The notes under the pieces: generated by a model
Told to the model about the DNA's origin: nothing
Databases searched by the model: none
Seen by the model: the letters and a program-made list of their open reading frames with translations, nothing else
Position numbers and translations under genes: made by a program
Source: Rhodopila sp.
GTDB taxonomy: Bacteria > Pseudomonadota > Alphaproteobacteria > Acetobacterales > Acetobacteraceae
Direction: 5' to 3'
Length of the DNA: 40,412 nucleotides
Assembly: GCA_025355085.1 (NCBI GenBank)
Contig: JANXLQ010000217.1
Coordinates: 1-40,412, forward strand
Shown here: one piece after another, positions 1-40,412 of the stretch
How positions within the stretch are numbered: position 1 is the stretch's first letter
Layout of the letters: each line of letters opens with the position of its first letter

Positions 1-388
1 TGAGATGCGCATACCAGGTGGAATTTCCCGGCCGAAGCTGGATCGCCCGGCGAAGCAGGGCAACGCCCGTTTCGGGATCGCCCGCCATGGCGGCAACGAT
101 CCCCTGCAGCGCGAGCGCCGCCGGCTGATCGGGGAGCGCGGTTAGGACGTCGGCGCAAATCCCGCTCGCCTCGTTCAAACGCTTGGCCTGGGCGGCGGCC
201 TGCGCCCGCCCGAGCGCCTGTTCGACCGTTTCGCCATTGACGGCCGGCTGTGGGGTTCCAACTCGCGCGGCCCCAACCTGTTGTAGGTCCCCGGATGACG
301 CGGTCCCGGATTGCACGCCAAGTCCAGCAGGAGGCTGTCCTGACGCTTGTGTTTCAGCCGGTTGGCGATCGGTATTGTTTCCACTCAT
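1..388 (-). CDS. TPR-repeat protein, N-terminal part (cut by window edge)
   Basis: An open minus-strand frame starts at ATG 388 and runs off the window without a stop, giving 129 complete codons. The first ~55 residues are Gly/Gln/Ala/Thr-rich and look disordered. After that comes a helical stretch typical of tetratricopeptide repeats, with the pattern AL..A.AAA.A.R.NEA, then ALPDQPAALALQGIVA, then GVALLRRAIQLRPGNS, which is a canonical TPR helix pair. Such proteins are usually scaffolds or sit at the front of large glycosyltransferase-type proteins. The divergent neighbour is glycosyltransferase-like, which fits that but does not prove it. There is no signal peptide. The product beyond the TPR start cannot be judged here. 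The 224-bp divergent spacer (389-612) should hold both promoters, but I see no clear -35/-10 pair. Confidence 0.7.
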   Translation of the reverse strand, partial: MSGNNTDRQPAETQASGQPPAGLGVQSGTASSGDLQQVGAARVGTPQPAVNGETVEQALGRAQAAAQAKRLNEASGICADVLTALPDQPAALALQGIVAAMAGDPETGVALLRRAIQLRPGNSTWYAHL

Positions 389-612
389 GATCTGATAAAT
401 GCCCTGGAGACCCGTTCGACCGCAAGGGGATTTCAGGGCGCCTTTCCCCCCACAACCTGCCACAGGCGTCATTGCGATCGGCTTACCAAAGCGGCATTCT
501 GCGGGAATGGCGTTTATGCGCATGACGATCGCCGCGCCGGCACGTTCTCGGGCAACGATAATTCGGTTGCCCGGTCACGCGCCCAATCAATGCGTTAACG
601 GAGTTCACCTGC

Positions 613-1788
613 ATGTTCGGCCCTGTGTTTCATCTACAGCCCATGGGACGGCTGGCGAATTTGATGATCGAATACATGGTCGCATTGAAATTTGCCGCGC
701 TGGTGCCGGGTTGCCGGATATCCAACATATCCATCCCCGGCTGGGGCATCTATCACGCCCCACTGGGTTCCTGCGGCCCCGCGACGGTGGAGCAGCGGGA
801 GCAGCATATCGACCTGTCGTCCCTCGCCGAGCAGATGCTGTCGGGACAGATCGGGCGGGTCGAATGGACGGGGTTCGGCCAACGTATGGAGAATTTCCTG
901 TTGCCTGAGCAATACCAGGACGTGTTCGTCTCGCCGTTTCAAACACCGATGGGCTTCGGCCCGGAGTACCTGGTGTGTCCGGTCCGTGCCGAGGACATCC
1001 TGCATGGGCCGAACCCCGAATATGTTCTGACGCCGGTGGAATTCTATCGCGACATCGTTGACATCACCGGCCTGAAGCCGGTGTTCATCGGCCAGACACA
1101 TCCAAATCTATACATGGACCGTATCTGCGCGGCGTTTCCCGATGCGATATTCCGCGAGCCGCAGGATAATCCTCTTGCCGATTTTGAGACCATCCGGCAG
1201 TCCCGAAACATCGTCGTTGGAGTTTCGACCTATTCGTGGCTCGCAGCCTGGCTTTCCAAGAGTGCCGGCAATATCTACATGGCGGTCAGCGGCCTGTTCA
1301 ATCCGATGCAAAAACCGAGCGTGGACCTGCTGCCATTTGGCGACACACGGTATAAATTCTTTCTGTTCCCGATCAATTACGCTGTCCCGCTGGATCTCCA
1401 TGCCCGGGCGCACAGCCGGATCGCGCCGTTCTGGCGGCAGATGTCACACACGGCATTGCAACAACAATTCGGCGCCGCGCCGCGCTTTCCATGTGACCGT
1501 GAGCAGGCGCTGGCGGTGTTCGATGAGCAGTTTTATTTGGAAACCAATGCCGACGTGGCGGCCGTGGCACCCAATCATGGGACTGGATTCGCCCTGGCCC
1601 ATTACACCCACCATGGATTTCAAGAGCGGCGCCTGCCGATGCGATTCGACTCGGTTTGGTATGCCAGCGAGTATCCGTTGGCGGCGTTCGAGGTCGCCCA
1701 AGGCGATTATGCCGAGTTGGCGCACCATTTCATGGCGATCGGGAAGGCGCGTGGCTACCGCCCGTATTCGGTGAACAGGGAATCTTGA
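613..1788 (+). CDS. Glycosyltransferase-like protein with C-terminal repeat domain
   Basis: 391 residues. The N-terminal ~270 residues begin with a pattern (GRLANLMIEYMVALKFA) that resembles the start of fucosyltransferase-type (GT11-like) enzymes, where GRLGNQ.FQY binds the nucleotide sugar. A later stretch (SRNIVVGVSTYSWLAAWLS, ~residue 196-214) resembles the S.STFSWWAAWL block of the same fold. The last ~80 residues hold two copies of a short motif (FDEQFYLETNADVAAV and FDSVWYASEYPLAAFE, each followed by a ..HH...G......P segment) that is often attached to bacterial surface-glycan glycosyltransferases. A role in glycan or glycoprotein modification is inferred from these similarities; the donor and acceptor are unknown. 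ATG 613 is the first Met of the conserved block. It is divergent from a TPR gene of the kind often seen with such enzymes. Its stop codon overlaps the likely promoter of the tRNA gene. Confidence 0.6.
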   Translation: MFGPVFHLQPMGRLANLMIEYMVALKFAALVPGCRISNISIPGWGIYHAPLGSCGPATVEQREQHIDLSSLAEQMLSGQIGRVEWTGFGQRMENFLLPEQYQDVFVSPFQTPMGFGPEYLVCPVRAEDILHGPNPEYVLTPVEFYRDIVDITGLKPVFIGQTHPNLYMDRICAAFPDAIFREPQDNPLADFETIRQSRNIVVGVSTYSWLAAWLSKSAGNIYMAVSGLFNPMQKPSVDLLPFGDTRYKFFLFPINYAVPLDLHARAHSRIAPFWRQMSHTALQQQFGAAPRFPCDREQALAVFDEQFYLETNADVAAVAPNHGTGFALAHYTHHGFQERRLPMRFDSVWYASEYPLAAFEVAQGDYAELAHHFMAIGKARGYRPYSVNRES

Positions 1789-1813
1789 CGTGGGTATGAT
1801 ATCCGGCTTACAC
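1785..1813 (+). promoter_or_regulatory. Probable sigma-70 promoter of the tRNA-His gene
   Basis: TTGACG at 1785-1790 is followed after 17 bp by TTACAC at 1808-1813. That is 15 bp before the first base of the tRNA, so transcription would start about 7-8 nt upstream of the mature 5' end. The -35 box overlaps the stop codon of the preceding gene. Assigned by eye from consensus spacing only. Confidence 0.45.
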
Positions 1814-1827
1814 CGCGCCGTCTGGAT

Positions 1828-1904
1828 GGCGGGCATAGCTCAGTTGGCAGAGCGCCAGGTTGTGGTCTTGGATGTCGCGGGTTCGAGTCCCGTTGCTCGC
1901 CCCA
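1828..1904 (+). tRNA. tRNA-His (anticodon GTG)
   Basis: 77 nt with the CCA end encoded. The acceptor stem GGCGGGCA pairs with TGCTCGCC, including the extra G(-1):C73 pair that is the identity element of tRNA-His. The D arm carries AGCTCAGTTGGCAGAGC. The anticodon stem CCAGG/CTTGG encloses the loop TTGTGGT, so the anticodon is GTG, reading CAC/CAT. The T arm carries GGTTCGAGTCC with a GCGGG/CCCGT stem. The mobA start codon lies only 10 nt downstream, so the two may share a transcript. Confidence 0.96.
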
Positions 1905-1914
1905 TTTCTCTCTT

Positions 1915-2655
1915 ATGATGGTCACTCGTACCGCAGGCTTGGTTCTGGCCGGCGGCAAGGGGCGTCGAATGGCTGCCGGTGACCAGCCGGTTGTTGGCCC
2001 CACCGGCCGGGAGTCTTCGGCTCAACCCTGTAAGGGCACGGCTGCGGTTCTTCGTGACGGACCGGCAGTTTCCAACCTGCCTACGGAAAATCCGAATTCT
2101 GATGCGGGCACTGACAAACCGTTGCTGACGGTTGGAGGTCGAACCATGTTGGCTTCGGTCATTGCCGCACTCGACCTTGCGCACATCGCCATCAGCGCCA
2201 ACGGCGATCCGGCCCGCTTCGCGTCCTTCGGTCTGCCGGTGCTGCCAGACGGCGCGTTTCAAGGGCAGGGGCCTTTGGCGGGGGTTCTGGCCGGCCTCGA
2301 GTGGGCAGCTTCGCTTGGCATGACCGCGCTTCTAACCGCACCCGGCGATATGCCATTTCTGCCGAAAGGATTGGCCTGCGCGCTGGCCCCGGCGCCTGCC
2401 GGGGTATCCAGCCATGGGCAGCGGCATCATCTGGTTGCCCTATGGCCGGTCGCCTGCATGTCGGGTCTGCGCAGGTTATTGTCGGCCCCCGGGCGGCGGC
2501 AGGTTGGTTTTTTCGCAGAGTGCATCGGTATGCGTTACGTTGATTTTGCCGTGCCAACAGGCGATCCTTTCGCTAATGTTAATACACAGGATGAGTTGAT
2601 GCGGGCGCGAGCCAGCGCCGACGAAGACCAAGGTCGTGGATTAGGCAAGAATTGA
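1915..2655 (+). CDS. mobA: Molybdenum cofactor guanylyltransferase (MobA family) with in-frame insertion
   Basis: 246 residues, longer than the usual ~190-200. MobA transfers GMP from GTP to molybdopterin to make the MGD cofactor in the cytoplasm. Family features: the N-terminal nucleotide-binding loop LAGGKGRRMAAGD, the KPLLTVGGRTML segment, GQGPLAGVLAGLEWA, and TAPGDMPFLP, whose Asp binds metal and nucleotide. The end is DPFANVNTQDEL, typical of the family. The odd point is that the signature normally reads continuously from GRRM..GD into KPLL, but here 44 codons (1984-2115) lie between. The insert is in frame and free of stops, so the protein may still fold, with a loop extruded beside the active site. 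Start is ATG 1915, or ATG 1918 directly after it; neither has a strong Shine-Dalgarno. No other Mo-cofactor gene is adjacent. Confidence 0.85.
   Translation: MMVTRTAGLVLAGGKGRRMAAGDQPVVGPTGRESSAQPCKGTAAVLRDGPAVSNLPTENPNSDAGTDKPLLTVGGRTMLASVIAALDLAHIAISANGDPARFASFGLPVLPDGAFQGQGPLAGVLAGLEWAASLGMTALLTAPGDMPFLPKGLACALAPAPAGVSSHGQRHHLVALWPVACMSGLRRLLSAPGRRQVGFFAECIGMRYVDFAVPTGDPFANVNTQDELMRARASADEDQGRGLGKN
1984..2115 (+). other. 132-bp in-frame insertion inside the mobA signature loop
   Basis: The block separates GAC at 1981-1983 from the family's conserved KPLL codons and itself ends in GAC (2113-2115), so it is flanked by a 3-bp direct repeat that could be a target duplication. It encodes 44 residues rich in Pro, Gly, Ser, Thr and Asn, without stops and without resemblance to the rest of MobA. 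I did not find a strong palindrome in it. It behaves like an in-frame protein-coding insertion element, but the origin is unknown. Confidence 0.6.
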
Positions 2656-2702
2656 CCCCTCATCACGGCTGGACCAAACGGTTGACGCAAAGAGGATTGG
2701 AC

Positions 2703-3506
2703 ATGGATAAGACCGTCGCGATCGCGGGTCTGGGTGCGATTGGATTGCCGCTGGCCCGAGCGCTGGACGCAGGTGTGGCGGGATTGCGCCTGGTGGCGGT
2801 CTCGGGCCGCGATCAGGTCAAAACCCGGGCAAATTTGGCCGGATTTCAATCTCCGCCGCGGATTGTCGAAATTCCGGAACTGGCCGAAGCCGACATCGTG
2901 GTAGAGGCCGCGCCCTCGGCGATCTTCGAACGGATCGCGTTGCCGGCGCTGGAGGCCGGCCGGATATTTATTCCGGCCTCGGCCGGCGCACTGCTGCCCC
3001 GCATGCATCTGGTCAAACTGGCTCGTCAGACCGGAGCGCGTATCATCGTGCCCACGGGTGCGCTGCTGGGTTTGGACGCCGTGCGGGCCGCTGCGGAAGG
3101 GCCGATAGACAGCGTCAGCATCGAAACCCGCAAGCCGCCCATGGCACTCATCGGTGCGCCATATCTGGAGCGGCATGGCATCGACGTGATGGATCTGACC
3201 CAGCCGCTGTTGGTGTTCGACGGCAACGCCCTGAACGCCGCCGCCGGATTTCCCGCCAACGTCAATGTCGCCGCCGCGCTGGCCCTCGCGGGCATCGGGC
3301 CAATCCGCACCCGGGTGCGGATCTGGGCCGATCCGGGTTTGACCCGCAACATCCACACCATCTGCGTCGAGTCCGAGGCTGCCAACTTCACCATGACGAT
3401 TGAGAATGTGCCCAGCGACGACAATCCGAAGACCGGCCGCCTGACCGCTCTGTCCTTACTGGCGTGCCTGCGGGGTCTTGTTTCAACTCTGAAGGTTGGT
3501 AGTTGA
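2703..3506 (+). CDS. nadX: L-aspartate dehydrogenase
   Basis: 267 residues, the normal size for this family. NadX oxidises L-aspartate to iminoaspartate with NAD(P)+, feeding quinolinate and NAD synthesis in place of aspartate oxidase. An N-terminal Rossmann fold shows GLGAIGLPLARAL (residues ~8-20). The catalytic C-terminal domain shows FPANVNVAAALALAGIGP, then RVRIWADPGLTRN.H.I, and DNPKTGRLTALSLLACLRGL, all hallmarks of aspartate dehydrogenase. I chose ATG 2703 because AAAGAGGA (2689-2696) lies at good spacing before it and the Rossmann fold begins immediately; an upstream in-frame start would only add a non-conserved 17-residue tail. It follows mobA after a 47-bp gap and is followed closely by a small membrane protein gene. 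NadB and NadA genes are not in the window. Confidence 0.9.
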   Translation: MDKTVAIAGLGAIGLPLARALDAGVAGLRLVAVSGRDQVKTRANLAGFQSPPRIVEIPELAEADIVVEAAPSAIFERIALPALEAGRIFIPASAGALLPRMHLVKLARQTGARIIVPTGALLGLDAVRAAAEGPIDSVSIETRKPPMALIGAPYLERHGIDVMDLTQPLLVFDGNALNAAAGFPANVNVAAALALAGIGPIRTRVRIWADPGLTRNIHTICVESEAANFTMTIENVPSDDNPKTGRLTALSLLACLRGLVSTLKVGS

Positions 3507-3512
3507 CATAAA

Positions 3513-3839
3513 GTGACAGAAGCCCTCGCCTATTTGCTCACCCTGGCGCTGTTCAGCTTCGTCATCGTCGCCAGCGCGCGCCTGCGCCACGACATGCTGT
3601 TGCTGGCGTGCTTTCCGCCTGTGTTCGTCGCAATGGTCATGGGGTTTACCATGGCGATTTATGCCGAAGACGCATTCGGCATAATCCCTACCGGCATTGC
3701 CATCGGGCTGGGGGCGCCGCCGGCATGGTGGCTGGGACAGCGATTAAAGGCGCGAGACCTGCTGATCGCGATCTATCTCGCGTGGGCGGTCGCCCTTGCG
3801 CTGGCGTTGGTGGCGTTAATGTTTCCCGATCAGGTGTGA
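3513..3839 (+). CDS. Small integral membrane protein of unknown function
   Basis: 108 residues starting at GTG 3513, six bases after the nadX stop, so it is probably co-transcribed with nadX. Three or four hydrophobic helices are visible: ~5-21 (LAYLLTLALFSFVIVAS), ~27-50, ~57-70 (the GIIPTGIAIGLGAPPAWW region) and ~82-103. Short basic loops separate them. No catalytic motif is apparent and I do not recognise the family. The stop codon sits inside an 11-bp inverted repeat, so the end of the gene doubles as a transcript-end structure. Confidence 0.6.
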   Translation: MTEALAYLLTLALFSFVIVASARLRHDMLLLACFPPVFVAMVMGFTMAIYAEDAFGIIPTGIAIGLGAPPAWWLGQRLKARDLLIAIYLAWAVALALALVALMFPDQV

Positions 3840-3853
3840 CCGGATCGGGAAAC
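3821..3853 (+). terminator. 11-bp inverted repeat overlapping the stop of the membrane protein
   Basis: The arms gtttcccgatc (3821-3831) and gatcgggaaac (3843-3853) are perfect reverse complements around an 11-nt loop that contains the TGA stop. There is no T-tract after it, so if it ends transcription it does so as a Rho-independent-like hairpin without a U-run, or it only protects the mRNA 3' end. Confidence 0.45.
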
Positions 3854-3860
3854 ACCCACG

Positions 3861-3923
3861 GGTATGGCCCCCACTGCCATACCCCCCCCCCCACTGCCAT
3901 ACCCCCCCACTGCCATACCCCCA
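3861..3923. repeat. Short tandem repeat actgccatac with C-tracts of different length
   Basis: The unit actgccatac begins at 3873, 3893 and 3909, with a partial unit at 3923. Runs of 11, 7 and 5 C follow the three full units in order. The block is preceded by ggtatgg (3861-3867), the reverse complement of ccatacc within the unit. No protein-like reading frame crosses it. It looks like a slippage-prone simple sequence between a plus-strand gene end and a minus-strand gene end. Confidence 0.8.
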
Positions 3924-4245
3924 CTGAGTTCTCATCGGCGCAGACTACCCGTGAGCGGCGTAGCCGCGTGAGGGTCGCTGCGGCCTCATTGTCGAAGCGC
4001 GGCCTGGAAAAGCCACGATATTGACGCGGAGCGGCGAGCCGTCTTCCAGTCCCGCCTGGATCGCCGCCCAGATGACCCGCCGCAACAGGTGCAATGCCCG
4101 GCATAACGCTCCACTCCGATCGCCACGGGGCTTACCACCAGCGGGCCGATCCTGTCGTAACGGCCGTGCAGCATCGGACTGGCATCCGTCAGGTGCGGCT
4201 TGGCAATGCGCGCGGGCATTCGGGTAGGATACCGGCCGAGGGATT
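3924..4245. other. Intergenic stretch, possibly degraded coding sequence
   Basis: No intact gene is seen here. On the minus strand two neighbouring frames each give a protein-like stretch: one reads HGRYDRIGPLVVSPVAIGVE (about 4107-4166), and another frame just below reads RRVIWAAIQAGLEDGSPLRV (about 4025-4084). This could be one frameshifted, decaying gene, or chance open frame in GC-rich DNA. I cannot name a family. Confidence 0.3.
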
Positions 4246-5499
4246 TTATGCTTTCCGGTCCCGCCCGATCAGCGCGAGGCCCTCGGCCACCGAGACGAAC
4301 TCTCCCCCGCCTGTCACCCGATGGGTGCCGAAGCGCTTGACGAACAGTCCGCGCACCGCCGGAACCAGAGACGTTCCGCCGGTCAGGAACACCCGGTCCA
4401 CCGCGTCCTCGGGCAAACCGGCCTCGGCCAGCGCAAGGTCCACGGTTGCGGCGATCCGGGCGATGTCGGGTGCGATCCAATGCTCGAAGTCCGGCCTGGC
4501 GATGGTTTCCTCAATGGCGAAATCGGCGTGGCGGAAATTCAGCACCGCCGTGTCTGCCTTGGACAAAGCGGCTTTCACGCCGGACACCGAGCGGTAGAGT
4601 TCATAACCGAGTTCATCGCGGATCAGACGCAGAAGCGCGCCCAGACGGTCGGGGTGCTTGGCCGACATCATCACCGCTTCGATGTCGCGCATCGTCTTCG
4701 GCGCGCGCATCAACGACAGGCGATGCCACCGCGCGAAGCTGGAGTAGTATTCCGGCGGCACCGGCAGGTCGGTGTTGCCGGGACGATAGGTGGTGCCCTT
4801 CCCCAGGCGTGGCGAAACCACATGATCCATGATCCGGAAATCGAACGTGTCCCCGGCGATGCCGACGCCGGCATGTCCCAGGGCTTGCACGGGGCGATTG
4901 CTGCCGGGTTCGAATCGCATGACGGAGAAATCGCTGGTGCCGCCGCCGAAATCGCCGATCAGCACGGTGGCCGGCTTATCCAGACCTCGGGCAAAGCGAT
5001 ACCCGGCGGCTTCCGGCTCCAGCGCGGTTTGGACGTTGCCCCATCCCGCGAGGCCGTACGACCCGCGTAACCGCAGTTCACCGAGCGCGTCGTCGGGGGT
5101 GTCGCCGGCGAAGCGAACGGGACGGCCGGCCACCAGGACCGCATCTCGGGGTGCCGGCAGGATTTGGCCCAGGAACAGCCCGATCAGGGATTCCAGCGTG
5201 AAGGAGCGGCCGAAGACCCGGGTTTCGGTGAAGCTGCGCTGCGCCAGATAGCTTTTCAGCGACATCATGAGCCGGCTATCCAGCGGGTCGTCGAGGTAGG
5301 CCTCGATCGCTGCCGGCCCAACCGCGTTGCGCAATATGACCTGATTCCGGGCGCCGTCGTTCCAAAAGCACAGCACGGACCGGATCACGTCCATCTCCGC
5401 CGCACCGAATGCGTGCCGCACAGTATCGACCGATCCATCCGGGCGTAACAGGGTCACGACGCTGTTGGTCGTGCCGAAATCCACCCCGATGACCGTCAT
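4246..5499 (-). CDS. Hsp70-family ATPase, YegD-like
   Basis: 417 residues. The actin/Hsp70 ATPase fold is shown by phosphate-1 motif GVDFGTTNSVVTLL (residues 5-18), phosphate-2 motif GDFGGGTSDFSVMRF in the middle, and adenosine motif VFLTGGTSLVPAVRGLF near the C-terminus. The peptide-binding domain of DnaK is absent, and length and motif spacing match the YegD group (E. coli YegD ~450 residues). That group is thought to be a stand-alone Hsp70-like ATPase whose client is unknown. ATG 5499 is the start since GVDFGTTNS follows at once. Its upstream side faces a palindromic repeat and the divergent secA. No DnaJ or GrpE partner is adjacent. Confidence 0.88.
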   Translation of the reverse strand: MTVIGVDFGTTNSVVTLLRPDGSVDTVRHAFGAAEMDVIRSVLCFWNDGARNQVILRNAVGPAAIEAYLDDPLDSRLMMSLKSYLAQRSFTETRVFGRSFTLESLIGLFLGQILPAPRDAVLVAGRPVRFAGDTPDDALGELRLRGSYGLAGWGNVQTALEPEAAGYRFARGLDKPATVLIGDFGGGTSDFSVMRFEPGSNRPVQALGHAGVGIAGDTFDFRIMDHVVSPRLGKGTTYRPGNTDLPVPPEYYSSFARWHRLSLMRAPKTMRDIEAVMMSAKHPDRLGALLRLIRDELGYELYRSVSGVKAALSKADTAVLNFRHADFAIEETIARPDFEHWIAPDIARIAATVDLALAEAGLPEDAVDRVFLTGGTSLVPAVRGLFVKRFGTHRVTGGGEFVSVAEGLALIGRDRKA

Positions 5500-5588
5500 G
5501 CACGCCGCCTATCCGCAAAGGGGGCGGTTCGGACCACATGCGCCGTCTATATGCAAGCGCTCAAACGTGACAACCCGGGTGCAATCGA

Positions 5589-5701
5589 GTGAAGACCGTC
5601 CCGCACGTTCATCGTCATGGTGCGCGAAGGCGTGCCATCCATGTCTTTCAGTAAAGATCCCGGCAAACGACGTGGATGGCGGGTCTTCGCGCACCATGAC
5701 G
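5589..5701. repeat. Large palindromic intergenic repeat (family copy 1)
   Basis: Outer arms 5613-5629 and 5685-5701 are a perfect 17-bp inverted repeat (core gtcatggtgcgcgaag). Inner arms 5634-5645 and 5669-5680 pair at 11 of 12 positions, leaving a ~23-bp loop, so almost 90 bp can fold into one long hairpin. The left half (5589-5636) matches 32743-32790 over 48 bp with 7 differences; 5611-5648 matches 15580-15617 over 38 bp with 2 differences. It lies between the divergent YegD-like gene and secA. The remaining spacer, 5702-5895, holds an A/T-rich patch (5736-5760) and no recognisable gene. Confidence 0.85.
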
Positions 5702-5895
5702 AACAGGGGCCGGTGCTGCGCACGGCACGATGTCACGGTTTTTTAAAAAATCAGATTTCTCCCTTTGTCGCTTTCTGTTCACCCGATTGCCCTGAGTTGC
5801 CGGCCCTATATCGTTGACCCTGGCGCCTCGCGGTCTTATCTGACTTAAGGCGCGTCTGGGTTCCTCCCTGGGCTGGTTGCCTATGGAAGGTCTGC

Positions 5896-8616
5896 ATGCT
5901 CGCCTCAATCACCCGCGCTCTGTTTGGTTCCTCGAACGACCGCTCCCTGAAGGGGTATCAGCGTCGCGTTCCGGCGATCAACGCCCTGGAAGACGGCATG
6001 AAGCTGCTGTCGAATGAGGCGCTAACGGCCAAAACCGCGGAATTCCGCGGCCGTTTGGCCGACGGAGCCTCCCTGGACGATCTGCTGCCGGAAGCCTTCG
6101 CTGTGGTCCGCGAAGCCAGCCGCCGGGTCCTGGGTCAGCGGCATTTCGACGTCCAGCTTGTCGGCGGCATGGTCCTCCACGACGGCAAGATTTCCGAGAT
6201 GAAGACCGGTGAGGGCAAGACCCTCGTCGCAACGCTGCCGGTTTACCTCAACGCGCTGGCCGGCAAGGGCGTGCATGTCGTAACCGTGAACGACTACCTC
6301 GCCCGCCGCGACGCCGACTGGATGGGGCAGATCTACAACTTCCTCGGCCTGACCTACGGCGTGGTCGTGCATGGCCAGGACGAGGAAACCAAGCGCACGC
6401 AATACGCCGCCGACATCACCTACGGCACCAATAACGAATTCGGATTCGACTACCTGCGCGACAATATGAAATACCGGCTGGAAGATATGGTCCAGCGCGA
6501 ATTTTTCTACGCGATCGTGGACGAGGTCGATTCCATCCTGATCGACGAGGCGCGCACACCGCTGATCATCTCCGGCCCCGCCGAGGACAGCTCCGATCTC
6601 TATCGAACCGTCGATCTGGTAGTGAAAGAGCTGGTGAAGGACCCTTCGACCTACGACAAAGATGAAAAATTCAAGACGGTTTCGCTGACCGAACCCGGCA
6701 GCGAACGGGTCGAGGACATGCTGAAGGACTCCGGTGTCATCACCGAGGGCAACCTGTACGACATCTTCAATGTCTCGGTCGTTCACCACGTCCAGCAGTC
6801 GGTCCGCGCCCACACCCTGTTCGGCCGCGATGTCGATTACATCGTGCATGAAGACCTGGTGGTCATCATCGACGAATTCACCGGCCGCATGATGCAGGGC
6901 CGCCGTTACTCCGAAGGGCTGCACCAGGCGCTGGAGGCGAAGGAGCACGTCACCGTCCAGGCGGAAAACCAGACGCTGGCCTCGATCACCTTCCAGAACT
7001 ACTTTCGTTTGTATCCAAAATTGTCGGGCATGACCGGCACGGCGATGACCGAAGCCGACGAATTCGCCGAAATCTACAAGCTGGACGTGGTTGAAATCCC
7101 CACCAACGTCCTGGTCACCCGCAAGGACGAGGACGACGAGGTCTATCGCTCCGCCGCCGAGAAATACGAAGCCGTCGCCACGCTGATCGACGAAGCGCGC
7201 GCCAAGGGTCAGCCGGTCCTTGTGGGCACTACATCGATCGAGAAAAGCGAGACCATCAGCGACCTGCTAAAGAAGAAGAAGGTGCCGCACTCGGTGCTGA
7301 ACGCCCGCTTCCATGAGCAGGAAGCCGAGATCGTGTCGCAGGCCGGCGCACCCGGCGCTGTGGTAATCGCCACTAACATGGCCGGTCGCGGCACCGATAT
7401 CAAACTCGGCGGCAATCTGGATGTGCGGCTGAAGAAGGAACTCACCGGCATCGCCGATGAAGCCGAACGAGCGGAACGCGAGGCGCAGATACGCGCGGAA
7501 AACGCCATCGCGCACCAGAAAGTCAGGGATGCCGGCGGGTTGATGGTGATCGGCACCGAACGGCACGAAAGCCGGCGCATCGACAACCAGTTGCGCGGCC
7601 GTTCGGGCCGTCAGGGCGATCCGGGCCGCTCGCGCTTCTTCCTGTCGCTGGAAGACGATCTGATGCGCATTTTTGGCTCCGAACGCATGGGCGGGATGTT
7701 GCAGCGATTGGGCCTGAAAGAGGGTGAAGCGATCGTCCACCCCTGGATCAATAAGGCGCTGGAAAAAGCTCAGAAGAAGGTCGAGGCTCGGAACTTCGAT
7801 ACGCGCAAAAACGTGCTCAAATACGACGACGTGATGAACGCCCAGCGCAAAGAGGTCTATGCCCAGCGCAAGGAATTCATGAAGCTGGCCGATGTGAACG
7901 AAACCATCGCCGATATGCGCAGTGACGTGCTGGCGGTGATGGTCGCCGCCCGCGTGCCGGAAAAGGCGTTCTCGGAGCAGTGGGAACTGGTCGATTTGGC
8001 CGCCGACGTGCGCCGCGTGTTCAACATGGACCTGCCGATCGAGACATGGGGCCAGGAAGAAGGCATCGACGAAACTCACCTGCGGGAGCGGATCGAGCGC
8101 GGCGTGGACGAGATGATGGCCGCGAAAGCCGCCAACATGGGCCCCGACCTGATGCGGTTTATCGAAAAAAGCCTGCTGATCCAGACGATCGATGCGGTGT
8201 GGAAAGAGCATCTGTATGCGCTGGACCACCTGCGACAGGGCATTGGACTACGCGCCTATGGTCAGCGCGACCCGCTGAATGAATACAAATCCGAGGCGTT
8301 TGCGCTGTTCAACGCGATGCTGGTGGAGTTGAAGGAACGCGTCACCGGCATGTTGGCGCGCGTCGAATTGGCTCCGGAGCGGCCGATGGACCCGCCGCCG
8401 CTTCAGCATATGATGGAGATGCATGCGGAACCGGAATCCGCTTTGTTATCCGAACTGGCACTGGCCGACCCGCAGCGGATAACCTCGGCCTCGCCGCTTC
8501 GCCTCACCGCGGTCGATCCGGACGATGAAAGCACCTGGGCCGGGACTTCTCGTAACGCGTTGTGCCCATGCGGGTCCGGGAAGAAGTACAAGCACTGCCA
8601 CGGGCGTTTGGCTTAA
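5896..8616 (+). CDS. secA: Protein translocase subunit SecA
   Basis: 906 residues, full length for alphaproteobacteria. SecA is the ATPase motor that pushes unfolded preproteins through SecYEG. Visible: Walker A GEGKT (105-109) in [14 protein letters not shown], the [10 protein letters not shown] block, Walker [22 protein letters not shown], the preprotein cross-linking domain around 225-370, and the second nucleotide-binding fold with [25 protein letters not shown] and [20 protein letters not shown]. The C-terminus carries the SEC-C zinc motif [14 protein letters not shown], which binds SecB and ribosome. ATG 5896 is preceded by GGAAGG at normal spacing. The gene stands alone and is followed at once by a strong hairpin. 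Confidence 0.98.
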
Positions 8617-8619
8617 GCC

Positions 8620-8666
8620 GTCCGGAAAAGCGCCTTCTCGACCGTCGAGAAGGCACTTTTCCGGAC
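8620..8666 (+). terminator. 22-bp stem-loop after secA
   Basis: Arms 8620-8641 and 8645-8666 pair at 21 of 22 positions around a 3-nt loop (ccg), beginning three bases after the secA stop codon. There is an internal A/T section (ggaaaag/cttttcc) but no T-run downstream. It is stable enough to end transcription or to shield the secA mRNA, and it also separates secA from the convergent gene that ends at 8746. Confidence 0.7.
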
Positions 8667-8745
8667 GAGCAATGAGGCGACAAAGCAGCGGGCCTGTGGT
8701 GCGGATCGAGTAGGCCATCTCGGTCAAGCCGGAGGGCATCCTGTT

Positions 8746-9819
8746 TCATCTGTTGGCGGCCTGGTCAGGCCGATTGTTCGCCTGTCTGACCGCCGCTTCA
8801 TCGTACAGGAATGGCAGCGTGGCAAAACGAATGCCTTTGGTCACCGGCGTTACTTCATGCAGCAATGCGCATGAGAACACGACGGCGCCGCCAACCGGCC
8901 CGCGGTACCGATGCAAGCCGAACTCCGGGAAACGCAAATCGCCGCCTTCGTAGTCATCGTTGAGATTGATCGTCACGGCGAAGCGCCGATGCGCCGTGAC
9001 GCTGGTCGTATTGTCGCGATGAGGCTGGAAATGCCCCCCTTCTCCGGCATCGTAGCAGGCGACGATGTAACGCTCCAGCCGGGTGGCGCTGAACTGGAAG
9101 GATTTCCAGACTTCCGGCAGCAGTCTGGCCTGGATACGCTCCCTGATCGCGATCCGTGTCGGCTCGTGTTCTATCCGATGGTCGCGCCGTTGCTTGAACA
9201 GCATGTCCTCGGCAGGGATCGTGTGCCCATCGACCTCCAGCATAAAACCGCTCTGTTCGCTGCCATGGCTCCGATAGAGGCCGATCAGGTGGCGGCAAAA
9301 ATCGGGTTCGAACACGCGCGGCAGCACCAGGATCGGCGCCCGCCGGTCGGCCCCGTCATGAATCCCGGCTTCGGGTAACGCGGCCACGAACGCCATGACC
9401 GCTTCGGCATGTTCCAGCGGCTCCATGCGCAACACCCGCAACATGGGGTCGAGCACCAGCCAGAAACGCCGGTAGCGGGACAGATCATCCCCGGCCACCG
9501 CACCGTACAGCCGGCTGATGGTCTGATCGATGTCCCAGATCGGCCGTATGCCCGGTGATTGGCGCAGCCGGCCCTGACGTTCATCCTCGGGGTCGATGCT
9601 GATGGCCAGCAGGCAGGCATTGGTACCGTCGAACAGGCGCCGGTGTTTGACCAACGCGACGTGCAGCGCGGCCGAGGCGGCGGCGTCGCCCGCCGAACCG
9701 AGGAAGCATAACACGACGTAACGTCCAGCGACGGTGTCGAAGCTGAAGCGTCGTTGTTCGATGCTGCGGGCGACGAACCATGGGGCCGGATCGCCGGTGT
9801 GGAAGTTGCGCGACTGCAT
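8746..9819 (-). CDS. Redoxin-like domain fused to a 2-oxoglutarate/Fe(II) dioxygenase
   Basis: 357 residues. Residues ~1-155 resemble the AhpC/TSA peroxiredoxin fold: GDPAPWFVA near the start, VVLCFLGSAGD at the first strand-helix, LLAISIDPEDE, then FWLVLDPMLRVLR. The usual peroxidatic Cys in the PxxxTxxC block is missing, so this half is probably not a normal peroxidase. Residues ~160-345 form a prolyl-4-hydroxylase-type dioxygenase: HFQPHRDN supplies HxD, EGGDLRFPEFG is the typical strand, and LLHEVTPVTKGIRF supplies the distal His and the Arg that grips 2-oxoglutarate. The enzyme would hydroxylate an unknown substrate, perhaps protein-bound. ATG 9819 begins right before the redoxin-like fold. 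It is convergent with secA and has no operon partners. Confidence 0.82.
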   Translation of the reverse strand: MQSRNFHTGDPAPWFVARSIEQRRFSFDTVAGRYVVLCFLGSAGDAAASAALHVALVKHRRLFDGTNACLLAISIDPEDERQGRLRQSPGIRPIWDIDQTISRLYGAVAGDDLSRYRRFWLVLDPMLRVLRMEPLEHAEAVMAFVAALPEAGIHDGADRRAPILVLPRVFEPDFCRHLIGLYRSHGSEQSGFMLEVDGHTIPAEDMLFKQRRDHRIEHEPTRIAIRERIQARLLPEVWKSFQFSATRLERYIVACYDAGEGGHFQPHRDNTTSVTAHRRFAVTINLNDDYEGGDLRFPEFGLHRYRGPVGGAVVFSCALLHEVTPVTKGIRFATLPFLYDEAAVRQANNRPDQAANR

Positions 9820-10258
9820 AGGACCTTATCTGGAATGTTCTCAGCAGTGATCGTGCATGACGATGCCTCTGAAAGCCAAATCAATTAAGCAATGATCCAC
9901 ATCGAACGCCCCCGGATAAAATGTTGGAGCGGCCGCGCATGGACTGGCAACGACAGAAGCCGATAGTAAGGTATGCCTCCCTGGACCCACATCGTCATAT
10001 GGTGCGATCTGGACCATGTGCGTCCGCAACACGCCATAGCATTCGGACCGGGGCCATGATGAAAGGACTCATGCCAACTTCAACGCCACAGAAGCATGAT
10101 TGGACTAAGCATCGCCCATCACTAGACCGTTACTGTAACAGATTTGTTATCGTATCATTTTTTCGTTGCGCGCTCACCGAGGATTTGCGACACACGACAC
10201 ATCTTGTGCCGCCTCCAATTCACTCAAAAGAGGCGTTCACGAAGGCTTTACAGCCGCA
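9820..10258. other. Intergenic region between divergent genes
   Basis: About 440 bp without a credible gene. It contains a perfect 11-bp palindrome gttactgtaac (10129-10139), then an A/T-rich patch (10140-10165) that could be promoter territory for the downstream plus-strand gene, but I see no convincing -35/-10 pair. GC is lower than in the neighbouring genes. Confidence 0.5.
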
Positions 10259-11152
10259 ATGAAAAGGTTTTGGTCGATGCCCATCGGCGTAATGGATCGA
10301 GTTGCGGCGCAATGCCCGGTGCCGAGGTCAAGCCCATCGCATGCCGCGATTGATGTCAACGAACGTCAGGTAGGTGCATCCGCGGTCGCCTGGATGGGGC
10401 GGATCAGACAATGGTTCCGCGCGGTTCCGCGCAGCCGGGTTGTCGATATCGGATGGACCCTGCGGCATGCGAAGGCCAGCTTCATATGGGAACAACCGCG
10501 GACAGTTCTGAACAAAGGGCCGCGCCCTACGCACGCGAAAGTCGTAAGCCTGTGCCCGGCCGTGCTGGACCATGAATCGCGACTGATTGAGATCACCTGC
10601 CCGATCGACGCGCGCATTCGCTTTCAGCGCGATGCCCAGGGCCGCCCGGTTCTGGAAAATGCCCTCGGCGATGCGTCGCCGATCCGCTCAAACCATTTGG
10701 GGCAGATGGTCAGGTTGGTCAGCGAGAAAGAATGGCGTCACCCACAGCGGCCAATCATCCAGATCATCACGCCTTATCTGTTCCTGGCGGATGAGCCTGT
10801 CTGGCTGACCCAACTCCCGCCGCTGCACGCTTACCTCCCAGCCCCCTTGCCCGGCCTTCTCATCGGTGGGCGGTATCCCATCGACGTTTGGCCGCGCACG
10901 CTGATGTGGGCCTTCGAATGGCACGATCCGGCCAAAGATCTGGTGTTGAAGCGAGGTGAACCATGGTTCGCCGTACGGTTTGAGACGATGGACCCCAGCC
11001 GCAAGACGCGCCTGATAAAGACGAAATTGACGCCGATGCTGGAGGATTACATTCAGGGCCTGGAGGGTGTCTCAAACTACGTTCGCGGCACCTTCAGTCT
11101 TTTCGATGTGGCTCGCAGCCGTCGGCCGAAGACATTGCTCGCCCCCGAATAA
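10259..11152 (+). CDS. Conserved-looking hypothetical protein (DUF6065-like?)
   Basis: 297 residues from ATG 10259. I chose this start because MKRFWSMPIG follows and a GAAGG lies upstream; an earlier in-frame start at 10166 would add 31 residues of unconvincing sequence. There is no signal peptide and no membrane helix. Features include a Trp/Pro-rich middle, ITCPIDARIRF, IIQIITPYLFLADEPVW, LPGLLIGGRYPIDVWPRTL and KRGEPWFAVRFETMDPSRK. The order (core strand, then a 'gly-tryptophan' region, then a KGEPF-like strand) reminds me of DUF6065-type proteins, which I cannot verify. Function unknown. It sits alone between gene-free stretches, which suggests its own transcription unit. Confidence 0.6.
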   Translation: MKRFWSMPIGVMDRVAAQCPVPRSSPSHAAIDVNERQVGASAVAWMGRIRQWFRAVPRSRVVDIGWTLRHAKASFIWEQPRTVLNKGPRPTHAKVVSLCPAVLDHESRLIEITCPIDARIRFQRDAQGRPVLENALGDASPIRSNHLGQMVRLVSEKEWRHPQRPIIQIITPYLFLADEPVWLTQLPPLHAYLPAPLPGLLIGGRYPIDVWPRTLMWAFEWHDPAKDLVLKRGEPWFAVRFETMDPSRKTRLIKTKLTPMLEDYIQGLEGVSNYVRGTFSLFDVARSRRPKTLLAPE

Positions 11153-11606
11153 GGCGCGATATTTTGGGGTTGCGTCTGCCATAACCGCAAATCGCGCGAT
11201 CGAACAAAGGGGCAGTCCGGGAGTAACCGCGTCGAGTTTGTTTTCCAGTGCATTGCTTTGACTCTGGTTTTCTAATTTTTCGGATTCGATTATTCGCGGA
11301 CGATCCCAAAGTGTTATACCAAGCCGAGAAAAGACTGACCCGCCGGCGTCGGCTTCTGCCCGTCAAGGTAGGTGGAGGCGCACCCTCCATGCCGGTGTTT
11401 ACACGAACAAAAGACCTGGATACCGCATCTGTGCCGGCATGACCTACGGCATGGACGGCATGATCGCCGATTGAGTAGATCGACCCAGCAGACACATTGG
11501 CACCGCGTGACCGCATCGCTAGACTGATTGGCACCAGCTCAAGGTTTCCAATGCATACCAACGCATCGCGTCGCCGCCAGGATTCTTCACCTGACCGGAG
11601 GCTGGT
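11153..11606. other. Gene-free stretch with a degenerate copy of the dispersed repeat
   Basis: No credible gene. It includes an A/T-rich section (11255-11300), a degenerate repeat copy (11361-11391) and a small inverted repeat tggagg/cctcca around 11373-11389. The last ~20 bases are the ribosome-binding region of the sulfotransferase gene. Confidence 0.5.
11361..11391. repeat. Degenerate copy of the dispersed palindromic repeat (copy 4)
   Basis: Over 31 bp it matches the core of the copy at 15581-15611 at 25 positions, including an unbroken aggcgcacc followed by tccatg after one mismatch. Too diverged to be certain on its own, but its intergenic position fits the family. Confidence 0.4.
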
Positions 11607-12590
11607 CTGATCGCCGTTACGCCGGAAGCCCTGGCAGCCCCCATCCTGATTTTGGGCGCCCCTCGTTCGGGAACCACCTGGCTGGCGAAGATCATCGACA
11701 GTCACCCGGATATTCTTTATCGGCACGAGCCGGACGCAACGTTGCCCAGCCCGTCGCCGCTGACACCGGACGCTCTGCCGGCGTTGCTGGCGCGATGGGC
11801 CGCCGACCAAAGCCCGCGCACGGCCACTAAGCAACCGTTCTTTCCCAAGTCCTGGCAGTCAGCCTGGAAACGCCGGCTGCGGACGCTGTTGGCAACCGGC
11901 GCCAGCGCGGCCGCCCACCTGCCGCCGCCGTTCAAGGCCATGTCCAGGCTGCGCATTCCTGATTTTAACGACAAGCCGGCGCCGCGTGTCGCCATCAAGT
12001 CGATCGGCTGGCCGGACGGGGCGCCGGTTCTGGCCCGCACTCTCCCCGACAGCCGCACGATCTTCATTTTGCGGCATCCCTGCGGTCAGGTCGCCTCGGT
12101 CATGCGCGGCAACAACCAGCGCCGTTTCGATCTGAAAAGCGAAGGCACCGACATGCCGTTCGATGAGGCCGCCGCGATCCGTTTCGCCGCACGGAAAGGC
12201 GTCGGCGAAGCTGAATTCCAGACACTGCCCGACGCCGCCAAATACGGCTGGAGCTGGCGTGCCTTCAACGAACCGGCCTACGCCGCGCTGGCCGCTCAGC
12301 CCAATGTCCATGTCGTTCTATACGAAGCGTTATGCGCCCAGCCTGAAGTGCTGGCCCGCCGGATATTGCGGTTCGCCGGCCTGCACTGGAACCCGCAAAC
12401 CGAGGACTTCGTCGTCCGCAGTACCGCGCACCAGGGTCGGGCCGGATACTACGCGATCTTCCGCAATGCCGCAGCCGCAGCCGAGAACTGGCGAACATCC
12501 ATGCCGGCCACCGATCAGAACGCGGTCCGATCGGTCGTCGCCAGCTCGCCGCTGGCTCGGTTTTGGCCAGACCTGATGAACCCGGGATGA
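11607..12590 (+). CDS. Sulfotransferase family protein, probable CTG start
   Basis: About 327 residues. Sulfotransferases move sulfate from PAPS to a hydroxyl or amine. The 5'-phosphosulfate loop is GAPRSGTTWLAKIIDSHP near the N-terminus, and the 3'-phosphate segment is ILRHPCGQVASVMRG, with its Arg and the Ser of the family pattern. The acceptor (lipid, glycan or small molecule) is not predictable. Start choice: the frame is closed by TGA at 11592, and no ATG or GTG occurs before the P-loop. GGAGG (11597-11601) sits 5 nt before CTG 11607, giving LIAVTPEALAAPILILGAPRSG, which restores the first beta strand. TTG 11652 would cut into that strand. It is followed at ~40 bp by a DsbA-like gene. 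Confidence 0.82.
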   Translation: MIAVTPEALAAPILILGAPRSGTTWLAKIIDSHPDILYRHEPDATLPSPSPLTPDALPALLARWAADQSPRTATKQPFFPKSWQSAWKRRLRTLLATGASAAAHLPPPFKAMSRLRIPDFNDKPAPRVAIKSIGWPDGAPVLARTLPDSRTIFILRHPCGQVASVMRGNNQRRFDLKSEGTDMPFDEAAAIRFAARKGVGEAEFQTLPDAAKYGWSWRAFNEPAYAALAAQPNVHVVLYEALCAQPEVLARRILRFAGLHWNPQTEDFVVRSTAHQGRAGYYAIFRNAAAAAENWRTSMPATDQNAVRSVVASSPLARFWPDLMNPG

Positions 12591-12632
12591 TGCCTGCGTG
12601 ACAATTTGGCGCGAAAGCGTCACACTTGCACC

Positions 12633-13301
12633 GTGAACGTTCTATCGCCTCCCAAAGCTCGGCTTCAGATTGAGATCGTGCATGATCTCGTCTGCCCCTG
12701 GTGCTATCTGGGGGTCAGGCGCCTGTTGCGAACGTTGCGCCGCCGTCCGGACATTGCGTTCGAGCTGGTCTGGCGGCCGTTCCTGCTGAACCCCGAAATG
12801 CCGCGCATGGGCATGGCCCGCCCCGAGTACGTGGTGCGCAAATTCGGCGGTGAAGACCGGGCGAAGCGTATGTACGCGCAAATCAGTGAAACCGGCCGGA
12901 ATGAAGGGTTGGATTTCCGCTTTGAGCGCATTCGCCGCACGCCGTCGTCGATCGATGCGCACCGCCTGGTTCGCTATGCCTCGGGTTACGGCCGAGCGGA
13001 CAGTTTGGTGGAGGCGTTGTTCGCGGCGCATTTCACGGATGGGTACGATATCGGCGACCATGGCATCCTGATCGCCGTCGCAACCGCGTGCGGCATGGAC
13101 CCGATTTCGGTGCGTTGTTTCCTGGCCTCCGACGCGGAATTTGAGGGCGTCCACGCCGACAATCTGCGGGCGCACCGGCTGGGAATCAATGGCGTACCGT
13201 GCTTCGTCGTCGATGGGATCCACGCGATTGCCGGCGCGCAGGAACCCGAAGTGATCGAACGGTTGATCGACATCGCGACGGTGGATGCGGTTCAATTCTA
13301 A
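12633..13301 (+). CDS. DsbA-family/FrnE-like thiol oxidoreductase
   Basis: 222 residues if GTG 12633 is used; TTG 12606 would add 9 non-conserved residues. The thioredoxin fold starts at LQIEIVHDLVCPWCYLGVRRL, whose CPWC active site (residues ~20-23) is the mark of the FrnE/2-hydroxychromene-isomerase branch. Later elements are RTPSSIDAHRLVRYA, FAAHFTDGYDIGD and NGVPCFVVDGIHAIAGAQEPEV, with the cis-Pro in GVPCFVV. There is no signal peptide, so it is probably cytoplasmic. The substrate is unknown. It lies between a sulfotransferase and a binding-protein-like gene on the same strand, possibly one transcript. Confidence 0.85.
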   Translation: MNVLSPPKARLQIEIVHDLVCPWCYLGVRRLLRTLRRRPDIAFELVWRPFLLNPEMPRMGMARPEYVVRKFGGEDRAKRMYAQISETGRNEGLDFRFERIRRTPSSIDAHRLVRYASGYGRADSLVEALFAAHFTDGYDIGDHGILIAVATACGMDPISVRCFLASDAEFEGVHADNLRAHRLGINGVPCFVVDGIHAIAGAQEPEVIERLIDIATVDAVQF

Positions 13302-13418
13302 AGCGTGCGCCGTGATTGTGTGCTGGTCACTGGACCGGCGCAAACGCCCTGCGCGGATTGCCGAAGTCCCGGTTCGCCGCCTACACTGGTGACTGAAACC
13401 AATAATGGAAGCGTCCGC

Positions 13419-14144
13419 ATGACCCCTGAAATCAAAGCCCAGCTCGCACCGCACGGCGTGCTGCGCGCTGGCATCAATATGAGCAACTTCCTGCTTGTCA
13501 CCGGCCGCAGCGCCAATGGCGATCCGGAAGGTGTGTCGCCCGGGATGGCACTGATTATCGCCGATGCGCTGGGCGTGCCGGTGCAGTATGTGCAGTACGC
13601 GAAGCCGGGGGAGCTGGCTGACGATGCCGGCAAGGACCTTTGGGACATCGGCAACATCGGCGCCGAACCCGCCCGGGCCGAGAAGATCGCATTCACCGCC
13701 GCGTATGCCGAGATCGAGGCCACCTACATGGTGCCTCCCGGTTCCGCACTGAAGACCATCGCGGATGTGGACAAGCCCGGCGTGCGGATCGCGGTATCGG
13801 CCCGCAGTGCCTACGACCTCTGGTTGGAGCGCAACATCAGGCATGCGACGGTGGAGCGGGCGAACGGTCTGGATGGCGCGTTGAGCCTGTTCCTGGGCGG
13901 CGGGTTCGACGCCCTCGCCGGGCTGCGGCCAGGGCTGTTAAGCGATGTGTTGAAAATGCCGGGGGCGGTGATCCTGCCGGGCCAGTTCACGGCGGTGCAG
14001 CAAGCCGTTGGAACCGCGAAGGGCAACACAGCAGCGGCGGCATGGCTGCATACGTTCGTGGAGGAAGCCAAGGCATCGGGTCAGGTCGCGAAGTTTATTG
14101 CCGAACACAAGGTCAACGGCCTGTCAGTCGCGCCTCCGGGCTGA
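13419..14144 (+). CDS. Periplasmic-binding-protein-like (family 3) protein without signal peptide
   Basis: 241 residues from ATG 13419, with GGAAG upstream at a fair distance. The fold matches the extracellular solute-binding family 3 (SBP_bac_3): GVLRAGINMSN.LLV at the start, SPGMALIIADALGVPVQYV, DLWDIGNIGAEPARAEKIAFT (the W.GR..R-type block), TAAYAEIEATYMVP and VRIAVSARSAYDLWLER. Such proteins usually bind amino acids in the periplasm for an ABC importer, but here no signal peptide is seen and no permease or ATPase is nearby. It may act as a cytoplasmic binder or enzyme (cyclohexadienyl-dehydratase-like), or the true start may be missed. A 15-bp stem-loop follows. Confidence 0.8.
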   Translation: MTPEIKAQLAPHGVLRAGINMSNFLLVTGRSANGDPEGVSPGMALIIADALGVPVQYVQYAKPGELADDAGKDLWDIGNIGAEPARAEKIAFTAAYAEIEATYMVPPGSALKTIADVDKPGVRIAVSARSAYDLWLERNIRHATVERANGLDGALSLFLGGGFDALAGLRPGLLSDVLKMPGAVILPGQFTAVQQAVGTAKGNTAAAAWLHTFVEEAKASGQVAKFIAEHKVNGLSVAPPG

Positions 14145-14150
14145 CCTTTT

Positions 14151-14186
14151 CGTTCAATCCCCGGACCCGTATCCGGGGATTGAACG
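14151..14186 (+). terminator. Perfect 15-bp stem-loop between convergent genes
   Basis: Arms cgttcaatccccgga (14151-14165) and its exact complement at 14172-14186 enclose a 6-nt loop. It starts 7 bp after the binding-protein stop and lies before the end of the minus-strand FN3 gene, so it can serve both. TTTT precedes the stem on the plus strand, equal to AAAA after it on the minus; no proper U-tract follows it in either direction. Confidence 0.65.
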
Positions 14187-14252
14187 ATTACGCCCGTGGA
14201 TTGGTGCGCCGATTCACCCAACGCCAGGTAGGCGAGCGTTGGGATCGGGTCT

Positions 14253-15323
14253 CTAGGATACTGTGATCGCGGAGGTAACAAGCGCCCCGGTGATGACACC
14301 GCCCGAACCTTGGGCAAGCATCCACAAATAGTACGTCCCGGGCGTGGCTGGTGCGTTGAAGTATTGCGCCCAGCCGTTCGTCTGGCCGTCGGGGGCTGCC
14401 GCGATCAAACCCGTGGTTGGGACCGTGGAATTGCTGGCGGACCACGCGAACGCGGCGCCGGTCACCGTGGTGGGCGCGGCAGTCGCGAACAACATTACCC
14501 CTCCATTGGGCGCCACGCTCGCGTTGTGAGTCTGCGTGGCAGCGGCCGTCCAGCCGCCCGGCGCAACCGTGGCGCCCCATGTCGTGGCGGTTGTGATCGC
14601 TGACCACGCACCCGGACTCGCTGCGGCGTTTGTGGCCTGGATTTCAACGTCGATTGCCGTTGCTCCGGCGAACCCGGTTACTGTGTAGGGACTGATGACG
14701 CCGGACACGGCCGTCCAGTTACCCGCACCGCTGGGGCTGAAGCGCACGTTAAATCCGGTGGCGGCGCCGTGCGTGCTGTCGGTCGCGGGCGCTGACCAGG
14801 TGGCGATGAGTTTCGTGCTGGTGCCGTCCGGCGGCGGTACGACGCTGGCGATCGCCGGGACATTCGGTACGGCGAATGCCGTAGTGAGTGTGCTGGTTGC
14901 CGACCATGCACTGCTGCCGGTGACATTCACGCCCTGGACCTGAACGTCGATCGCCACCCCGGCAGCCATGCCTGACACGGTGTATGGGCTGATAACGCCC
15001 GCGACCGCCGTCCAGGTTGCGGCACCTGACGGACTGGACCTCAGATTGAAGCTGGTGGCGGCGTTGTGCGAGCCATCGGTCGCCGGGGTTGTCCAGGTGG
15101 CAACCAGTGCGCTGCCAGTGCCTTGCGCCAACGATGCAGCCCCTGGTGCATTCGGACTGTGCGACACCGGCACCGTAACCATCGCCGGCCCGGCCGGTGC
15201 GCCGGCCCATCCGGTTGCCGGCTGATCCCAACGTGTTTGCGGTGGCGGCGAGTTCGGATGCCCCAGGGCATGAACCGCGGCGATGTGAGGATTTTTCTGG
15301 AGGAGGGTAGGGGATTTCGGCAT
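14253..15323 (-). CDS. Fibronectin type III repeat protein
   Basis: 356 residues from ATG 15323, chosen because AGGAG lies 10 nt upstream; an upstream in-frame ATG adds 19 unlikely residues. After a ~45-residue Pro-rich head there are two very similar FN3 domains (~residues 60-150 and ~155-245), each with ATW..PATD...., ATSFNLR/ATGFNVRFSPSGA, a WTAV.GVISPYTV strand and an IDVQVQ/IDVEIQ strand. A third, more diverged C-terminal domain follows, ending in YLWMLAQGSGGVITGA. Such proteins often bind carbohydrate or act as extracellular or phage-tail adhesins. There is no signal peptide, so export, if any, is by another route. Codon use does not look foreign. Upstream lies an A/T-rich probable promoter. 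Confidence 0.8.
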   Translation of the reverse strand: MPKSPTLLQKNPHIAAVHALGHPNSPPPQTRWDQPATGWAGAPAGPAMVTVPVSHSPNAPGAASLAQGTGSALVATWTTPATDGSHNAATSFNLRSSPSGAATWTAVAGVISPYTVSGMAAGVAIDVQVQGVNVTGSSAWSATSTLTTAFAVPNVPAIASVVPPPDGTSTKLIATWSAPATDSTHGAATGFNVRFSPSGAGNWTAVSGVISPYTVTGFAGATAIDVEIQATNAAASPGAWSAITTATTWGATVAPGGWTAAATQTHNASVAPNGGVMLFATAAPTTVTGAAFAWSASNSTVPTTGLIAAAPDGQTNGWAQYFNAPATPGTYYLWMLAQGSGGVITGALVTSAITVS

Positions 15324-15579
15324 TTGCGTGCGGCTCCTGTTTGCGCCGCGTGGATATGGTGCGTCAGTTTGTGTTATCAATATGTTAGTATAACTATCTT
15401 ACATTAAGATCGCGAATGCCAATGTGCCGATGCCGGTATGCCATGCCGGTATGTCATGCCAGTCCAGGGCTTCGAAGGGACCGATACCCCTGTTCAGAGA
15501 TCGCTATCCCGGGACCATCTGGGTGAGCGAAAGCCGCCAGACCGGCCGAACCTTTGGCCCGCGCACCGGCCGCCCTCGC
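15324..15579. other. Intergenic region with A/T-rich promoter-like patch and a 13-bp tandem repeat
   Basis: The stretch 15365-15415 is strongly A/T-rich compared with the window and lies upstream of the minus-strand FN3 gene, so it probably holds that gene's promoter. At 15430-15442 and 15443-15455 the 13-mer atgccggtatg(c/t)c occurs twice in tandem. No gene is visible. Confidence 0.5.
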
Positions 15580-15617
15580 ATCGTCATGGTGCGCGAAGGC
15601 GCACCATCCATGTCTTT
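15580..15617. repeat. Dispersed palindromic repeat, half copy (copy 2)
   Basis: 38 bp match 5611-5648 with two differences (core cgtcatggtgcgcgaaggcg, then ccatccatgtcttt). The right-hand arm present in copy 1 is missing, so this copy cannot form the long hairpin. The following stretch to 15982 has no credible gene. Confidence 0.8.
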
Positions 15618-15982
15618 GGGCTGGTTGGGGACAGCTAGCATTACCAGGTGCGGCGATTGGTCCGCCGAGCCGGAACCTTACCGTATCGGTCTTTTCGGTG
15701 GTTGCCGATCATCGTGCCACGCCGGTAGCTGGCCGTGGCGGCGACCAAGCCGATAACAACGGCCGGCGCTCAGCCCCCCCCTCATTCGCGGTGGCGTGGC
15801 CTGAACCACCTCCGGTCCCGGTCTTGAAGGCATCACGCGAAGCAGCATCCGCCGGAGGTGACGCCTATATAGGTGTCAAAATCCAGTTTTAGCATATTGC
15901 GTATGTGGATTTTTCCTGTTACGAGACCGTTGCGAATGTTCACCAGACAACTCGCAACAACCGAATAGGGGAAATTCAATCC

Positions 15983-16171
15983 ATGAAGAAGATCGTTTTG
16001 GCCCTCACAGCCGTAACGCTGATGGCATCGGCAACGATGCCCGCATTTGCGCTGACCCCCGCCCAACAGAAAGCCGCCCAACAGAAAGCCGAATTCCAGG
16101 AAGTAGGCAAACCCAAACCCGTCAAACCTCCCGCTACCGGTGGCGGTGGTGGCGGTTCAAAAAAATCATAA
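15983..16171 (+). CDS. Small secreted protein, Gln/Lys/Gly-rich
   Basis: 62 residues. A clear Sec signal peptide is visible: basic MKK, a hydrophobic core LALTAVTLMASATM, and cleavage after PAFA (about residue 23). The mature part is ~39 residues, with AQQKAAQQKAEFQ, then a Pro/Lys stretch KPKPVKPP, six Gly and a Lys/Ser end. AGGGGA (15967-15972) lies upstream of ATG 15983 at good spacing. There is no cysteine and no enzyme motif. I do not recognise the family; a periplasmic peptide or envelope role is only a guess. Confidence 0.7.
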   Translation: MKKIVLALTAVTLMASATMPAFALTPAQQKAAQQKAEFQEVGKPKPVKPPATGGGGGGSKKS

Positions 16172-16196
16172 ACGAGCACTGTCCATCGCGCGCGGA

Positions 16197-16228
16197 GACA
16201 CGGCGTTGGCTACAGCCTCCGCCGTGTC
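16197..16228 (+). terminator. 9-bp stem-loop after the small secreted gene
   Basis: gacacggcg (16197-16205) pairs exactly with cgccgtgtc (16220-16228) around a 14-nt loop. No U-tract follows. It lies 25 bp past the stop of the secreted protein and could end its transcript. Confidence 0.4.
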
Positions 16229-16356
16229 ATCGGCCGCTTGCGTTGAGCTAGCGCCGGCTCTGACAGGTGACGAGAATCGACGGCCGGTCCCGGTTCAGCC
16301 GGTCGAGACACTCCTTCCGTCGATGATCCCGTCGGAAGGCAAACGGCCGGAAGGGC

Positions 16357-16420
16357 ATCTCATTGCAAAATCAGATTTATTTGATTAAAATATATTTTTG
16401 GTATCGTATTTAGCTTGGTT
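16357..16420 (+). promoter_or_regulatory. A/T-rich upstream region of the lipoprotein gene
   Basis: A markedly A/T-rich block, including aaatcagattt (an inverted repeat around one A) and TTGATT about 17 bp before TCGTAT. The same aaatcagattt word occurs upstream of secA (5747-5757). It may be a promoter with an UP-like element about 100 bp before GTG 16515; assigned by composition only. Confidence 0.3.
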
Positions 16421-16514
16421 GGCGGATACCTGCTGACGGTCGCGCTGAATTCACGGTAGGGTCAGGGTTCGACCTCGGTTTGGCAAACCATATCAACGAC
16501 CGGGAACCATCAAC

Positions 16515-17711
16515 GTGTTTAGAATTCTCCGACTGTGGGCTGTCGCCGTCGTTTTGTCAGCCTGCTCCTCAGCCGACAGGTTCGGCGATCGCGTCGTGGC
16601 ATACAATGTCGAAGCGGAACGGTCCCGCACGCAGACCATGTTGCTCAACATCGTCCGCTCGGCCTATCGCAAGCCGCTCCAATTCACCGATCTGACAACT
16701 GTGTCCGGTCAGGCCAGCGCCTCCGGCGGTTTCGGTTCGATGTTGCCGTTCCTTGGCCTGATCAGCGCCTACTCGCTTACCCCCAATGCCGCGATATCCG
16801 GCGGCCCGACCTTCAACGTTGCAACCCTGAACACCAAGGAATTCTACAGCGGTATCCTGAGCCCGATCGCATTGCAAACGATCGCATCGTACATGCAGCA
16901 GGGCCGCAGACTGAACCTGCTGTTCACGCTGTTCCTCGCGAAAATCGTTGTCAGGATCGATGGCAAATCGACCACGTACGATGCCAATGGATTTGGCCCG
17001 GACTACGAGCGTTTCCAGGATTTGTGCGACGAGTTGCAGGATGCCGGCCTAACCACTCAACCCTCGTTCGTCGAACAGGGCCCCATGGCCATAATGGATT
17101 CGGTTGCCGGCATCCAGGGCGCTGGCATGGAACTGGTGCAAACCGACGATACACCGGACAAGAGGGTCGCCCGGTTGAAGGCCTTCGAGCCAACTTTCTG
17201 CTTTGAGGACCGGCGCCCCTCTAATCGGCCGCAGAGCGATATGACGGACATCGTCAATACACTGCGCAAGACATTGGCCTGCGAAAACATCCCGATGGAG
17301 ACAATCCCACATGCGCGCTTCGCGCGGGCCAAGATCGCACTGACGATCGTGCCGCGCAGTACGTTAGGTGCGATCTACACCCTCGGTTCGATTGCGCGCC
17401 GCGAACTCGGACTAACCAATCGCGGCTGTGAGCAAGACCCGGCCGGAGCCGCCTGCGAGCCGCCGATGCTGCATCGCTACGTGAAACGCGACGGTAAGGT
17501 GACGCGAGAGGATGAGCCGTTCTTTAAATTGACCCGGGGTGGCACCGACCCGTCGATGACGGTGTCGTACGACGGTAAATCGTTCGGTATTAAGCCCGAT
17601 CCCGAAGCACGCGATCACAGCGCCGAGATACTGGAACTGACAGAGGAACTGCTGGCCTTGAACAGCTCCGCCAAAGACTTGCCGGCACCGGGCCTGATTA
17701 CCGTTCACTGA
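16515..17711 (+). CDS. Predicted lipoprotein of unknown function
   Basis: 398 residues starting at GTG 16515. The N-terminus has a short basic start and hydrophobic core, ending in the lipobox LSAC with Cys ~17, so it should be lipidated and anchored in the envelope. The region from ~25 (RVVAYNVEAERSRTQTMLLNIVRSAYRKPLQFTDL) resembles a proteobacterial lipoprotein family of unknown role in which LLNI.RA..R.P..FT is conserved. The remainder includes GGFGSMLPFLGLIS, a Cys-containing segment around ~235-260, and IVPRSTLGAIYTLGSIARRE. There is no enzymatic motif. No neighbour hints at a pathway. Confidence 0.72.
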   Translation: MFRILRLWAVAVVLSACSSADRFGDRVVAYNVEAERSRTQTMLLNIVRSAYRKPLQFTDLTTVSGQASASGGFGSMLPFLGLISAYSLTPNAAISGGPTFNVATLNTKEFYSGILSPIALQTIASYMQQGRRLNLLFTLFLAKIVVRIDGKSTTYDANGFGPDYERFQDLCDELQDAGLTTQPSFVEQGPMAIMDSVAGIQGAGMELVQTDDTPDKRVARLKAFEPTFCFEDRRPSNRPQSDMTDIVNTLRKTLACENIPMETIPHARFARAKIALTIVPRSTLGAIYTLGSIARRELGLTNRGCEQDPAGAACEPPMLHRYVKRDGKVTREDEPFFKLTRGGTDPSMTVSYDGKSFGIKPDPEARDHSAEILELTEELLALNSSAKDLPAPGLITVH

Positions 17712-17741
17712 ACCTGCGGGTGCTCGCCCGTGGTTTGCCCG

Positions 17742-17807
17742 GGGGGTTCTACGGCGGGCCGTATTGCTACTGGAAGCAGACGGTGGATGGCCGAGTGCAT
17801 CCGGATG
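17742..17807 (+). pseudogene. Fragment of a PQQ-type sugar (sorbosone-like) dehydrogenase gene
   Basis: Reading GGG GGG TTC TAC onward gives GGFYGGPYCYWKQTVDGRV, which matches the DGGFYGWPYSY..Q.VD.RV block of glucose/sorbosone dehydrogenase-type beta-propeller enzymes. No further family sequence follows on either side in the 17712-18017 gap. The same block recurs at 20012-20079 with about 80% identity, on the other side of the monooxygenase gene. It is a short relic and surely not expressed as an enzyme. Confidence 0.6.
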
Positions 17808-18017
17808 TCCCGGGGCATCGGCGCCACCCGCACGCACCGCACCAGGAGGCGATGCGTGACCTCCTCCAGCGAGGAACGGCCCTGGTCGAAAGGCGTCGGC
17901 CTGGGTCTGGTGATGAGCCAGGCCTTCTGCGACTGGATCAACCGGGACGCGCCCTCCCCGTAAGCGATGACGGGGCGCGCCTTTGCGAAGACCTGACGAG
18001 TGCCCGCTGGCAGACCG

Positions 18018-19661
18018 CTACCGGAACAAGAATTCCTTGTAGCCGCCTTTGGCGACTTCGTCGGTCTTCCGCCGAAAATGCACGCCGTTGCCATTGTAGC
18101 CTAGCACGCGACGCACGGTCCGGCCCTCTACGTTACGATTAACGCCGGTTTGCCAGGAATCGACCTTGGACGAGAGTAAAAGTTCGGCCGCCTTGATCAC
18201 GGTCTGTGTCCACTCCTCCACCTGCTCCGGCCGGGTCTCGACCCGTGTGTAGTTGTGTTCCCGCATGAAACCCAGGATGCCGGTCTGGAATTGCACGCTA
18301 TGTTCGATGGCCTGGGGAATATTGCCGCGCGCGGTGTGCGGACCCAATACCATCATCATGTTGGGGAAGCCCTCGGCGAGCATGCCGAGATAGGTGCGCG
18401 GGCTTTCGGCCCAGGCATCCTTCAGCCGCAAGCCGTTCGAGCCGCGAACATCGATGCGATCGAACGCCCCGGTCACGCCGTCGAAGCCGGTCGCGTAGAT
18501 CAGAATGTCGAATTCGTAGTCCTGCTTCTTCGTCCTGATGCCGTTCGGTGTGATGCACTCGATCGGCTCGTCGTTGAGCGTATCGACCAGCGTGACGTTG
18601 TCGCGATTATAGACTTCGAAATAGCTGCTCTCCAGCGGCACGCGACGGGTGGCGAACCCATGGTCCTTGGGGATCAGCTTCTCCGCCACCTTCGGATCCT
18701 TCACGCGCTGGCGGATCTTATTCGCGATGAATTCGCTGATGGCGGCGTTGGCTTCCTCGCTGACCCCGATGTCGCGGAAATTACCCAACCAGATGCCGAA
18801 GCCGGGTTCGGCGTACAGCTTCTCCCAGAACGCCTCGCGCTCTTCCTTCGGCACCTGTAGAGTCTTGCGGGGGTCCGCCTGGTGGATGAACCACATCGGA
18901 GTCGAGGCGCAGAAGGCGTAGATTTCGTCATACCGCGCCTTGATCTTCTCCATTTCCTCCTTGCTGATCTTGGAATTGTGCAAGGGCGCGGCCCAGTTCG
19001 GACGGCGCTGGAAGACGGTGAGCTGCTTCGCCTGCTTGGCAATTTCGGGAATCGCCTGGATGGCTGTGGCGCCCGTGCCGATGATGCCGACGCGTTTGCC
19101 GGAAAAATCCACCGGCGTGTGCGGCCAGCGCGCCGGGTGATAAGCTGGGCCTTTGAAACTGTCCCGGCCCGGAATGGCGGGCAGAGTGTGGGCAGACAGG
19201 ATGCCGACGGCAGTCATCAGAAACCGCGACGTTGCCTTTTGGCCGCTTTCCAGGGTCACGTTCCATTGGTTGGCGGCGTCATCCCAGTGCGCGGCGGTGA
19301 CCGTGCTGCGGAACTGCATGTCCCGGCGCAGGTCGAACTTGTCGGCGACAAGGTTCAGGTATTCCAGCGTGTCGGGCTGGGGGGAGAAATTCTCCTTCCA
19401 GTCCCATTCCTGCATCAGCTCCTTGGAAAACTGATAGCCGTAGGTCCAGCTTTCGGAATCGAAGCGGGCGCCGGGGTAGCGGTTCCAGTACCAGGTGCCG
19501 CCGACGTTCGTGCCGGCTTCGAAGACCCGAGCCGTCATGCCCAGTTCGCGTAGGCGGTAAAGCATGAAAATGCCGGAAATCCCGGCGCCGATGACGATCG
19601 CATCGTAGTCCGCGACCTGATCCTGGCCCGGGCGTTCCGCCAGAACATGGGTATCCGGCAT
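18018..19661 (-). CDS. Flavin-containing Baeyer-Villiger-type monooxygenase
   Basis: 547 residues from ATG 19661, with AAAGGGAAA upstream. FAD-binding Rossmann motif GAGISG and the conserved GTWYWNRYPGARFDSESWTY block are at the N-terminus. The Baeyer-Villiger signature is present as FKGPAYHPARWPH (pattern FxGxxxHxxxWP), followed by the NADPH-binding GTGATAIQAIPEIAKQA. Then come ATGFDG and the end segment GTGVN, typical of cyclohexanone/phenylacetone monooxygenase relatives. These enzymes insert oxygen next to a ketone using NADPH, FAD and O2. The real substrate is unknown. Both flanks carry remnants of a PQQ-type sugar dehydrogenase gene, so the gene sits in a decay or insertion zone. No adjacent alcohol dehydrogenase or esterase is left. 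Confidence 0.9.
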   Translation of the reverse strand: MPDTHVLAERPGQDQVADYDAIVIGAGISGIFMLYRLRELGMTARVFEAGTNVGGTWYWNRYPGARFDSESWTYGYQFSKELMQEWDWKENFSPQPDTLEYLNLVADKFDLRRDMQFRSTVTAAHWDDAANQWNVTLESGQKATSRFLMTAVGILSAHTLPAIPGRDSFKGPAYHPARWPHTPVDFSGKRVGIIGTGATAIQAIPEIAKQAKQLTVFQRRPNWAAPLHNSKISKEEMEKIKARYDEIYAFCASTPMWFIHQADPRKTLQVPKEEREAFWEKLYAEPGFGIWLGNFRDIGVSEEANAAISEFIANKIRQRVKDPKVAEKLIPKDHGFATRRVPLESSYFEVYNRDNVTLVDTLNDEPIECITPNGIRTKKQDYEFDILIYATGFDGVTGAFDRIDVRGSNGLRLKDAWAESPRTYLGMLAEGFPNMMMVLGPHTARGNIPQAIEHSVQFQTGILGFMREHNYTRVETRPEQVEEWTQTVIKAAELLLSSKVDSWQTGVNRNVEGRTVRRVLGYNGNGVHFRRKTDEVAKGGYKEFLFR

Positions 19662-19945
19662 GTTGTGTTTCCCTTTCTTGGCGCGCGCGGCCAAAATCCG
19701 CGGCGCTTCCCCTCAATCGCCGGCGTTTCCTGTAAGAGCCGCCGACCGTTCCGTCGGCGTCGAAGCTACTGCTTCAACCGGACATGCCGCAAGGTTTGGC
19801 GGGCAGGAGTTTGGGTGGCGTTCGGGTGGGACGTTGTTGACGACGAGACGGTTCATCCATTTTGTTTCGTCGTACGGTCGATTTAGAGATTTGGCCCACC
19901 CGCCTGTTCCGGGGGAAGAACCCGGTTTTCAAAAGGTCTGCGGAC

Positions 19946-20538
19946 ATGGAACATCTACTGGACGGCTTGGGTGACGAGACGCCGCCGAACTATCTGACGT
20001 CGGTACGCGACGGGGGTTCTACGGCTGGCCGTATTGCTACCGGGGCAGAAGACGGTGGACGACCGGGTGCCTCAGGATGCAGCCTTTGTGGCGCCGGCGA
20101 TTACGCCGGATTACGCGCTGGGCGGGCATAGGGCGTCGCTCGGGCTGTGCTGGCTGCCGGCCGGGGCGCTGCCGGGGTTCCCGGACGGCATGGCGATCAG
20201 GCAGCACGGATCGTGGAACCGTAGCACTCTGATACCAACGGCCTTAAATTTTGACCGTTCGGCCCATTCTCCTCATGGCGGGTGCAGGGTCGCATCTGCG
20301 CCTCGCGATGCTTCTTCGTGCAAAGATGGGAAGGCAGACTTTAGCGTGCCATGACGGGTCAGAACATAAGGCCGTTGGTATGAGCGGATACAAGGTCGTG
20401 TTCATCTCGTTTGAAAACGGCCGCCCGTCCGGGCCGCTTCGAGACATCCTGCCGGGGTGTCAATCGGGCCGGATGGGTCGTTGCTTGTTGCAGATGATGG
20501 GGGGGGATGTGATCTGACGGGTAACGGGGGCGGCGTAG
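19946..20538 (+). pseudogene. Broken PQQ-type sugar (sorbosone-like) dehydrogenase C-terminal gene
   Basis: Pieces in different frames line up with the end of this enzyme family. They are GDETPPNYLTSVRDG, then GFYGWPYCYRG after a lost base, GQKTVDDRV, ITPDYALGGHRASLGLCW, a GSWNRS block, SGYKVVFISFENGRPSGP, VSIGPDGSLLVADD, and the tail DVI-stop-RVT. The active enzyme would oxidise an aldose or sorbosone in the periplasm with PQQ. Damage: frameshifts at ~20016 and ~20040, a 150-bp element inserted at 20232, missing residues near 20455, an extra G in the 8-G run (20489-20496 region), and TGA (20515) where a Trp (VIWRV) is expected. The N-terminal two-thirds is missing. Confidence 0.75.
20232..20381. 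mobile_element. 150-bp MITE-like element with perfect 15-bp terminal inverted repeats
   Basis: Both ends carry ataccaacggcctta as an exact 15-bp inverted pair (20232-20246 and 20367-20381). The element sits between the Leu and Ser codons of the sugar-dehydrogenase remnant (..NRSTL / SGYKVV..), which read on from one to the other once ~151 bp are removed. It encodes no protein. No clear target duplication beyond one base is seen. It resembles a non-autonomous IS derivative whose transposase must be supplied from elsewhere. Confidence 0.75.
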
Positions 20539-20849
20539 GGCGGCGCTGTGACGGCTGCCGCCATTGTTCGACCTTGAGCTAATTTATATTTGGTGGGTCA
20601 TTCCAGAGTTTGTACCGAGCAGTTCACCTATAGACGCTGGCTTCGCACCATTCCTGATTAAAAACGACCATGACAACGTCAGAATTTCGATTCCGGCCAG
20701 CCCCAAAGCCCTCACTCACCAGCAGTTAAACGCCCAAGTCGTGACCGGATCATTGCGACTCGCTGCGTCTATGATAGAGTGCCCAATCGTAATATCTCAC
20801 GATCGAGGAACCGATGCCGTACTAGCGACCGAATGCTGCGCAAATTGAC
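20539..20849. other. Intergenic stretch with low GC; weak open frame only
   Basis: A frame at 20564-20848 encodes 94 residues (contains DLELIYIWWVIPEFV) but begins at a weak start and matches nothing I know. GC here is visibly lower than in the surrounding genes. I treat it as non-coding or degraded. Confidence 0.4.
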
Positions 20850-21521
20850 ATGGTACGGGGGCACGTACTGAAATTTAGCGATGGGCCGATTCCGACAATG
20901 ACCTATTGGCTTCACCACTCCTCCTACCAATTCGATCCCTATATGGCGTACTTGCATAGCGGCGACGACACTCCAATTGGGCAAGCAGATTTTGTTGGCG
21001 TTGAAATCTCGGTGGGATTTCCCGCACGCCGCAAGAAACACCTCCTCATTTTCCCTACCGGCGAAATTGAGTTTGATAGGGATCACGTCTGGGTAAATCG
21101 AACTGTGTTCATCCCAGCGCATCGCCTACCGAACGGGCGCGATATCGCCGGTCGTCGCATCACTAAACACTATGCATCGAAATTATTTCTTCCTCGGCTG
21201 GCCTCGATACGGGAGCACGACATCTGTATCCAAGCTTGGGCGGAGCCGCACGTTCGAGCGGCAATGGAAAACGGAAATTTCAGGAAGGAAATGGCAGCAG
21301 GATTCACAAAGGTGTGCCTTGCGCTGGACACAATTTCGACTCGGCCAAGTCGGAAAAAGTACGAGGATACATGCCATCGTTTCCGGTGCCAGCCTCGCAC
21401 GGACGATGATTTATTCGCCGTGAAGAGTGGGAATCGTGCCGCTACACGCTCCCCACAAAACCCACGGGGAGCAACGCACATGGAATTCGGCATCGGCATT
21501 CCAACATCCCACGACAGTTGA
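20850..21521 (+). CDS. Orphan hypothetical protein, doubtful
   Basis: 223 residues if read from 20850. The first ~150 residues look protein-like: FVGVEISVGFPARRKKHLLIF, DRDHVWVNRTVFIPAHRLP, and ASKLFLPRLASIREHDICIQ. The last ~45 look random. The end overlaps the start of the following luciferase-like pseudogene on the same strand in another frame, which is unusual for two real genes. Base composition is more A/T-rich than the housekeeping genes, suggesting acquired DNA. No family recognised; it could be a true orphan gene with a shifted end or a relic. Confidence 0.35.
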   Translation: MVRGHVLKFSDGPIPTMTYWLHHSSYQFDPYMAYLHSGDDTPIGQADFVGVEISVGFPARRKKHLLIFPTGEIEFDRDHVWVNRTVFIPAHRLPNGRDIAGRRITKHYASKLFLPRLASIREHDICIQAWAEPHVRAAMENGNFRKEMAAGFTKVCLALDTISTRPSRKKYEDTCHRFRCQPRTDDDLFAVKSGNRAATRSPQNPRGATHMEFGIGIPTSHDS

Positions 21522-21850
21522 AAACTAGCCCAGCGCGCCGAGGAACTCGGCTTCACCCATGCCTGATTCTACGACACCCAAATGCTGGTGGGTGATCCGT
21601 TCGTCGCCATGGGCGCGACGGCGCTGGAAACCCGTAGCATTCGCCTGGGCACCGGCGTGCTCGTATCCACCAACCGCAACCCCGCCGTCACCGCATGCGC
21701 CTTTGCAACCCTGAACGGCATGGCGCGCCCGGCCGGATCTATTTCGGTGTCGGCATCGGCTTCTCCGCCCGCCGGGCAATGGCTTTGGGCGCGATAAAAC
21801 TCGCCGACATGGACGAGTATATCCGTGTCGTTTACGCCCTGCTAAACAGT
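21480..21850 (+). pseudogene. Broken luciferase-like (LLM-class) flavin-dependent oxidoreductase
   Basis: ATG 21480 follows GGGGAG at good spacing. The frame gives MEFGIGIPTSHDS-stop-KLAQRAEELGFTHA-stop-FYDTQMLVGDPFVAMGA, then TRSIRLGTGVLVSTNRNP, matching the N-terminal half of F420/FMN-dependent LLM enzymes. Both in-frame TGA codons (21519-21521, 21564-21566) fall at positions where this family has Trp. A frameshift near 21740 then leads into GRIYFGVGIGFSARRAMALG and KLADMDEYIRVVYALLN. The rest of the gene is gone, and the sequence to 21997 cannot be matched. The original enzyme would have been a flavin-dependent oxidoreductase of unknown substrate. Confidence 0.8.
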
Positions 21851-21997
21851 GACCGAGGCCCATGATCGCGTTCAGATCACCGTCCAGCCCACACCGGCCG
21901 CCGTGTCGATGGATGTCTGGAGCATGGGCATGCTGGTGATCTTTCTTCCGCGCCTTCGGGCCTAAACCTCCATGGGGGGAGAAGCGTCTCTCTATCA

Positions 21998-22297
21998 TTG
22001 GCACAGAGGTATCCGGGTATCGTCAAGGCGTTCCTGGCCGCGCAGGAGGAAGCGACCGCGTACATCGCCGCTGGCCGCGAAGGCGCCGCGTCGGCGTACA
22101 CCAAAGGCACTCAGCTAAAGACGCCCAAGGCCGAGTTGTTAGAAATGCTGGCAGACCCGGAGAACAGTGACAGCCCCGTGCCGAACGGCAGCCCGATCTA
22201 TGCCGGCTTCATGGCGCAGACCGGCGTCCTGAAAGCAAAACCGGCGGCGTGGACCGGCCTGTTCCTGCCGTCGTTGCATGGACGGGATGGAAGCTGA
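21998..22297 (+). pseudogene. C-terminal remnant of an ABC-transporter solute-binding protein (NMT1/SsuA-like)
   Basis: About 99 codons read RYPGIVKAFLAAQEEATAYI, ASAYTKGTQLKTPKAELLEML, IYAGFMAQTGVLKAKPAAW and end FLPSLHG. This is the typical tail of NMT1/THI5- and SsuA-like binding proteins (order: helix VV.AFL.A..EA..FI, then MP..Y..FM...G.....W). The N-terminal two-thirds is absent and no permease or ATPase gene is near. It lies directly after the broken LLM oxidoreductase gene; such pairs occur together in sulfonate or aromatic uptake loci, so both may come from one lost cluster. Confidence 0.65.
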
Positions 22298-22367
22298 CGC
22301 CACACCATAACGGTAATGTCACGTCAGCCGCCTGTTCAAATGGCCCGGTTAGGTAGAAAGCGAAGAA

Positions 22368-23540
22368 TCAACGCAACGCCCGCAACCGGGCCGGCACCTC
22401 GGCAATCGCCTCCATATCCACATTCGCGAACGCCAGCCGCAGGTGCCGTTCCTGGCCGGGTCCGAAGAACGGTCCCACCAGAGACAGCAGGCCGCATTCC
22501 GTCGCCAGCGCCTCACCCACCGCCATCGCATCCCGTTCGCCCTCGGGAATTCGCAGATAGGCGAAGTATGTGCCGAGCGCGTCGATGCGCCAATTCTGCA
22601 CTTGCCCGACGCCTTCGCGGAACACGCGCGCACGTTCCGCGATGATGGCTCGGTTGCCGGCTTTCCACTCATGCAGATTGTCGATCGCCCAGGTCAGACC
22701 GGGCAGGGGGCCGCGTGGCGGGCATATCTGCATCGTGTCCAGCACTTTGTTCAACTCGACCCGCACCGCCGGGCCGCAAGCGATGGCCCCGACCCGATGC
22801 CCCGCCACGCAGTACGCCTTTGAGAACGAATAGAGATGAACGATCCCGTCCCGCCAGTCCGGGTCCTGAAACAGCGTGTGCGGCGGCAGCGCGGATTCCG
22901 GCAGGAAATCCCGATACGATTCATCCACGATCAGCCACACGCCCCGCGCTTTGCACAGCGCGGCGAAGCGGGCAATCACCTCGGGCGGATAGACGGCGCC
23001 AGTCGGGTTGTTGGGGCTTATCAGCACCAGGGCACGGGTTCGGGGAGTCATTAACGCCGCCGCCCGATCCGGATCGGGGATGAACCCGTCCTCCGGGCGG
23101 CACGGCAGAGGCAGCGCTTCCAGCCCCTGCATGGTCAGCGCCATGGCGTTGTTGAAATACCAGGGCACCGGCAGCATCACCTGATCGCCAACGCCGCACA
23201 GCACGGTCATGGCCATGGAGAACGCCAAATTGGCGCCAGCGGTGATCGCCACATCGCCGGCCCCCAGACCGGCCCGGTAAACGCGGTTGATATCGGCTGC
23301 CAGCGCCGCCCGCAGTGCCTCATCTCCATCGATCGTGCCGTAGCGGGCCTGGATCGAGGACAAGGCGCCCTCGGCCAGCCGCGCCGCAAGCTCGGGGTGG
23401 GTCGGGTATCCCGGCACCGCCTGCGTCAGGTCGATGGTCGGCCCGGCGCGGCCGTCATAACGGGACGCCCAGCCCTTGGCCGTGGGGATCGGGGCAGCGA
23501 AGGTCGCACGAATACGCGCGGAGAGGGGTGGGGATGTCAT
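22368..23540 (-). CDS. PLP-dependent aminotransferase, class I/II
   Basis: 390 residues starting at ATG 23540 (an upstream in-frame start adds 16 unlikely residues). Fold-type I aminotransferase features: GYPTHPELA near the start, GANLAFSMAMTVLCGVGDQV (cofactor phosphate-binding helix), LVLISPNNPTGAVYP, LIVDESYRDF with the Asp that contacts the pyridine N, and YSFSKAYCVAGHRVG, whose SFSKAY holds the PLP lysine and whose R binds the phosphate. The C-terminal Arg that holds the substrate carboxylate lies in HLRLAFAN. It is an aspartate/aromatic-type or LL-DAP-type enzyme; substrate not deducible. It sits 173 bp downstream of pdxA on the same strand, probably one transcript. Confidence 0.9.
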   Translation of the reverse strand: MTSPPLSARIRATFAAPIPTAKGWASRYDGRAGPTIDLTQAVPGYPTHPELAARLAEGALSSIQARYGTIDGDEALRAALAADINRVYRAGLGAGDVAITAGANLAFSMAMTVLCGVGDQVMLPVPWYFNNAMALTMQGLEALPLPCRPEDGFIPDPDRAAALMTPRTRALVLISPNNPTGAVYPPEVIARFAALCKARGVWLIVDESYRDFLPESALPPHTLFQDPDWRDGIVHLYSFSKAYCVAGHRVGAIACGPAVRVELNKVLDTMQICPPRGPLPGLTWAIDNLHEWKAGNRAIIAERARVFREGVGQVQNWRIDALGTYFAYLRIPEGERDAMAVGEALATECGLLSLVGPFFGPGQERHLRLAFANVDMEAIAEVPARLRALR

Positions 23541-23713
23541 GGCCTTAGTGTGCAAGGATATTGCCGGATCGTGAAGGCCCGCCTGCATCGGCGATCACCA
23601 CCACCCCGCAGGCGCCGCCGCCACCACGCATCCGAGAATGTTTCGTTGGTCAGCAACCAAACTTTGCTGCAGTGTCCGAAGCGGACTCATTGGCGATCCG
23701 GCACGGGCAGCAG

Positions 23714-24736
23714 TCATTGCATCCCGGGACCGGCCGCCTCGTTTTTCTGGCACGAAGACCGAACCAGCATCGCCGCCAGTTCGATCGCCGCAATCAGGCT
23801 GGCCGGGTCCGCCACGCCCTTGCCGGCAATATCGAAAGCGGTTCCGTGGTCGGGCGATGTCCGCACGATCGGCAACCCCAGCGTCACGTTCACCCCATGG
23901 TCCATGTCCAGCGTCTTCAGCGGAATCAGCGCCTGATCGTGATACATGCAGATCGCGACATCGTACCGTCCACGCGCCGGCGCGGTAAACATCGTGTCCG
24001 GCGGCCACGGACCCGATACGTCGATCCCCTCCGCTCGCAGCGTATCGATCGCCGGCTGGATCAAAGTCATTTCTTCAGTACCGAGCGCGCCTTGCTCCCC
24101 GGCGTGGGGGTTCAGCCCGGCTATGGCCAGCCGCGGGGAGGCGATGCCGAAATCCCGGCGCAATGCGGCGGCGGTGGTGCGGGCGGCCGCGACAATCATC
24201 TCCGTCGTCAGCATGGCGATGGAATCCCGCAGTGAGGCATGCACCGTCACCGGCACCACCCGCAGCATCGGACTGGCGAGCATCATGATCTGCCTGCCGG
24301 TCGCACCGGTCAGCGCGGCGAGGAACTCCGTGTGGCCCGGATAGGCGAACCCCGCCTGATACAGCGCCGCCTTGTTGATCGGATTGGTGACAACACCGCT
24401 GACGGCCCCGGCCAGGGCCAGTTTTGTCGCCTGCTCGATTGAACCCACAACGGCCAGGGCATTCGCCTTGTTGGGGTTGCCCGGCACCGGGGGTACGGCC
24501 AGCGGCACCGGCAGCACGGGCAGAGCCGTCGTGAATACCTCCATCGCCTCGGCGGGGTCGGCTACCGTTCGCACCGGGACAGCAAGGCCCATGTCCCGCG
24601 CCAGCCGCTCCAATCGCGCCGGATCGTCCAGCGCGACGAAGACCGGCCCGGTTTCGCGCAGCCTTAGCCACGTCCGCAGCGTCAGTTCTCCGCCAATCCC
24701 GGCGGGGTCGCCCATCGTCAGCGCGAGTGGTTTCAT
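23714..24736 (-). CDS. pdxA: 4-hydroxythreonine-4-phosphate dehydrogenase
   Basis: 340 residues, normal for the family. PdxA oxidises 4-phosphohydroxy-L-threonine with NAD(P)+ in the deoxyxylulose-5-phosphate-dependent route to pyridoxal phosphate. The sequence starts [17 protein letters not shown], which is the family's N-terminal signature. It also shows [25 protein letters not shown] with the first metal-binding His, then [16 protein letters not shown], and [14 protein letters not shown] 24736 is right before the signature; an earlier ATG would give a 30-residue extension without family similarity. Its usual neighbour surA/ksgA is not seen; instead an aminotransferase, a PLP enzyme, follows. 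Confidence 0.95.
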
Positions 24737-25000
24737 CCTGATCTGTCTTCCCGTCATGCCCTGGGTCGCGGCGTGAAGCGCGTCCGTCTCCGCCGAACAA
24801 TCCCGTGCCTGGATTGGCGTTCGCAAGATTTAACCACGAAGCACACGAAGCCACGAAAGTGGCATGCGCGGCAACCGAATGCCATCCGGCCAAAGCCGCT
24901 ACGCCAATACTTTCGCACAGCGTGGATATTATCAGACTTGTTGCGAAAGTCAGTTTTGGCGATAGTTTACCATTGGTTTCGTTTAATAATTTTGGCCGGA
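24737..25000. other. Intergenic region with CACGAAG repeats and a 9-bp inverted repeat
   Basis: CACGAAG occurs at 24835-24841 and 24844-24850, with cacgaaa at 24852-24858, a short direct repeat often seen in proteobacterial intergenic DNA. Downstream, actttcgca (24909-24917) pairs with tgcgaaagt (24952-24960) around 34 nt; it could be the transcript end of lpdA, which reads toward it. No gene seen. Confidence 0.5.
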
Positions 25001-26392
25001 TCAGATATGCAGCGCCCGGCCCTCAACCGCCAGTGCCGCTTCCTTCACCGCCTCGCTCAACGTCGGGTGCGCGTGGCAAATCCGGGCCACGTCCTCAGCC
25101 GAGGCACCAAACTCGATTGCCGTGGTCAGTTCCGCGATCAGGGTGCCAGCATCCGGGCCAAGAATGTGGGCACCCAGCAAACGGTCGGTGGCCTTATCCG
25201 CCAGGATCTTCACAAACCCATCCACGTCGCCCATAGCCCGCGCCCGGCCGTTCGCGGTGAACGGAAATTTGCCGACGGAGTAGGCGATGCCACCGGCCTT
25301 CAATTCTTCCTCGGTCTGACCGACAGAGGCGACTTCCGGCCATGTGTAAACCACGCCGGGGATCGCGCCATAATTCACATGCCCTGCCTGGCCGGCGAGG
25401 GTTTCCGCCAGGGCAACGCCCTCGTCCTCGGCCTTGTGAGCCAACATTGGACCAGCGATCACGTCGCCGATCGCGTAGATCCCGGGGATGTTGGTCGCCC
25501 AATGAGCATCGACCTTCACCCGCTTACGGTCGTCCAACGCGACGCCTACCGCTTCCAGCCCGAGACCCTCGGTGTAGGGACGCCTGCCGATGGCAACCAG
25601 CACGATGTCGGCGTTCAGCGTCTCGGGCGGCCCGCCCTTGATGGGTTCCACAGTCAGGTTGACGCCGTCCGCCCCGGCCGTCGCGCCGGTCACCTTGGTG
25701 GCCAGCCGGAACTTAATGCCCTGCTTCTGTAGGACACGCTGGAACGCCGTGGCGATTTCGGTGTCCATCCCCGGTACGATCCGGTCCAGGAATTCAACGA
25801 CAGTTACGTCGGCACCCAGCCGCTTCCAGACGCTGCCGAGTTCGAGGCCGATGACGCCACCCCCGACGACGACCAGATGGCCAGGGACTGTCTCCAATTC
25901 CAACGCGCCGGTCGAAGTGACGATCTGCTTTTCATCCACCGTCACGCCGGGCAGCGGAACGCTGTCGCTGCCAGTGGCGATGACGATGGCCTTGGCGGCG
26001 TAAACCGTGCCATCGACATCGACCGAACCCGGCGCGGTAATGCGGCCGGTGCCCTTCAGCCAGGTGATCTTATTCTTGCGGAACAGGAACTCGACGCCCT
26101 TGGTGTTGGCGCCGACGACTTCGCCCTTACGGGCCTGCATGCGTACCAGATCCAGCTTTACGTCGCCGACCAGCACGCCGTGGTCCTTCAGGGCGTGAAC
26201 CGCCTTGTGAAATTCCTCCGACGATTGCAGCAGGGCCTTCGATGGGATGCAGCCCACGTTCAGGCATGTGCCGCCCAGGGTTGCGCGTTTCTCGACGCAG
26301 GCGACCTTCAGGCCGAGTTGCGCGGCGCGGATGGCGCACACATAGCCGCCGGGGCCGGAGCCGATGACAATGACGTCGAAGGAATTACTCAT
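25001..26392 (-). CDS. lpdA: Dihydrolipoyl dehydrogenase (E3)
   Basis: 463 residues. E3 reoxidises the dihydrolipoamide of 2-oxo acid dehydrogenase complexes and passes electrons to NAD+. It shows FAD site GSGPGG (11-16), the redox disulfide in [13 protein letters not shown] (C43, C48), a second dinucleotide fold [11 protein letters not shown] for NAD, the FAD-contacting [17 protein letters not shown], and the active-site HAHPTLSE His-Glu pair near the C-terminus. ATG 26392 overlaps the end of the upstream gene by 8 bp (ATGAGTAA), so translation is probably coupled to it. It is the last gene of the odh operon; two unrelated genes separate it from odhB. Confidence 0.97.
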
Positions 26393-27041
26393 TCAGTCCT
26401 CGGTGGGGTTGCGACTGCACGTGTAGGTCACGGCAAAGTTTTGTTAGCTGTAAAGCCTGTTGCGCGGGTAACCGCGATTGTGGTGCCAGGCGCATCAGTT
26501 GCTCTTGCCAATCCAGTGCGTCTTCGACCCGATCGAGAAGATCCTGATCGAGGTGGCCTGCGTAAACGAGCTCGCGTGCCAGATGCAGGGTCGTCTTGTC
26601 GCGGACACGAATATGGCTGGCCGATGCAAATCCGCGGACTATATATCCTAAAACCTCGCCAAGGTAGATGCATTCGCGGGCCATATCGGTGCCGGCCGCG
26701 GGCGGTTGCAGCATACGCTCAAGCCAATCCAGAGCGAGAAAAGCCTCGTAATCCGGTTCGGACCGTACGGTCACCAGTTCCAGACGCCATCCTGGTTCCG
26801 CGGCAACGCGGTCGGCCAGTTCCACCAGATCGTTGGCTCCCTTTAGTCCCCGGGAGGGCTTCACCTCGACGATGACGCGATCGCCTTCTTTTTCCGCGAT
26901 AAGGTCGGGTCGGCAGTCGCCAAGAAAGGGTGGCAACACGTCCTTTCCCGACGGGAAAAGGACCCGATATCCCTGCTTCTTGTAAGAGGAGGCGATCTGC
27001 CGGCGGCGACGATCGACCTTAATCTCGATTTGTGTGGTCAT
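26385..27041 (-). CDS. PD-(D/E)XK nuclease-like protein
   Basis: 218 residues. The N-terminal half contains the nuclease core pattern: [11 protein letters not shown] (P45-D46), then strand [10 protein letters not shown] with E59 and K61, the metal-binding Asp-Glu-x-Lys arrangement used by many restriction and repair nucleases. The remainder is helical ([29 protein letters not shown]) with no transmembrane segment. The start ATG shares its A with the stop of the RusA-like gene (TGATG), and the end overlaps lpdA's ATG, so it is coupled on both sides. The substrate is unknown. It could be DNA repair, or a defence effector; only the fold is supported. Confidence 0.65.
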
Positions 27042-27484
27042 CAGCCGATATCCTCCTGATCGGGACTACGCCAAACCTCGATATGCACAAATTGCCGTCC
27101 ATCGCTGAACGCCATGGCAAGGGCCGGCGACATATAACGGACCTTAAAAGAACTATCGATATCCCGCCGCCTGGCGGTCACGTCGGTGATTTGCCGATCA
27201 TCGTTGTAGGCAACGCCCTGAAGCGCATCCTGGATGGGCTTCAAGAGGTTATCCACATCGCCAAGTTCCGACTCCCGATAAAAGGTCACCTGAAGTCTAA
27301 CGGAGCCATCGATGGGTGGCTCGTTCGGCTTCCAGGCCGCGATACTGGCTGACCGAACGCGTTTTTGCCACGCTTGCAATCCGGTGCGGCCCGAACTTTG
27401 CGCGGAAACCGCCTGACCATGAACACATACGTCAAGAACGCGAGGTGCGGGTGGTTCGTCCTTTACCAGCCGCCGCCGCGCCAT
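27041..27484 (-). CDS. RusA-family Holliday junction resolvase-like protein
   Basis: 147 residues. The RusA signature is clear: GDVDNLLKPIQDALQG followed by YNDDRQI. D76, D78, K82 and D95/D96 match the catalytic D-D-K-D set of E. coli RusA, which cuts four-way DNA junctions. The N-terminus (VCVHGQAVSAQS) and middle (WQKRVRSASIAAW, LQVTFYRESELG) fit the usual beta-alpha fold. ATG 27484 is 15 bp after odhB's stop, and the gene overlaps the next by one base. RusA genes are typically in phages or prophages; here the gene is embedded in a TCA-cycle operon. No other phage gene is visible. Confidence 0.85.
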   Translation of the reverse strand: MARRRLVKDEPPAPRVLDVCVHGQAVSAQSSGRTGLQAWQKRVRSASIAAWKPNEPPIDGSVRLQVTFYRESELGDVDNLLKPIQDALQGVAYNDDRQITDVTARRRDIDSSFKVRYMSPALAMAFSDGRQFVHIEVWRSPDQEDIG

Positions 27485-27499
27485 TGCGATGCGTCGCTA

Positions 27500-28753
27500 T
27501 CAAAGATCCAGCAGCAGACGGCGGGGGTCCTCGACGCCTTCCTTGACGCGAACCAGGAACGACACAGCCTCTTTGCCATCGACGATCCGGTGATCGTAGG
27601 ACAGCGCGAGGTACATCATCGGCCGAATCTCAACCTTGCCGGCGATCGCCATCGGGCGGTCCTGAATCTTGTGCATCCCCAGGATCGCCGATTGCGGCGG
27701 GTTCAGGATCGGGGTGGACATCAACGACCCGTAGATGCCGCCGTTGGTGATGCTGAACGTGCCACCCGTCAGATCGTCCAGCTTCATCCCACCGTCACGG
27801 GCGCGTTTACCGTAGTTGGAAATGGCGCTCTCGATCCCGGCGAAACCCAGTTGGTCGCAATCGCGGATAACCGGCACGACCAGGCCAGACGGGCCGCCCA
27901 CCGCGATGCCCATATTCACAAAGTTCTTGTACACGACATCGTCGCCGTCGATCTCGGCATTAACCGCCGGGAACTCTTTCAGCGCCACGCAGCAGGCGCG
28001 GACGAAGACGCTCATGAAGCCGAGCCGCACGCCCTTGTGCTTCTTCTCGAACGCATCGCGGTATTCGGTCCGCAGCGCCATGATCGCCGTCATATCCACC
28101 TCGTTAAAGGTGGTCAGCATGGCAGCGTTGTTCTGCGCTTCCTTCAACCGCATCGCGATAGTGCGGCGCAGGCGGGTCATCTTCACACGTTCTTCGCGCG
28201 GCTGATCCTGGCGCGGAGCCTTCGCGGCGGGCGCCGGGGCAGCGGCGGGCGCGGGACGGTTCAGGAAATCGATCACATCGCCCTTGGTGATGCGGCCGTC
28301 CTTGCCGGTCCCGGTGCCAATGTCAGCAGCGGAAACCGGGCTTTCGGCGATCATCTTGGCGGCGGCGGGCAGCGGTGCGTGGACAGCGGCGGCAGCAGGG
28401 CGAGACACCGGACCCAGCGGGCGCGGCGGCGGATTGACCCCGGCCGGCGGGTTCGCGGCGGGTCGCGCTTCCGGTGCGGCGGGATTCAGGGCAGCAGGTG
28501 CCGGGGCGGCGGCTCCGGCAACATCGATCAGGCACAGTACGGCGCCGACATCGACCTCGGTGCCTTCCGGGACGACGATCGAGGACAGGACACCGGCGGC
28601 AGTCGCATTGACCTCCACCGTGACCTTATCGGTTTCCAGCTCGACCAGCGGCTCGTCAGCCGCCACGGTGTCACCGAGTTGCTTGATCCAGCGGGCAACC
28701 GTGGCGGTTGTGACGCTCTCGCCCAAGGTGGGCACTACGATTTCAGTCGCCAC
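27500..28753 (-). CDS. odhB: 2-oxoglutarate dehydrogenase E2 (dihydrolipoyl succinyltransferase)
   Basis: 417 residues. The enzyme moves the succinyl group from E1 to CoA via a swinging lipoyl arm. The lipoyl domain (1-~76) has K43 in [11 protein letters not shown] as the lipoylation site. A Pro/Ala-rich flexible linker follows, then a peripheral-subunit binding domain ([32 protein letters not shown]), another linker, and the catalytic domain from ~190 ending in [19 protein letters not shown], with the His-Asp pair of the active site. It starts at ATG 28753, 60 bp after odhA. Two genes unrelated to the TCA cycle follow before lpdA. Confidence 0.97.
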
Positions 28754-28813
28754 GGTAATATGTCTCCAGACGTCGGTAGAAGGCGGGGCACAATGGGAAG
28801 AAGCGAGCGCGGT

Positions 28814-31753
28814 CTAGCCGATACCGAGGACGGTGGAAACCAGCCGCGACTGTTGCGCCATGTGGGTCTTGGCCAAACCGGTCGCCGGGCTGGCGGCGGA
28901 TTCACGCCCTACATAGACCGGGCGGCGGACTTTTATGTCCAAACGGCCGAGCACCTTCTCAATCTGGCGATCGACGAAGGTCCAGGCGCCCATGTTCTCG
29001 GGCTCCTCCTGACACCATACCACGTCGGCGTTGCTATAGGGCGCCAGCAGGCGGCCCAGCGTGTTTTCCGGGAACGGATACATCTGCTCCAGCCGGAGGA
29101 TCACGATGTCCTTGATATCCTTGGACCGGCGCTCCTGCAGCAGATCGTAATAGACCTTGCCGGAGCAGATCACGACGCGGCGAATCTTTTCCGGTGGGTC
29201 GATGGCGTCGATTTCCGGGATCACATACTGGAACCGCGTGCCCTCGGCGAAATCGGCCAGCGGCGACACCGCCAGTTTGTGGCGCAGCAGCGACTTCGGC
29301 TCAAACACGATCAGCGGCTTGCGGAAATTGCGATGCAACTGGCGGCGCAGCGCATGGAAATAATTCGCCGGGGTCGTCAGGTTGCAGACCCACATGTTGC
29401 GCTCGGCACAGAGCTGCAAATACCGCTCGATACGGGCCGAGGAATGCTCCGGCCCCTGACCTTCGTAGCCATGCGGTAACAGCATCACCAGGCCGGACAT
29501 GCGCAGCCACTTGGTTTCGCCGCTGGCGATGAACTGGTCGATAATCACCTGGGCGCCATTCGCAAAATCGCCGAACTGCGCCTCCCACAACACCAGCGTG
29601 CGCGGATCGGCCAGCGAGTAGCCGTAGTCGAAGCCCAGCACGCCAGCCTCGGACAGCAGCGAGTTGTAGATCTCGATCTTCGCCTGATCGGGGGTGATGT
29701 TGTTAACCGGCGTATATTCGTTCTGGTTCACCTGATCGATCAACACCGCATGCCGCTGGCTGAACGTGCCGCGCTGGGTGTCTTCGCCGGACAGGCGAAT
29801 GCGGCTGCCTTCAATCAACAGGCTGCCGAACGCAAGGGCCTCACCGGTCGCCCAGTCAATGCCTGTGCCGGAGTCGATCGCCGTCTTCTTGGCTTCCAAC
29901 TGGCGGACGATCTTGGAGTTGACGTTGAACCCTTCGGGTATGCGTGACAGCGCTGCGCCGACCAGTTTCAGGTTTGCCAGGGGGACGGCGGTGTCTTCCT
30001 CCACATGCGGCATTTCCTCCCGCTCGGGCGGATGGAAGCCGGACCAGTGGCCTTCCAGCCAGTCGGCCTTGTTCGGCTTATAGGATTTTGCCGCCGAGTT
30101 GGCGTCTTCCAGCGTCTTGGTGAAGTCGTCCAGCATGGCTTTGGAGTCAGCCGCCGGCACAGTACCGTCGGCTGCCAGTTTTTCGGCATACAGCGTGCGG
30201 GTGGTCTTCAAACCGCCGATCGCCTTATACATCAGCGGCTGAGTGAATGCCGGCTCATCGGTCTCATTATGGCCGTGGCGGCGATAGCAGACGATGTCCA
30301 GGATGACGTCGGCGGCGAATTTCATGCGGTATTCGGCGGCCATGCGGGCACAGAAAATCACCGCTTCCGGGTCGTCGCCGTTAACGTGCAGGATCGGTGC
30401 CTGGATCGATTTCGCCACATCGGTGCAATACAGACCGGAGTAGGCGTGCGCCGGAACGGTGGTGAAGCCGATTTGGTTGTTGACGATCAGGTGGATCGTG
30501 CCACCGGTGCGGTAGCCGATCAACTGGCTCATCGCCAGCGTCTCATAAACCAGACCCTGGCCGGCAAATGCCGCATCGCCATGCATCAGGATGGCCATAA
30601 CCGAGCCGCGCTTTTTCGTATCGCCCGCTCGGTCCTGACGCGCGCGGACTTTGCCGATGACGACCGGATCGACCGCCTCCAGGTGCGAGGGGTTCGGTTG
30701 TAGCGACAGATGGACGTTATGCCCGGCGATCTCCACGTCCGTGGACGTGCCGAGGTGATACTTCACATCGCCGGAACCCTGCACGTCGTCCGGCTTGAAG
30801 CTTTCGCCGCCGAATTCGCTGAACAGCGCGGTCAATGGCTTTTTGACGATATTCACAAGAGTGTTCAGGCGTCCGCGATGCGGCATGCCGATGGCGACTT
30901 CCACCACGCCGTCCGCCGCAACGGTTTCGATGATCGCATGCAACGCCGGGATGGTGATTTCCCCACCTTCAAGGCCGAAGCGCTTGGTGGTGACGTAACG
31001 CTTCTGGCAAAACGCCTCGAACCCCTCGGCTTCGGTCAGGCGGTGCAGCACGGTGCGCTTTTCGTCCGCGGTCAGTAAGGTTAGCCACGGCGCACCCTCA
31101 ACCCGGCGCTGGAGCCAGGATTTCTGGTCGGGGTCCTGGATATGCATGAACTCGATGCCGATCGGGCCGCAGTAGGTTTGCCGCAGGATGTGCATGATTT
31201 CGCGCAAGGTGGCGGTTTCCCGCCCGAGGACGTAATCGATAAAAATCGGCTTATCGAGGTCGGCATCCGAGAACCCGTACGACTTCGGGTCAAGTTCCGG
31301 GTGCGGCGCGGGGATTTGCAAACCGAGCGGATCGAGGCGAGCCTCCAGATGTCCGCGCACGCGGTAGGACCGGATCAGCATTAGCGCCCGAAGCGACGCG
31401 ATCGTAGCGGCGCGCACCTGATCCGGCGCGAGTCCATTTTGTGGCGCTTCCGCGACGAGTGCGCTTGATGTCGCATCCGCGGCGGGTCCGCCTGGTGCCG
31501 CTTTCGCGACGGGTCCACCTGATCTCGCATCCGCGACGGGGCTTTCATCATCGTTAAACCCGCGACGAGGCGCCCATGACGCTCCACTCGCGTCTTCAAG
31601 CACCGCTCGGGCTTCGTCGTTCATCGCGGCGAACAGGTCGGCAAAACTGGCATCGACGGAGGAGGGATTACCAACCCATCGTGCATAAAGATCGGCCAAA
31701 AATGCCGCATTGGCGCCACTGAAGGCCGACGCCAGAATATCCATACCCGCCAT
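28814..31753 (-). CDS. odhA: 2-oxoglutarate dehydrogenase E1
   Basis: 979 residues. This thiamine diphosphate enzyme decarboxylates 2-oxoglutarate and hands succinyl to E2. Features: N-terminal NAAFLADLYARWVGNPSSVD (the E2-binding head), a low-complexity linker with four 9-residue repeats (73-108), RSYRVRGHLEARLDPLG, EFMHIQDPDQKSWLQ, GMPHRGRLNTLVNI, GDAAFAGQGLVYETL with the conserved Asp of the ThDP/metal site, and INNQIGFTT-like VNNQIGFTT. The C-terminal part includes CQEEPENMGAW. ATG 31753 is the start of the conserved head. It is the first gene of the minus-strand odh operon. Confidence 0.97.
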   Translation of the reverse strand: MAGMDILASAFSGANAAFLADLYARWVGNPSSVDASFADLFAAMNDEARAVLEDASGASWAPRRGFNDDESPVADARSGGPVAKAAPGGPAADATSSALVAEAPQNGLAPDQVRAATIASLRALMLIRSYRVRGHLEARLDPLGLQIPAPHPELDPKSYGFSDADLDKPIFIDYVLGRETATLREIMHILRQTYCGPIGIEFMHIQDPDQKSWLQRRVEGAPWLTLLTADEKRTVLHRLTEAEGFEAFCQKRYVTTKRFGLEGGEITIPALHAIIETVAADGVVEVAIGMPHRGRLNTLVNIVKKPLTALFSEFGGESFKPDDVQGSGDVKYHLGTSTDVEIAGHNVHLSLQPNPSHLEAVDPVVIGKVRARQDRAGDTKKRGSVMAILMHGDAAFAGQGLVYETLAMSQLIGYRTGGTIHLIVNNQIGFTTVPAHAYSGLYCTDVAKSIQAPILHVNGDDPEAVIFCARMAAEYRMKFAADVILDIVCYRRHGHNETDEPAFTQPLMYKAIGGLKTTRTLYAEKLAADGTVPAADSKAMLDDFTKTLEDANSAAKSYKPNKADWLEGHWSGFHPPEREEMPHVEEDTAVPLANLKLVGAALSRIPEGFNVNSKIVRQLEAKKTAIDSGTGIDWATGEALAFGSLLIEGSRIRLSGEDTQRGTFSQRHAVLIDQVNQNEYTPVNNITPDQAKIEIYNSLLSEAGVLGFDYGYSLADPRTLVLWEAQFGDFANGAQVIIDQFIASGETKWLRMSGLVMLLPHGYEGQGPEHSSARIERYLQLCAERNMWVCNLTTPANYFHALRRQLHRNFRKPLIVFEPKSLLRHKLAVSPLADFAEGTRFQYVIPEIDAIDPPEKIRRVVICSGKVYYDLLQERRSKDIKDIVILRLEQMYPFPENTLGRLLAPYSNADVVWCQEEPENMGAWTFVDRQIEKVLGRLDIKVRRPVYVGRESAASPATGLAKTHMAQQSRLVSTVLGIG
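31430..31537 (-). repeat. Four tandem 27-bp repeats in the odhA linker
   Basis: The 27-bp unit (gtcgcggatgcgagatcagg...) occurs four times without gap and encodes VADARSGGP, VAKAAPGGP, AADATSSAL and VAEAPQNGL (residues 73-108 of odhA). The copies differ in up to about half the residues, so expansion is old. It lies in the flexible region between the E2-binding head and the catalytic body. Confidence 0.85.
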
Positions 31754-31917
31754 TTGTTACGGTCCCTTAGCTGTCCGTGCCGCGCCTATTAAAGAAGCAA
31801 AACCCCGGCGGAAAGCCCTTTCGGCCCCCCACTGGGTTGCTTCTACCGCATGTCCGGCATCCCTTGGTCACGATACGTGGCAAAAAAAGGGCCGCTCTCC
31901 CGTCGCCGGACGCAAAC

Positions 31918-31955
31918 GATGCGCCACCCGACCGGTTCAGGTCGGGTGGCGCATC
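31918..31955 (-). terminator. Perfect 16-bp stem-loop upstream of odhA, after the DUF2852 gene
   Basis: gatgcgccacccgacc (31918-31933) is perfectly complementary to 31940-31955 with a 6-nt loop. On the minus strand it comes after the DUF2852 gene (ends 32036) and is followed by gtttg, a weak T-run. It probably ends that transcript before the odh promoter, which must lie between 31754 and 31917. Confidence 0.65.
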
Positions 31956-32035
31956 GGGCAAAGGTTAGCCGATAATGGTTAATGCAAGGCGGGCGGAACT
32001 GCGAAGAACACCGCCCTAGCAGCCACTATGTCGCC

Positions 32036-32599
32036 TTAACCGGCGGGATGTTCGGCAGCCGGAGGAACAGGCGGATGAGCGCGGCGTTCCGCCATGAACT
32101 GATCGAATTCCGCCTTATCCCTGGCGAATCGGAGCCTTTCGAGGAACGCGCCGAATTCCTTCTGGTCATCTTCCATACGGCGGAGGGTTTCGGCCTTATA
32201 CTCGTCGAACGCCCGGTTGCCGGTACTCGATGCCGGCCGGTCAGGCGACCTGCATGCCCAGTTGGTCCAACCGGCCCAAGGCCCGGCGTCTTGTCCCGAT
32301 TGCCGATCGATCGTCCGGCGGTGACGGCCTCCAAAGCATCCCATACGTCCACTCCCTATCATATAGACGAGTAAAGCCACTCCGGCCGGCCACCAAAAGA
32401 TGAAACCGAGGACCGTGAAGGCAATGGCGGCCGGACGGCTAAGACCCGCCGGATGCCAGAACGGAAGACCAGTCCACGACTGATTGCCCCATTGTCGATT
32501 GCCGGCATTTGGTTGGTGCCATTGGGGGTTTTGTGCATTCCCGGGGAGGCCCTGGTTCCACCCGGCAGAGCCGTAGGAACCTTGATTAGCGTCGCTCAT
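32036..32599 (-). CDS. DUF2852 domain membrane protein
   Basis: 187 residues from ATG 32599 (AGGCG lies 8-10 nt upstream; an in-frame ATG five codons earlier is possible). The N-terminal ~55 residues are Gln/Asn/Gly/Trp-rich and look disordered. One membrane helix follows (AIAFTVLGFIFWWPAGVALLVYM). The end RAFDEYKAETLRRMEDDQKEFGAFLERLRFARDKAEFDQFMAER is the known DUF2852 C-terminal coiled part of alphaproteobacterial proteins. Function unknown; it may organise an envelope complex. Its transcript ends at the stem-loop 31918-31955. Upstream it is divergent from nothing; the 32600-32742 gap shows no gene. Confidence 0.75.
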   Translation of the reverse strand: MSDANQGSYGSAGWNQGLPGNAQNPQWHQPNAGNRQWGNQSWTGLPFWHPAGLSRPAAIAFTVLGFIFWWPAGVALLVYMIGSGRMGCFGGRHRRTIDRQSGQDAGPWAGWTNWACRSPDRPASSTGNRAFDEYKAETLRRMEDDQKEFGAFLERLRFARDKAEFDQFMAERRAHPPVPPAAEHPAG

Positions 32600-32742
32600 A
32601 AGCCATCGCCTCATGTGGATGTAAGCGATCTTGAGATTGGAGCGGGGCCGCGGAACATCAAGCCGGCGGTTGGATTTTCGGATTGGCTGGCAGGTATGTC
32701 ACGCGGTCTGTGCGGGGCATCCTCCGTGTCATCTGCCATCGG

Positions 32743-32790
32743 GTGAAGGCCGTCTCGCACGTTGATCGTCATAGTCCGCGAAGGCGCGCC
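32743..32790. repeat. Dispersed palindromic repeat, half copy (copy 3)
   Basis: 48 bp match 5589-5636 with about 7 differences, including gtgaag-ccgtc and the cgtcat..cgcgaaggcg core. It ends directly at the stop codon of the EnvC-like gene. The second arm is missing. Left of it, 32600-32742 shows nothing recognisable. Confidence 0.7.
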
Positions 32791-34053
32791 CTAACTGCTC
32801 TGTCGCAACCACGGCGCCGGATTGATCGGCGTCCCATCGTGCCGCAATTCAACATACAAAGCCGGCCGCCGCGCCGTGGACCCGGGTTCCCATGCCGGCA
32901 TCGTTCCCACCGGCTCCCCCGCCACCAGGTTCTGGCCCGGTTTCGCGTCCAGACGTTCGAATCCCGACAGCACCACATGATACCCGCCGCCGCAGTCGAT
33001 GATCGCCAGCAACCCGTAACTCCGGAATCCCTCGGCAAACACCACCCGCCCACCGCAGGGGGAGATCACATGCGCACCCGGCGGCGCGTGGTAGAACACC
33101 CCCGTCGCCGGGCCTCCATCCGTCGGGTCTCCCCAGCCTTTCACCACCACGCCGATCACCGGGGGCTGCAACTGTCCACGCGGCCCGGCACCAGAGGCAA
33201 TCGTGCCCGCGCCGGTTGGGTGGGCGGCGGATGCCTCCCTCTGACGCGCCGCCTTTGCCTCAACCGCGCGTTTTGCTCGTTCGGCGGCGGAGGCTTCGTC
33301 CCGCGCCTTGGCCTCGTCAGCCCGGCGCTGCGATTCCAGCGCGGTCAATGCCGAACGCAATGTTTCCATCCGAGCCGCCGCCGAGGCAGCCTGGCTGGCA
33401 GCCACGATCTCCTGTGACTGAGCCGTGGTCTGTTCGGCCCGTGCCGCCGCCATAGCCTGATCCAGTGCATGGGCTTCGCGCTTTTGCACCGCTTCGGCAG
33501 CGGTCAGCCTCGGCGCTTCCTGCCGCAGAGCCGCCGTCGCCGTGTCCACCTCCGCCTGATCGCGGCGCAGCGCCTCGGTCTCGATCTCCAGTTGCCGTGA
33601 CAGGCCTTGCAGCACCAGCACCCCGCGAAGCGCCATTTCGGGGGGCGCCGGCACAGCCAGCAGAGTCTCAGCCGGATACAACGATAGCCGCTCGATCAGC
33701 GGCAGCAGCGGTTGCAATGCCTTGGCGCGTTCCTGCACCCGTTGTTCCGCATCTCGCCGCCGTTGTGCCAACGCATCGATCCGTGCCGCGACATTCGCCG
33801 TCGCGGATTCGGCGACCCGCAGTTTCGCCGCCGCCTCCACCCGCTCATGCGCCAGCCGAAGCGCCTCGGCGGCGGCCCGGACAGCGCGATCGGCGGCATT
33901 CTTGCGGGCGGCGAGTTGTTCGGCACTGAGCCGTTCGGCGTCGCGCAATTCGCGTTTCGTCTCCGATTCCCGAGGTCCGGAGTCCAGTGACGATCTGCCA
34001 AGCCCCGCCCCCGGCGTCAGCACCGCCAACACGGCCAGGACACGCGCCGCCAT
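32791..34053 (-). CDS. EnvC-like murein hydrolase activator (degenerate LytM/M23)
   Basis: 420 residues. A short signal-like N-terminus (MAARVLAVLAVLTPGAG) leads into a long coiled coil (~30-265, very rich in Ala/Glu/Arg), then a LytM/M23 fold (~285-415). EnvC-type factors activate cell-separation amidases in the periplasm. The M23 metal site is incomplete: YHAPPGAHVISPCGGRVVFAEG replaces the normal HxG.D block, YHVVLSGFERLDAKPGQNLVAGEPVG follows and the last strand ELRHDGTPINPAPWL lacks the HxH Zn-binding pattern. So it is a regulatory rather than catalytic member, as in EnvC. It ends next to repeat copy 3; the methyltransferase gene lies 13 bp upstream on the same strand. Confidence 0.82.
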   Translation of the reverse strand: MAARVLAVLAVLTPGAGLGRSSLDSGPRESETKRELRDAERLSAEQLAARKNAADRAVRAAAEALRLAHERVEAAAKLRVAESATANVAARIDALAQRRRDAEQRVQERAKALQPLLPLIERLSLYPAETLLAVPAPPEMALRGVLVLQGLSRQLEIETEALRRDQAEVDTATAALRQEAPRLTAAEAVQKREAHALDQAMAAARAEQTTAQSQEIVAASQAASAAARMETLRSALTALESQRRADEAKARDEASAAERAKRAVEAKAARQREASAAHPTGAGTIASGAGPRGQLQPPVIGVVVKGWGDPTDGGPATGVFYHAPPGAHVISPCGGRVVFAEGFRSYGLLAIIDCGGGYHVVLSGFERLDAKPGQNLVAGEPVGTMPAWEPGSTARRPALYVELRHDGTPINPAPWLRQSS

Positions 34054-34066
34054 GGGAACCCGCAGG

Positions 34067-35536
34067 CTAATGGGCGACCACCATCTGCTCGTTCAGCACC
34101 AGCGCCTCGGGCGCGGTGCCGGTCACCGTCACGCCGTTTTCCAGCACGACCTCCAGCCGGAATGCACAGACATTGTCCACCGCATGGATGCCGGCGAACA
34201 CCAGCTCGCTGTCCAGGCCGCTGCATATCGCACTCATGGCCTTGTACAGGCCGCGACCGTTCAGCACCTCATGCACGTCAGGCCGAGGCCGCCAGACCGG
34301 AGCGTGCTGTGCCATTCCGTCCAGCGTCAATCGAATCCACCGCACGGGCATGTTGCACAGGCACCAACCGCCCACTGCGACAACGATGCCATCCGGTGTA
34401 TCGCGCGCCAGCAATTCCACCGACCAGCGGGGTTCGGCCCCCCCTACCGCCGCATCCGGCCCGGCAAACGCCGTGGATGGCGGTTCGGAAAGAGCCGTGA
34501 AGATGCGTGAGCGAGGACCGGGGGCCTTGGTCAGCCACAACACCATGGATGCCGAACTGTCCTGCCGCCCCAGCAGGTCGAAGTACGTTTGGCCAACAGC
34601 GGCCACCAACGCGCCGAAGGGTTCGGTGAAGCTGTCCGGCGCCCCCGCATCGCGGCAAATCCGGCGCGTGGTCGCGGCGCCGTCCGGGTCGGAATCCAGC
34701 GGGATAGCTTCCGCCGTCGCGAACCCGATTTCCCGGCCCCAGTCCTGTAGCGTCTCAGCGTCGAACAGGTGTTTTTCCCGCAGCCCGGCGAGAAATCCGG
34801 CATCGTCACGATGCAGCAGAAGCCGGCGCGTGTGCGCCACGACCTCCATGACGACTGCCTGCCCCTCGGGCCAAATGCGCTCCTTCGCATGAAGCTGGAC
34901 CATGGCTTCGGCCATCGCAGTGCAGATCGCCTGCCAATACCGCCGGTTCGGTACCACGAAAGCCGCGCGTCCACCCGGCTTCAACACCCGATACACCATG
35001 GCCAGGACGTCACGCGGTTCGGCGACACTGGACAATAACCCCGGGCAAATCACCGTGTCCGCCACCGCATCGCGGATCACGCCGCCAAAATCGCCAACCG
35101 CCGCGTAGGTGACTATATCCTCGGGTATCGCCCCCGAAAGCCGCATCCGGCAGGCATGCAACCGATCCATCGCGGTATCGAGCACCAGCAAACTGCGCAC
35201 CGTCCCGCTGGCCACGATGGCTTCGGCAACATCGCCCTGAGCGCATCCCGGCAGGATCGTATCGCCCGGGACAGCCGGCCATCGTTCGCCTACAGCGGTT
35301 TGCATCCGAACCAGAAGGCCGGCCACGCCGGATACGCTCCAGAATGCACCGTCCGCAAATCGGCCGGCAGGCAGACGATCCGCGTCCGCATCGCCGCCGA
35401 GATCGACGATACCGCCGCTGACAGGAAAGACCCGCAGGCAGACCGTGCAGCCCCGGGTTTCCGTCGATCCTGAATCGGACCCGGCCCCGAGGCGGCCCTG
35501 GCACGCCGGGCAATGCAGTCGGTCGAACACTGTCAT
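34067..35536 (-). CDS. SAM-dependent methyltransferase with N-terminal zinc ribbon
   Basis: 489 residues. The start DRLHCPACQGRLG with a later CTVCLRVFPVSGGIVDLGGD is a zinc-ribbon pair (C8, C11, C30, C33) like that at the front of many class I methyltransferases. The middle shows a Rossmann-type methyltransferase (TVICPGLLSSVAEPRDVLAMVYRVLKPGG, the usual motif region IV-V; the SAM-binding GxG motif is not obvious). The C-terminal ~150 residues (WSVELLARDTPDGIVVAVGGWCLC, HEVLNGRGLYKAMSAICSG) form an additional domain I do not know. The substrate is unknown. It is followed by the EnvC-like gene at 13 bp, probably one operon. Confidence 0.65.
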   Translation of the reverse strand: MTVFDRLHCPACQGRLGAGSDSGSTETRGCTVCLRVFPVSGGIVDLGGDADADRLPAGRFADGAFWSVSGVAGLLVRMQTAVGERWPAVPGDTILPGCAQGDVAEAIVASGTVRSLLVLDTAMDRLHACRMRLSGAIPEDIVTYAAVGDFGGVIRDAVADTVICPGLLSSVAEPRDVLAMVYRVLKPGGRAAFVVPNRRYWQAICTAMAEAMVQLHAKERIWPEGQAVVMEVVAHTRRLLLHRDDAGFLAGLREKHLFDAETLQDWGREIGFATAEAIPLDSDPDGAATTRRICRDAGAPDSFTEPFGALVAAVGQTYFDLLGRQDSSASMVLWLTKAPGPRSRIFTALSEPPSTAFAGPDAAVGGAEPRWSVELLARDTPDGIVVAVGGWCLCNMPVRWIRLTLDGMAQHAPVWRPRPDVHEVLNGRGLYKAMSAICSGLDSELVFAGIHAVDNVCAFRLEVVLENGVTVTGTAPEALVLNEQMVVAH

Positions 35537-35557
35537 CGAGGCGCGACGAGGCCGGAC

Positions 35558-36060
35558 TTATCGGCCCGTGAAATGCGGCTTACGCTTTTCCTTGTAGGCA
35601 CGAATCCCCTCCTGAAGGTCGTCCGATTGCCGCACCCGGGCAATGGTCTGACTGACCGCCACCATACGCTCGATCGGGCCGGCTGGCATGACCTCATTTA
35701 CCAATCGCTTTAAGGCACCGATCACCAGCGGGGCGGAGTCTAGTAGCTGCTCCGCCATCGCCTCTTGTTCATGCTGTCCATGCGGGACAACGCGGTTGAC
35801 GAACCCCACATCGCAGGCGCGCTGCGCTGGGCCGGAATTTTGGAACCCGGCAGCATGATCTCCATGGCCAGATGGTGCGGCACCATGCGGGCGGCGAGGG
35901 AACCGATCCCGCCGCCGGTGGTGGTGGTGGCGGTGGTGGTGGTGGTGGTGGTACCAAGCCTGGCCTCGGGATAGTAGAACCGGGTGTCCTCGGTGGAAAC
36001 GAGCAGGTCGCACATCATGACCATGACGATGGCCCCCCGACCACTCAGCCCAGCGTCGCC
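35558..36060 (-). pseudogene. Enoyl-CoA hydratase/isomerase (crotonase) pseudogene with trinucleotide expansion
   Basis: The frame that includes MVMMCDLLVSTEDTRFYYPEARLG runs into TTTTTTTATTTT, then GGGIGSLAARMVPHHLAMEIMLPGSKIPAQR. There it breaks, and the next frame continues DVGFVNRVVPHGQHEQEAMA, ALKRLVNEVMPAGPIERM and ends AYKEKRKPHFTGR. These are crotonase features (DLLVSTED.F..PE.RLG, GG.G.L.R..G, A...G.V..V). The break is a 5-bp tandem duplication of CGCTG (35820-35829). The Thr tract comes from a (GGT)n expansion (35917-35952). The N-terminal ~100 residues are missing. The original would hydrate or isomerise an acyl-CoA; now not functional as such. Confidence 0.8.
35917..35952. repeat. 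(GGT)12 trinucleotide microsatellite within the crotonase pseudogene
   Basis: Twelve in-register GGT units (one is GGC) encode a Thr/Ala tract on the minus strand. The equivalent place in intact crotonases is a short loop of about 2-3 residues between RLG and GGGIG, so the tract is an expansion of roughly 10-11 codons. Confidence 0.9.
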
Positions 36061-36157
36061 GCGCCGGCAGCGGTTCGATCAACAATTCTCGATTTCGTTG
36101 ACAATGCGACAAGATAAACGCGAGCATCCGCAGGTTCACAGATAAGGCTCGGCATCC

Positions 36158-36718
36158 ATGCGCTTTGTCCTCGCGCTTCTCACCATGCTCCTCTGCACAC
36201 CGGCGATGGCTTACGATGACCTGGTTCTGCCGTCGGTCGAGTTCTCCGCCACCGCGGTGCATAATGCCGGTGTCCTGCAAAGCAAGGAGACGATCCACTA
36301 CGCGGACGGCAAACTGCGGATCGACCGTGCCAATGGCTTCACCTCCACCATCCTGGACCTGAAAACGCAGACCCAGTGCCTGTTGATGACGAACCGCACA
36401 TACCTCGTCCTGCCAATGGATAACGAGTTGTTCCGCCACTACATCGCCCGCTCGGCCGGCATAACCGGTGCGCGGAAGATAGGAAAGCAACGGATCGAAG
36501 GTCTGGAGACCACGAAATACGCATTCGGCGAGGATGGCGCCCTGGATGCGGCCGGAACGTATTGGCTCTCCAGCGCCGGGGTGATGGTAAGGCGAGACTA
36601 CCACGACGGGGTGTTCGGTCAGAACACCCATCACCTGGAATATCTGACCCATATCGCTTTGAAGAAACAACCGGCAGACCTATTTATGATTCCGGCGGGA
36701 TATAAGGTCGCGAAGTGA
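36158..36718 (+). CDS. Secreted protein, DUF4412/LolA-like
   Basis: 186 residues. Signal peptide: MRFVLALLTMLLCTPAMA, cleavage after ~residue 18. The mature part alternates strands (VEFSATAVHNAGVLQSKETIHYADGKLRID, STILDLKTQTQCLLMTNRTYLVLPM, ARKIGKQRIEGLETTKYAFG, FMIPAGYKVAK). This resembles the DUF4412/outer-membrane lipoprotein-sorting-like beta fold: 'pretend' lipid carriers whose role is mostly unknown. ATG 36158 fits the signal. Its start lies about 100 bp from the end of the crotonase pseudogene in divergent orientation. No other gene clearly belongs with it. Confidence 0.7.
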   Translation: MRFVLALLTMLLCTPAMAYDDLVLPSVEFSATAVHNAGVLQSKETIHYADGKLRIDRANGFTSTILDLKTQTQCLLMTNRTYLVLPMDNELFRHYIARSAGITGARKIGKQRIEGLETTKYAFGEDGALDAAGTYWLSSAGVMVRRDYHDGVFGQNTHHLEYLTHIALKKQPADLFMIPAGYKVAK

Positions 36719-36827
36719 TGCTCCGGCGAACCGCCCGGCGTTGAGGCCTATGGTTCGACCTTAAAATCCATTCATGTCCCGACTGAACCGATATCGCATG
36801 ACAGGAATGTTGGCGGGTGGGCGGTCA

Positions 36828-36956
36828 TTAAACCAGGTCGCCGCAAATGTGCGTCCGCCGCATGACCCGGCGAAACGAACCTGCATCATGCACGGCCAAG
36901 TGTTTGGTGCAGCGATTATCCCAAAAGCCGACTGATCCGCCTGACCACCGAAAACG
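36828..36956 (-). pseudogene. C-terminal fragment of a TauD/TfdA-type 2OG dioxygenase
   Basis: 42 codons plus stop read RFRWSGGSVGFWDNRCTKHLAVHDAGSFRRVMRRTHICGD. This is the C-terminal signature of alpha-ketoglutarate-dependent taurine/2,4-D dioxygenases: GSV.FWDNR..QH.A..D.....R.M.R....GD, with the metal His and 2OG Arg. The rest of the gene is not found; the AhpD-like gene begins 24 bp upstream on the same strand. A remnant of a deletion or an insertion. Confidence 0.75.
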
Positions 36957-36979
36957 GGGGCGAGAGGCTTCCGCTTCCT

Positions 36980-37390
36980 TCACTCGCCAACCAGGAACTC
37001 GCGATCGACCGGAACCTGCATGGCGTTGACGAGGTTGTTGGTTTCCGAGGCCATGCCGATGATGGCGAGAAGCTGCATGTGTTGGGCGTCCGTCATGCCC
37101 TTCTGCTTCGCTGCCGCGGTGTGCGAATGAATACAGTACGAACAGCCATTCGCGGCCGAGACGGCGATGTAGATAAGCTCGCGCGTCAGAGGATCGAGCG
37201 CACCCTCCCCGCCCATGATCGCCTTCAGGCTTTCCCATGTGCGTTTCAGGGTAGCCGCGTCATTGGCCAGGGCGCGCCAGAAGTTATTGATGAAATCCGA
37301 CCCGCGAGCGCGGCGGATGTCGTCGAACACGGCCTTCACGGCCGGATCGTTTTCCGCCTCATTGTCTGTCCAAAGCCGTACCGTCGCCAT
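36980..37390 (-). CDS. AhpD-like carboxymuconolactone decarboxylase family protein
   Basis: 136 residues. Core pattern LKRTWESLKAIMGGEGALDPLTRELIYIAVSAANGCSYCIHSHTAAAKQKGMT holds the CxxC (CSYC) with the following His of the AhpD-type alkylhydroperoxidase fold. Helical throughout. Such proteins reduce peroxides or act as small decarboxylase-like redox proteins; the true substrate is unknown. ATG 37390 is preceded by AAAGGAGAAT, a strong ribosome-binding site. Downstream a TauD fragment follows. Upstream is the spacer toward the divergent Fic gene. Confidence 0.9.
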   Translation of the reverse strand: MATVRLWTDNEAENDPAVKAVFDDIRRARGSDFINNFWRALANDAATLKRTWESLKAIMGGEGALDPLTRELIYIAVSAANGCSYCIHSHTAAAKQKGMTDAQHMQLLAIIGMASETNNLVNAMQVPVDREFLVGE

Positions 37391-37637
37391 GTTATTCTCC
37401 TTTGTTTGAAAATCGTATCAGTCGAAAACCCTTGCCGCCTGACCCTGCTTTTCGAGCAGCGCCTCCGAATCTGACCGGTCCAACCTCCCCCGGAACACTC
37501 CGCTTGCCACCAAGCTGCGTGCGGCGGCCATGGAAGGCATAACAGCGACGCACGCTGCAAGAATTATGCGCCAAAACAGGACATTGATAAAATTGAGCGT
37601 TTCTGTTGCATCGTTCTGCTGTAGAATACCATTGACC

Positions 37638-38435
37638 ATGGAAAATCTGATCGCCGCCATTGCCACCAAGAAGGCCGAGTTGGACGCCCTTCGCGTCCGC
37701 GTGCCCGGAGGCACGACCAATTTCGACCATTCGCAAGACCTTGAGCTGACCTACACCTCGAACGCGATCGAGGGGAACACTCTGACCGCCGTCGAGACGA
37801 CGATGGTCATTGAGCATGGGATTACGGTCGCTGGTAAGCCACTCCGGGATCACCTTGAAGCCATCGACCACTTCGATGCCATTCGCTATGTGCGCGACCT
37901 TGCTCGCCAGCCTGTGCCATTGACCGAAATGGACGTGCGCAGCCTGCACCGTTTGGTGATGTTGCGCTCCGATCCCGACATTGCCGGGCGCTATGCCAAT
38001 CAAGGCCGGTATGTGCTGACCGACACGGGACGGCATAGCTTTCCGTCGCCGGCTGAAATTCCCGCGCTGATGGGCGATTGTGCAAGCTGGCTCGGCACGG
38101 CATCGGACACAACTGAAACCGCGTTTACGGCGCATTTGCGGTTGGTGGAGATTCATCCGTTCAACGATGGCAACGGCCGCACGGCGCGGCTGTTGATGAA
38201 TCTGGTGTTGATCCGAGGTGGCTATCCGCCGATTGCCGTGCGTCCAGAGGATCGCGCTGGCTATATCGCCGCCTTGCAGCAAGCTCAGGACGGGAATGGC
38301 GCGACGGCCTTTGATCGCCTGCTTTACGAGCGGCTGGACGCGACTTTGGGGGAGTACTTGACCGCCTCGCGAGAGGCGCTTCCAACCCCAAACCCATCCT
38401 CACGCGGCACTTACGGAAATCCGCCGGAGCCATGA
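37638..38435 (+). CDS. Fic family protein (AMPylase-type), C-terminally short
   Basis: 265 residues from ATG 37638. The Fic core motif is HPFNDGNGR (H173-R181), the complete catalytic and phosphate-binding loop. An inhibitory helix lies near the N-terminus: [S/T]xxxE[G/N] fits S41-NAI-E45-G46 in TYTSNAIEGNTLTA, so it is a class II Fic self-inhibited from the N-terminal side. Fic proteins AMPylate or otherwise modify target proteins; the target is unknown. The end (ASREALPTPNPSSRGTYGN) is low complexity and shorter than the usual C-terminal winged-helix part, suggesting truncation. It overlaps the following recombinase fragment (ATGA). Confidence 0.9.
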   Translation: MENLIAAIATKKAELDALRVRVPGGTTNFDHSQDLELTYTSNAIEGNTLTAVETTMVIEHGITVAGKPLRDHLEAIDHFDAIRYVRDLARQPVPLTEMDVRSLHRLVMLRSDPDIAGRYANQGRYVLTDTGRHSFPSPAEIPALMGDCASWLGTASDTTETAFTAHLRLVEIHPFNDGNGRTARLLMNLVLIRGGYPPIAVRPEDRAGYIAALQQAQDGNGATAFDRLLYERLDATLGEYLTASREALPTPNPSSRGTYGNPPEP

Positions 38436-38575
38436 TTTATAGCTACGCACGGGTATCGACCGATGGCCAGAGCGTTGACGCTCAAGTGCGCCAATGGATC
38501 AAGGCCGGATGCAAAAAGGTGTTCCGCGAGACGGAGAGCGGAGAATTCTATAGGCGAGGAAAATCAAGTCAATGA
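38432..38575 (+). pseudogene. Serine recombinase/resolvase N-terminal fragment
   Basis: 47 residues: MIYSYARVSTDGQSVDAQVR, then AGCKKVFRETESGEF, followed by a random tail and stop. YARVST.D.Q has the catalytic Ser of Tn3-type resolvases and invertases; the rest of the ~180-residue enzyme is missing. Start ATG overlaps the Fic stop, and its stop overlaps the ATG of the next gene. Either a relic from a mobile element that brought the island, or a tiny in-frame linker. Not an active recombinase. Confidence 0.8.
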
Positions 38576-39540
38576 GTCGGCAATCTGAAATTCCCGATGA
38601 CATGCGAGAGGCCATCAATCTATTTTATAATAGCGCGGAAGGAGAAGTGAAGGCGTTCAGTACTGCAATCGAAGGAAGTCCCTCCCCGTCGGTCATCTAT
38701 CACTATACCAACGATATTGGGCTAAGGGGAATTATCGAAACTGGCAAACTCTGGTTCACAGATATTTTCAATCTAAACGATCCGACAGAACTAAAGCACG
38801 GCATCGAGCCAGCCATTGAGCTGTTGACCGCCGAATGCGACGAGAATCGGCCCGAGGTCGAGCGATTTTCCAAAAATTTAACCGAGATGCTACGCGGCGG
38901 AATCGAGCAGATGGCTCATTTTTTTACCTGTTCGTTCAGCGAGGCCGGTGACGATCTTGGGCAGTGGCGTGCCTACGCCGACAATGGTCGCGGCTATGCC
39001 ATAGGTTTTGACACAGCCATGCTCAAACAGGCTTTTGAGAGGCTGATTCCGAAGCTTGTTCGCATGACCTTCCCCGTCAGTTATGACGAAAACAAGCTGC
39101 GCGTCATACATGCGAAGATTATTGCTGGGGTCGTTCCTCTGATATCGATGCCGCGCGGAAGAGACGGCTTGGCGAGCAAGGCCCTGAACGACTATATGAG
39201 CGAATTGAAAATCAATCTCGCGTTACCGCTTTTGCAGGCGGCGCTGTTTTTTAAGCACAAAGCTTACAACAACGAGCAGGAATACCGGTTTTTAGAATTG
39301 TTGGTGGCCGGGAATGACGTGCCCGATCTCAAATATCGCAGCCGCCCCTACTCGTTGACCCGGTATCGAGAGTTTGACTGGCGGGCCGCAGCACCGGAGT
39401 CACTGAAGCAGATTATAATTGGCCCCGCAGCCGACAAAAATATGGCGTTCCAATTCGTTAACGATTGCTTGCGCGCGTTCCATCGGACGCCGGAGATCGT
39501 CTCGATCAATCGGTCAACCATCCCTTACCGGGTCCAGTGA
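38572..39540 (+). CDS. DUF2971 domain protein
   Basis: 322 residues starting at ATG 38572 inside the recombinase stop. DUF2971 motifs: YHYTNDIGLRGIIETGKLW, TDIFNLNDPTELKHG, FTCSFSEAGDDLGQWRAYADNGRGYAIGFD, then KHKAYNNEQEYRFLEL and LKQIIIGPAAD. The role of the family is unsettled; its members are often found in defence islands and near mobile elements. Lower GC than flanking genes and overlapping starts with a Fic gene and a resolvase relic suggest it came in the same acquisition. Confidence 0.85.
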   Translation: MSRQSEIPDDMREAINLFYNSAEGEVKAFSTAIEGSPSPSVIYHYTNDIGLRGIIETGKLWFTDIFNLNDPTELKHGIEPAIELLTAECDENRPEVERFSKNLTEMLRGGIEQMAHFFTCSFSEAGDDLGQWRAYADNGRGYAIGFDTAMLKQAFERLIPKLVRMTFPVSYDENKLRVIHAKIIAGVVPLISMPRGRDGLASKALNDYMSELKINLALPLLQAALFFKHKAYNNEQEYRFLELLVAGNDVPDLKYRSRPYSLTRYREFDWRAAAPESLKQIIIGPAADKNMAFQFVNDCLRAFHRTPEIVSINRSTIPYRVQ

Positions 39541-39682
39541 AGTCCAATATTCGAGGTTCCGGCCAAATTTGCCAAAAGCACGTTATCCAACCGGCCGAAT
39601 TGCCGCCTCCTGTTTATACGATAACGTACCGTCTCGCCAAACGTCCCGGTCAATCTGGCGACCGAGTGCCCGGCCTTAACCC

Positions 39683-40412
39683 CTAAACCAACCCAGTCGC
39701 CGGCGCCCCATATATCTTGTTCCGCAAACGCCGCATCCCGGCAATCCATCGGTTCCGATCGCGTGTCTTGCGCTGCTCGTACTCCTGCACAGTCGGGTGC
39801 GACAGGATCATAAACCGCTCCTCCTCCATCGCTTCAATCACAATCCGAGCGACCTCCGCCGCCGTCATAACGCCATCGACGCTTGCCGCCCCCGGCCGTC
39901 CGCTCGTCATGCCCGTCAGTACAGACTGCGGGCACAGCACAGAAACGTTAATACCCCGGTCGCCATACTGAATCGCCAGATGTTCGGCCAAAGAAACAGC
40001 CGCGCTCTTGGTCACACCGTAGGCCATGGAGTTCATCGATGTCAGCAGGCCCGCGGCCGATGCGGTGTTCAGCAGATAACCCGAACCACGCGCCAGCATC
40101 TCCGGCACCAAGGTGCGCGCCGCGAACACATGGCTCAGAACATGCACCCGCCAATTGAGGTCCCAGTTGGCATCCGAGGCATCCTCCATCCCCGGACGGG
40201 AGATGCCGGCATTCGAATAGAAGACGTCCACCGGCCCAAACCGAGACTCGGCGGCTGCAATCAACGCCTTGATGTCGGCTTCCCGAGACACATCGGTCGG
40301 CACCGCCAATCCGCCTATATCTGCCGCGACCTTTGCCAGTTTATCGGCGTTCAGGTCGGCGACCACTTCATCCGACTTCAAGCCGCGGATCGCTGCGACC
40401 ACATCATCACGG
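39683..40412 (-). CDS. Short-chain dehydrogenase/reductase, 3' part in window
   Basis: The frame runs from the window end (no stop upstream; the first possible start inside is GTG 40402) to 39683. Features: VVADLNADKLAKVAADIGG, AVPTDVSREADI, DVFYSNAGISRPG (NAG motif), LLNTASAAGLLTS with the catalytic Ser, AYGVTKSAAVSLAEHLA with the YxxxK pair, and INVSVLCPQSVLTGM. NAD(P)-dependent oxidoreductase, substrate unknown. The Rossmann TGxxxGIG segment would be further upstream and is outside the window, so the start is undecided. Confidence 0.88.
   Translation of the reverse strand, partial: RDDVVAAIRGLKSDEVVADLNADKLAKVAADIGGLAVPTDVSREADIKALIAAAESRFGPVDVFYSNAGISRPGMEDASDANWDLNWRVHVLSHVFAARTLVPEMLARGSGYLLNTASAAGLLTSMNSMAYGVTKSAAVSLAEHLAIQYGDRGINVSVLCPQSVLTGMTSGRPGAASVDGVMTAAEVARIVIEAMEEERFMILSHPTVQEYEQRKTRDRNRWIAGMRRLRNKIYGAPATGLV

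Follow-up and report, generated by a model that had tools for sequence, protein, structure and literature searches.

RusA-like and AHJR-like/pseudo-HEPN genes in the odh operon of a Rhodopila sp.: one copy of an apparently undescribed, putative two-gene module

A question raised by the odh operon of Rhodopila sp. is why two putative nuclease genes should lie between odhB and lpdA, in an operon of the TCA cycle. An earlier note on this DNA had proposed a repair, defence or phage-derived pair whose supply is tied to central metabolism, or else a neutral insertion. The window, that is the whole stretch analysed (40,412 nucleotides of contig JANXLQ010000217.1, assembly GCA_025355085.1), was re-read, and the coordinates, frames and order of odhB, the two inserted genes and lpdA held (Table 1), as did the three spacings reported previously and the translational coupling drawn from them. 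The gene labelled odhA is taken to be such by recognition of its sequence, without a family search.

Table 1. Features of the odh operon and the inserted gene pair in the window
Feature	Position	Strand	Basis or remark
odhA (2-oxoglutarate dehydrogenase E1)	28814..31753	-	ORF; name recognised from sequence
odhB (E2), host gene directly upstream of the pair	27500..28753	-	ORF; name recognised from sequence
Spacer between odhB stop and RusA start, 15 bp	27485..27499	-	Too short for an intergenic promoter or terminator
RusA-like gene, 147 aa, module gene 1	27041..27484	-	PF05866, PHROG, conserved active-site columns
RusA catalytic cluster D76, D78, K82 (codons)	27239..27259	-	Alignment columns
RusA/AHJR stop-start overlap, 1 bp, TGATG	27041..27041	-	Identical overlap in L037 and L044
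AHJR-like PD-(D/E)XK domain with a pseudo-HEPN half, 218 aa, module gene 2	26385..27041	-	PF18743, AF2 model, Hjc and HEPN matches
PD-(D/E)XK site P45-D46, E59, K61 (codons)	26859..26909	-	Alignments
Position of the lost HEPN Rx4H site (residue 179 is Q, residue 184 is R)	26490..26507	-	Alignments, residue tally
Overlap of AHJR gene with lpdA start, 8 bp	26385..26392	-	4 bp, ATGA, in L037 and L044
lpdA (E3), host gene directly downstream of the pair	25001..26392	-	ORF; name recognised from sequence

The product of the first gene matched Pfam PF05866 (E 1.3e-11, 45.6 bits against a curated cut-off of 22.8) and the PHROG RusA-like family (E 9e-16), and PDB profiles gave a weak match to 1q8r (E 0.062) that was placed behind an unrelated protein. 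The D-D-K-D pattern noticed earlier is present in full (D76, D78, K82, D95/D96); among 41 aligned members D78, K82 and D96 were kept in all and D76 in 40, and these residues are presumably catalytic, by analogy with E. coli RusA. The protein is a putative Holliday-junction nuclease of the RusA type. Proteins of this type are usually known from prophages. The likeness to E. coli RusA (PDB 1q8r, 2h8c, 2h8e) lies in the Pfam match and the active-site pattern, but the genes described here stand in chromosomal and plasmid two-gene modules with an AHJR-HEPN partner that was unmatched in phage records. The host genome encodes RuvC, and so the idea that RusA replaces it was ruled out.

For the second gene the earlier assignment to the PD-(D/E)XK nucleases was borne out by a match to Pfam PF18743 AHJR-like (E 1.4e-19, 70.3 bits against a curated cut-off of 26.1) and by an intact P-D...E-x-K site. 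The AlphaFold2 model (mean pLDDT 86.5, pTM 0.58) found its best PDB matches among archaeal Hjc resolvases, with a Foldseek probability of 1.00, a TM-score by target of about 0.4 and a best E of 0.013, none falling below 0.001; the nuclease fold that had been anticipated for this gene is thus predicted, and a PDB profile match to 2eo0 (E 7.9e-4) points the same way. The protein shares with archaeal Hjc (PDB 4tkd, 2wiz, 2eo0) the N-terminal fold and the PD-(D/E)XK layout, but the family here carries an additional HEPN half, and 19 of 47 members lack the catalytic lysine. The model of the window protein also matched the HEPN protein 2hsb (TM 0.71 by target length, 0.44 by query, E 0.058), and HEPN structures were matched by both of the models predicted for the family. 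By sequence the window protein has no Pfam HEPN match, and the catalytic Rx4H is absent from it, so that its C-terminal half is described here as a pseudo-HEPN, a predicted HEPN fold that is not classed as an RNase. This HEPN-like half had been overlooked in the earlier note.

The pair is not confined to the window. RusA stood directly upstream of the AHJR gene on the same strand in 45 of the 50 AHJR loci collected, with an overlap of 1 bp in 25 and of 4 bp in 12 (37 in total), and 42 of the 45, some of them damaged, lie outside the odh slot. A separate PF18743 scan gave RusA directly upstream in all four genomes not among the 50, of which one was below the cut-off, one had a shortened RusA frame and one was at the slot of L132. 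Five weak matches, HEPN-only or unconvincing (L113-L117), and two duplicates (L137 and L138, of L019 and L020) were left out of the counts. Gene calling in these high-GC loci is heuristic (in L102 and L103 an antisense ORF was reported instead of lpdA), and the strand-agreement counts were therefore read by hand, without a random-gene control. When the window protein was the sole source of the peptide pattern, a scan of genome contigs gave no match. The same order at the slot in two other genomes, together with RusA upstream in the 42 further loci, makes the association more than chance. The RusA and AHJR genes of the window thus appear, from their sequences, to be one instance of a recurrent and apparently undescribed two-gene module. 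It is a compact nuclease-only cassette that occurs at many sites and contains no transposase gene. Copies often lie within housekeeping operons, which we take by eye to be cobS-cobT, prfA, rplU-rpmA and yebC.

The HEPN motif is kept in 42 of 47 members, a figure partly biased by the way the loci were found. Of ten homologs scanned for Pfam HEPN domains, one was over the cut-off, five were below it and four had no match; the HepT-like PF01934 was over the cut-off in L017, a paralog in the window's own genome, one homolog is named a HepT-like ribonuclease domain protein in its NCBI record, and L130 matched NCBIfam HepT at E 3.1e-5 with 23.8 bits against a cut-off of 60. A GIY-YIG domain suspected by eye at the C-terminus of L089 and L090 was not matched in a Pfam search.

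Searches for lpdA matched all 98 genomes, paralogs included, and in each of the 29 other loci read lpdA had an odhB match upstream. Of 30 slots read, counting that of the window, three hold the pair, which does stay between odhB and lpdA in related genomes, as had been expected; the other two (L037 and L044, of the same genus) have the same order and overlapping codons. It is missing from the slot in the closest relative, whose lpdA is 95% identical. Elsewhere the slot is 1-13 bp long (eight genomes) or holds glyoxalase-family genes, a GFA gene, small two-gene units or others. AHJR matches were sporadic: within the genus 15 of 33 genomes gave one, and within the class 13 of 385 did, several of these 13 only weakly. 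In all three odh-slot copies the RusA site is intact and the HEPN site is lost, whereas the PD-(D/E)XK residues are complete in the window and altered in L037 and L044 (D to G, K to R). Between these two genomes dN/dS was 0.105 for RusA and 0.24 for the second gene, with 0.083 in its Hjc-like N part and 0.49 in its C part; both genes are under purifying selection, and the weaker constraint on the C part fits partial relaxation. RusA has diverged fast (48-50% identity, against 80-81% for lpdA). In the AHJR tree the odh-slot trio forms one clade (SH-aLRT 97), whilst in the lpdA tree the hosts fall in two separate clades, requiring at least two changes. The RusA tree groups the trio with L089 and L090 (100) and was rejected as proof of a single trio clade, as it leaves the trio unresolved from this sister pair; the AHJR tree alone resolves it. 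The RusA proteins of the odh-slot and sister copies are separated from the remainder by a very long branch (2.9 changes per column), and may therefore have joined the AHJR protein separately.

Part of this architecture has been described before. A fusion of HEPN with an archaeal Holliday junction resolvase-like REase is listed in Table 1 of Anantharaman et al. 2013 (PMC3710099), and is probably, to judge from the name, the source of PF18743. Most homologs here resemble the fusion as it is tabulated there, with an AHJR-like domain followed by a HEPN-type half, but in the window the HEPN site is dead. The word RusA is absent from the main text of that paper, and a literature search, judged from listings beyond PMC3710099, yielded no description of RusA paired with AHJR-HEPN, nor any of RusA and HEPN together or of a housekeeping operon with an anti-phage role. 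The AHJR-HEPN fusion has thus already been published and its pairing with RusA is apparently new. Among other known systems, HepT/MntA of type VII toxin-antitoxin has the same type of HEPN toxin domain, but here RusA takes the partner's place and the HEPN domain is fused to a resolvase-type domain; on the upstream side, which was the side read, the neighbour was RusA in 45 of 50 loci and not an MNT antitoxin. AbiD1, as presented in the text of PMC3710099, is an abortive-infection protein of the HEPN type with a link to a RuvC-like resolvase of a phage. It offers a likeness of idea, in that a HEPN effector there too has a functional connection to a Holliday-junction resolvase, although that resolvase is encoded by the phage and in the present module its gene lies next to the HEPN gene.

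The neighbourhood of some copies is suggestive of defence. In Rhizobium L130 the next gene upstream encodes a PD-T7-1 protein (E 2.5e-59), and a CBASS 2TM effector lies close by; among the other rhizobial copies L146 has a dCTPase (4e-157) as neighbour and plasmid copy L152 a gene annotated as AbiEii/AbiGii-family directly upstream, whilst an MTase_II neighbours Sphingopyxis L134. The seven neighbour proteins scanned with PADLOC had been chosen as defence-like, two of them without a match, and the result is one of association and not of enrichment. Nothing defence-like is annotated near an Azospirillum plasmid copy, and the window pair and other operon copies are not among defence genes, many copies standing amid housekeeping genes. 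PADLOC-DB (2023) has no family for the two window proteins or for nine relatives. The phage origin that had been entertained was not supported: tblastn with one canonical AHJR-HEPN query against 50,697 phage records gave no match, and two viral-contig scans with short peptide patterns, which distant relatives could escape, revealed no AHJR-HEPN relatives.

Among the options first put forward the evidence favours defence, and it is on balance probable that the pair is a defence-type RusA plus Hjc-like/HEPN module, of which the odh-slot lineage has come to depend on recognising DNA junctions. From the domains, gene order, overlapping codons, recurrence and active-site states, which are given by sequence and fold prediction, we infer an anti-phage or anti-plasmid role for the canonical form, in which RusA and the Hjc-like domain would recognise, and perhaps cut, branched DNA arising from foreign replication or recombination, and the HEPN RNase would then halt the cell or degrade RNA. 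As the HEPN site is lost in the odh-slot copies, such an RNase output would not apply to the window pair. Since only the RusA site has survived in all three copies, the likeliest present activity here would be junction cutting or binding by RusA, with the second protein assisting as a DNA-binding partner. With no intergenic room for a promoter of its own, the pair would be expressed from the odh operon, although a promoter inside odhB is also possible. The supposed tie to central metabolism finds no support, as the same module occurs in many unrelated operons and the closest relative lacks the pair at this slot; the link with the TCA cycle would be incidental. A bolder proposal, possible but held only tentatively, is of a new anti-phage system in which two unrelated resolvase folds sense or cut branched foreign DNA and trigger the fused HEPN RNase, the system persisting as a compact cassette in housekeeping operons, often without promoter room, and the odh-slot lineage having shed the RNase step to become a pure junction-nuclease pair.

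The HepT-like toxin domain also invites an explanation as toxin-antitoxin or addiction, in which the coupled upstream RusA-like protein would restrain a HEPN toxin, the cassette would be a selfish passenger and, after the death of HEPN in the odh lineage, the remnant would be kept for some other reason or be disappearing. The gene order and overlap resemble those of such operons, broken copies occur (L018, L112, L119, L149) and L017 adjoins frames that we take from their sequence to be ccdA- and ccdB-like. The usual antitoxin of HEPN toxins is, however, an MNT protein and not the RusA found at these loci; an antitoxin would not need the near-invariant catalytic residues of RusA, and the low dN/dS of RusA persists although the HEPN site is dead, so that this explanation seems unlikely. 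RusA and Hjc are both types of Holliday-junction resolvase, and the frequency of copies in housekeeping operons could likewise speak for a host repair or recombination pair, co-expressed with central metabolism and without a role in conflict. That is unlikely, given the sporadic distribution, the RuvC already present in the host, the RNase-type HEPN motif in most members and the fast divergence of RusA.

The variable content of the odhB-lpdA slot might mean that it is permissive and merely tolerates passengers, this pair among them, and the lost HEPN site, the loss of PD-(D/E)XK residues in two of the three copies and the dN/dS of the second gene's C part would all suit a neutral or decaying insertion. 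Yet the frames are open, both overlaps are preserved and the RusA residues are intact in three genomes, and because both genes are under purifying selection between L037 and L044 this option of the earlier note is left without support and is quite improbable. It is highly improbable that the cassette is a homing-type selfish element that spreads into operons because its nucleases cleave unoccupied sites or help gene conversion. Its compact, transposase-free form at many sites and the single AHJR clade of the trio in hosts from two lpdA clades would be expected of such an element, but the RusA tree does not separate the trio from its sister pair, ancestral presence followed by losses would yield an identical pattern, and neither component is known as a homing enzyme.

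If the defence reading is true, the module would be a compact two-gene system, unmatched in the 2023 PADLOC, that joins DNA-junction recognition to an RNase effector, and it would offer a direct test of whether recombination intermediates trigger HEPN toxins, an idea comparable with AbiD1. It would also mean that defence-like genes can hide in central operons, outside the reach of island-based surveys. The pattern of active sites across the family is itself informative, RusA being fixed, HEPN mostly kept and the PD-(D/E)XK lysine often lost, and the odh-slot lineage constitutes a natural experiment, having lost the RNase site whilst its DNA part is under selection.

The odh and lpd genes at the window locus, whose names we assign by recognition from the sequence, enclose a RusA-like gene and a second gene with an AHJR-like domain. 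The earlier note had placed the RusA-like gene 15 bp from odhB, followed by a 1-bp overlap with the second gene and an 8-bp overlap into lpdA, and this spacing was confirmed. The pair that it described is real and coupled, but it is a single copy of a recurrent module. The domains, gene order, overlaps, recurrence and active-site states are shown, as is selection at the odh slot (the odhB-lpdA interval). Third-position GC is 0.61 in the pair vs 0.79 - 0.81 in lpdA and the end of odhB, and this lower value is consistent with a foreign origin. NCBIfam and PADLOC gave no match for either protein; the genome assembly (G000) has a completeness of 100 and a contamination of 2.9.

Genes at the odh locus of the window
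Feature	Position	Strand	Pfam match
odhA	28814-31753	minus	
odhB	27500-28753	minus	
RusA-like gene	27041-27484	minus	PF05866, 1.3e-11
second gene	26385-27041	minus	PF18743 (AHJR-like), 1.4e-19
lpdA	25001-26392	minus	

The nuclease fold suspected for the second protein is supported by its AlphaFold2 model (pLDDT 86.5, pTM 0.58), for which Hjc resolvases were the best PDB matches, with weak Foldseek E-values (best 0.013) and top-row probabilities of 0.99 - 1.00. The same model also matched the HEPN structure 2hsb (TM 0.71 by target), and no sequence-based HEPN match was found for the window protein. In homologs the helical C-terminal half carries an RNxxxHG motif, and when ten of them were scanned the window genome's own paralog, L017, matched the HepT-like HEPN family PF01934 above the cut-off (6.1e-6), five had HEPN-family matches under the cut-off and four (L089, L090, L037 and L111) had none. 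A model of the canonical Rhizobium member L130 (pLDDT 90.8) produced both Hjc and HEPN matches, HEPN ranking first. The best hit of a 28-member profile was 2eo0, an Hjc protein, at 7.9e-4; further Hjc proteins and HepN toxins appeared only at 0.13 - 0.18. Sister copies of the odh-slot clade (L089:5729-6715 and L090:5672-6667) extend beyond the HEPN half by a C-terminal stretch of about 110 aa in which a GIY-YIG-like motif is suspected by eye, with no Pfam match.

Fifty AHJR loci were assembled: the window itself, 19 loci from genome searches and, once two duplicates had been removed from the 32 given by a peptide-pattern search, another 30. RusA lay directly upstream on the same strand in 45, and in 27 of the 30 loci that came from profile or protein searches rather than the peptide pattern alone; the five loci without it were L101, L021, L111, L144 (a contig edge with a RusA fragment) and L149 (degraded). 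The stop/start overlap was 1 bp in 25 pairs and 4 bp in 12, with no overlap (0 or +2) in six and a larger distance in two damaged copies. When 398 Pseudomonadota genomes were additionally scanned with PF18743, six gave a match, five of them above the cut-off: G000 and G460, already among the 50 loci, and G904, G852, G704 and G607 (outside the class, its score under the cut-off), all four of which have RusA directly upstream, as a shortened frame in G704; the G904 pair occupies the same slot as L132. The distribution of the module is sporadic: AHJR was matched in 15 of 33 genomes within the genus, in seven of 150 within the family (single-protein query) and in 13 of 385 within the class (profile), five of the last being weak and left out of membership. 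One canonical query matched six of 72,556 plasmid records, and one canonical AHJR-HEPN query matched none of 50,697 phage records.

When lpdA was searched in 98 genomes and 30 loci were read, including the window and 23 from the 33 genomes of the genus, the pair lay between odhB and lpdA in three: the window, L037 (G163) and L044 (G150). The latter two are 48 - 50% identical to the window in RusA, 33% in the second protein and 80 - 81% in lpdA; L102 and L103 are the same places as L037 and L044, respectively. In the closest relative, G099 (lpdA 95%), a 380-bp odhB-lpdA gap lacks the pair, and the contigs that come next in genus-wide scans, G166:C60 and G157:C68, carry their copies outside the slot. 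A module copy elsewhere in G099 (L018:7676-8745) is broken, with two stops in the AHJR frame and a RusA lacking its first catalytic Asp.

In a quick AHJR tree the odh-slot trio formed a single clade (SH-aLRT 97); a RusA tree grouped all three with L089 and L090 (100) but did not separate them from that pair. The lpdA tree placed their hosts in two separate clades, requiring at least two changes, which either ancestral presence with losses or transfer between species could explain. Between L037 and L044 dN/dS was 0.105 for RusA, 0.24 for the second gene (0.083 in its N part, 0.49 in its C part) and 0.064 for lpdA. In both copies the PD-(D/E)XK site is altered, D to G and K to R, and as dN/dS is low despite this, the second protein seems to be kept for a role other than that of this site.

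Amongst 41 of the 45 RusA proteins (those >120 aa) D78, K82 and D96 were invariant and D76 was missing only from the broken L018. Amongst 47 of the 50 AHJR proteins (those >180 aa) the PD-(D/E)XK D was present in 45, E in 41 and K in only 28, with all three in 26, and HEPN R and H were both kept in 42, being missing in the window, L102, L103, L089 and L090. Loci found with PDAIA-type and HEPN-motif peptides inflate the D and HEPN counts, the K count being unaffected; for the 28 aligned loci found by other routes the figures were 23 for HEPN and 18 for K. Since the HEPN site is missing from the odh-slot lineage, a DNA-junction activity centred on RusA is favoured for the window pair, in which the second protein would be a DNA-binding or cutting partner.

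For the module as a whole we infer a defence role and mechanism. A PADLOC scan of seven neighbour proteins at three loci, picked for their defence-like look, identified PD-T7-1 next upstream of L130 (2.5e-59), with a 2TM CBASS effector (3.3e-78) and a protein matching part of REase_II (1.3e-9) at the same locus, a dCTPase (4e-157) beside L146, where two further proteins had no PADLOC match, and a type II methyltransferase (6.4e-96) beside L134. The gene directly upstream of the copy on Rhizobium plasmid pT136b is annotated as a member of the AbiEii/AbiGii toxin family and is itself preceded by a DUF6088 gene; the Ti plasmid copy adjoins LigD, ImuA and an ATP-binding protein, and the annotated neighbourhood of an Azospirillum plasmid copy holds nothing defence-like. 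A fourth region retrieved carries no annotation. The AHJR-HEPN fusion was already reported in 2013 (PMC3710099, Table 1), the main text of which does not mention RusA. No report of RusA and HEPN together was found in the literature searched, most subscription papers lying outside its reach, and within that literature the pairing is unreported.

By raw hand-read counts, at least 19 of the 45 pairs have a same-strand gene of at least 150 codons no more than 130 bp upstream of their start, and about 10 lie between same-strand genes within 150 bp on both sides. An opposite-strand gene call lies upstream of 14, so some pairs must have their own promoters. Neighbours recognised by eye include cobS/cobT (L123), rplU-rpmA-obg (L129), yebC (L136), prfA downstream of L139, L144 and L150, and infB-rbfA next to the degraded L149. 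What we take to be CaiB-type CoA-transferase genes lie just upstream of two module subfamilies from different genera (L091, L127 and L128 vs L133 and L140, from Acidisoma), a similar slot used repeatedly. Two frames that we read from sequence as ccdA-like and one as ccdB-like flank the L017 pair (L017:807-3160), as if it had been inserted in or beside a toxin-antitoxin locus.

The odh slot is itself variable in the family (L028-L056). Eight genomes have a gap of 1 - 13 bp there, whereas L030 (Pfam-confirmed), L035, L042, L051 and L055 carry glyoxalase-like (VOC) genes, L047 a GFA gene and L056 an opposite-strand gene. L041 and L051 hold a different small two-gene unit, in L041 of 118 and 92 aa with a 4-bp overlap and no Pfam match for either protein, which looks like another coupled two-gene passenger; a remnant of it is present in L043.
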